Shown piece after piece: positions 1 to 34,596 of a DNA stretch of 34,596 nt (the first letter of the stretch is position 1; every line of letters begins with the position of its first letter). The translations under genes and the position numbers were made by a program. The notes below the pieces were generated by a model that did no database searches, was not told the DNA's origin, and worked only from the letters and a program-made list of their open reading frames with translations. Source of the DNA: Candidatus Kapaibacterium sp. (lineage in GTDB: Bacteria; Bacteroidota; Ignavibacteria; Kapaibacteriales; UBA2268); NCBI GenBank assembly GCA_026418625.1, contig JAOABA010000048.1, positions 1-34,596 on the forward strand. Direction: 5' to 3'.

Positions 1-69
1 GTTCGGTGTTCGGTGTTCGGTGTTCGGTGTTCGGTGTTCGGTGTTCGGTGTTCGGTGTTCGGTGTTCGG
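1..69. repeat. 7-bp tandem repeat array, about 9.9 copies
   Basis: The heptamer gttcggt is repeated head to tail without interruption from the first base of the window to 69, then unique AT-rich sequence begins. The unit length is not a multiple of three and no reading frame uses it. The array starts at the window edge, so its true length is unknown. It may be a variable-number repeat or the collapse point of an assembly. Confidence 0.95.
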
Positions 70-225
70 AAAACTTTCACACCTAACAAGTGTCTTAATA
101 ATAAAAATAATTCTAATATCCAAATTAATTTTTATTAATATTTTTTTAGATTTGTTATCAAGCAAGGAATGATGTAAGTGACGAGAGCGTTGATCCTGCG
201 GTGGCTCTTTTCCCAGTGATATGTC

Positions 226-285
226 CCTCCTGCGGAGGCAGGAGGCTTCGAGGATATACGAGATTCCTGTATGCAAAGGAATGAC
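226..285. repeat. composite double-hairpin repeat, copy 1
   Basis: First half is a perfect hairpin at 226-245 with 8-bp arms cctcctgc / gcaggagg and a 4-base loop. Second half at 263-282 has arms attcct / aggaat and is followed by gac. The same two-hairpin order recurs at 305-363, so this is a repeat unit and not a chance palindrome. Its style matches the dispersed intergenic palindromes common in many bacterial genomes. Confidence 0.8.
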
Positions 286-304
286 AAGGGAGTTGTGTAA
301 CGTC

Positions 305-363
305 ACTCCTGCTGAGGCAGGAGTCTCTGGGCTTGACGAGATTCCTGTATGCACAGGAATGAC
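305..363. repeat. composite double-hairpin repeat, copy 2
   Basis: Hairpin one spans 305-324 (arms actcctgc / gcaggagt, 4-base loop). Hairpin two spans 341-360 (arms attcctgt / acaggaat, loop atgc) and is followed by gac. Both stems are perfect. The unit shares order, spacing and most of its sequence with 226-285. A further fragment, acaggaatgac, recurs near 386-397. Confidence 0.85.
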
Positions 364-441
364 AGGGAAGAAGGAGATGTCTTTCACAGGAATGACGGGC
401 GAGAAGGAGATTCTTTTCTTCGTCTTATTGCTAATGAATAG

Positions 442-460
442 CCCTGACCTTCAGGTCGGG
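442..460. repeat. short imperfect palindrome
   Basis: The arms cctgacct and aggtcggg can pair over 8 positions with one G-T wobble. It sits between the double-hairpin repeats and the next palindrome, has no neighbouring gene to terminate, and resembles another dispersed palindromic family. Confidence 0.5.
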
Positions 461-512
461 GTCCAATGATACCCTTCACTATTAGGCTTCAGCCACACAA
501 CAATCCATATTT

Positions 513-530
513 TCCCCTCTTGAGAGGGGA
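513..530. repeat. perfect C-rich/G-rich palindrome
   Basis: The arms tcccctct and agagggga pair perfectly over 8 bp with a 2-base loop, followed by aaaggggtgtgtcccc. Its sequence is unrelated to the double-hairpin units upstream, so it belongs to a second repeat family. Confidence 0.6.
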
Positions 531-618
531 TAAAGGGGTGTGTCCCCCTGTAATCATCACTTTATAAAACACACTCTCAAAGAATGTTATAAATCCTGAT
601 TTCATCTACACCAATTCC

Positions 619-647
619 ATCAACCCACGGTTTACCGTAGGGTTGAT
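619..647. repeat. 13-bp hairpin with one bulged base
   Basis: Outer arms 619-626 (atcaaccc) pair with 640-647. Inner arms 627-631 (acggt) pair with 634-638. A single unpaired A at 639 and a 2-base loop complete the structure. It is symmetric and has no T-tract, so it reads as a dispersed palindromic repeat and not as a terminator. Confidence 0.6.
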
Positions 648-860
648 ATAACTCAATATTTGTAATCTCTCTCAAATCCATATGTATTTCCTGAACTATT
701 CACTCAATTTTTCCGCTCTGTCAAGCTATCTTTGCACTGCGTTCTTTGATAATTTGGTGCTAAATCTAAGATCAAAACAGTCAAATTTCTATACCTCCAT
801 CAATAAACCCTTCTAACTTTTCATTCCTGTGTATGAAGATGTGAATAAAAATTGTTTTTT

Positions 861-935
861 GTCACTCTGAACGGAGTGAAGAGTCCATTACAATTCTATG
901 GCTTATTGAATTCTTCGCTTTCGCCTTAGAATGAC
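861..935. repeat. imperfect long inverted repeat (about 26-bp arms)
   Basis: The left arm at 861-886 begins gtcactctgaacggagtgaa. The right arm at 907-935 is its approximate reverse complement, ending cgccttagaatgac. About 20 bases separate the arms. This resembles the intergenic 'gtcattctgagcgaag' type repeats found in Bacteroidota-like genomes, a comparison made from memory. Confidence 0.6.
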
Positions 936-1129
936 TGCTTTTTGCACAACCTAAGATACAGGAATCTTGTCCTCCTTATAATTGTAGTATAGAAAATTTA
1001 ATTAAAAAAAAATTCAAAAAAACCGTTCAAAATGTAAAAAATGTTTGTTTTTGGAGAATATTCTCAAAAAATACTCTTTTTCCCTTATACATTTTTATCA
1101 TTTTTTTTAAAAATTATACGTTTTGATAA

Positions 1130-1176
1130 CAAACAAGGATGTTTGTCCTACTATAAATTCAAACATCCCTGCTTGT
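1130..1176 (-). terminator. possible terminator hairpin of the sigma/anti-sigma operon
   Basis: On the minus strand, arms of about 16 bases (acaagcagggatgttt and aaacatccttgtttgt, with G-T wobbles) flank a loop of about 15 bases. It lies roughly 40-90 bases after the stop codon of the last gene of the minus-strand operon. The run of Ts that would make it a clear intrinsic terminator is weak and delayed, so it could equally be another dispersed palindrome. Confidence 0.4.
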
Positions 1177-1217
1177 AAAAAGATAGATCAGACATTGCTG
1201 TCTGAGGAACAAATCAA

Positions 1218-1733
1218 TTACCATTTTCTTTTGCGTGGAGGCTCTTCGTCATCGGGATTGCCCCTACCACGTTTCTTCATTCTTTCGATAATAGCTTTTT
1301 GGACTTCGCCACGGAACCTGTGTTCAAATATAACATACTTTGCATATTGAACTTCGTTTAAGATTGATTTCATTGATTGAAGCGACTCATCAATGACTTT
1401 TTGAAATTCCTGAGTCAATTGCAAGACTTTTTCGGTCTTTTTCGAGATTTCATCTTTTGATGCTGCATTCTTCAAGCTGTTTTCGAGGTCTTGAACTGCT
1501 TCATCCATCTGTTTTTTCTTCTCTTCAACCTTTTTTTCGTTTGCATTGTATTTGACCAAGAACTTTTCAGCAGTCGCTTCGTCAAGGTCCAAAATTTCAA
1601 GTAACTTGATTTTTTTGAATTGCTTTAATTGCTCCATTGCTTTTGGGTTTGGTTGAGCGGAAGCAGTAAAATTAAACATTAAGAAAAATGCAATCGGAAA
1701 AATTATTAGTCTTTTAAGATGGGATTTTAACAT
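1218..1733 (-). CDS. Spy/CpxP-like periplasmic helical protein
   Basis: A 171-residue exported protein, third gene of a minus-strand sigma / anti-sigma operon. A signal peptide is visible: basic start, hydrophobic residues 9-22 and a TASA|Q cleavage site near residue 26. The mature protein is almost entirely charged helix (residues 33-150, many K/E with heptad-like leucines) and ends in a strongly basic tail (KKRGRGN, RKRKW). The motif LDLDEATAEKFL near residue 49 recalls the LTxxQ-type Spy/CpxP/CnrX family of periplasmic chaperones and metal sensors. Its start overlaps the anti-sigma gene by 20 bp, which suggests translational coupling. Inference: it chaperones or senses envelope stress for this sigma system. 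The family match rests on architecture and is not certain. Confidence 0.65.
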   Translation of the reverse strand: MLKSHLKRLIIFPIAFFLMFNFTASAQPNPKAMEQLKQFKKIKLLEILDLDEATAEKFLVKYNANEKKVEEKKKQMDEAVQDLENSLKNAASKDEISKKTEKVLQLTQEFQKVIDESLQSMKSILNEVQYAKYVIFEHRFRGEVQKAIIERMKKRGRGNPDDEEPPRKRKW

Positions 1734-2445
1734 TTTCCAACTCCTCTATAATTAATTGTAAATCATTTAATTCTAAATTATCAATTTCATTAAGGATGTT
1801 ATAAAAATCAATTTCTGTTTTAACCATATCTGTTCCGATGATATGCAGAAATTTTCCTAATACCTCTTCAGAATAGAGTTCCGTTATTACTTCTTCTAAG
1901 TTGTTATTCTCAATCAGGCTATTTTTGGATAAGTCGTTAGCTACTGATGATATTATATCTCCTGAGGCAAGCATATAATCATTCTCGGAGACAAGTGTAT
2001 CGAGAACAACTGATAGTTCTGACTGATTGATTTTTATTAAATCTTTCGTTTCAACATTATTTACTACTTGTGTTGAAGTATTTTTAGGTTTGAAAAGAAA
2101 ATCGCCTTTCCAGACAAGTAAAAAAATAATAAAGATTCCAAGTGTTGGGACAAGGTATTTTGTAAGATTCTGAAAACTAAATGCAGATTTCTTCTTTTGA
2201 ACTTTATTGATAACATCAACTGAAAGATTTCTTGTTTTTCTGGCAAATTTCCCGTCGAAATCAGTCTGTTCAACCCTTCGAAAGACTTTTTTAACATCTT
2301 CGAGTTCCTGCTGTAAGTCAGGATAAGAAGTTATTGAATCCTCGAAAGATATTTTTTCTTCCTCCGATAAACGATTGAAAGCGTAATCAGGTAATAAGAC
2401 CTGAACTTCATAATATGTCAATATTTTTTTCTCTTTTTGTTCCAT
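1714..2445 (-). CDS. membrane-anchored anti-sigma factor (putative)
   Basis: A 243-residue protein encoded 8 bases after the ECF sigma factor. Residues 1-92 are charged and predicted cytoplasmic, with an acidic helical start (YYEVQVLLPDYAFNRLSEEE) typical of zinc-less anti-sigma domains; no HxxxCxxC motif is seen. One membrane segment lies at about 97-112 (YLVPTLGIFIIFLLVW). Residues 115-243 are acidic and predicted periplasmic, without a recognised domain. Known for such pairs: the cytoplasmic part holds the sigma factor at the membrane until a periplasmic signal leads to release. Assignment rests on gene order and topology, since the sequence itself is poorly conserved. Confidence 0.7.
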   Translation of the reverse strand: MEQKEKKILTYYEVQVLLPDYAFNRLSEEEKISFEDSITSYPDLQQELEDVKKVFRRVEQTDFDGKFARKTRNLSVDVINKVQKKKSAFSFQNLTKYLVPTLGIFIIFLLVWKGDFLFKPKNTSTQVVNNVETKDLIKINQSELSVVLDTLVSENDYMLASGDIISSVANDLSKNSLIENNNLEEVITELYSEEVLGKFLHIIGTDMVKTEIDFYNILNEIDNLELNDLQLIIEELENVKIPS

Positions 2446-2453
2446 TTGAAAAC

Positions 2454-3038
2454 CTATTGAATATCTTCCTTCTTTAAAATATTTGTTAGCTTTTTTACAG
2501 CTTGATAATAATTTGCTTTTAATCCTCCAACGCTTGTTCCCAGCATTTTTGAAATTTCTTCATAAGATAAATTATCAAAATATCTTAATGCAAAAGTTTC
2601 TCTTTGTTTATCGGGTAATTTATCCAATATTTTTAAAAAATTGTTTTCGAATTCCTGCTCTTCAACTTTTTGAGACGGTGTTTCATAGCTAATTTGCAAA
2701 TTTTCTAAATCAAAATCTTCGTTATCACTAAATTTAAAAAAGCTCTTAATTTTTTTCTTTCTTAAATGTGTTTTTGAAGTATTAGCAGTGATTCTGTAAA
2801 GCCACGTTTTGATGCTACTTTGCTGCCTGAATTTATGTATATTATTCAATGCTTTGATAAAAACATCCTGACTAACATCATAAGCATCATCTTCGTCTTT
2901 AATATATCTTAGTGCGACAGAATAAACGAATTTCTGATATTTCCTGACAAACGCTGTTGCAGCTATATCTCTATTTCCGGAAACATATTCCGAAATAATC
3001 TGGTTGTCATTTTCCAAAGCCAAAGCTATTGAATCCAA
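2454..3038 (-). CDS. ECF-type RNA polymerase sigma factor
   Basis: A 194-residue sigma-70 family protein of the extracytoplasmic-function (RpoE-like) class. Region 2 spans about residues 27-95 and includes DVSQDVFIKAL and the promoter-melting stretch IKTWLYRITANTSKTHLRKKK. Region 4 spans about 133-187 and includes LPDKQRETFALRYFDNLSYEEIS and a helix-turn-helix. Regions 1 and 3 are absent, as expected. The start is TTG, preceded by aagg about 8 bases upstream; no in-frame ATG fits better. It leads a three-gene minus-strand operon with an anti-sigma and a Spy-like gene, and is divergent from the acyl-CoA ligase gene. Autoregulation from the 120-bp divergent gap is likely by analogy. Confidence 0.93.
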   Translation of the reverse strand: MDSIALALENDNQIISEYVSGNRDIAATAFVRKYQKFVYSVALRYIKDEDDAYDVSQDVFIKALNNIHKFRQQSSIKTWLYRITANTSKTHLRKKKIKSFFKFSDNEDFDLENLQISYETPSQKVEEQEFENNFLKILDKLPDKQRETFALRYFDNLSYEEISKMLGTSVGGLKANYYQAVKKLTNILKKEDIQ

Positions 3039-3158
3039 TTTATTTACCTTAATTATTTAATTATCACATTATTTAGACTATATTATTTTATTCTGGTTTA
3101 ATATTTTTAAAAAAATTTTTATTTTAATTATTGTTATTAATCAATTATTGTAAATTAT
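3039..3158. promoter_or_regulatory. divergent promoter region (sigma operon / acyl-CoA ligase)
   Basis: A 120-bp very AT-rich gap lies between two divergently transcribed genes and must hold the promoters of both. I could not assign -35/-10 boxes with confidence among the many TA-rich runs. Confidence 0.5.
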
Positions 3159-4964
3159 ATGAAATTCAAAACAATACCAGAAATGTTTGTTGAAGTATGC
3201 GATTATTATAAAGACACAAAAGCTGCATTTAAGTATAAGTTAAATGATGAATACATACCTGTAACTCATCAGGAGCTTAGAGAAAAAGTAGAATGTTTTG
3301 CTCTTGGACTTCTTAATTTGGGTATAAAGAAAGGGGATAGAATTGGTATTGTTTCGGAAAATAGAATTGAATGGGCTATTGTGGACCTTGCTATAGCTTG
3401 TATTGGTGCTGTTGATGTACCGATTTACACAACTTTAACACCGAAGCAGGAGCAATTCATATTTAATGACTGTTCTGCCTCAGCTGTTGTTGTTTCCAAT
3501 CAGTTCCAGCTTAATAAAATTTTGGAAGTTAAACCAGATTTACCATCTTTGAGGCATATTATTGTAATAAATGAAGATTTTAAATCAGACGATGTGGCTG
3601 TTAAATCAATGAATTATATAATTAATCGGGGGTCAGAAATTCGAAGCTCTGAAGAAAGAAAAAAAATTTTAAAAGAGTATATTGATAGTATTAATGAAAA
3701 TGATTTACTTACAATCATTTATACAAGCGGAACAACTGGAAATCCAAAGGGTGTAATGCTAACACATAAAAATGTTGTCTCAAATGTAAAATCATCAGTT
3801 CAAGCAGTTGATTTCAAAGAAACTGACAGATTCTTGACATATCTTCCTTGGTGCCACTCTTATGAAAGGACAACTGGCTATTATTCAGCATTTTCTGCGG
3901 GTGCAACTATAGCTTTTGTAGAAGCCATAGAGACAATTAGCACAAATATTAAAGAATTCAAACCCACATATATGACTACTGTTCCAAAATTATTAGAAAA
4001 AGTTCGAAAAAGAATTTATTCGAATATGGAACAAGAGCCAAAAATCAAACAAAGAATATTTAATTGGGCGGTTGATGTGGGCGTTGATTATGTTCGTGCG
4101 TATTTCGGGCAAGGAGCTAATCCAATTCAAAAATTAAATTATAAATTAGCTGATAGATTAGTTTTTTCAAAGATTAGAGATAAAATTGGAGTTGAGACAA
4201 TTAAGTTTGTTTCAGGAGGTGCTCCACTGGCACCTGAAGTATGCGAATTTTTCCTTGCTCTTGGATATTTAGTTCTTGAAGGTTATGGATTGACTGAAGC
4301 ATCTCCCGTCGTTAGCGTAAATAGACCTGATAATTTGGAAACCGGAACAGTTGGTCTGCCATTACCCGATGTTGAAGTAAAAATTGCAGAAGATGGCGAA
4401 ATTTTAGTAAAAGGTCCAAATGTTATGAAAGGTTATTGGGGAGATGAAGAATCAACAAAGACTGCTATAGACGAGGAGGGCTGGCTTTATACCGGTGATG
4501 TTGGTGTTTTCACTTTGAAAGGAAATCTAAAAATAACAGATAGAAAGAAAAATATTTTTGTTAGCAGCGGAGGTAAAAATATTGCTCCTCAACCAATTGA
4601 AAATGTGCTTTGTCAAAGTCCTTACATTGACCAATGTGTCTTAATTGGCGACAAAAGAGAGTATATCACAGCACTTATAACTCCCGATTTTGAGCAATTA
4701 AAGGTTCTTGCAGATAGTTTTGGGATTCAGTATTCAATTCCTTCTGAATTAGTATCAAATCCAAATATAATCAAGGTAATAAAAAATGACATTGACAGAC
4801 TGCAAAAGGATTTTGCCAAATACGAAAGGGTTCGAAAGTTTCATCTACTTTCCGAACCCTTCACTATTGAAAATGGTGAACTAACTCCAAAGCTGAGCAT
4901 ACGAAGGCACGTTGTCGAAAGAAAATTCAACGACTTAATCGAAAGAATGTATGGGGTAGAATAA
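3159..4964 (+). CDS. fadD: long-chain acyl-CoA synthetase (AMP-forming)
   Basis: A 601-residue member of the ANL adenylate-forming family that activates fatty acids to acyl-CoA through an acyl-AMP intermediate. The ATP-binding P-loop is YTSGTTGNPKG at 188-198. The adenine/Mg motif GYGLTEASP is at 376-383. The GWLYTGD aspartate is at 447, and the hinge and C-terminal domain follow (KITDRKKNIFVSSGGKNIAPQPIE from 458, then PKLSIRRHVV). Length and motif order fit the bacterial FAA1/FadD15-type long-chain ligases. It stands alone and converges on the FTCD gene with only a 7-bp gap and no hairpin terminator between them. Chain-length preference cannot be read from the sequence. Confidence 0.93.
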   Translation: MKFKTIPEMFVEVCDYYKDTKAAFKYKLNDEYIPVTHQELREKVECFALGLLNLGIKKGDRIGIVSENRIEWAIVDLAIACIGAVDVPIYTTLTPKQEQFIFNDCSASAVVVSNQFQLNKILEVKPDLPSLRHIIVINEDFKSDDVAVKSMNYIINRGSEIRSSEERKKILKEYIDSINENDLLTIIYTSGTTGNPKGVMLTHKNVVSNVKSSVQAVDFKETDRFLTYLPWCHSYERTTGYYSAFSAGATIAFVEAIETISTNIKEFKPTYMTTVPKLLEKVRKRIYSNMEQEPKIKQRIFNWAVDVGVDYVRAYFGQGANPIQKLNYKLADRLVFSKIRDKIGVETIKFVSGGAPLAPEVCEFFLALGYLVLEGYGLTEASPVVSVNRPDNLETGTVGLPLPDVEVKIAEDGEILVKGPNVMKGYWGDEESTKTAIDEEGWLYTGDVGVFTLKGNLKITDRKKNIFVSSGGKNIAPQPIENVLCQSPYIDQCVLIGDKREYITALITPDFEQLKVLADSFGIQYSIPSELVSNPNIIKVIKNDIDRLQKDFAKYERVRKFHLLSEPFTIENGELTPKLSIRRHVVERKFNDLIERMYGVE

Positions 4965-4971
4965 AATTGCC

Positions 4972-6594
4972 TTAATCAACTCTTTTATCAAGTATTTCCA
5001 ATACTTCATTAAGTTTTTCTTTTGCCCTTGATATTAAGCTTTCGGCAAGTTTTAAAGTATCATTTTTGAACTTTTCGTCTTTGATTTTCGGCATATTAAT
5101 AAGAACATTTTTGTATGCACCCCAAATCCCAGTTTCTAAAGCTTTTGCACCAACTTCAATGTCTGATTTCGAAGCAATATTGCCGTATTTTGCAATTTCA
5201 ACCATCATATCCCACGCTGAATCACCAAATTTCATTGTTGAGAGTGGAACATCAATGGCTTTTTTTAGACCATTTTCCATTGCTTCTTCTCTGATAGCTT
5301 TTTGCTCGGGTGTATCTTTTGGCAATCTTATTGCTTCCAAATAGTCATTAAAAGCATTAGTGTCAGCATCAATCATTGGAATCAGATTTTGTGTTGCATA
5401 GTATAATGGAGGAATAATCTCCCTCATCTTCTTATCGAGATGCTCAAATTTTTTTACTCCGTAAGTTAATTGTGCAACCATACAACCCAAGCCAGAGCCG
5501 ATAGCAGCGATTGCAGCAGAAGCAGAACCTCCACCGGGTGCTGATGTCCTTGCAGCTACAGATTCAATAAATCCTCTAAGTGTTAGGCTTGCTAATGGTT
5601 CGTTCTTTTCTTCTTCAATCATATATTCTATTATTCTTTTCTTGGGATCGAAATGAGAAATAGAATTCAAACCTAATCTCTCTACGGCTAACTTGATTTT
5701 TTGTCTTTCATCTAAAACAAAAAGATTTTCTTTCTCAATGTAGTAATCCGCTGCCATCATCATTGCTTCGAGTGGGATTAAACCAACAAGTTCCGAGCCT
5801 AAAACAGCAATATTTAGTTTTTTCGCATCTTTAACGCATTCCTCGAATGCAATATGAGGCGGTGTAATTTTGTAGTTAGTAAGATTAATCGAGATCTGAG
5901 CCATATTATATTCATCTACCCACCAACCAATTGCTTTGACTTCTTTCAATCTACCGGGCTGGTCAGGACCTCTTCCTGCTTCTCTTATGTTCAAAGCGAT
6001 TCTATGAGCTTGTTCTTTGGTTCCAAGAATATTGACATTATAAGCTATCAAGAAAAACCTTGCCCCAGTTACAGTAGCACCCCATTCAGGGATGAACTCT
6101 GCGGGACCAAAATCGGGCTTCCATTCAGGTTTGATTATCTTTTCTGCTAATCCCTCATATTCGCCTTCACGAATTTGTGGTAGCTTTTTTCTGTATTCAA
6201 CTTTTGAAGCTTCTTCGTAAAGATATATAGGAATGTTTAATTCTTCTGCAGCTCTTCTACCGAATTCTATAGAGCATTGAACGCATTCTTCCATCGTAAC
6301 ATTTGAAACAGGAACAAATGGACATACATCCATTGCACCCATTCTGGGATGCTCTCCGCTGTGTTTGGTCATATCAATCAGTTTCCTTGCGGTTCTTGCT
6401 GAATTCAATGCACCTTCGACCACTGCTTCTGGCGAGCCAACAAAAGTATAAACAGTTCTATTGGTGGATTTGCCCGGGTCAACATCGAGCAAAGTGCAAC
6501 CGGGGGTTTTTCTTATTGATTCTGCTATTGCATCAATTATTTCTTGATTTCTTCCTTCTGAAAAGTTTGGGACACACTCAACTAATTTTCTCAT
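4972..6594 (-). CDS. ftcD: bifunctional glutamate formimidoyltransferase / formimidoyl-THF cyclodeaminase
   Basis: A 540-residue fusion enzyme of histidine degradation and one-carbon supply. The N-terminal formimidoyltransferase half spans about 1-300. It opens with LVECVPNFSEG and carries EHPRMGAMD at 81-89, placing histidine at 82, the catalytic position in the mammalian enzyme. The cyclodeaminase half spans about 330-540, marked by SVAARTSAPGGGSASA and IDADTNAFNDY. It moves a formimino group from formiminoglutamate to tetrahydrofolate and then releases ammonia to give methenyl-THF. In many bacteria the two halves are separate; the fusion here resembles the animal and Bacteroidota arrangement. 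No other hut gene is in the window. It lies 4 bases after an unknown exported-protein gene, so the two are probably co-transcribed. Confidence 0.95.
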   Translation of the reverse strand: MRKLVECVPNFSEGRNQEIIDAIAESIRKTPGCTLLDVDPGKSTNRTVYTFVGSPEAVVEGALNSARTARKLIDMTKHSGEHPRMGAMDVCPFVPVSNVTMEECVQCSIEFGRRAAEELNIPIYLYEEASKVEYRKKLPQIREGEYEGLAEKIIKPEWKPDFGPAEFIPEWGATVTGARFFLIAYNVNILGTKEQAHRIALNIREAGRGPDQPGRLKEVKAIGWWVDEYNMAQISINLTNYKITPPHIAFEECVKDAKKLNIAVLGSELVGLIPLEAMMMAADYYIEKENLFVLDERQKIKLAVERLGLNSISHFDPKKRIIEYMIEEEKNEPLASLTLRGFIESVAARTSAPGGGSASAAIAAIGSGLGCMVAQLTYGVKKFEHLDKKMREIIPPLYYATQNLIPMIDADTNAFNDYLEAIRLPKDTPEQKAIREEAMENGLKKAIDVPLSTMKFGDSAWDMMVEIAKYGNIASKSDIEVGAKALETGIWGAYKNVLINMPKIKDEKFKNDTLKLAESLISRAKEKLNEVLEILDKRVD

Positions 6595-6598
6595 AACA

Positions 6599-7222
6599 TT
6601 ATTTTAGGTTAATCTTATAAATTTTTAAATATTTTACATTTCCAAGCCATCTGACTGACTTTTGGTCTTGAGGATAAATAATTGTTCCGGGTTTAAAAAT
6701 GATTGCTTCCTCTTCTTTCGATAGGTTTTTGAATTGTAAATAAACTTTTATATCAACAATTTGTTCCAATTCTTTTTCTACTGGTTTTAAATTTAATTTT
6801 CCCGGCTTTCCTTTCATTTCGAATGCTATAACTGTATCTCCAACTGAACCATAAACCCTTTTACTTAAAAGATAAGGTGGAATTTTGGTAGTATTATTAT
6901 CATAATCATAAAAGGTTGTAAATATAGAATTACCAATAGAGTCAATTCCAATAATTATAAGCTGTTTTCGTTCAATTTCCTGTAATTGTTTGATTTGAGG
7001 TTCGATTAAATCAATAATTTTATAACAAAGATATTTACCGTAAGATTTTTTAGAAGAAGAGAAAAATTGAACGGTTTCAGCCTTATAAAATTTAGGTAAA
7101 TCAATGCTATAAAGATTAATTGTAGCAATTTCTTCTAATGTTTCTGAATGAAGGTAGTTCAGAGGAAATATAAAAAAAATAAAAATTATAATGCTTTTTA
7201 TTGAAATATACTTTTTTATCAT
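6599..7222 (-). CDS. exported protein of unknown function
   Basis: A 207-residue protein with a clear N-terminal signal sequence (hydrophobic residues 9-25, ending near LHSE). The mature part is mostly beta-type sequence. It includes a stretch reading IIGIDSIGNSIFTTFYDYD, and a C-terminal stretch PQDQKSVRWLGNVKYLKIYKI that faintly recalls the last strands of small periplasmic molybdopterin-binding-fold proteins. That resemblance is weak, and no cofactor cysteine is placed convincingly. It is the first gene of a two-gene minus-strand unit with the FTCD fusion (4-bp gap) and is divergent from panD. The function is unknown, and a link with folate or histidine metabolism would be speculation from proximity alone. 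Confidence 0.6.
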   Translation of the reverse strand: MIKKYISIKSIIIFIFFIFPLNYLHSETLEEIATINLYSIDLPKFYKAETVQFFSSSKKSYGKYLCYKIIDLIEPQIKQLQEIERKQLIIIGIDSIGNSIFTTFYDYDNNTTKIPPYLLSKRVYGSVGDTVIAFEMKGKPGKLNLKPVEKELEQIVDIKVYLQFKNLSKEEEAIIFKPGTIIYPQDQKSVRWLGNVKYLKIYKINLK

Positions 7223-7319
7223 TTTTAAACCACAAATTTATGCAGTTACAAAAATATGATTTAATTTTGAATTTTATGAATTATAAAAATCATAAATGAT
7301 TAAAACAGTTGATATTCGT

Positions 7320-7325
7320 AAGGAG
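7320..7325 (+). promoter_or_regulatory. ribosome binding site that sets the panD start
   Basis: aaggag ends 4 bases before the ATG at 7330. An upstream in-frame TTG at 7309 would put this site inside the coding region, so the ATG is the better start. It also places the self-cleavage site exactly at residues 24/25. Confidence 0.8.
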
Positions 7326-7329
7326 AGAA

Positions 7330-7725
7330 ATGCAGAGAACTTTTTTAAAATCAAAGATCCACAGAGCCAGAATAACTGAAGCTAACCTATATTACGAGGG
7401 AAGTTTCACAATCGACGAGGAAATACTTGCCGAAGCTGACATCCTGCCTTACGAAAAAGTTTCAGTGGTTAACATAAATAATGGTGAGAGGTTCGAAACT
7501 TATGTTATTCCCGGAAAAGCAGGTAATCGAGATTTTTGTCTAAATGGTGCTGCTGCCCGAAAAGGCACTATTGGTGATGAAGTAATTATAATTAGCTATG
7601 TTAATCTTGATAACGAAGAAATAACAAAACATAAACCCACTATTTTACTTCTCGATAAGAACAATAACATTGTTGAAAAATCCCACAATACCGAAGCAAA
7701 AAAAATATATTCCCCAACAAATTGA
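7330..7725 (+). CDS. panD: aspartate 1-decarboxylase precursor
   Basis: A 131-residue protein that makes beta-alanine from L-aspartate for pantothenate and coenzyme A. It is a pyruvoyl enzyme that cleaves itself between Gly24 and Ser25. Both residues are present at exactly those positions in YYEGSFT when the ATG at 7330 is used. Other family marks are [20 protein letters not shown] at the start, [10 protein letters not shown] and the core [19 protein letters not shown]. Length and domain match the family. The following GlmU-like gene starts 15 bases after the stop with its ribosome site overlapping the end of panD, so the pair is probably one transcript. A CoA biosynthesis kinase (coaE) also lies in the window, but not in the same operon. 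Confidence 0.95.
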
Positions 7726-7740
7726 GATGGAGTTTTTAAT

Positions 7741-8502
7741 TTGAGTTTGAGCATAATAATCCTTGCAGCAGGTAAGGGAAAAAGAATGAATAACCCTTCA
7801 ATGGCAAAAGTTATGGCTTTGCTCGATGGTAAGCCACTTATTAACTATGTTCTGGATACAGTAAAAAAAATTAATGCTGAAAAATTATTTCTTGTGATTG
7901 GTTATCAAAAAGACTCAATCATTGAATTTGTATCCACATTGGATATAGATAATTTATATTTTGTAGAACAAAGGGAACAATTGGGGACTGGTCACGCTGT
8001 TGCTCAAGTTAAGCCTTTTTTGAATGGTTGGAGTGGTGATTTGTTAATTTTAGCTGGAGATGTTCCCTTGATTAGTTATGAAACATTAACGAGATTTCTG
8101 GAAGAACATAAAAATTCTAAGGCTGACCTTAGTGTCTTAACTGCTAAAATAGCAAATCCTTTTGGATATGGTAGAATTATCAGAAATATAGATAATTCAT
8201 TTAATAAAATTGTTGAAGAGAAAGATGCTGATGAAAGCCAGCGAAAAGTAAATGAAATAAACAGTGGTGTTTATGTTGTCAAATCCGAATTTCTTTTCGA
8301 AGCACTCAAAGAACTCAAAAATGATAACAATCAGAAAGAGTATTACCTTACAGATATTGTAGAGATTTTCAGACAAAAGAATCGAAAGGTTGAAGCTTTT
8401 CTTATAGCTGATTATGATGAAATTTTTGGTATTAATTCACAAGAGGATTTGTTAGAAGCCCAAAAAATTTTAAACTCAAAAAATCAGAATAAAGTTTATT
8501 AG
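7741..8502 (+). CDS. GlmU-like nucleotidyltransferase, single domain
   Basis: A 253-residue sugar-phosphate nucleotidyltransferase (Rossmann-like NTP_transf_3 type). The NTP-binding signature is LAAGKGKRMNNPSMAKV near residues 8-24. GTGHAVAQV, LAGDVPLI and EKDADESQRKVNEINSGVYV match the uridylyltransferase half of GlmU. The left-handed beta-helix acetyltransferase half (about 200 further residues) is missing; the stop is clean and downstream sequence shows no remnant. The usual Pro-Lys of the signature is Ala-Lys here. The start is TTG, with ggag 8 bases upstream. It likely makes UDP-GlcNAc or a related NDP-sugar; the acetylation step would then need a separate enzyme. Sugar specificity is not certain. 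Confidence 0.82.
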   Translation: MSLSIIILAAGKGKRMNNPSMAKVMALLDGKPLINYVLDTVKKINAEKLFLVIGYQKDSIIEFVSTLDIDNLYFVEQREQLGTGHAVAQVKPFLNGWSGDLLILAGDVPLISYETLTRFLEEHKNSKADLSVLTAKIANPFGYGRIIRNIDNSFNKIVEEKDADESQRKVNEINSGVYVVKSEFLFEALKELKNDNNQKEYYLTDIVEIFRQKNRKVEAFLIADYDEIFGINSQEDLLEAQKILNSKNQNKVY

Positions 8503-8590
8503 TCTTTCCAAATGACTTTTATTTACCAACAGATAAATATTAGATAATCAAAAGCGTCTATTATTAATTATATTAAAAAAACAAAGAATT

Positions 8591-8995
8591 ATGATAAAGA
8601 AATTGAACCATATTGGCATTGCAGTTAAGAATCTTGAACAAAGTATTCCAATTTTTCAAAAAATTTTTGGTAACGAAAGTGTTCACAGAGAAATAGTGTC
8701 AGACCAGAAGGTCGAAATAGCTTCATTTAAAGTTGGCGACGTTATAATTGAATTAACTTCACCAACCAGCGAGGATTCACCAATTTCTGGTTTTCTTGAG
8801 AAAAGAGGCGAGGGAATACATCATTTAGCATTCGAAAGTGATGATGTTCAGTCAGATTTGAACCATTTGTCACAAAATTCAGTCAAACTGATTAATGAAA
8901 CACCTCAATTGGGAGCACATAATATGCTTATTGCATTTTTACATCCGAAATCTACTAATGGGGTATTAATAGAAATTTGTCAACATAAAGATTAG
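8591..8995 (+). CDS. mce: methylmalonyl-CoA epimerase
   Basis: A 134-residue vicinal-oxygen-chelate fold protein that interconverts (R)- and (S)-methylmalonyl-CoA, linking propionyl-CoA and succinyl-CoA metabolism. Two repeats are visible: LNHIGIAVKNLEQSIPIF at the start and GIHHLAFESDDVQSDL from residue 75. Probable metal ligands are His7, His77 or His78, and Glu128 (VLIEIC). Length matches the family. It is separated from the previous gene by 88 AT-rich bases and is followed 24 bases later by gpmA. The methylmalonyl-CoA mutase is not in the window. Glyoxalase-like relatives are the main alternative, but the HHLAFES-D pattern favours epimerase. Confidence 0.87.
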   Translation: MIKKLNHIGIAVKNLEQSIPIFQKIFGNESVHREIVSDQKVEIASFKVGDVIIELTSPTSEDSPISGFLEKRGEGIHHLAFESDDVQSDLNHLSQNSVKLINETPQLGAHNMLIAFLHPKSTNGVLIEICQHKD

Positions 8996-9019
8996 ATTAT
9001 TGAAATTTAAGGAGGAGTT

Positions 9020-9640
9020 ATGCCACTACTTATTTTAGTAAGACATGGAGAATCTCAGTGGAATTTAGAAAACAGGTTTACCGGGTGGATTGATGTTGAT
9101 CTCTCACCAAGAGGAGAAGAAGAGGCAAAAAAAGCCGGCGACTTGCTAAAAGATTATCACATTGACTATGTTTTTACTTCAGCTCTTAAAAGGGCACAAA
9201 GAACAACTGACATAATTTTAGAAAGAATGAATGTCAAAGATATACCAATAGAAAAAGATCAAGCTTTAAATGAACGACATTATGGTGATCTTCAGGGTCT
9301 TAACAAGCAAGAGACTGGCGAAAAATATGGAATGGATCAATTAAAAATTTGGAGACGCAGTTATGATGTTGCTCCTCCAAATGGGGAATCTCTTAAAGAC
9401 ACTCAAAATAGAGTATTACCTTATTATTTTGAAAAAATCGTTCCAAAATTGAAGGAAGGCAAAAATGTTCTAATTTCTGCACACGGAAATTCGCTCAGGG
9501 CTTTGGTTATGCACCTTGAAAATTTATCCAAAGAAGAAGTGCTTGAATTAAATATCCCAACTGGTGTTCCTTGCATTTATGAATTAGATGAAAACTTAAA
9601 TATTTTATCAAAAAAATATCTTGATATAAATTCGAATTAA
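9020..9640 (+). CDS. gpmA: 2,3-bisphosphoglycerate-dependent phosphoglycerate mutase
   Basis: A 206-residue histidine-phosphatase-fold enzyme of glycolysis and gluconeogenesis. The phosphorylated histidine is His9 in [10 protein letters not shown]. The second catalytic histidine is His155 in [11 protein letters not shown]. Arg8 and Glu85 ([10 protein letters not shown]) complete the phosphate pocket. [10 protein letters not shown] and [10 protein letters not shown] identify the mutase branch over the general phosphatases. It is about 40 residues shorter than the Escherichia coli enzyme, a short form seen elsewhere. A strong ribosome site, aaggaggag, lies just upstream. Confidence 0.93.
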
Positions 9641-9666
9641 CTTAAATTCAAATACTTAGTCGAAAT

Positions 9667-11334
9667 ATGAAACTAAAAATCATTCAAATAATATTAATCT
9701 TTCAATTTATTGTTTATTGGACTTTTGCTCAAGAGTCTGTTGTGCTTAAATCAGCAAGAGCTGAACTTAACAGAACAATGACTGAACTCAAAAGTCAGCC
9801 AAGACCACCATATTTTATATCTTATAGCATTAACGATGTTCATACTGTTAGGATAACTTCATCATTCGGTAAATTATTAACTATTGACTCTAACCGAAGA
9901 AGAACCCTTGATATAGATTTGCGAGTTGGTGATTATCAGCTTGATAATACACATATAATAAGAGGAGCCTCATTTAGCTTTGGCTCGTCAAGAAGTTCAG
10001 TGGATTTGCCTCTGGAAGATGATGAATTGGCTATAAGATCAGCAATATGGAGTGGAACTGATAGAAGTTATAAAAAAGCAATAGAGACTTATGAAAAGGT
10101 TTTAGCTAACAAAGCAGTAAAAGTGCAGGAGGAAGATACATCAGCGGATTTTTCGCGTGAAAAACCTCAAAAATATATTGGTGAAGAAATTAAATTAAAA
10201 TTAAATACATCAGAATGGATAGATAGACTTAATAGGATATCATCGCTCTTTTCTGCAAATGGTTGGATTTATAGCGGTATGGTTAGCTTAAATGTCGAAG
10301 TTACAACCAAATATTTTGTCAGTTCCGAAGGTGGTCTTCTTCAATATTCTGAACCATCTTACAGAATATTTATCTCTGGAAGAACAAAAGCTGACGATGG
10401 TATGAACCTTCCTTTGTATAAAAGTTATTTTTCATTTAGTGCTGATGGTCTTCCAAAAGAAGAAACATTAATTAATGACACAAAAAAAATGATTGATGTT
10501 CTTGGTAAACTACGAACAGCTCCTTTAATGCAAACTTTTTCAGGTCCGGCAATACTTTCCGGGGAAGCTTCCGGAGTATTCTTCCATGAAATATTTGGTC
10601 ATAGGGTTGAGGGGCATCGACAGAAAGATCCTAACTCAAGCCAAACCTTCAAAGGTTTCGAGAATAAATCAATACTACCAGATTTTATTGATGTATTGTT
10701 CGATCCTACGATAAATAAGCTTCGTGGTATTGAGTTATCGGGCTATTATTTATATGATGATCAAGGAGTAAAAGCTGAAAAAGTTGTCAGCGTTGAAAAT
10801 GGTATATTCAAGAATTTCATTATGTCTCGCTCTCCAATCGAAAATTTCCCAAGATCGAATGGTCACGGCAGAAAACAAGCAGGATATAGCGCTGTTTCAA
10901 GACAATCAAATTTAATTGTAGATGCCAAAAAGACTGTCCCTGTTAATGAATTGAGAAATATGTTAATAGAGGAATGTAAAAAACAGGATAAAGAATTTGG
11001 TCTTTATTTTGAAAAAGTTCAGGGAGGATTTACTTTCACAGGCAGAACAATACCAAATGCTTTTAATGTTCAACCAATCCTTGTTTATAAGATCTATGTT
11101 GATGGCAGACCTGATGAATTAGTTCGTGGTGTGGATCTTATTGGAACTCCACTAACAACTTTTTCAAAGATTATTGCAGCTGGTGATGATATCGGTGTTT
11201 TTAACGGTATATGTGGAGCTGAATCTGGCGGTGTTCCAGTGTCAGCTTGTTCGCCTTCGCTATTAGTTTCTATGATTGAAGTTCAAAAAAAGACAAAATC
11301 TCAAGCAAAACCACCATTATTACCATCACCATAA
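9667..11334 (+). CDS. exported TldD-like metalloprotease, intact zinc site
   Basis: A 555-residue member of the TldD/PmbA (peptidase family U62) group. A signal sequence covers about residues 1-21, unlike the cytoplasmic TldD of enterobacteria. The metalloprotease motif HEIFGHRVEGH begins at His307, with His312 as second ligand and Glu308 as general base. A conserved cysteine, Cys516 in ICGAESGGVPVSA, occupies the place of the third zinc ligand of TldD. It leads a tight three-gene unit with a membrane protein (9-bp gap) and a ligand-less paralogue, mirroring the TldD/TldE arrangement. By analogy it should cleave small or unstructured peptides, here in the periplasm. The substrate is unknown. 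Confidence 0.85.
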   Translation: MKLKIIQIILIFQFIVYWTFAQESVVLKSARAELNRTMTELKSQPRPPYFISYSINDVHTVRITSSFGKLLTIDSNRRRTLDIDLRVGDYQLDNTHIIRGASFSFGSSRSSVDLPLEDDELAIRSAIWSGTDRSYKKAIETYEKVLANKAVKVQEEDTSADFSREKPQKYIGEEIKLKLNTSEWIDRLNRISSLFSANGWIYSGMVSLNVEVTTKYFVSSEGGLLQYSEPSYRIFISGRTKADDGMNLPLYKSYFSFSADGLPKEETLINDTKKMIDVLGKLRTAPLMQTFSGPAILSGEASGVFFHEIFGHRVEGHRQKDPNSSQTFKGFENKSILPDFIDVLFDPTINKLRGIELSGYYLYDDQGVKAEKVVSVENGIFKNFIMSRSPIENFPRSNGHGRKQAGYSAVSRQSNLIVDAKKTVPVNELRNMLIEECKKQDKEFGLYFEKVQGGFTFTGRTIPNAFNVQPILVYKIYVDGRPDELVRGVDLIGTPLTTFSKIIAAGDDIGVFNGICGAESGGVPVSACSPSLLVSMIEVQKKTKSQAKPPLLPSP

Positions 11335-11343
11335 AAAGTTAAT

Positions 11344-11886
11344 ATGGATTTCATAAACGAACAAAAGCTTTTTACAGAAAAACAATTAATAAGACAGCCA
11401 TGGCTGATTGGTATAGTTCTTTTTACTTGTATTATTATACTTGCCGTATTCGGGTTTGGTTTTTATGAACAAATAATCGTTGGAGTTCCTTTTGGAACAA
11501 ATCCTATGAGCAACAATAAAATTATTATTTCTTTTATTTTTGCTCTAATTTTTAGTATAGGTTTACCTTTACTATTATTTACCAGCAATTTACAGACAAT
11601 AATTACTAATAGAGGTATTTATTACAAATATTTTCCATTTATTAACAAGTTTAGAGTAATTTCAAAAGAAAATATTAGAAATTATTATATAAGAAAATAT
11701 AAACCTATTGGTGAATATTTAGGTTGGGGGATAAGATATAGTCTCAAAGGCAATGGTATTGCGTTCAACACAATGGGCAATATTGGTCTTCAACTCGAAT
11801 TAATAAATGGTAAAAAAATTCTTTTTGGCACTCAAAAGCCAGACAAAATAATCGAAGTTATGAATAAAATTATGAAGGATAAATAA
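11344..11886 (+). CDS. small membrane protein (DUF6141-like)
   Basis: A 180-residue protein with two membrane segments, about residues 21-45 and 60-80, followed by a soluble beta-rich domain of about 100 residues that recalls bacterial PH-like domains. The features QPWL near the start, the loop IIVGVPFGTNPM, and IGEYLGWGIRYS followed by GLQLELINGKKILFGTQKP match my memory of the uncharacterised DUF6141 family. The stop codon is directly followed by the ATG of the next gene, and its own start is 9 bases after the TldD-like gene. It is therefore embedded in that unit and may anchor or regulate the protease pair; this last point is inference. Confidence 0.7.
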   Translation: MDFINEQKLFTEKQLIRQPWLIGIVLFTCIIILAVFGFGFYEQIIVGVPFGTNPMSNNKIIISFIFALIFSIGLPLLLFTSNLQTIITNRGIYYKYFPFINKFRVISKENIRNYYIRKYKPIGEYLGWGIRYSLKGNGIAFNTMGNIGLQLELINGKKILFGTQKPDKIIEVMNKIMKDK

Positions 11887-13680
11887 ATGAGAAGAAATTC
11901 TGGAAATAACATTACAAAAATAGTTTTTATTATTATCCTGTTTTTCAGTTCAAGGGCTTTTTTGTTCACTCAGGATAATGAAATTTTCAGAGCTATGCAG
12001 GATGAACTTCAAAGGTCAATGAACGAGTTAAAAATAGAAAATCTTCAAAAGCCATATTATATTGAATATACATTAAAGATTAAGCAGTCTCACGAAATTA
12101 AATCCTTTCTTGGCAGCATAACAGAAAAAACAAGCCCAAAAATAGCTAATTTGTCAGTTGGGGTTAGGGTTGGAGATTACAAATTTGACAATACTAATTT
12201 TTTTGATTTTGGTATGAGTTTTTTTGGTAGCGGAGATGAGGAAGAATCCTTCAGAAACAGAAGAATACCGATAGAATTGGACTATAAGACTATTCGTAGA
12301 GAACTTTGGCTGGCTACCGATGCAGCTTACAAGCAAGTTTCTGAAACTTTTGCCAAAAAACAATCAGTCCTTAAAACGAGATTGATAAATGATACTACTC
12401 ACGATTTTATAAGACTTGAACCCGAAAAATTGAGTGATATAAAGAAAATACCTGAATTTGACTCAAAAAAATTTGAAAATTATGTCAAAAGAATTTCGAA
12501 CATATTCAAAAGGTATCCTGAATTTACTTCTTCAATTGCTTTGGTTGAATATATTCCAGAAACAACCTACTACATTAATTCCGAAGGAAGACAATATATT
12601 AAAACAGATTTCTATGCTGGTATTGAATTAGCAGTTACGACACAAGCTGATGATGGAATGCCACTTTCTTCTTTTTACACCTGTATACTAAAAGAACCAA
12701 ATGACATTCCCTCATTGGACTCTTTGGAAAGAGCTGCAAAAGCAATTGCTGATAATTTACAACAACTAAGAATGCAAAAGACATTAGAAGAAGCTTACTC
12801 TGGTCCTATTATTTTTGAGGGACAAGCTGCTGCTGAAATTTTTGCACAAGTATTTGCTCCAAATCTTGTAACTCAAAGAGAACCTTTGACTGAAACAGGA
12901 AAGCAAACAAGCGATAGATTTATGGCTTTTCAAACAAAAATTGGTGGTAGGGTTTTACCTGAATTCCTCTCTTTAAAAGCGACTCCAACAAAGGAAAAAG
13001 CTTATGGAGTTCCTCTTGTTGGTAGTTATAAAATTGATGATGACGGTGTTCTTGCTCAAGATGTTGAACTTGTTAAGGATGGCTTCTTAAAAAATCTTCT
13101 TTCAAGCCGTGTTCCAACTAAAAGAGTCAGAACTACTAATGGTCATCAAAGGGGTGGTGCTGCAATGATAAGCGTTCTTGAGCTTGAATCTGACGAAAAA
13201 CATTCTCTTACAAGATCTGAATTAAAGAACAAATTAATTCAATTATGCAAAGATAGAGAGCTGCCATTCGGTATTATCGTTAGAAGAATGTTCAATCAGA
13301 ATGTTCAACTAACTACACTTTTCCAGCTTAATCCGGGGGATTTTTCATTTTCTTTTGGAGGTGGCAGTCAACCAAAACAACCATTGATTGAAGTATACAA
13401 AGTTTATCCAGATGGCAAGGAAGAGCTAATCAGAGGTTGCGAAGCAAAAGGTTTTACTCAACAAACTTTCAAAGACATTCTTAATGTCGGAAAAGAAAAA
13501 TATGTTCTAAACTATCTTGCTCCAGCAATTACATCACCATTTATGTCTGGAGGAAGTCAATATCTTGCTTCTACTGTCATAGTCCCTGACTTGTTATTCG
13601 AAGATGGTGAAATTACTCCTGTTGAGCAAGATTTTCCCAAACCGCCTATTATCAAGAATCCGTTAACGGAAAAAAAATAG
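11887..13680 (+). CDS. exported TldE-like paralogue lacking the zinc site
   Basis: A 597-residue TldD/PmbA family protein related to the gene at 9667-11334. It shares the opening pattern (MQDELQRSMNELK after a signal sequence of about 26 residues), the VRVGDYKFDNT block, TQADDGMPL, the YKVYPDGKEELIRG block and the C-terminal arrangement. At the catalytic position it reads AAEIFAQVFAPN: both histidines are replaced (Ala316, Gln321) while the glutamate remains (Glu317). The cysteine-containing block is replaced by LAPAITSPFMSGGSQ. All three expected ligands are thus absent. This parallels TldE/PmbA, the inactive partner of TldD, and suggests a heterodimer. Loss of activity is inferred from the residues. 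Confidence 0.82.
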   Translation: MRRNSGNNITKIVFIIILFFSSRAFLFTQDNEIFRAMQDELQRSMNELKIENLQKPYYIEYTLKIKQSHEIKSFLGSITEKTSPKIANLSVGVRVGDYKFDNTNFFDFGMSFFGSGDEEESFRNRRIPIELDYKTIRRELWLATDAAYKQVSETFAKKQSVLKTRLINDTTHDFIRLEPEKLSDIKKIPEFDSKKFENYVKRISNIFKRYPEFTSSIALVEYIPETTYYINSEGRQYIKTDFYAGIELAVTTQADDGMPLSSFYTCILKEPNDIPSLDSLERAAKAIADNLQQLRMQKTLEEAYSGPIIFEGQAAAEIFAQVFAPNLVTQREPLTETGKQTSDRFMAFQTKIGGRVLPEFLSLKATPTKEKAYGVPLVGSYKIDDDGVLAQDVELVKDGFLKNLLSSRVPTKRVRTTNGHQRGGAAMISVLELESDEKHSLTRSELKNKLIQLCKDRELPFGIIVRRMFNQNVQLTTLFQLNPGDFSFSFGGGSQPKQPLIEVYKVYPDGKEELIRGCEAKGFTQQTFKDILNVGKEKYVLNYLAPAITSPFMSGGSQYLASTVIVPDLLFEDGEITPVEQDFPKPPIIKNPLTEKK

Positions 13681-13691
13681 CTGGTTGATTA

Positions 13692-14876
13692 TTAAAATTC
13701 TTTAAAGAAATTTATCGTTGATGCTCCCCATAGAATAAATGCATCTTCGTGGGAAATCTGATTGTTTTTTAAAAGTTCCAATCTGATACTATTGCTTCCG
13801 TTTTGCTTGAATTTTTCGTATGTTTTCTCAGAAATTGAATATGGAACTATTTCATCTCCAGTGCTATGGAAAAGAAAAATTGGATTTTTAGGTGACCAAT
13901 CATCTACACTATTCTTTTTTAAAATTGATTTGATTTCTTCTTCACCACTGGAATTGAAACTATCAAGAAATTCTTGTTTCACAAGTATTTTTATGGAATA
14001 AGATAGTTGCCTATTTATTTCAAAAAGATCTAATGTTCCATCGAAAAGATTCCTTATTCTTGAATCAAAAGGTGGATTAAAGATTTTACTGAGATTGAAA
14101 TTTTTATTTTCTCCAGCTTCCATTCCTAATAATATGTAAGGAATAAAACAGGGATAATCAACAAAATTTTGATTTAGATAGAAATTTGCGGCATCATAAA
14201 GATTATAAGCCCCTGCTCCGGCTGAAGTTGCCGTTACTTTGAATTCTGACGGGTATAAATCACTAATTGCTTTGTTAAGAGCAATTGAAGAATAGCCACC
14301 CTGAGAGTAACCCATTAGAAATAGCTTTTTATCATATTGAATTTTCTTTTGATTCAGGAATTCATAAGCAGCACGAAGCATATCAACACAAGCATTTACT
14401 GTGCTTTGATAATGATGGTAAGGGTGGAATTTATCAGAGCTTTCTCCAAAACCAATATAATCTGCAACAAAAACTATGTATCCAAAAGCAGCTGGATAGA
14501 GTGATTCCAGAGCAGCAAATCCAAGATTACTGGCAGCTCCATCTGTTTTTTTTGAATAGGAACCGTGTTGAAAGGATATTACGGGTGGAACGATATCTAA
14601 ATTTTTTGGTATTAATACTAAGCCAGAAGCCTTGATTTGTTTACCCATAGCATCTTTGGTGTAATAAACCAGTTTGAATGCATCAATCGGATGTTTGAAT
14701 TCTAATTCTATTTCCAATAATTTTGATATCTGTTCAAGCTGTTCTATACTGAATTCTTGCTTAAACTCAAAACTTATAAGAACTGTCTCATAAGTATTGA
14801 CAGGGTTAGTGTTTTCTTTTGAACAGGAAAATAAAAAAAACAGCCAAATGATTATCATTATTTTCGTTATTTTCAT
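13692..14876 (-). CDS. lipase/esterase-like lipoprotein, alpha/beta hydrolase
   Basis: A 394-residue lipoprotein: hydrophobic start with lipobox LFSC and Cys18. The alpha/beta hydrolase fold is clear from the nucleophile elbow GYSQGG (Ser191), the oxyanion-side motif SFQHGSY near 101-107, Asp341 in HSTGDEIVP and His376 in ISHEDAF, in the usual Ser-Asp-His order. The layout (VADYIGFGESS before a YHHYQST stretch, then the elbow) matches the secretory lipase / polyester-hydrolase-like group. It likely hydrolyses esters at the envelope. It converges with the TldE-like gene with an 11-bp gap. The substrate is unknown. Confidence 0.82.
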   Translation of the reverse strand: MKITKIMIIIWLFFLFSCSKENTNPVNTYETVLISFEFKQEFSIEQLEQISKLLEIELEFKHPIDAFKLVYYTKDAMGKQIKASGLVLIPKNLDIVPPVISFQHGSYSKKTDGAASNLGFAALESLYPAAFGYIVFVADYIGFGESSDKFHPYHHYQSTVNACVDMLRAAYEFLNQKKIQYDKKLFLMGYSQGGYSSIALNKAISDLYPSEFKVTATSAGAGAYNLYDAANFYLNQNFVDYPCFIPYILLGMEAGENKNFNLSKIFNPPFDSRIRNLFDGTLDLFEINRQLSYSIKILVKQEFLDSFNSSGEEEIKSILKKNSVDDWSPKNPIFLFHSTGDEIVPYSISEKTYEKFKQNGSNSIRLELLKNNQISHEDAFILWGASTINFFKEF

Positions 14877-14911
14877 AGTTATCTATTTAATGATGATAAG
14901 AATAACTAAAA

Positions 14912-15622
14912 TTATTTTATCAATTTTTTTTGTTCTATCAATTCAATATTGATTGGTTTATATAGTAAATCAAAACTTCTCCAATTACTATCATTGATCT
15001 TCTTATAAACAATGTGTAAACCCAAAGTATTTTCTGACATTTTTTGAGTATAACGATTAATACTTTCCCAATCAGTTATATAATAATTAGATGATTCGTC
15101 AAGCTTTCTTTCTGTTTTTTTTATTCTTTCATATACTAAATCGTATACATAATTTTTAATGAAATAATAAAATGATATTTTTGGAGGTAATGGAATTGGT
15201 GTAGTTGGTTCATATTCTATAACATAAGATCGTCCACTTCCAATTTCAGACAAGGTTCTATAACCTAAGAAATAATTATAGGTAGGGATAATCTCAGATT
15301 CATTAATAGTTCGACTAGTTGAATATTTTTGATAAGGATTACGTTCACCAATAGGGAACATTATTAATTTTCCATCATCAGAGGCAGTAAATAGTCTATC
15401 GTTAAGAATTATTGTTTCATCGCTTAAATTCTTGATAATTAAATATACACTTGAGTCTTGGTGAATCCTCTTTATTATATCAACTTGTAGCAAACCATCA
15501 CCCGTAACTCCGCAGTTAATGCACTTGGTATCATATTGTAAATAGCGATCAATTCTATAACTCTTACATGCTATAAAAATAAATGAAAAAATAATAAAGA
15601 AGTATACAATTCTTGTTTTCAT
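14912..15622 (-). CDS. lipoprotein of unknown function
   Basis: A 236-residue predicted lipoprotein: hydrophobic residues 5-18, lipobox FIAC with Cys19. A CINCG pair (Cys34, Cys37) follows soon after the anchor. The rest is beta-rich with no recognised domain; a central stretch (YLIIKNLSDETIILNDRLF) looks like an immunoglobulin-like beta sandwich. It is separated from the upstream CNNM-like gene by about 80 bp and from the lipase by 35 bp, all on the same strand. No function can be assigned. Confidence 0.6.
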   Translation of the reverse strand: MKTRIVYFFIIFSFIFIACKSYRIDRYLQYDTKCINCGVTGDGLLQVDIIKRIHQDSSVYLIIKNLSDETIILNDRLFTASDDGKLIMFPIGERNPYQKYSTSRTINESEIIPTYNYFLGYRTLSEIGSGRSYVIEYEPTTPIPLPPKISFYYFIKNYVYDLVYERIKKTERKLDESSNYYITDWESINRYTQKMSENTLGLHIVYKKINDSNWRSFDLLYKPINIELIEQKKLIK

Positions 15623-15703
15623 AAATTACCTCACAAAAAAACAACAACTATTACTTATTTACAAAAATAATATTGATTTAGGTTATTAAATGTCGCACAA
15701 AAA

Positions 15704-16747
15704 TTATTTATCTGAGAAAGTTACATTTTGAGCAATTCGCTTATCGCGATGAAGTTTAGCAAGCTCGCGAAGATCAACTATTCTGTCTGCCTCATCAACA
15801 ATTTCAACACCAAGAATAGTTTCAAGCACATCTTCCATTGTAATAATTCCCTCGATACCGCCATATTCATCTACAACAAGAAAAATATGCTGTCTTTTTT
15901 TAAGGAATCTGTTGAGGGCCATATCAAGTTGAGCATTTTCGGGTATGACATCAATCTCACGAATCAATTTTTTTAGTGGCAAATCATTTTTTCCAGTAAG
16001 AGCAGCGTAATAAACATCTTTCGACATAACATAACCAATAACTCCATCATCGAGAGAGTTGCCGTCCCAAATAGGAATTCGCGAATACATTTGCATTTCG
16101 GGCAGGTTAACGATTTCCCCAACTGTTTTTGTTGCATTACAGCTAAAAACAACAGTTCTTGGTGTCATAACATCAGAGACAAGGACATCGCTAAAATGCA
16201 TAATGTTTTTCAAAATTCGATATTCTTCATCATCAAGAGTGCCTTCTTGTCTTGCAGATTCAACCATCGCTGTTAATTCTTCGCGAGATGCTTCTTGTTC
16301 AGTTTTACCGGTTATAAGTTTCATTAGAAATTCTTCGAAAGCCGTAAAAGGATAGCTTATAATTCTTAGAAATTTTACAAAACCAATAAACTTAAGAAGG
16401 CTTTTAATTGTTTGTCTTTTTCCCAAAGCAGAAAAAGAAGACCTAAAAATAAAAGTAACAATTAAGAAGGCTACTATTATTAGAATAAAATCAATTAGCG
16501 AGAGTCCATTTAGAAAAAGTGTGTGAGAAATGAATGAGAAAGAAATAGCATAAAAAAATATTTCCCAAATAAAGATACCTGTTGAATATTCAAAAAAGAC
16601 ATTTTGTAAGAAGCTTACATCATTATGGTTTGTCTCTTGAATATCAGTTTCATTAATTTCGTCATAATTAATTGAAGATAAAGAAGATGCTATAAAAGCA
16701 ATAAAGCATCCGACAAAAAAGAAAATTATAGAGAAAATCAAATCCAT
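15704..16747 (-). CDS. CNNM/CorC-type membrane protein with CBS pair
   Basis: A 347-residue protein of the hemolysin-C/CNNM family of putative divalent-cation transporters. Hydrophobic segments lie at about 4-22, 56-78 and 83-103 (a degenerate DUF21 part). A linker with REELTAMVESARQEGTLDDEE follows. The CBS pair spans about 190-315 and bears the hallmark VMTPRTVV and VVDEYGGIEGIITMEDVLE motifs. It ends shortly after DEADRIVD, so the usual C-terminal CorC/HlyC transporter-associated domain of about 80 residues is missing. The transmembrane part is also more divergent than usual. Family membership is secure; transport activity and ion are not. Confidence 0.82.
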   Translation of the reverse strand: MDLIFSIIFFFVGCFIAFIASSLSSINYDEINETDIQETNHNDVSFLQNVFFEYSTGIFIWEIFFYAISFSFISHTLFLNGLSLIDFILIIVAFLIVTFIFRSSFSALGKRQTIKSLLKFIGFVKFLRIISYPFTAFEEFLMKLITGKTEQEASREELTAMVESARQEGTLDDEEYRILKNIMHFSDVLVSDVMTPRTVVFSCNATKTVGEIVNLPEMQMYSRIPIWDGNSLDDGVIGYVMSKDVYYAALTGKNDLPLKKLIREIDVIPENAQLDMALNRFLKKRQHIFLVVDEYGGIEGIITMEDVLETILGVEIVDEADRIVDLRELAKLHRDKRIAQNVTFSDK

Positions 16748-16821
16748 AAATTAAATTAATCAAACCAATCCAAAAATAAGAAAAAATAATCTCATAATAA
16801 TGAAGGAATGATTAAAGCTAT

Positions 16822-17115
16822 CTATTCGACAAACATTTTGAAATATTTTCTTAATTCTTCAATTTCTTTTGAAGAATCTGCGTCATCAGGCAGGAGTAGT
16901 CTTATTGTTTGATTTTGTTCAGAGCCTTTAATAGTGAATCTACCTTTAACTATGAGAGTAAAGAAAGGTTTAGGGAAAAAATCCTGATAAATCATTTTAC
17001 CTAATAATCCTAAATGGTAAATAAAACCTTTGGTAATGGGCTTTTCCAAAAGTAAATCCCAAACATTTTTACCTTCTAAGCAATCTTCTATTTTTTTTAC
17101 TTTTAAAATTTCCAT
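16822..17115 (-). CDS. small conserved-looking protein, unknown
   Basis: A 97-residue soluble protein without signal peptide or membrane segment, with mixed charged and hydrophobic pattern (KPFFTLIVKGRFTIKGSEQNQTIRLLL, then an acidic helix ending KYFKMFVE). I do not recognise the family. It is divergent from coaE and lies about 75 bp upstream of the CNNM-like gene on the same strand. Coding character is supported by a plain ATG start and protein-like composition, but not by any known domain. Confidence 0.5.
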   Translation of the reverse strand: MEILKVKKIEDCLEGKNVWDLLLEKPITKGFIYHLGLLGKMIYQDFFPKPFFTLIVKGRFTIKGSEQNQTIRLLLPDDADSSKEIEELRKYFKMFVE

Positions 17116-17212
17116 CGCATTGATAACGATTTTTTTATTAGCTTGTTTTGTATTTTCTCAAGTAAAGTAAGTTAATTATATTGTATTTGTTGTTAGGTAT
17201 AAATTGGAATTT
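17116..17212. promoter_or_regulatory. divergent promoter region upstream of coaE
   Basis: A 97-bp AT-rich gap lies between the divergent small unknown gene and coaE. It contains tatattgtatttg at about 17178-17190, a stretch that loosely resembles the TAnnTTTG -7 box of Bacteroidota promoters. The transcription start is not determinable from the sequence alone. Confidence 0.35.
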
Positions 17213-17815
17213 ATGCAGGTAATTGGAATAACAGGAGTAATTGGTTCAGGCAAAACAACCTTAGCCTCATTAATCGAGAAAGAAGGTTTTAAGGTGTTTT
17301 ATACTGATAATTTAGCAAAAGAGATTATCGAATCAGATGAGACAGTTCGAGCTAAATTAGTCAGCGAATTTGGAAAAGAAGTTTTTAAAGCTGACGGTCA
17401 ATTGAATTCAAATTATCTTGCTGAATTGGTTTTCAGTTCTGAAAGTGATGAAAATTTAGAAAAATTGAATAATATAATTCATCCCCCGGTAATTCAAAAA
17501 ATGATTGACATAACAAACAATTGCGAAAAGGCAGGCGATAAAATGATCTTTTTCGAGAGTGCATTAATTTTTGAAGCTGGTTTGGATGAAGGATTTGACT
17601 ATATTATCACCGTTGTTAGTGATATTGAAAAAACAATAGAACGTTTGGAACATAAGATGAATCGGGTTGATATTCTTAAAAGATTAGCTAAGCAAATACC
17701 TCAGGAAGAAAAGGCAAAGAATTCTGATTTTGTAATTGAAAATAACGGCTCAATTGAGGACTTAAAAAAATCAATAAAATTCATTTTGAATATTATTAAA
17801 AGCGATTTAAATTAA
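17213..17815 (+). CDS. coaE: dephospho-CoA kinase
   Basis: About 200 residues; phosphorylates dephospho-CoA in the last step of coenzyme A synthesis. The P-loop GVIGSGKTT lies at residues 8-16. YTDNLAKEI follows as the substrate-binding acidic stretch. INNIIHPPV-like sequence and the lid/CoA signature MNRVDILKRLAKQIPQEEKAKNSDFVIEN are typical of the family. I use the ATG at 17213; a TTG at 17204 is in frame and would add three residues. It opens a long plus-strand run; the following aldolase gene starts 28 bases after its stop with an aggag ribosome site. Confidence 0.92.
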   Translation: MQVIGITGVIGSGKTTLASLIEKEGFKVFYTDNLAKEIIESDETVRAKLVSEFGKEVFKADGQLNSNYLAELVFSSESDENLEKLNNIIHPPVIQKMIDITNNCEKAGDKMIFFESALIFEAGLDEGFDYIITVVSDIEKTIERLEHKMNRVDILKRLAKQIPQEEKAKNSDFVIENNGSIEDLKKSIKFILNIIKSDLN

Positions 17816-17843
17816 AAATTTTATTAATATATGAGGAGTAATA

Positions 17844-18515
17844 ATGCAGATTTACGTTGATACAGCTAATATTAATCACATTAGACATTGTTCTGAATTA
17901 GGTTTTATATCAGGAGTTACAACAAATCCAAGTTTATTGGCTAAAGAAGATCCATCGGTCGATATCAAGAAAAGAATTCTTGAGATTTATGATTTAATCG
18001 GTGGGCATTTATCAGTTGAGGTAAATTCTACTGATACAAATGGTATGATAGCCGAAGCTGAGGAGATATTGAGCTGGTTTCCAAAAGCGACTATCAAAAT
18101 ACCAATGATACCAGAAGGATTATCTGCCGTTAGAAAACTTTCAAATAGAGGAATACCAACAAATGTAACATTAATTTTCAGTGCTAATCAGGCAATAGCA
18201 GCTGCGAATGCCGGAGCAACTTATGTTTCAGTTTTTATGGGTCGTCTTGATGATATTTCATTTGATAGCGTTGGAGTATTGCAGGATATTTGTGAAATAT
18301 GGGATGTTCAAGATTATGATTCATTGATTATAGCTGCTTCTGTCAGAAATCCATTACACATAATTGAATCAGCAAGAGCCGGAGCTGATATTGCTACAGT
18401 TCCATATAATGTTATAATACAATCGTTAAAACATCCTTTGACAGATGCAGGTTTGGCTGCTTTTTTGAAGGATTATCAAAAAATGACTGATTTAAAAAGT
18501 AGTCTTAATAAATAG
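17844..18515 (+). CDS. fsa: fructose-6-phosphate aldolase / transaldolase-like
   Basis: A 223-residue TIM-barrel aldolase of the short transaldolase class (MipB/TalC/Fsa). The Schiff-base lysine is Lys85 in ATIKIPMIPEG, the same number as in FsaA. The start QIYVDTANINHI, GVTTNPSLL, NVTLIFSANQA, SVFMGRLDD and AASVRNPLHI are family signatures. Many bacterial members of this size act as genuine transaldolases in the pentose phosphate pathway rather than as aldolases, and sequence alone does not decide which. It sits between coaE and aat, close enough to be co-transcribed. Confidence 0.92.
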   Translation: MQIYVDTANINHIRHCSELGFISGVTTNPSLLAKEDPSVDIKKRILEIYDLIGGHLSVEVNSTDTNGMIAEAEEILSWFPKATIKIPMIPEGLSAVRKLSNRGIPTNVTLIFSANQAIAAANAGATYVSVFMGRLDDISFDSVGVLQDICEIWDVQDYDSLIIAASVRNPLHIIESARAGADIATVPYNVIIQSLKHPLTDAGLAAFLKDYQKMTDLKSSLNK

Positions 18516-18527
18516 TTTCTTGTTAAA

Positions 18528-19112
18528 TTGCTCGATCTTCTTGATTCGGATTTTTTAATAAGAGCATACAAAAACTCTTACTTTCCAATGGCTGAATCCG
18601 AAAGTGGTGAAATTTATATGCACTCTCCGGAAATCAGAGCCATTTTTCCTATATATGATATAAAAACTCCTAAAAATATAATTAAATTAGCCAAAAGGAA
18701 AATTTTTAGATGCACTATAAATTATGACTTCGAATATGTAATCAGAGAATGTGCTAATCGAGAAATAACTTGGATTAATGATATAATAATCGAATCATAC
18801 ATTAATTTACATAAATTAAAATATGCTCATTCGATAGAAACTTGGAAAGATAATAGAATTGTTGGAGGTTTATATGGCGTTTCTATAGGAGGCGCTTTTT
18901 TTGGGGAGTCAATGTTCTATAAAGAAAGTGATGCTTCTAAATTTGCATTCTATTTTTTAGTGGAATATTTAAGAAAAAGAGGCTTTTTATTGCTTGACAG
19001 TCAGTATATAAATAAATTTACTCAAGAACTTGGAGCAATTGAAATACCAAAAGTAGTTTATTTAAAAATTCTGGAAAAAGCTATAAATTTAAATTGTTCT
19101 TTTGTTGATTGA
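18528..19112 (+). CDS. aat: leucyl/phenylalanyl-tRNA-protein transferase
   Basis: A 194-residue enzyme that adds Leu or Phe to proteins with N-terminal Arg or Lys, marking them for ClpS/ClpAP degradation. Family signatures are present in order: NSYFPMAES, AHSIETWKDNRIVGGLYGVSIGGAFFGESMF, SKFAFYFLVEYLRKRGFLLLDSQ and FTQELGAIEIPK. The cysteine often found before Gln in the LLDCQ motif is serine here. The start is TTG and only a weak ribosome site is visible; the gene begins 12 bases after the aldolase stop, so coupling to upstream translation is plausible. ClpS and ClpA are not in the window. Confidence 0.92.
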   Translation: MLDLLDSDFLIRAYKNSYFPMAESESGEIYMHSPEIRAIFPIYDIKTPKNIIKLAKRKIFRCTINYDFEYVIRECANREITWINDIIIESYINLHKLKYAHSIETWKDNRIVGGLYGVSIGGAFFGESMFYKESDASKFAFYFLVEYLRKRGFLLLDSQYINKFTQELGAIEIPKVVYLKILEKAINLNCSFVD

Positions 19113-19176
19113 TTAAAATGTATTTGTTATATTGTATTTTATAATAATATTTTTTATGATTTGCTGGAAAAAAATA

Positions 19177-21045
19177 ATGAAATTAAGACCGGCAACTATA
19201 ATAATACTTGCAACATTATTTGCATTATCAGGTTGTGTTTTCAATAAGACTTTACCAAAACGAGTAATTTGTCCTGTTCCAGTTCAAGATTGTAAGCCTT
19301 CGAAATGGCAAGGCATCTCAATGGATACATCTTTGTCTTTCAGAAATGTAGCTGACTCTTTCTATGTTTTCGAAAAAGTAAAACAGATTAATACAGTAGA
19401 AGATGAATGGTGTTTGTCTTTCATTGATAAAAAGAAAGCTATTTTGACTTTTAACGATGAGAACGAACAGCGAATAATGATGGTCAGAATGATAAGTGAT
19501 AATCTTGCAAGAATTGAATCGGGAATGGGCTATAACCTCGAAGGAAGCATTGGTGTTATTTCAGCTAAAGGAAAAGATATTGTCTTTGCTGCCTCATATC
19601 CATTTGAGGATCCTGATTATTACATTGGTAATTCGGATCTTTATACTGCTGAATTGAAAGATAATATGTTAGTAAATATTAGAAACATTGGAACAAATAT
19701 TAATAGAAATCGGGTTAGTTGGGAGTCACACCCAAGTTTTTCACCTGATAAAAATGTTATTATTTTTTCGACAGATATCAATCCACTTAAAAGCACAGAC
19801 CTATGGTTTACAATTAAGATGCCCGACGGAAGCTGGAGCGACCCGATAAACTGCGGGAATAATATCAATACTGATTGTGATGAGATTACACCTTTTATTA
19901 CAAATGATGGTTCAAAGTTACTTTTTTCATCAAATGGTCACGAAACAGTTGGTGGATATGATATTTTTGAATCCGACATTTCTCCGGCATTTTGGCAAGC
20001 AATAAAAAAACTTGATTTTCAAGCCTTAAAAACTGGAGCTTTTTTTTCTAAGCCAAGAAACTTAAGACCACCACTTAATACTGAAGCTGATGAATTATTC
20101 CCGAGTTCTCCGGGTAGGATCGAGGATTTGTTGTATTATTCATCCAATCAATCAGCACAAATGAGCAAATCTATAATGGGAACTGGCGGTTTTGATATAT
20201 ATGTCCGGAGGAAAACTTATTCAGAGAAATATCTTGCGAGAACCGACCAAAAACCAAAACCCGACTTATCAATCAAAGTTGAAGAAAAAAAAGATATTAA
20301 AATCAAAGAGCCTGAGTATATACCACCTACATTCAAGCTGGAAGGAACAGTCTATAACGCAGAGACAAAGGAAGCAATTCCAGACGCTAATATAACAGTA
20401 AGGGAAATTAAGCAGGTTGATTTACTTAAAGAGCGGGAACTTGAAATCACGGCTGAAGGGAAAGATATCTTTTTTGATGCATTCAAGACAAAGTCTGATA
20501 GTAAAGGAAAATATAGTGTGGAACTTGAAAAAGACAAAGATTTTGAAGTTACCGCTGAGGCTGGTGATTTGTTTTTCGACTCATTTAAGATTAGAGTTGA
20601 TAAAGATGACACAACATCTGTCATAAAAAAAGACTTTTTTGTTCCTGCTCAATTGACTTTAAGAATTAACTTTCCAACAGATGTTTATAATGCTCCATAC
20701 AAGTATGCACTTGATTCCAACGGTGTTGAAACCAATCAGACTTGGAGAGAAGCAATTGATTTGTTAGCAAAAAATTTACTTCAAACAACTGAAAAAGTCG
20801 AAAAGCTGATTTTAATTGGACATACCGATGATGCGGGTTCCGAAGCATATAATTTAAGATTGGGTCAGAATAGAGTGAATTTTATAATCGAACAATTAGT
20901 CAGGAGAGGAGTTCCTCGTGAAAAACTTGAAGGAAGATCTGCCGGAGAGTCTGAATTACTTGAACGTGCTGAAGGTGAAAGCTTACCAGCTTGGAGAAAA
21001 CGCTGTCGCCGTGTTGAATTACAAAAAGTTCTGAAGAAGGATTGA
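19177..21045 (+). CDS. PD40/OmpA-family outer-membrane lipoprotein
   Basis: A 622-residue lipoprotein, starting at the ATG at 19177, which gives a classical signal with LSGC and Cys20. Residues of about 160-290 contain WD40-like PD40 repeats (HPSFSPDKNVIIFSTD, TPFITNDGSKLLFSSNG), and a further block near 300-340. Residues of about 380-480 form a carboxypeptidase-regulatory-like beta domain (LEGTVYNAETKEAIPDANITV). Within it a 15-residue block repeats: 423-437 and 457-471. The C-terminal OmpA peptidoglycan-binding domain carries IGHTDDAG at 547-554 and NLRLGQNRV. It probably ties the outer membrane to peptidoglycan. Its stop overlaps the region just upstream of the PBP1A start, hinting at coupling. 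Confidence 0.85.
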   Translation: MKLRPATIIILATLFALSGCVFNKTLPKRVICPVPVQDCKPSKWQGISMDTSLSFRNVADSFYVFEKVKQINTVEDEWCLSFIDKKKAILTFNDENEQRIMMVRMISDNLARIESGMGYNLEGSIGVISAKGKDIVFAASYPFEDPDYYIGNSDLYTAELKDNMLVNIRNIGTNINRNRVSWESHPSFSPDKNVIIFSTDINPLKSTDLWFTIKMPDGSWSDPINCGNNINTDCDEITPFITNDGSKLLFSSNGHETVGGYDIFESDISPAFWQAIKKLDFQALKTGAFFSKPRNLRPPLNTEADELFPSSPGRIEDLLYYSSNQSAQMSKSIMGTGGFDIYVRRKTYSEKYLARTDQKPKPDLSIKVEEKKDIKIKEPEYIPPTFKLEGTVYNAETKEAIPDANITVREIKQVDLLKERELEITAEGKDIFFDAFKTKSDSKGKYSVELEKDKDFEVTAEAGDLFFDSFKIRVDKDDTTSVIKKDFFVPAQLTLRINFPTDVYNAPYKYALDSNGVETNQTWREAIDLLAKNLLQTTEKVEKLILIGHTDDAGSEAYNLRLGQNRVNFIIEQLVRRGVPREKLEGRSAGESELLERAEGESLPAWRKRCRRVELQKVLKKD

Positions 21046-21047
21046 TA

Positions 21048-23276
21048 ATGAATCCATTAAAATTTCTCATAATCCTTGTCATTAGTTTTGTATTTCTCAT
21101 TGTTATTGGGGGTATCTATTTTTATACAACGATAGCTTGGGGATTGCCATCTTTTGAAACACTCGAAAATCCAAAGCAGGATTATGCAACTCAGGTTCTC
21201 AGCAGTGATGGAGTTCTTTTAGACCATATTTATAGGCAAAGGAGAGTTGTTTTACCATTTGACAGTATCCCTTCAAATTTTATTAATGCATTGATAGCTA
21301 CAGAGGACAAAGATTTTTATAGCCATTGGGGTGTTTATGCAAGAAGAATTCTAAATGCTACAATAAAGAACTTGCTGTCAATGAGATTAAAGGAAGGAAG
21401 CTCCACTTTAACAATGCAATTAGCAAGGAATTTATTTTTCACTCACGAAGTATCTATTGAGAGAAAATTAAAAGAAGCTGTAACAGCGGTCCTGCTCGAA
21501 AAAACTTTCACCAAAAAAGAAATACTTGAAATGTATATCAACACTGTGGGTTTTGGACGCGGGACATACGGACTTCAAGTTGCTTCAAAAGTATATTTTG
21601 ATAAAGAACCAAAAGAACTTACACTTTCCGAATGTGCTTTTCTTGTAGCCTTACTAAAAGCTCCTGAGCATTATAATGGTTTAATAAATTACGAAAAAGC
21701 CATAGAAAGAAGGAACTTAGTTCTTTCTCTAATGAAAGAACAGGGTTATATATCAGAATATGACTATATTAAAGCTGTAGATGTTCCTATTATTTTTGCA
21801 AAAACAAATATTTATCGAAAGCCATCAAATTTGATTGCTCCACATTTTGTAGAAATGGTTAGAACTCAACAATCAAAAGAACTATCTTTAAAGAATTATG
21901 ACATTTATAGTGATGGTCTAATTATTAAAACAACCCTCAATTCAAAAATCCAGCTTTATGCTAAGCAATCAGTAGAAGAGCATTTGAAAATTTTTCAGAA
22001 TACCTTTAATAGAAGTTTTAATTGGAGTAAAAATACAAAACTACTTGAAGATTTGGTTTCGAAAGCTGTTAAAAACTATCCAAAATATTTTAATTTATCT
22101 GAATCAGAGAAAATTGAACTTGAAAGGAAATTGAAAAGGAACAAAAACTTTGTTGACTCAGTTAAAAATGTTGCAACTACAATTCAGGTTGGGGTTGTTG
22201 TTCTTGATGCCACTACTGGTGAAATACTTGCAATGGTTGGAGCATCCCCAAAATTTATGGAGGACCACCCAGATTCAAAATACTCTTTAAATCACGTAAC
22301 ACAAATAAAAAGGCAGCCCGGATCTGCTTTCAAACCCTTTGTTTATGCCGCAGCTTTGGATGATGGTTTGGATATTAATTCTCAAGTGGAATGTGGTCCT
22401 TTCTCTTATAGGTTGCCAACTGGAGAAGTATGGTCGCCTCGTGGCTTTAGTGATTGCGAACCGGGACAAACAGTCTCTCTTGCAAGGGGTTTAGCAGCCT
22501 CGATTAATACAGTTGCTGCAAGATTAATTACAGAATATACAACACCGGACAAAGTGATAACAATTGCACGAAGGATGGGGATAGAATCGCAATTAAGACC
22601 CTTCCCGGCTTTAAGTTTAGGGGCTGCTGGAGAAGTTTCACCTTATGAAATGGCAGCTGCATTTACGGGTTTTGCAAATGAAGGAACCAGTGTTACTCCT
22701 TATTATTTGAACTCAATAGAAGATCAGCTGGGAAATATTGTTTCAACACCTAAAATTAAATCATATCAAAGGGATGCTTTAAAACCTGAAATTGCTCAAA
22801 AAATGACCAAATTAATGATGGGGGTTGTTAATGGTGGAACAGGTTATGAGGTAAAAAAATATCTTACAAACTGTGAGGCAGCTGGTAAAACCGGCACAAC
22901 AAATGATTATGCTGATGCTTGGTTTGTTGGTTATACTCCACAGCTTGTTTGTGCTGTTTGGGTTGGTTTTGACGATAGAAGAATAACATTCACTGGCGAT
23001 TATGCCTATGCAAGTAAAGCAGCAGCACCTATTTTTGGGCGAATTATGGCTAAAATATATAGTGACCCACAGCTACCATATAAGCAGAGAAAATTTGTTT
23101 TTCCTTTTGCAGAAAATCCTGATTCAATAATTTCTTTTAATAATGTTTCAACAGATAAAAATTGGGGAAAAACAAATAGAGATTTTGTTCCAGCTCATCC
23201 AAAGAAATTATTTACTGAAATTAATAAGTATTATAATAAAGCATTATTTCTTAAACCGAAAGAAAATGTATTATGA
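21048..23276 (+). CDS. penicillin-binding protein 1A (bifunctional glycosyltransferase/transpeptidase)
   Basis: A 742-residue class A PBP that polymerises and cross-links peptidoglycan. A single membrane anchor spans about residues 5-28. The GT51 domain has catalytic Glu86 in ATEDKDFYSHWGV, GSSTLTMQLARN at 118-129, and KLKEAVTAVLLEK. The transpeptidase has SAFK (Ser426, Lys429), SIN at 485-487 and KTGTT from Lys614. All active-site motifs are intact. The ATG at 21048 sits 2 bases after the previous stop with a gaagaagga ribosome site; an in-frame TTG two codons earlier is less likely. The next gene overlaps by 4 bp (ATGA). Confidence 0.93.
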   Translation: MNPLKFLIILVISFVFLIVIGGIYFYTTIAWGLPSFETLENPKQDYATQVLSSDGVLLDHIYRQRRVVLPFDSIPSNFINALIATEDKDFYSHWGVYARRILNATIKNLLSMRLKEGSSTLTMQLARNLFFTHEVSIERKLKEAVTAVLLEKTFTKKEILEMYINTVGFGRGTYGLQVASKVYFDKEPKELTLSECAFLVALLKAPEHYNGLINYEKAIERRNLVLSLMKEQGYISEYDYIKAVDVPIIFAKTNIYRKPSNLIAPHFVEMVRTQQSKELSLKNYDIYSDGLIIKTTLNSKIQLYAKQSVEEHLKIFQNTFNRSFNWSKNTKLLEDLVSKAVKNYPKYFNLSESEKIELERKLKRNKNFVDSVKNVATTIQVGVVVLDATTGEILAMVGASPKFMEDHPDSKYSLNHVTQIKRQPGSAFKPFVYAAALDDGLDINSQVECGPFSYRLPTGEVWSPRGFSDCEPGQTVSLARGLAASINTVAARLITEYTTPDKVITIARRMGIESQLRPFPALSLGAAGEVSPYEMAAAFTGFANEGTSVTPYYLNSIEDQLGNIVSTPKIKSYQRDALKPEIAQKMTKLMMGVVNGGTGYEVKKYLTNCEAAGKTGTTNDYADAWFVGYTPQLVCAVWVGFDDRRITFTGDYAYASKAAAPIFGRIMAKIYSDPQLPYKQRKFVFPFAENPDSIISFNNVSTDKNWGKTNRDFVPAHPKKLFTEINKYYNKALFLKPKENVL

Positions 23277-23932
23277 AATTTGATTTAAAATTTGACAATA
23301 GCGATATTTTAGAAATTGGGAGTATTTTTTGCATTGGAAGCAATTATTCAAAACATATTAGAGAGATGGGCGGTGTAAAACCCGAGAATCCTGTTATTTT
23401 TCTTAAACCACGAGCTGCTTATTTAGAAAATGGTGGAACGATTAAAATCCCTGAATTTTCGAATTTATGCCATCACGAATTAGAATTAGTTGTTATAATT
23501 GGTGAACACTGTTCAAACATCAATAAAAACGATGCTTACAAATATATAGCTGGATATGCTGTTGGAATTGATGTAACTTTAAGAGACATACAAAACATAG
23601 CCAAGCAAAAGGGACAGCCTTGGGCAGTGGCTAAAGGTTTTGTAACATCAGCTCCGATTTCTATGGTAGTTTCTTCTTCTCATTTTAACAATCAAATACC
23701 ATACTTTGATTTGTTATTATCAGTAAATGGCGAATTAAGGCAAAAAGCAAATACTTCAGAGATGGAGCGTTCAGTTGCTGAACTTATTGAATATCTATCA
23801 AAAGTTTTTACATTAAATAGGGGAGATTGTATTTTTACGGGTACCCCCGAAGGTGTTGGGCAAATTAAAAGTGGAGACAAACTTCTTGCTGAACTCGTTG
23901 GTTTCACTAAACTCGAAATAAATGTTGAATAA
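23273..23932 (+). CDS. fumarylacetoacetate hydrolase (FAH) family enzyme
   Basis: A 219-residue FAH-fold protein of the short, FAHD1/YcgM-like type. Family marks: FCIGSNYSKHIREMG at the start, PVIFLKPRAAY, the metal-binding HHELELVVIIG, AGYAVGIDVTLRDIQ, KGQPWAVAKGF and FTGTPEGVGQIKSGD near the end. These enzymes act on acylpyruvates, oxaloacetate or related keto acids with a divalent metal; oxaloacetate tautomerase or decarboxylase is one known role. The exact substrate is not readable. Its ATG overlaps the PBP1A stop (ATGA), so it is translationally coupled to a cell-wall gene with no obvious functional link. Confidence 0.88.
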   Translation: MKFDLKFDNSDILEIGSIFCIGSNYSKHIREMGGVKPENPVIFLKPRAAYLENGGTIKIPEFSNLCHHELELVVIIGEHCSNINKNDAYKYIAGYAVGIDVTLRDIQNIAKQKGQPWAVAKGFVTSAPISMVVSSSHFNNQIPYFDLLLSVNGELRQKANTSEMERSVAELIEYLSKVFTLNRGDCIFTGTPEGVGQIKSGDKLLAELVGFTKLEINVE

Positions 23933-23961
23933 AAATAAAATTTATTATACAAGATGAAATT

Positions 23962-25350
23962 ATGAGAACAAAAATTATACTAATCGCAGGAATCATCCTT
24001 TCAACTGTATTAAGCAGTTGTGTGAGTATAATGACAAGGACCGAAACAGATATTCATACTATTTCGGAACGGGATACAGTTTTTTCTTACGAACAAAAAA
24101 ATGCTCCGGGAAATCAGGATATGGGGGTTGTTTATCCCTCATCAAGAACATTCAAATCTGAAAGAAGGCTATATCAAAGGGATAGTATTGTTGAGAGAAA
24201 ATACCCAGATTTCATCAGGCTTGGTGTCTTTGAAAGTGTAGGATTAATTGGAACAGGTTCAGGGGAAAGTTCTTATGGAACAGGTATGTTTGGTATATTT
24301 CCCGATTTTGTAAATCTTCGGTCAGATTATAGAGGAGATACCGGAAAACTATTCAGTGGCGGTATTTACAGAATTGGAGTTGGTGAATGGAGATTACGTT
24401 GGTTCAAAGATGCAGCTAATTGGACTATAGGCACATCAATGATAGAATTTTTGATACCTTCAGCAAAGAAACAAAATACTTTATCGAGTATTTTTCCTCT
24501 GTATCTTCGTAAAAGATATTATTTGAGAGAAGAGATTCCTTACATAGCATTAGTTCCAACATTAGGTATAGGCTGGTATCCATCTCAATATGTTAATTTA
24601 TCAGGTTCTATAGATATTGGTTCTTTAGGAGGATTAAATTTAAGAGCTTATGCAGGTTTAGCTGCAGGCGTTAACTCAAAGGAAGCATATCAAGTAAGAA
24701 TGAGCAATGAAAGTGATAAAAGCCATACCTCTGTATTTCCATATTTCGGTCTTGGTATATCTTTTTTGGATTTTGTTAATATAGTTCCTGAAACATATAG
24801 GGAATGGAAAGATCACGAACATTCCTCTTGGAATATTGGACTTGTTCAGGCATCATTGATTGCTGCTGGAGCCGACTCATCTGCAGTTGCTCAAAATTCT
24901 GAGACAAAAATATTCACAGGATTTATTTTTAAAATAGCTAATGCTTCAGTGGCACTCCCAATTTTGAATAATCAGTTATATTTAGGGACATCACTTGCTA
25001 ATTTTGTTGTGCTTGGATTCAATGAATGGGGGATTGGTATATTACCTTTCAGGCTTGGATATTGGCAAACTATTATAGCTGATGAATTGTCAACCGAACC
25101 ATTTATTGAATATAATTATTATCCCTCTAATTTCCTTCATATTGGTAACAGAGTAAATCTAAGGATTAGTGATTTTCTGAATATAGGGTTGGTTATGGGC
25201 TTTGCATCAGGTGAGACATCAATGGGTATAGGTTCGGATATTACAAGTCAATATGGACCACCTATAAGTTTTTCAAGAGCTTATTTTGGTGTTAGCGTTG
25301 GTATTAGCGATAGAATATTTTTCCCAGAGGAATTGCGATACAACAGATAA
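23962..25350 (+). CDS. lipoprotein, probable beta-barrel-like envelope protein, unknown
   Basis: A 462-residue protein with signal sequence and lipobox LSSC (Cys20). The body is rich in Gly, aromatic residues and alternating hydrophobic patterns (LGIGWYPSQYVNLSGSIDIGSLGGLNLRAYAGLA, FIEYNYYPSNFLHIGNRVNLRI), suggesting outer-membrane beta structure, though a lipid-anchored barrel is unusual. I recognise no family. It is followed 16 bases later by another lipoprotein gene; both may be co-transcribed with the PBP1A-FAH pair upstream. Confidence 0.6.
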   Translation: MRTKIILIAGIILSTVLSSCVSIMTRTETDIHTISERDTVFSYEQKNAPGNQDMGVVYPSSRTFKSERRLYQRDSIVERKYPDFIRLGVFESVGLIGTGSGESSYGTGMFGIFPDFVNLRSDYRGDTGKLFSGGIYRIGVGEWRLRWFKDAANWTIGTSMIEFLIPSAKKQNTLSSIFPLYLRKRYYLREEIPYIALVPTLGIGWYPSQYVNLSGSIDIGSLGGLNLRAYAGLAAGVNSKEAYQVRMSNESDKSHTSVFPYFGLGISFLDFVNIVPETYREWKDHEHSSWNIGLVQASLIAAGADSSAVAQNSETKIFTGFIFKIANASVALPILNNQLYLGTSLANFVVLGFNEWGIGILPFRLGYWQTIIADELSTEPFIEYNYYPSNFLHIGNRVNLRISDFLNIGLVMGFASGETSMGIGSDITSQYGPPISFSRAYFGVSVGISDRIFFPEELRYNR

Positions 25351-25366
25351 TTACTAAGGTGAAATT

Positions 25367-25996
25367 ATGAGAATCGTAATAAATTTTTTAATAATTAGTT
25401 TCATTTTTTTCGGATGTCATCCCGATAGATTTTCTTTGAATAAAAGGGATGATAATCGAATCGAAGGTTTCATTATGAGTCCAGATTTCGAAAAAGTGGA
25501 AATTACAGCAGATAATGAATTAGTTCTTTATGAAGGAGCTTTTATTTCATTGAGAACATTGGGTTTGACACAGCTTTTTGCCGATTTTACCGTAACTTTA
25601 ATAAATGGTGAAGGTTTAACTTTTTATTTTCGCACTGTTCAAAATAATTTTCCAAATCAACCATTCATAAAATTTGATTATACTACACAAGGATGTTCAG
25701 TAAGCGAAAATGACCGGCAAATAATTACTGTGGACTCTATTAAAGCTAAAATCAAAGAACCTTCGAGAATAAGAATAATTAACGACGGAAAGCTTGTTAC
25801 TATAACTGTTGATTGCGATACGGTGTATTATGGAAAGACTCAATTGAATGCTACAGAGTATGTTCTAATCAAACCAGTTGAGGAAAGTAGAGCGCTTTTA
25901 TCAGGAATATTTTTTAATGATGTTATAACAGTAAATGAGGAAATCAGGGAATCAATAATATACGAAAGCACCCGAAAAGGGATAAAACAGAGATAA
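25367..25996 (+). CDS. lipoprotein, possible jelly-roll (LamG-like) domain
   Basis: A 209-residue predicted lipoprotein: hydrophobic residues 4-16 and lipobox FFGC with Cys17. Residues of about 30-180 are beta-rich (LVLYEGAFISLRTLGL, GEGLTFYFRTVQNN, PSRIRIINDGKLVTITVDCDTVYYGKT), a pattern that recalls concanavalin-like jelly rolls such as LamG or DUF1080. This is a weak, pattern-level resemblance. It sits 16 bases after another lipoprotein gene and just upstream of the flagellin promoter. Confidence 0.55.
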   Translation: MRIVINFLIISFIFFGCHPDRFSLNKRDDNRIEGFIMSPDFEKVEITADNELVLYEGAFISLRTLGLTQLFADFTVTLINGEGLTFYFRTVQNNFPNQPFIKFDYTTQGCSVSENDRQIITVDSIKAKIKEPSRIRIINDGKLVTITVDCDTVYYGKTQLNATEYVLIKPVEESRALLSGIFFNDVITVNEEIRESIIYESTRKGIKQR

Positions 25997-26014
25997 AAAA
26001 AATTAAAACATAAT

Positions 26015-26041
26015 TAAAGTTCTTTGAAAACATACCGAAAA
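26015..26041 (+). promoter_or_regulatory. sigma-28 (FliA-type) promoter of flagellin
   Basis: taaagttc at 26015-26022, an 11-base spacer, then accgaaaa at 26034-26041. The known sigma-28 consensus is TAAAGTTT-N11-GCCGATAA; this matches 7 of 8 and 6 of 8 bases with exact spacing. It lies about 70 bases upstream of the flagellin ATG, where such a promoter is expected. Confidence 0.8.
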
Positions 26042-26099
26042 TTGTTGTTGATTAGGAAACAAAATAATGGCAGGAAGCCCGAAATGATTAACAATTACA

Positions 26100-26105
26100 C
26101 GGAGG
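26100..26105 (+). promoter_or_regulatory. flagellin ribosome binding site
   Basis: cggagg lies 6 bases before the ATG at 26112. Two further AGGA motifs lie upstream in the same leader at 26054-26057 and 26072-26075. Three GGA motifs with one in the ribosome site is the layout seen in CsrA-controlled flagellin leaders, so the site may also be a regulator target. Confidence 0.65.
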
Positions 26106-26111
26106 TTTTTT

Positions 26112-27068
26112 ATGCCAACAGCAATTTCGGGAGGTTCTCGAATAAGAACAAACACACCAGCAGAAAATGCATATAATGCATTACAAGCTAGCTCAAACAA
26201 CATCGCACTTCGACAGCTAAGACTGTCAACAGGTAAAAGAATCAATTCAGCTGCAGATGACGTTGCAGGTTACATTACATCAAGAGCATTGATGGCTCGT
26301 AATGGAGGTTTGCAAGCAGCACTCAAAGCAGCAGGCGAAGCGCTCAATGTTACAGCAATTGGACAAGATGCTCTTGACAACATCAATTCTCTATTAACTC
26401 AAATCAAAGATTCTGCATCATTAGCATCTTCAGGTGCAATGGGAACAGATGAAAAAGTTGCTTTAGCCAAAGGAGCTTATAGGTTGGCTCAACAAATTCA
26501 ATTTGTTGTTGATTCAACAGTATTCGGTGGAAAGCAGCTGCTTCAGGGAGCATTTTCCGGTTCTTGGGTTATTGGTTATTATGCTAATAATAACTTACTT
26601 TCTATTGGAATTGACCTAACAACAAGCAATGCTGACTTTAACGTTTCAGGTAATAATTTCAATTTGAATGCTACAAAAGACGCAACAGCTCCCGGTGGCA
26701 ATACAAACGTATTTGCAGGTGTAACAGGTCTTAATCTGGAATCATTAAATAGTGTTTCAGAGACAGATCTTGGCATTTTCTCAACTTCACAAATTAGTCT
26801 AACTTTAACCAGTTTGGCAAATGCGTTGAATAATGTTAACAAAGTTGCTTCTTACCTTGGTGGTATTCAAGTTAGAATAAACTCACAAGAAGAGTTGTTG
26901 AAATCCCAGATAACCAACTATAACGCAGCTATTTCCAGAATACAAGATGCTGATGTTGCAAATGAACAATTGGAGTTAATTAAGGCACAATTTTTGCAAC
27001 AAGCTTCATTGATTTCTTTAGCTCAGGCAAATCAACAACCACAGGCATTTCTGCAGTTGTTTAGATAA
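26112..27068 (+). CDS. fliC: flagellin
   Basis: A 318-residue filament subunit. The conserved N-terminal helical domain (about 10-145) includes LRLSTGKRINSAADDVAGYITSRAL and FGGKQLLQGAFSG. The conserved C-terminal domain (about 235-318) includes YNAAISRIQDADVANEQLEL and ends AFLQLFR. The central variable part is short (about 150-230), so the filament surface would be thin. It is secreted by the flagellar type III system and has no Sec signal. It is transcribed alone from a sigma-28-type promoter and ends at a strong terminator at 27110-27143, as expected for a highly expressed product. The chaperone gene fliS follows. Confidence 0.95.
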   Translation: MPTAISGGSRIRTNTPAENAYNALQASSNNIALRQLRLSTGKRINSAADDVAGYITSRALMARNGGLQAALKAAGEALNVTAIGQDALDNINSLLTQIKDSASLASSGAMGTDEKVALAKGAYRLAQQIQFVVDSTVFGGKQLLQGAFSGSWVIGYYANNNLLSIGIDLTTSNADFNVSGNNFNLNATKDATAPGGNTNVFAGVTGLNLESLNSVSETDLGIFSTSQISLTLTSLANALNNVNKVASYLGGIQVRINSQEELLKSQITNYNAAISRIQDADVANEQLELIKAQFLQQASLISLAQANQQPQAFLQLFR

Positions 27069-27109
27069 AATTTCCTGAGTGAGATGTAATTTGAAATAAA
27101 GGATTTTTT

Positions 27110-27143
27110 GGAAGGCGGTAAAAACTAATCCGCCTTCCTTTAA
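27110..27143 (+). terminator. intrinsic terminator after flagellin
   Basis: A perfect 9-bp stem (ggaaggcgg at 27110-27118, ccgccttcc at 27130-27138) with an 11-base loop is followed by tttaat. It lies 42 bases after the flagellin stop and 27 bases before fliS. It should separate high flagellin expression from the downstream genes, with possible read-through. Confidence 0.85.
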
Positions 27144-27169
27144 TATTAACACAAGAGGTGTAAAAAAAT

Positions 27170-27523
27170 ATGTTAACAGCTTCACAGCAACTTGCAGCAA
27201 ACAGAGCTTATGGCACAAAAAAAGATGGTAGTGTGCCTTCTTATCTTGAACAAGAAGTAATGTCTTGGGACAAAGAAAAATTAATTCTCAAGATGTATGA
27301 TTTATTTTTGGTTAGTGCCAAAAGAAACGATGTCTCGAAGATGAGTAGAATTCTAATTGAATTAATGGGCTCCCTTAATTTTGAAGTTGAAGATACAGCT
27401 ACCAGACTTTACAGGTTGTATGAATACACTCAAAGATGTATTTTTCAGAAAAACATAGACGAAGCTTCTTTTATTATCAGAGAGCTAAGGGATGCTTGGG
27501 CTAAAGCTTTTAACTATGAATGA
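27170..27523 (+). CDS. fliS: flagellin export chaperone FliS
   Basis: A 117-residue helical protein that binds the C-terminus of flagellin to prevent early assembly. NRAYGTKK is the FliS opening pattern, followed by KLILKMYDLFLVSAKRND and a closing helix DEASFIIRELRDAWAKAF. A SYLEQEVMSWDKEK insert precedes the core. Position directly after flagellin and before fliD is the classic arrangement. Confidence 0.88.
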   Translation: MLTASQQLAANRAYGTKKDGSVPSYLEQEVMSWDKEKLILKMYDLFLVSAKRNDVSKMSRILIELMGSLNFEVEDTATRLYRLYEYTQRCIFQKNIDEASFIIRELRDAWAKAFNYE

Positions 27524-27616
27524 CGATAATTAATAATGTGTTAAGATGGAACTTCGAACTATTATGTTTAATAATTCAGGGAAGAAGAAAATAGTAATAA
27601 TATAGATTTTAAGATA

Positions 27617-29059
27617 ATGGCTGATTTATTAAGTCAAATACAGAGTTTAACTGAAAACAACTCAAACAAAAGCACAACTGCTGCAGATCAATTAGCTGAA
27701 GCTTACAAAAGATCTCAGCAAAATAGGATTGATGTGCTTACTAATAAACAAAAAGCCCTTGAACAAAAACAGCAATTCTTTATTCAACTCAAATCGAAAA
27801 TTGACAGTTTAATCAACAATATTGATGTGTTCACTGCATCAAATGCTCCCTCAAAATTTAAAATTAAAAGTGTAACATCATCCAAAAATGATGTTCTGAC
27901 AGCCACTGCTGACAAAGATGCAATCTTGGGAATTAACTCTGTCAAAGTAAACAGATTAGCTTCAAACGATGTTTTAATTACTAAAAGATTAAATTTAGGT
28001 GACACAGAGTTATTTAGTGTTACTGGTGAAGATCTTACATTTAAGATAAATAATAAGGAAATCAAAGTTTCGATAGCAGAGGGTTCGACCAATGAACAAG
28101 CAATGAAAGCCATAGTGAAGGCTATAAATGCTACAGAAGATCTTAAAGTAACTGCATCTTATGTAAAAGACACATCATCTACAGGAAGAATTACTCTTAC
28201 GGCAAAAGAAACTGGTCAGTCAAATAAGATTATGTTTGACGACAATGGTAGTAATGTTCTAAACGCTTTGGGTTTAGACAATGTTAATCCAAATACAGAA
28301 AATAGAACACAAAATATTACCGGGAATCAATATGCTTATTATAAATTGTCTAATATTGAACAGTTAAATTCAGAAATTGAGATTAATGGTCTAAATATTT
28401 CACGAGAGAGTAATTCTATTAATGACGTTCTTCCCGGTTTAACACTTAACTTATTGAAAGCCCAAGAAACTAATGAACAGGCAGTTACTTTAACAGCTGA
28501 TGTTAATACTAATGGAGTTGAAAATCTTATTAATCCAATATTAAATAGTTATAATGATTTAATAAAATTTTTAAGATCAAACAATAACATTGTCAAATCA
28601 GAAAGTTCAGTAGGGTCATTACTTTTCAATATCAGGTCATTGTCGAGTCAGTCGATAACGCCTCTTTCAGGTAGTGATATGAAATATCTGACTGATATTG
28701 GAATTAAGATCAATAATGACGGGACTTTGTCAATCAATGATAAGACCAAATTGACACAAGCACTAAAGAATAATCCTGAAGAGGTTGCAAATTTATTTAC
28801 AGCAAATGACGGATTTGCTAAAAAGTTGGAAAAATCTATTGAAATGCTTTTGGGTGACAAAGGTTTAATTCAATCAAAGAAAAAATCACTCGGCGATCAA
28901 ATTGAGCAGACAATTAAACGTAACAAAGAGGTTACGGCAAGTATTGACAGACAAGCAGAAAATTTAAAAAAAGAATATACTTCTATGTTGAAAGTATATC
29001 TTGAGGCTCAGTCTCAATATAGTAATTTATTATCTAATTTTTCATCAATTAATTATTGA
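27617..29059 (+). CDS. fliD: flagellar filament cap protein FliD (HAP2)
   Basis: A 480-residue cap protein. The N-terminal coiled-coil domain (about 20-110) includes LAEAYKRSQQNRIDVLTNKQKALEQK. A middle domain has INGLNISRESNSINDVLPGLTLNLLKA, the most conserved FliD stretch, near 258-284. The C-terminal coiled coil includes DIGIKINNDGTLSINDKTKLTQALKNNPEEVANLF and ends in long helices. The usual opening motif with GLGSGLD is missing; the protein begins directly with a Ser/Asn-rich helix. The cap promotes flagellin assembly at the tip. The gene lies between fliS and flaG. Confidence 0.9.
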   Translation: MADLLSQIQSLTENNSNKSTTAADQLAEAYKRSQQNRIDVLTNKQKALEQKQQFFIQLKSKIDSLINNIDVFTASNAPSKFKIKSVTSSKNDVLTATADKDAILGINSVKVNRLASNDVLITKRLNLGDTELFSVTGEDLTFKINNKEIKVSIAEGSTNEQAMKAIVKAINATEDLKVTASYVKDTSSTGRITLTAKETGQSNKIMFDDNGSNVLNALGLDNVNPNTENRTQNITGNQYAYYKLSNIEQLNSEIEINGLNISRESNSINDVLPGLTLNLLKAQETNEQAVTLTADVNTNGVENLINPILNSYNDLIKFLRSNNNIVKSESSVGSLLFNIRSLSSQSITPLSGSDMKYLTDIGIKINNDGTLSINDKTKLTQALKNNPEEVANLFTANDGFAKKLEKSIEMLLGDKGLIQSKKKSLGDQIEQTIKRNKEVTASIDRQAENLKKEYTSMLKVYLEAQSQYSNLLSNFSSINY

Positions 29060-29068
29060 GGTAGTTAG

Positions 29069-29197
29069 TTGTTTCTGTATGTAAAATATAATAATTCAAA
29101 TCATACTCCTTATGTTGAACTATTGAACATTTCAAAATCTGCATACGTAATGACTAACATACCTCATACTTTTAAAGAAGGAGGGGAACATGATTAA
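29069..29197 (+). CDS. possible 42-codon gene bridging fliD and flaG
   Basis: An open frame of 42 codons starts at TTG 29069, 7 bases after gagg (29058-29061, overlapping the fliD stop), and ends at TAA 29195-29197, overlapping the flaG start by 8 bp. GC by codon position is 40, 26 and 19 percent (counted by hand), the graded pattern expected of genes in an AT-rich genome. The product would begin FLYVKYNNSNHTPYVEL. No family is recognised and no signal or membrane segment is seen. It could be chance; it could also be a real small flagellar gene or a translational coupler. Confidence 0.35.
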   Translation: MFLYVKYNNSNHTPYVELLNISKSAYVMTNIPHTFKEGGEHD

Positions 29198-29603
29198 TAA
29201 CATTCAAAGTTTGCCTTCCGTATTAACAAAAACTTATAATGATTCAGTTATAACAAGAGAAAGAAATTCGGAGACAAACAATCTATGGGCTAATAATGCA
29301 TCTAAATTAACAGATCAAATCGTTAAAAATTCAGGTTTTAAATCAATATTTAAAAATGAGAAAACAGATGAGAAAAAGCCTGACTATTCAAAAATTGCAG
29401 ATAAGTTGCAATCACTCGTCGGCGAAGATAGCGTTATTTTCGAAATTTCAAAAGATAAAGAAACCAATAAAATGATTATTAAAGTCATTGATAGTAAAAC
29501 TAAAGAAGTATTGCAACAATATCCGCCGGAGATAACCCTTAAAATAGCTCGGATAGTTGCAAAATCGATGGAAAGCGGGATATTAACAAATGCAACTGTA
29601 TAA
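29190..29603 (+). CDS. flaG: FlaG-family flagellar protein
   Basis: A 137-residue protein of the FlaG family. The first 60 residues are polar and disordered-looking. The FlaG core follows from about 75: SVIFEISKDKETNKMIIKVIDSKTKEVLQQYPPEITLKIARIV, with the diagnostic V-D--T-EV--Q-PPE pattern. FlaG proteins are linked to filament length in several bacteria. It has a very strong ribosome site (gaaggagggg). It lies between fliD and a FliT-like gene that overlaps it by 14 bp. Confidence 0.87.
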   Translation: MINNIQSLPSVLTKTYNDSVITRERNSETNNLWANNASKLTDQIVKNSGFKSIFKNEKTDEKKPDYSKIADKLQSLVGEDSVIFEISKDKETNKMIIKVIDSKTKEVLQQYPPEITLKIARIVAKSMESGILTNATV

Positions 29604-29940
29604 TAATTCAATAGACATAGTTTTTGATAATCTGGAAGAAAAAACAAATCAGATATCTACCTTCTTATCTGATATTGATACTCTACATTCTGCACAAATT
29701 GATGTTTTAATGAATCTTTATGAAGATAGAAAAGAATCATTGGAGCAAATTGCTTTTTGGTTTAATTCAGATAATAAAGCTTTGCAACCAGAAATAAAAA
29801 GAAACATTCAGAATAGGATGGATAAACTTTTGAAAAATGATGCCGATAATTTAATAGTTATAAAAAATAAATTAGATGAATTAGCCAATAAATTGAGAAA
29901 TTTAAATAAAAATAAATCGTTATTAGTTTATATTAAATAG
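29590..29940 (+). CDS. FliT-like flagellar chaperone (putative)
   Basis: A 116-residue, almost wholly helical, highly charged protein without signal or membrane segment. FliT and FlgN chaperones have exactly this character and diverge too fast to be recognised by motif. Its place after fliS-fliD-flaG, with a 14-bp overlap with flaG, is the usual spot for FliT, the chaperone of FliD. The call is therefore mostly contextual. It could equally be another small export chaperone of the FlgN type. Confidence 0.55.
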   Translation: MQLYNNSIDIVFDNLEEKTNQISTFLSDIDTLHSAQIDVLMNLYEDRKESLEQIAFWFNSDNKALQPEIKRNIQNRMDKLLKNDADNLIVIKNKLDELANKLRNLNKNKSLLVYIK

Positions 29941-29948
29941 GGTTGTAT

Positions 29949-30215
29949 ATGACAATAAACAAAATCAACAGCGATAACATCTATCGGGTTAATGAGCAAC
30001 AAGGTGTTGCCCTTCGGGAAAAGGAACTTGTTCAATCCCAAAAGATCCAAGAAGAGCAAGCGAAACAATCTGTAAATGATAAGCTTGAAATTTCAAATGA
30101 AGGAAAAAGAATGCAAATGATACAGTCAAGAATTAACTCAGGTTATTACGATAAACCCGAGGTTATGAGGGAACTTGCTCTTAAGCTCTCCAAAGCTTTT
30201 CCACCAGAAGAATAA
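29949..30215 (+). CDS. flgM: FlgM-like anti-sigma-28 factor (putative)
   Basis: An 88-residue polar protein, from the ATG at 29949 (a TTG at 29943 is also in frame). The last 45 residues match the FlgM sigma-28-binding region in pattern: NDKLEISNEGKRMQMIQSRINSGYYDKPEVMRELALKL, with the SGxY stretch and the spacing of helices typical of FlgM. FlgM holds sigma-28 inactive until it is secreted through the finished hook. It ends the flagellar run, 8 bases after the FliT-like gene, and the flagellin promoter upstream is of sigma-28 type. This context supports the call. Confidence 0.7.
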   Translation: MTINKINSDNIYRVNEQQGVALREKELVQSQKIQEEQAKQSVNDKLEISNEGKRMQMIQSRINSGYYDKPEVMRELALKLSKAFPPEE

Positions 30216-30241
30216 TCTAAACAAAAATACTGGAAAGAATT

Positions 30242-30271
30242 AAAATTCCCGTCAGAGCGGGAATTTTTTTT
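30242..30271. terminator. bidirectional intrinsic terminator
   Basis: A perfect 10-bp stem (aaaattcccg at 30242-30251, cgggaatttt at 30258-30267) with a 6-base loop is flanked by T-runs on both strands. It lies between the converging flagellar run and the outer-membrane gene, touching the stop codon of the latter. It can serve both directions. Confidence 0.9.
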
Positions 30272-32312
30272 AATTATCGAATGCCCAATGTAAAGAGATT
30301 CTTAAATTCCTGTTATACATCGGATAATATTTCAAGTAATAATAATTAAATGAGAGAATATTTTGTAGTGAAATATTAACGTAAACTGTGCCCAATCTGG
30401 CTTTTCCATAAATATTGATACCATTAAAAAAGAATTGAGATTTTTCCTGTTCCCCTTGATGGAGAAATTCAGGTAATATATAATTTCTATGAAGTGGATT
30501 AAAGTTCATAGCTCTGTGTGGAGTTATGATTAAAGCATCAAAACCAAGTCTTACATAACTTCTTCCTCGGCTTATTTCATAATAACTATCAAAGGAAGGA
30601 TAAAGTAATGGAAATATGTCCGTTTCAATGCCATTTAAGAAAAATTTTTGAACTATCAGCTTAATGTGGGAATGAAAATTTTTAAATAATGAAAATTTTA
30701 ACGAAAGACTTGCTCCAAAACTTGTTAAATCATCTTCATTAGTAAATGATAAATCCTGAATAATATTATTTTTATAAATTGGTTTCGATATAATAGGTGA
30801 TTGAGTCTTGCGATAAAAAAAATCAGATGATAAATTGAATAATTCATTTGACCAGTTTATTTCACCAAGAAATAAAATCCCGGTTTCTTTTGAAAGATGA
30901 AATCCTTCTGCAGGTGTGGGAATTCTATCGAACTTGGAAAAATCAATCATAATATTTGAATTATTATTAAAAATATACTTGAATTTTGAACCAGCATTCA
31001 AAAAATAGTAAGTATTGCTTACGCCTGTTCTAATACCACCTGAAATAGAAAAATTTTTAGAAAAAGGATTTGTTAAAAAATGCCCAAAAGCAGACCAGTT
31101 TAAGTTATCCAGTCCATTATAATAAATTCCTTGTTCATTTTTGAGGTAATTTATTTCACCCCCGGATTTTAAATGAAATAGTGAACTTATTGCTAAATCG
31201 ATAACTGCATTTAATCCCAATAAGATAGAATAGTTGTTTGTAAAAATGATTGAGTCGTTATCATTCAGAAATATCTCATTTTGTCTTTTTTGATGCCATT
31301 CCGAATGTGAAAAAAATAAAGAGGATTTGAATATGTTTGATTCAATAGGGTCAAAAGAGTTTAATATTTCTTCAGAAAATTCTGAGGAATCAGTCTTGTA
31401 ATTATCACTTAAAAGCGAAGTAAATGTCAGTGTTAAATCGTGCTTGAAAACTCGTTCATTCAATTGATCATATTTTGGATTAGCAATTAATTCATCGTAT
31501 AAATTATCTGAATTTATTTTATCAATGCCACCATTAGTGCCTTGTCCGTGATTGGTGAAAATATCAAACAAAGAAATATTGATTTTATCGTTGATGTTCC
31601 ATCTTAGACCTCCTCGTAAGTTCCAAGAGTCCATCCAAGTATTGTCAAAACGTCCTTTAACAGACATTCTGCGATAACCAAAGGTAAAATTAACATTTGG
31701 CATAAAATTCTGGCTAAAAACACCGTCAGATGCTAAAAAGTCATAAGCAGCTTGGGAAAACCAAATTTTAGTATAAGGCTTTCTTGTATTATAAATTCTT
31801 TCCTGAAAATTAATAAGAGAACTTGACGAGTTGTTTGAAAAAATTATAGCGTCAGATCCTGAAAAAATTTCAATGTTCTCGAAATACTCTACCGGAAAAG
31901 TCTCAAAATTAAAAAATGGGTATTGGAAATCATTAATTTCTCTACCATTGAAACGAAAAGATAAGCCAGACGGAAAACCACCGAAAAGTGAAAATGAATT
32001 AAGGTTTGCATAATTACCAAGATTCAATGGATAAACAGGTAACTTTTCGGTGAAAATATCCATTAGGGAAGTATAATCTGAAAATAAGATGGAATCCTTG
32101 GAAATGATTAAAAAAGGGTTAATTTTTTTATTTGAAATTTTTCCGTGAATTGTTAATGGTTTGAAGAAAAGAATACTATCATTTCCTGATTTAATCGAAA
32201 CGGCTGAATCAAGTTTATTGTCAACAGTTAATGAATCCGAAAGTGCAAAGACATAATAGGAATAATTTACAAAGATAAAAACTAAGCAAATTATTTTTAT
32301 TATGATTTTCAC
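30270..32312 (-). CDS. TonB-dependent receptor-like outer-membrane protein (putative)
   Basis: A 680-residue exported protein with a signal sequence (hydrophobic residues 3-23). Residues of about 70-180 resemble a TonB plug: SLMDIFTEKLPVYPLNLGNYANLNSFSLFGG, FRFNGREINDF and VEYFENIEIFSGSDAIIF, which follow the order of plug strands. The rest alternates hydrophobic strands with Asn/Ser-rich loops and ends with an aromatic-rich strand (NLRISLHWAFDN), as in outer-membrane barrels. No TonB box was recognised, and the protein is divergent. It follows gyrA on the same strand with a 30-bp gap. The substrate is unknown. Confidence 0.65.
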   Translation of the reverse strand: MKIIIKIICLVFIFVNYSYYVFALSDSLTVDNKLDSAVSIKSGNDSILFFKPLTIHGKISNKKINPFLIISKDSILFSDYTSLMDIFTEKLPVYPLNLGNYANLNSFSLFGGFPSGLSFRFNGREINDFQYPFFNFETFPVEYFENIEIFSGSDAIIFSNNSSSSLINFQERIYNTRKPYTKIWFSQAAYDFLASDGVFSQNFMPNVNFTFGYRRMSVKGRFDNTWMDSWNLRGGLRWNINDKINISLFDIFTNHGQGTNGGIDKINSDNLYDELIANPKYDQLNERVFKHDLTLTFTSLLSDNYKTDSSEFSEEILNSFDPIESNIFKSSLFFSHSEWHQKRQNEIFLNDNDSIIFTNNYSILLGLNAVIDLAISSLFHLKSGGEINYLKNEQGIYYNGLDNLNWSAFGHFLTNPFSKNFSISGGIRTGVSNTYYFLNAGSKFKYIFNNNSNIMIDFSKFDRIPTPAEGFHLSKETGILFLGEINWSNELFNLSSDFFYRKTQSPIISKPIYKNNIIQDLSFTNEDDLTSFGASLSLKFSLFKNFHSHIKLIVQKFFLNGIETDIFPLLYPSFDSYYEISRGRSYVRLGFDALIITPHRAMNFNPLHRNYILPEFLHQGEQEKSQFFFNGINIYGKARLGTVYVNISLQNILSFNYYYLKYYPMYNRNLRISLHWAFDN

Positions 32313-32342
32313 AAAATTTAATAATATGGATAAAGTAAATTC

Positions 32343-34596
32343 TTACAGCAAGTGTGGTTGCTCTGGTAAATCTGTGCTTCTATCTATATTTTCAGATAAA
32401 CCATTTGAGTCAGAATTATCACCATTTTCATTGCTATCTTGAATATTTTCATCGTTTTCTTCGTGGACAACTGTTGTTATATCAGCAATTGAGTCGCCTT
32501 CATCAAGCCTGATAAGTCGAACTCCTTGTGTGTTTCTTCCAATAGTTCTTATTTCACTAACAGGTTGACGTATAAGAATCCCATTAACAGTAATAACTAC
32601 TAAGTCGTCAGCATCAGAAGCAGCCAAAATACCTATGACATTCCCGGTTTTTTCTGTGATATTCATTGAAATTACGCCTTTAGCACCACGCTTAGTCAGT
32701 CTGAAATCTTCGTATCTTGTTCTTTTTCCATAACCTTTATCTCCCACAACAATTACTTGAGAGTCTGGGCTTTTAATAACAATCATTCCAATCACATAAT
32801 CACCGTTTGAAAGGTTAATCCCTTTGACACCTGCAGCAGTTCTACCCATTGGTCTAACATCACTTTCGTGAAAACGACAAGCAAGACCGTGTCTTGTTCC
32901 GATAATAACTTCAGAATTACCATTGGTGATTCTTGTTGAAACAAGTCTGTCATTTTCATCTAAATTTATAGCTATAATACCACTAGTTCTGACGTTTGCG
33001 AAGTTGGATAAATATGTTTTTTTAATAGTTCCAAATTTGGTTACCATTAGAACATAATTTTCGTCATTAAATTCTTTGACAGGCAAATAAGCTGTAACCC
33101 TTTCATTTGCTTGTTTTTGAATAACATTGGCAAGTGATTTACCTTTTGAGTTTCTGCTTCCTTCGGGTATATCATAAACTTTGACTTTATAACATCTACC
33201 CATATCAGTAAAGAAGAGTAAATGGTGGTGTGTCGATGCTCGGAAGATATGCTCAATGAAATCGTCATCATAAGTTGAAACGCCACTCGAACCTCTACCT
33301 CCTTTTTGCTGACGACGATAGCTCGAAACTGGAGTTCGTTTAATATTTCCTTTGTGAGAAATGGTAATGATCATATCTTCATTAGCAATCATATCTTCAA
33401 TCGTGAATTCCTTAGAGTCGAAGATTATCTCAGTTCTTCTCTCATCTCCATATTTTTTTGCAATCTCTGTCAATTCATCTGATATGATTTGCATTTGTAA
33501 TTCTTTACTTGCGAGTATAGATCGCAATCTTTCAATAGTTTCAATAACTTCTTTATATTCACTATGGATTTTATCTCTTTCGAGCCCAGTAAGTCTTTGT
33601 AATCTCATATCCAAAATTGCTTTGGCTTGTATTTCAGATAATCCAAAAAGTTCCTGCAATCTTGAAGAGGCAATTTTTGGATCGGCTGACTCTCTAATTG
33701 TTTTAATAACTTCATCAAGATTATCAAGTGCAATAATTAAACCTTCAAGGATATGAGCTCTTTTTTCTGCAGCGTCAAGGTCGAATTGTGTTCTTCTGAT
33801 AATTACAACATTTCTATGCTCAATGAAATGTTGCATCATTTCTTTTAAGTTGAGGACTTTTGGACGTCCGTTAACAAGGGCAAGCATAATCACACCAAAT
33901 GTAATTTGCATCTGGGTGTGTTTATATAAATTATTTAGCACAACTGTTGGGTTTGAATCCCTTTTAACTTCGACTACAACACGGATTCCATCTCTATCTG
34001 ACTCATCACGGACATCAGTAATATCTTCAATAGTTTTTGTTTTTACTAATTCAGCGATTCTTTCGAGCAGAGAAGCTTTATTAACTTGATAGGGGAGTTC
34101 AGTAACAATTATTGAGCTTTTGCCGCTTTTACTTTCGTCGATTGTGGCTCTTGCCCTAAGCATTATTTTGCCTCTACCAGTTGTATATGCTTCTTTAACA
34201 CCATCATATCCATAGATAATTCCAGCAGTTGGAAAATCTGGTGCAGGCACATATTTTATCAAATCTTCTGGAGTAAGTTCAGGATTATTAATAAGAGCTT
34301 TCAATCCATTGATGATTTCATTCAAATTGTGAGGTGGAATATTGGTTGCCATACCAACTGCTATGCCGCTTGCACCGTTTAATAATAATGTGGGAACAAC
34401 AGAAGGTAAAACAGTTGGCTCTATCAGAGAGTCATCAAAATTCGGACGAAAATCCACAGTGTTTTTATCAATGTCTCTAAGTGTTTCGGTGGCTATCCAA
34501 GTTAGTCTTGCTTCAGTATATCTCATAGCGGCGGGTGGGTCATTATCAATTGAACCAAAATTTCCCTGACCATCTATAAGAGGATAACGCATAGAC
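32343..34596 (-). CDS. gyrA: DNA gyrase subunit A, 5' end outside the window
   Basis: About 750 residues of the ATP-dependent type II topoisomerase A subunit. The open frame continues past the window edge, so the methionine at 34592 is not the start; roughly 95 N-terminal residues, including most of the quinolone-resistance region, are missing. The catalytic tyrosine is in AAMRYTEARL, residue 25 of the visible part, matching Tyr122 of Escherichia coli. The C-terminal DNA-wrapping beta-pinwheel contains QQKGGRGSSG, a GyrA box that separates it from ParC. It ends with an acidic tail of about 40 residues rich in Asn, Asp and Glu. Confidence 0.95.
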   Translation of the reverse strand, partial: SMRYPLIDGQGNFGSIDNDPPAAMRYTEARLTWIATETLRDIDKNTVDFRPNFDDSLIEPTVLPSVVPTLLLNGASGIAVGMATNIPPHNLNEIINGLKALINNPELTPEDLIKYVPAPDFPTAGIIYGYDGVKEAYTTGRGKIMLRARATIDESKSGKSSIIVTELPYQVNKASLLERIAELVKTKTIEDITDVRDESDRDGIRVVVEVKRDSNPTVVLNNLYKHTQMQITFGVIMLALVNGRPKVLNLKEMMQHFIEHRNVVIIRRTQFDLDAAEKRAHILEGLIIALDNLDEVIKTIRESADPKIASSRLQELFGLSEIQAKAILDMRLQRLTGLERDKIHSEYKEVIETIERLRSILASKELQMQIISDELTEIAKKYGDERRTEIIFDSKEFTIEDMIANEDMIITISHKGNIKRTPVSSYRRQQKGGRGSSGVSTYDDDFIEHIFRASTHHHLLFFTDMGRCYKVKVYDIPEGSRNSKGKSLANVIQKQANERVTAYLPVKEFNDENYVLMVTKFGTIKKTYLSNFANVRTSGIIAINLDENDRLVSTRITNGNSEVIIGTRHGLACRFHESDVRPMGRTAAGVKGINLSNGDYVIGMIVIKSPDSQVIVVGDKGYGKRTRYEDFRLTKRGAKGVISMNITEKTGNVIGILAASDADDLVVITVNGILIRQPVSEIRTIGRNTQGVRLIRLDEGDSIADITTVVHEENDENIQDSNENGDNSDSNGLSENIDRSTDLPEQPHLL

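Follow-up and report, generated by a model that had tools for sequence, protein, structure and literature searches.

A putative exported TldD/TldE-like pair with one metal-site partner and one dead sister in Candidatus Kapaibacterium

The closest described system is the heterodimeric metalloprotease TldD/TldE (PmbA) of E. coli. Its family (PF19289) is called M103 in PMC10885120, and the roles characterised for TldD/TldE, as given there and in PMC5810440, are leader removal and antitoxin turnover. PMC5810440 gives the TldD residue numbers His262, Glu263, His267 and Cys454, describes the TldD tether Lys456 and Asp272, and reports that TldE-type proteins crystallise as homodimers and that there is an active TldD homodimer. 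Judged by titles and the starts of abstracts, we found no treatment of an exported TldD pair in the literature.

The locus analysed here lies in a window of 34,596 nucleotides from Candidatus Kapaibacterium sp. (contig JAOABA010000048.1). ORF calling gives three complete ORFs on one strand, encoding proteins A, M and B of 555, 180 and 597 aa. Arithmetic on the ORF coordinates returns the A to M and M to B spacings given in a preliminary description of this DNA, 9 bp and 0 bp. The features are:

9667..11334, + strand: A, TldD-like metallopeptidase with a signal-like start, 555 aa (ORF, motif, domain, alignment)
9667..9729, + strand: signal-peptide-like N-terminus of A, a hydrophobic stretch with an AXA-like end at about residue 21 (sequence and simple rule, end by eye)
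10585..10602, + strand: A codons 307-312, HEIFGH, with His307, Glu308 and His312 (motif, TldD alignment)
11212..11214, + strand: A codon 516, the Cys that falls on TldD Cys454 (alignment)
11344..11886, + strand: M, DUF6141-like, two helices followed by a PH-like domain, 180 aa; an optional passenger (ORF, profile, model)
11887..13680, + strand: B, signal-bearing, predicted catalytically dead TldD-fold sister of A, 597 aa (ORF, domain, alignment, model)
11887..11970, + strand: signal-peptide-like N-terminus of B (sequence and simple rule, end by eye)
12844..12861, + strand: B codons 320-325, AQVFAP, opposite HEIFGH of A; no metal ligands, Gln replaces Glu (alignment)

Protein A had been described as carrying HEIFGH at 307 together with Cys516, and both are present in the translation. 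The match of A to PmbA_TldD_3rd scores 84.7 bits, above the cut-off of 22. Residues His307, Glu308, His312 and Cys516 align with TldD His262, Glu263, His267 and Cys454, where the TldD numbering includes a 14-residue offset deduced from the residue numbers in PMC5810440. The metal ligands of the TldD/TldE family, HExxxH and a distant Cys, are both found in A, the putative active partner. HEIFGH and CGAESG occur in all 30 A genes from the best-scoring loci of a whole-protein search, the window's own included. In a second set, which partly overlaps these 30 loci, HExxxH is found in 18/18 A proteins longer than 400 aa (17 HEIFGH and 1 HEILGH). Three A genes that are more divergent, from the phylum of genome G200, have HEVMGH or HEVLGH. 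HEIFGH is present in 74/74 A rows of the named loci, which is partly due to selection because FFHEIFGH was among the six seed patterns; the counts relied on are those of the whole-protein searches. The Cys516 column holds Cys in 73 of these 74 rows, the single miss being a gap. Only one Cys is left after residue 30 in 16 of 72 full-length A proteins, more in keeping with a metal ligand than with an intrachain disulfide.

Protein B is related to A, as had been proposed: the two share 30% identity over their length (BLASTP), and B also matches PmbA_TldD_3rd above the cut-off of 22 (43.9 bits). The preliminary description placed Ala316 and Gln321 opposite the histidines, a register that is four residues off. 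Both BLASTP and the profile-profile alignment (E 7.9e-115) set A 307-HEIFGH-312 on B 320-AQVFAP-325, so that Ala320 and Pro325 replace the histidines and Gln321 replaces the catalytic Glu. Among 59 B rows, two of them gapped at the motif (n=57), column 321 holds Gln in 45 and Glu in 2, and His occurs in 0/57 at 320 and in 1/57 at 325. Glu317, which B was said to keep, is indeed present (42/57 rows) but is not the catalytic Glu. As claimed, the alignment shows no matching cysteine in the B of the window, and in the other B rows Cys is not among the five commonest letters of the Cys516 column. Thus the window's B is without all three metal ligands, the one His at 325 belonging to another B row of the family, and HExxxH is absent from all 26 B proteins of the second set mentioned above. 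The predicted model of B (pLDDT 91.0) has the TldD/TldE fold, with VIA Z scores of 23.0-30.1 to 10 TldD/TldE/PmbA entries. It is closer to TldD chains (29.8-30.1) than to TldE/PmbA chains (23.0-26.2), and no fold family beyond TldD/TldE/PmbA stood out in this structure search. Of the pair, B is the one that was modelled, and the fold of A is taken from the A-B profile-profile alignment, which spans 548 columns.

Signal sequences had been proposed for both proteins, and both have signal-like N-termini by a simple rule based on a hydrophobic stretch and applied to heuristic start codons. The rule is satisfied by 69/75 A and 57/58 B genes of the named loci and, among relatives, by 17/17 A and 23/26 B genes. 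A stricter version, which adds a preceding Lys/Arg and an AXA-like end, is satisfied by 62/75 A and 55/58 B genes, and the twin-Arg pattern was found in 0/75 and 0/58. The same simple rule picks out 1/29 TldD-type and 0/26 TldE-type rows, a few of which repeat the TldD/TldE pair of the window's own genome. Orthologues of TldD/TldE would be expected to lack a Sec-type signal, and by this rule A and B do not lack one. These N-termini suggest that A and B are actually exported.

We surveyed 60 genomes, comprising the window's own and its relatives. A is present in 58 (some copies partial or split), B in 59 and both in 58, and each of the 58 A genomes has B, unlinked cases included. The two genes adjoin in 47 genomes and are apart in 11. 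Because both genes are found in 58/60 genomes, even in the 11 where they lie apart, the A-B pair is an old unit that is kept where its genes are unlinked. Sequence and profile searches show that the pair also recurs, patchily, in other phyla. Additionally, natural one-chain A-B fusions occur in at least three lineages (L051, L156, L098, G410 and G353), with identities of 93% between L051 and L156 and 38% between L098 and L051, which argues that A and B work together. No strongly hydrophobic stretch was seen at the fusion junctions, and the N-terminal hydrophobic stretch is weaker in G353 (2.06) and G410 (1.62). Aligning the L051 fusion proved difficult: one of the two groups fell wholly on the wrong half in each of 15 trials, which combined three MAFFT settings with five mixes, and identities in the large alignment (A1) suggest that B rows were placed on the A half. 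A1 nevertheless served as the search profile for some of the distribution searches. There are two lone relatives, one (L241, genome G248) with HEAVGH and no signal-like start and one (L256, genome G180) that is frame-broken.

When the ORFs around the 80 named loci were clustered, no neighbour besides A and B was conserved across phyla in the largest 30 clusters, which leaves the substrate without a genomic hint. Synteny with panD, a nucleotidyltransferase and gpmA was seen, but solely at loci from the wider group to which the window belongs. Of the 12 listed genomes of the window's order that match the PF19289 family, 10 have A and B as their sole two matches, and in these TldD/TldE should therefore not mask a deletion.

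In a 42-row tree A and B form a clade of their own (support 100/100). Joining A to TldD and B to TldE, as expected of orthologues of TldD and TldE proper, was rejected as a constraint (lnL 188.5 lower, p-AU 1.3e-5), in a test that long branches can mislead. This tree is a subsample of an 85-row tree: nine individually named rows, which were long or odd, were removed, A and B were trimmed to 10 each and the Tat-type rows to 3 and 3. A third tree was built without L153_D and the Tat-type rows but with the L097, L242, L250 and L251 pairs and L241 added; tree rows have heuristic starts. The separate clade and the rejected constraint suggest that the active/dead asymmetry arose twice, and B seems to have lost activity independently of TldE. 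Monophyly of A has a support of 96 in the 85-row tree and 77/95 in the third tree. It was not recovered in the 42-row tree, where one Planctomycetota row falls outside, and was not rejected there (p 0.39). Given this mixed support, A and B may be sisters, or B may lie within A. The lone L241 sits on a long branch with no settled place in the third tree. The window's own genome also encodes a TldD/TldE without a signal.

M had been called a two-helix membrane protein, and two hydrophobic helices are found. In the predicted model its soluble part is PH-like, and the positive charges put this part on the cytoplasmic side, opposite to the exported A and B. The model gives VIA Z scores of 8.4-9.0 against entries titled PH or PH-like, and its highest score, Z 10.2, is to a domain from an unnamed protein. 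As a best VIA Z of 7 to 8 is common by chance, the PH match is good but not overwhelming. The window's M scores 25.5 bits against DUF6141, under the cut-off of 27, and each of the 9 aligned M members hits this family at an E value of up to 0.1 (best 1.3e-8); a full-text literature search found no mention of this family. Taken together, M appears to consist of two helices and a PH-like domain on the cytoplasmic side. Its distribution does not support the further claim that it is a dedicated partner. M separates A from B in 13 of the 58 genomes and is absent from that position in 34/47 adjacent pairs, the A-M-B arrangement is found at 8 of the 80 named loci, and 10 of the 23 places where M occurs are elsewhere, so M is not confined to the pair. 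Accordingly, the A-B order is kept beyond this genome and the A-M-B order only in part.

We think it probable that A and B form an exported TldD/E-like heterodimeric peptidase, in which we infer the heterodimer, the metal and the activity. A and B would be secreted through Sec and, outside the inner membrane, come together as a hollow heterodimer resembling TldD/E. A would provide the metal site (His307, His312 and Cys516) with Glu308 as general base, and B, its dead sister, would close the shell, into which unfolded peptides would be threaded and trimmed. M, where present, would be merely a neighbouring membrane protein with its cytoplasmic PH-like domain. On balance we also lean towards the broader reading that this is a second, independently evolved active/pseudo-protease pair of the TldD fold outside the cytoplasm. 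An active ancestor would have duplicated, one copy would have died and an obligate partnership would have followed, giving a periplasmic peptide-trimming shell in some Kapabacteria, Ignavibacteria, Acidobacteria, Gemmatimonadetes and others. The separate exported system of the preliminary description thus survives as a signal-bearing active/dead pair that is distinct from TldD/TldE and widely conserved, and loses its dedicated M.

The pairing itself is not certain, given the TldE crystal homodimers and the active TldD homodimer. A and B might both be exported and each be homodimeric, A as a stand-alone peptidase and B as a peptide-binding protein or chaperone. The homodimeric TldE crystals in PMC5810440, the 11/58 genomes with the genes apart and the existence of a lone relative with a metal motif (L241) all fit this arrangement. 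We regard it as unlikely because fusions arose in at least three lineages and because the two genes co-occur even when unlinked (58/58 A genomes have B). Slightly less probable again is that the pair is no general peptidase and acts as an amidase or deacylase whose substrate is a small molecule or a cell-wall-linked peptide. A review does place N-deacetylases beside the TldD/TldE peptidases, as one protein family, in its title; no biosynthetic or cell-wall gene recurs beside the pair across phyla among the clusters listed, which speaks mildly against such a function.

A dedicated three-protein membrane complex of A, M and B is suggested by the 9 and 0 bp gaps in the window and by the A-M-B arrangement in 13/60 genomes and at 8/80 named loci. 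We consider it very unlikely, since M is missing from most adjacent pairs (34/47), is often placed elsewhere (10/23) and has a PH-like domain that is cytoplasmic by charge. The view that A and B are simply ordinary TldD and TldE with acquired signal peptides can draw on the shared fold, the shared active/dead pattern and the Tat-type starts of some TldD proteins. It is hard to credit, however, when A and B form a separate clade, a tree that joins A to TldD and B to TldE is rejected, a TldD/TldE of its own is encoded by the genome and the model of B is nearer to TldD chains than to TldE chains. If the preferred reading of an exported heterodimeric pair is right, a threading-type peptidase would operate outside the cytoplasm in several phyla, unlike the characterised TldD/TldE roles. 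According to the tree, the pair would also be a natural replicate of an enzyme gaining a dead partner, with the same fold and the same outcome from two separate origins.

In comparison with known systems, A and B share with E. coli TldD/TldE the C-terminal domain, the overall fold (that of the B model) and the pattern in which one partner has HExxxH and a distant Cys and the other lacks both. They differ in their signal-like starts, separate clade and independently inactivated partner, and in a conserved C-terminal tail; PmbA_TldD_1st gave no hit to A and B of the window, nor to two fusions. M is comparable with PH-like membrane proteins and with DUF6141, which all nine aligned M members match at E values up to 0.1, the window's M scoring below the DUF6141 cut-off. 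Tat-type TldD-like proteins with a neighbouring TldE-like gene are TldD-family pairs too, in which some TldD members have an export-type start: the twin-Arg pattern is found in 5/30 TldD-type rows, and one such start is on a HEAVGH protein (L203). Unlike A and B, the HESVGH Tat-type group matches PmbA_TldD_1st, is partnered by a TldE-like protein that lacks a signal, and falls with TldD/TldE in the trees. Finally, the TldD tether Lys456 is replaced by Ala518 in A, the position of TldD Asp272 is His317 in the window's A, and Arg313, Arg318 and Lys320 of A are conserved in 74/74 rows of the named-locus alignment. These substitutions suggest that A perhaps has a swapped salt bridge relative to Lys456/Asp272 of TldD.

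The three genes under study are complete:

9667-11334, + strand: A, a signal-bearing TldD-like putative metallopeptidase (555 aa)
11344-11886, + strand: M, a membrane protein (180 aa)
11887-13680, + strand: B, a dead TldD-fold sister of A (597 aa)

The ORF coordinates bear out the reported spacings of 9 bp (A to M) and 0 bp (M to B). A and B are 30% identical across their length (BLASTP) and PmbA_TldD_3rd is above cut-off in both. The genome separately encodes an ordinary TldD/TldE pair (G000 C14), of which the TldD (474 aa) has HEAVGH and no signal-like start and the TldE is of 441 aa. Using pairwise alignment and a 14-residue offset, His307, Glu308, His312 and Cys516 of A align with E. coli TldD His262, Glu263, His267 and Cys454, as these are named in excerpts of PMC5810440. 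At the 30 best-scoring loci of a whole-protein search, one of which is the window's own, every A gene (30 of 30) has HEIFGH and CGAESG. The preliminary description of B as ligand-less holds in that B is dead, but its register, with Ala316 and Gln321 opposite the histidines, does not: HEIFGH aligns with 320-AQVFAP-325 of B, on which profile-profile alignment (74 A and 59 B rows) and pairwise BLASTP agree. The catalytic Glu is thus replaced in B by a conserved Gln (45 of 57 rows), and there is no counterpart of A's Cys in the window's B.

A and B together (46 rows of an 85-row tree) fall apart from TldD, TldE and the Tat-type pairs (TldD-like proteins, some with twin-Arg-type starts, beside TldE-like genes) with an SH-aLRT of 100, and in a careful tree built on a 42-row subset the support for the split is 100/100. 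TldE-type proteins, including the Tat-type ones, form their own group in the 42-row tree (100/99). Under these trees, the two separate groups imply that catalysis was lost at least twice, and on this sequence evidence the A/B family would be a second loss-of-catalysis event. The arrangement of A with TldD and B with TldE was rejected, as the constraint costs 188.5 log-likelihood units (p-AU 1.3e-5).

The model of B predicted from 53 B rows (pLDDT 91.0, pTM 0.89) has TldD chains as its best VIA matches (Z 29.8-30.1, rmsd 3.4-3.6, 437-439 residues), followed by TldE/PmbA chains (Z 23.0-26.2) and then a row at 6.0. This suggests that B, although dead, has the TldD fold over its full length and, in its predicted structure, is closer to TldD than to TldE.

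Counting partial copies and copies split over contigs, A is found in 58 of 60 genomes, B in 59 and both in 58 (own genome included). The exceptions are G008, in which B lies close to the start of a contig and A was not found, and G012, in which neither gene was found. The two genes are adjacent in 47 of the 58 genomes and apart in 11, in one of which they lie 150 kb distant on one contig. Within the window's class the family occurs in 43 of 149 genomes, a sample overlapping the 60, with two matches in 40. The three single matches are cut by contig ends (G165, G482) or are a divergent, frame-broken copy (G180); the last (L256) has HETPGH, is broken into three frames and has no partner within the 7 kb fetched. 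In the phylum of G200 (Terriglobia bacterium) 28 of 119 genomes match at E 1e-20. Twenty of these exceed 300 bits, 19 of them with at least two such matches, and five high-scoring genomes checked by profile each have A plus B. The remaining eight matches are weak (74-87 bits) and the five examined are TldD-type with HEACGH. There is a solo form in G248 with HEAVGH and without a signal-like start (L241:4268-5917, no B), which possibly represents the state before the A/B duplication. In the phylum of G206 (Gemmatimonadetes bacterium) the family is present in five of 101 genomes, with two matches in four and the fifth stopping at a contig edge. Taken together, these class and phylum surveys indicate a family that is patchy beyond the window's relatives and nearly always paired where present.

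Across 80 named loci B lies beside A in 66 and is fused to it in two; three others (L089, L101, L107) stop at most 154 bases past A and nine have room and no adjacent B. Fused A-B genes were seen in one genus of the window's order (L156, with L051 93% identical) and in a Bacteroidetes lineage (L098); the phylum of G206 has them too (G410, G353 and, in part, G417). In L170 (G017) and L252 (G295) A is in two frames beside a B gene, which is a frameshift or sequencing error.

Export was assessed by a simple rule of our own, which asks for a hydrophobic 12-mer free of Asp and Glu close to the N-terminus. Signal-like starts were found for 69/75 A and 57/58 B in the named loci, and for 17/17 A and 23/26 B among relatives' genes. 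A stricter rule, which also asks for Lys/Arg ahead of the stretch and for an AXA-like site, gave 62/75, 55/58, 16/17 and 23/26, respectively. Several of the misses look like wrongly chosen starts. By the simple rule one of 29 TldD-type and none of 26 TldE-type rows have such a start; in these sets the genome's own pair is repeated a few times. Additionally, the A half of natural fusions keeps its N-terminal hydrophobic stretch (L051, 2.53; L098, 2.98; L156, 2.57) and the A-B junction has none (1.1, 1.38 and 1.1). G353 and G410 concur, though less clearly, with 2.06 and 1.62 at the N-terminus and 1.44 and 0.83 at the junction. These hydrophobicity values hint independently at export.

M had been proposed as a dedicated partner, and the data argue against this. 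A search at E 0.001 located it in 22 of the 60 genomes; of its 23 places, 13 lie between A and B and 10 elsewhere. The 490-bp gap between A and B in G007 holds no M-like ORF. The window's M has a weak match to DUF6141, at 25.5 bits against a cut-off of 27; each of the nine members that were aligned matches it at E 0.1 or lower. The predicted model of M (pLDDT 88.5) has two long helices and one domain, for which the VIA rows include some titled PH or PH-like (Z 8.4-9.0), the best row being a domain of an unnamed protein (Z 10.2). Foldseek places 8kei_D, a chain from the NOX2-p22phox-EROS complex, first and as the sole match at E up to 0.001 (E 8.8e-4); EROS, too, is a two-helix PH-type protein. 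The nine M members have 5-8 Lys/Arg after helix 2 and 0-2 in the inter-helix loop, which by the positive-inside rule makes the domain cytoplasmic. At most, then, M neighbours the pair, and it is not likely to be a subunit of the putative exported enzyme.

Elsewhere in the window, 7741-8502 encodes a nucleotidyltransferase of 253 aa that is similar to GlmU's N-terminal part and lacks the acetyltransferase part; the ORF cluster to which it belongs is near A in 25 of the 80 named loci. A secretory-lipase/alpha-beta hydrolase-like protein with a lipoprotein-like start (13692-14876, - strand) is convergent with B. Three - strand ORFs had no Pfam match at the thresholds used: 30270-32312 (680 aa), 6599-7222 (207 aa) and 14912-15622 (236 aa). 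In other genomes, CoaE (dephospho-CoA kinase) and a TldD protein with HEACGH share one frame (L249:1737-4049); L245-L248 have similar frames, judged by eye from frame ends, and CoaE plus all three TldD Pfam domains were confirmed in L249 only.

According to excerpts of PMC5810440 and PMC10885120, TldD/E is a hollow heterodimer with metal in one subunit only, into which unfolded peptides thread. By analogy, exported A and B would assemble into a similar shell that would trim peptides outside the cytoplasm, a reading we consider somewhat favoured. Neighbour genes (the largest 30 ORF clusters around the 80 named loci) give no substrate hint; clearing stray peptides and maturing an exported peptide are candidate roles.

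Export-type starts also occur on some TldD members, the Tat-type proteins. The TldD-like proteins encoded at L146-L149 (the window's phylum) and L213 (the Pyrinomonadaceae genome of L100) are roughly 500-560 aa long and have HESVGH; the start of some is Tat-type (MKRRDF...). Their genes adjoin signal-less TldE-like genes, with as many as three such pairs in tandem, so that apparently, judging from the N-termini, the active subunit is exported and its partner is not. At L203 a TldD-type protein that combines HEAVGH with a Tat-type start is encoded next to a TldE-type gene; the genome (G210) has 20 matches to the TldD Pfam family. Both the fold and the principle of an active/dead pair are known from TldD/TldE. 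Going by titles and the starts of abstracts, the A/B form may be undescribed, and its separate origin, the apparent Sec-type export of both partners and their pairing across phyla suggest that it is new as a variant of these systems.
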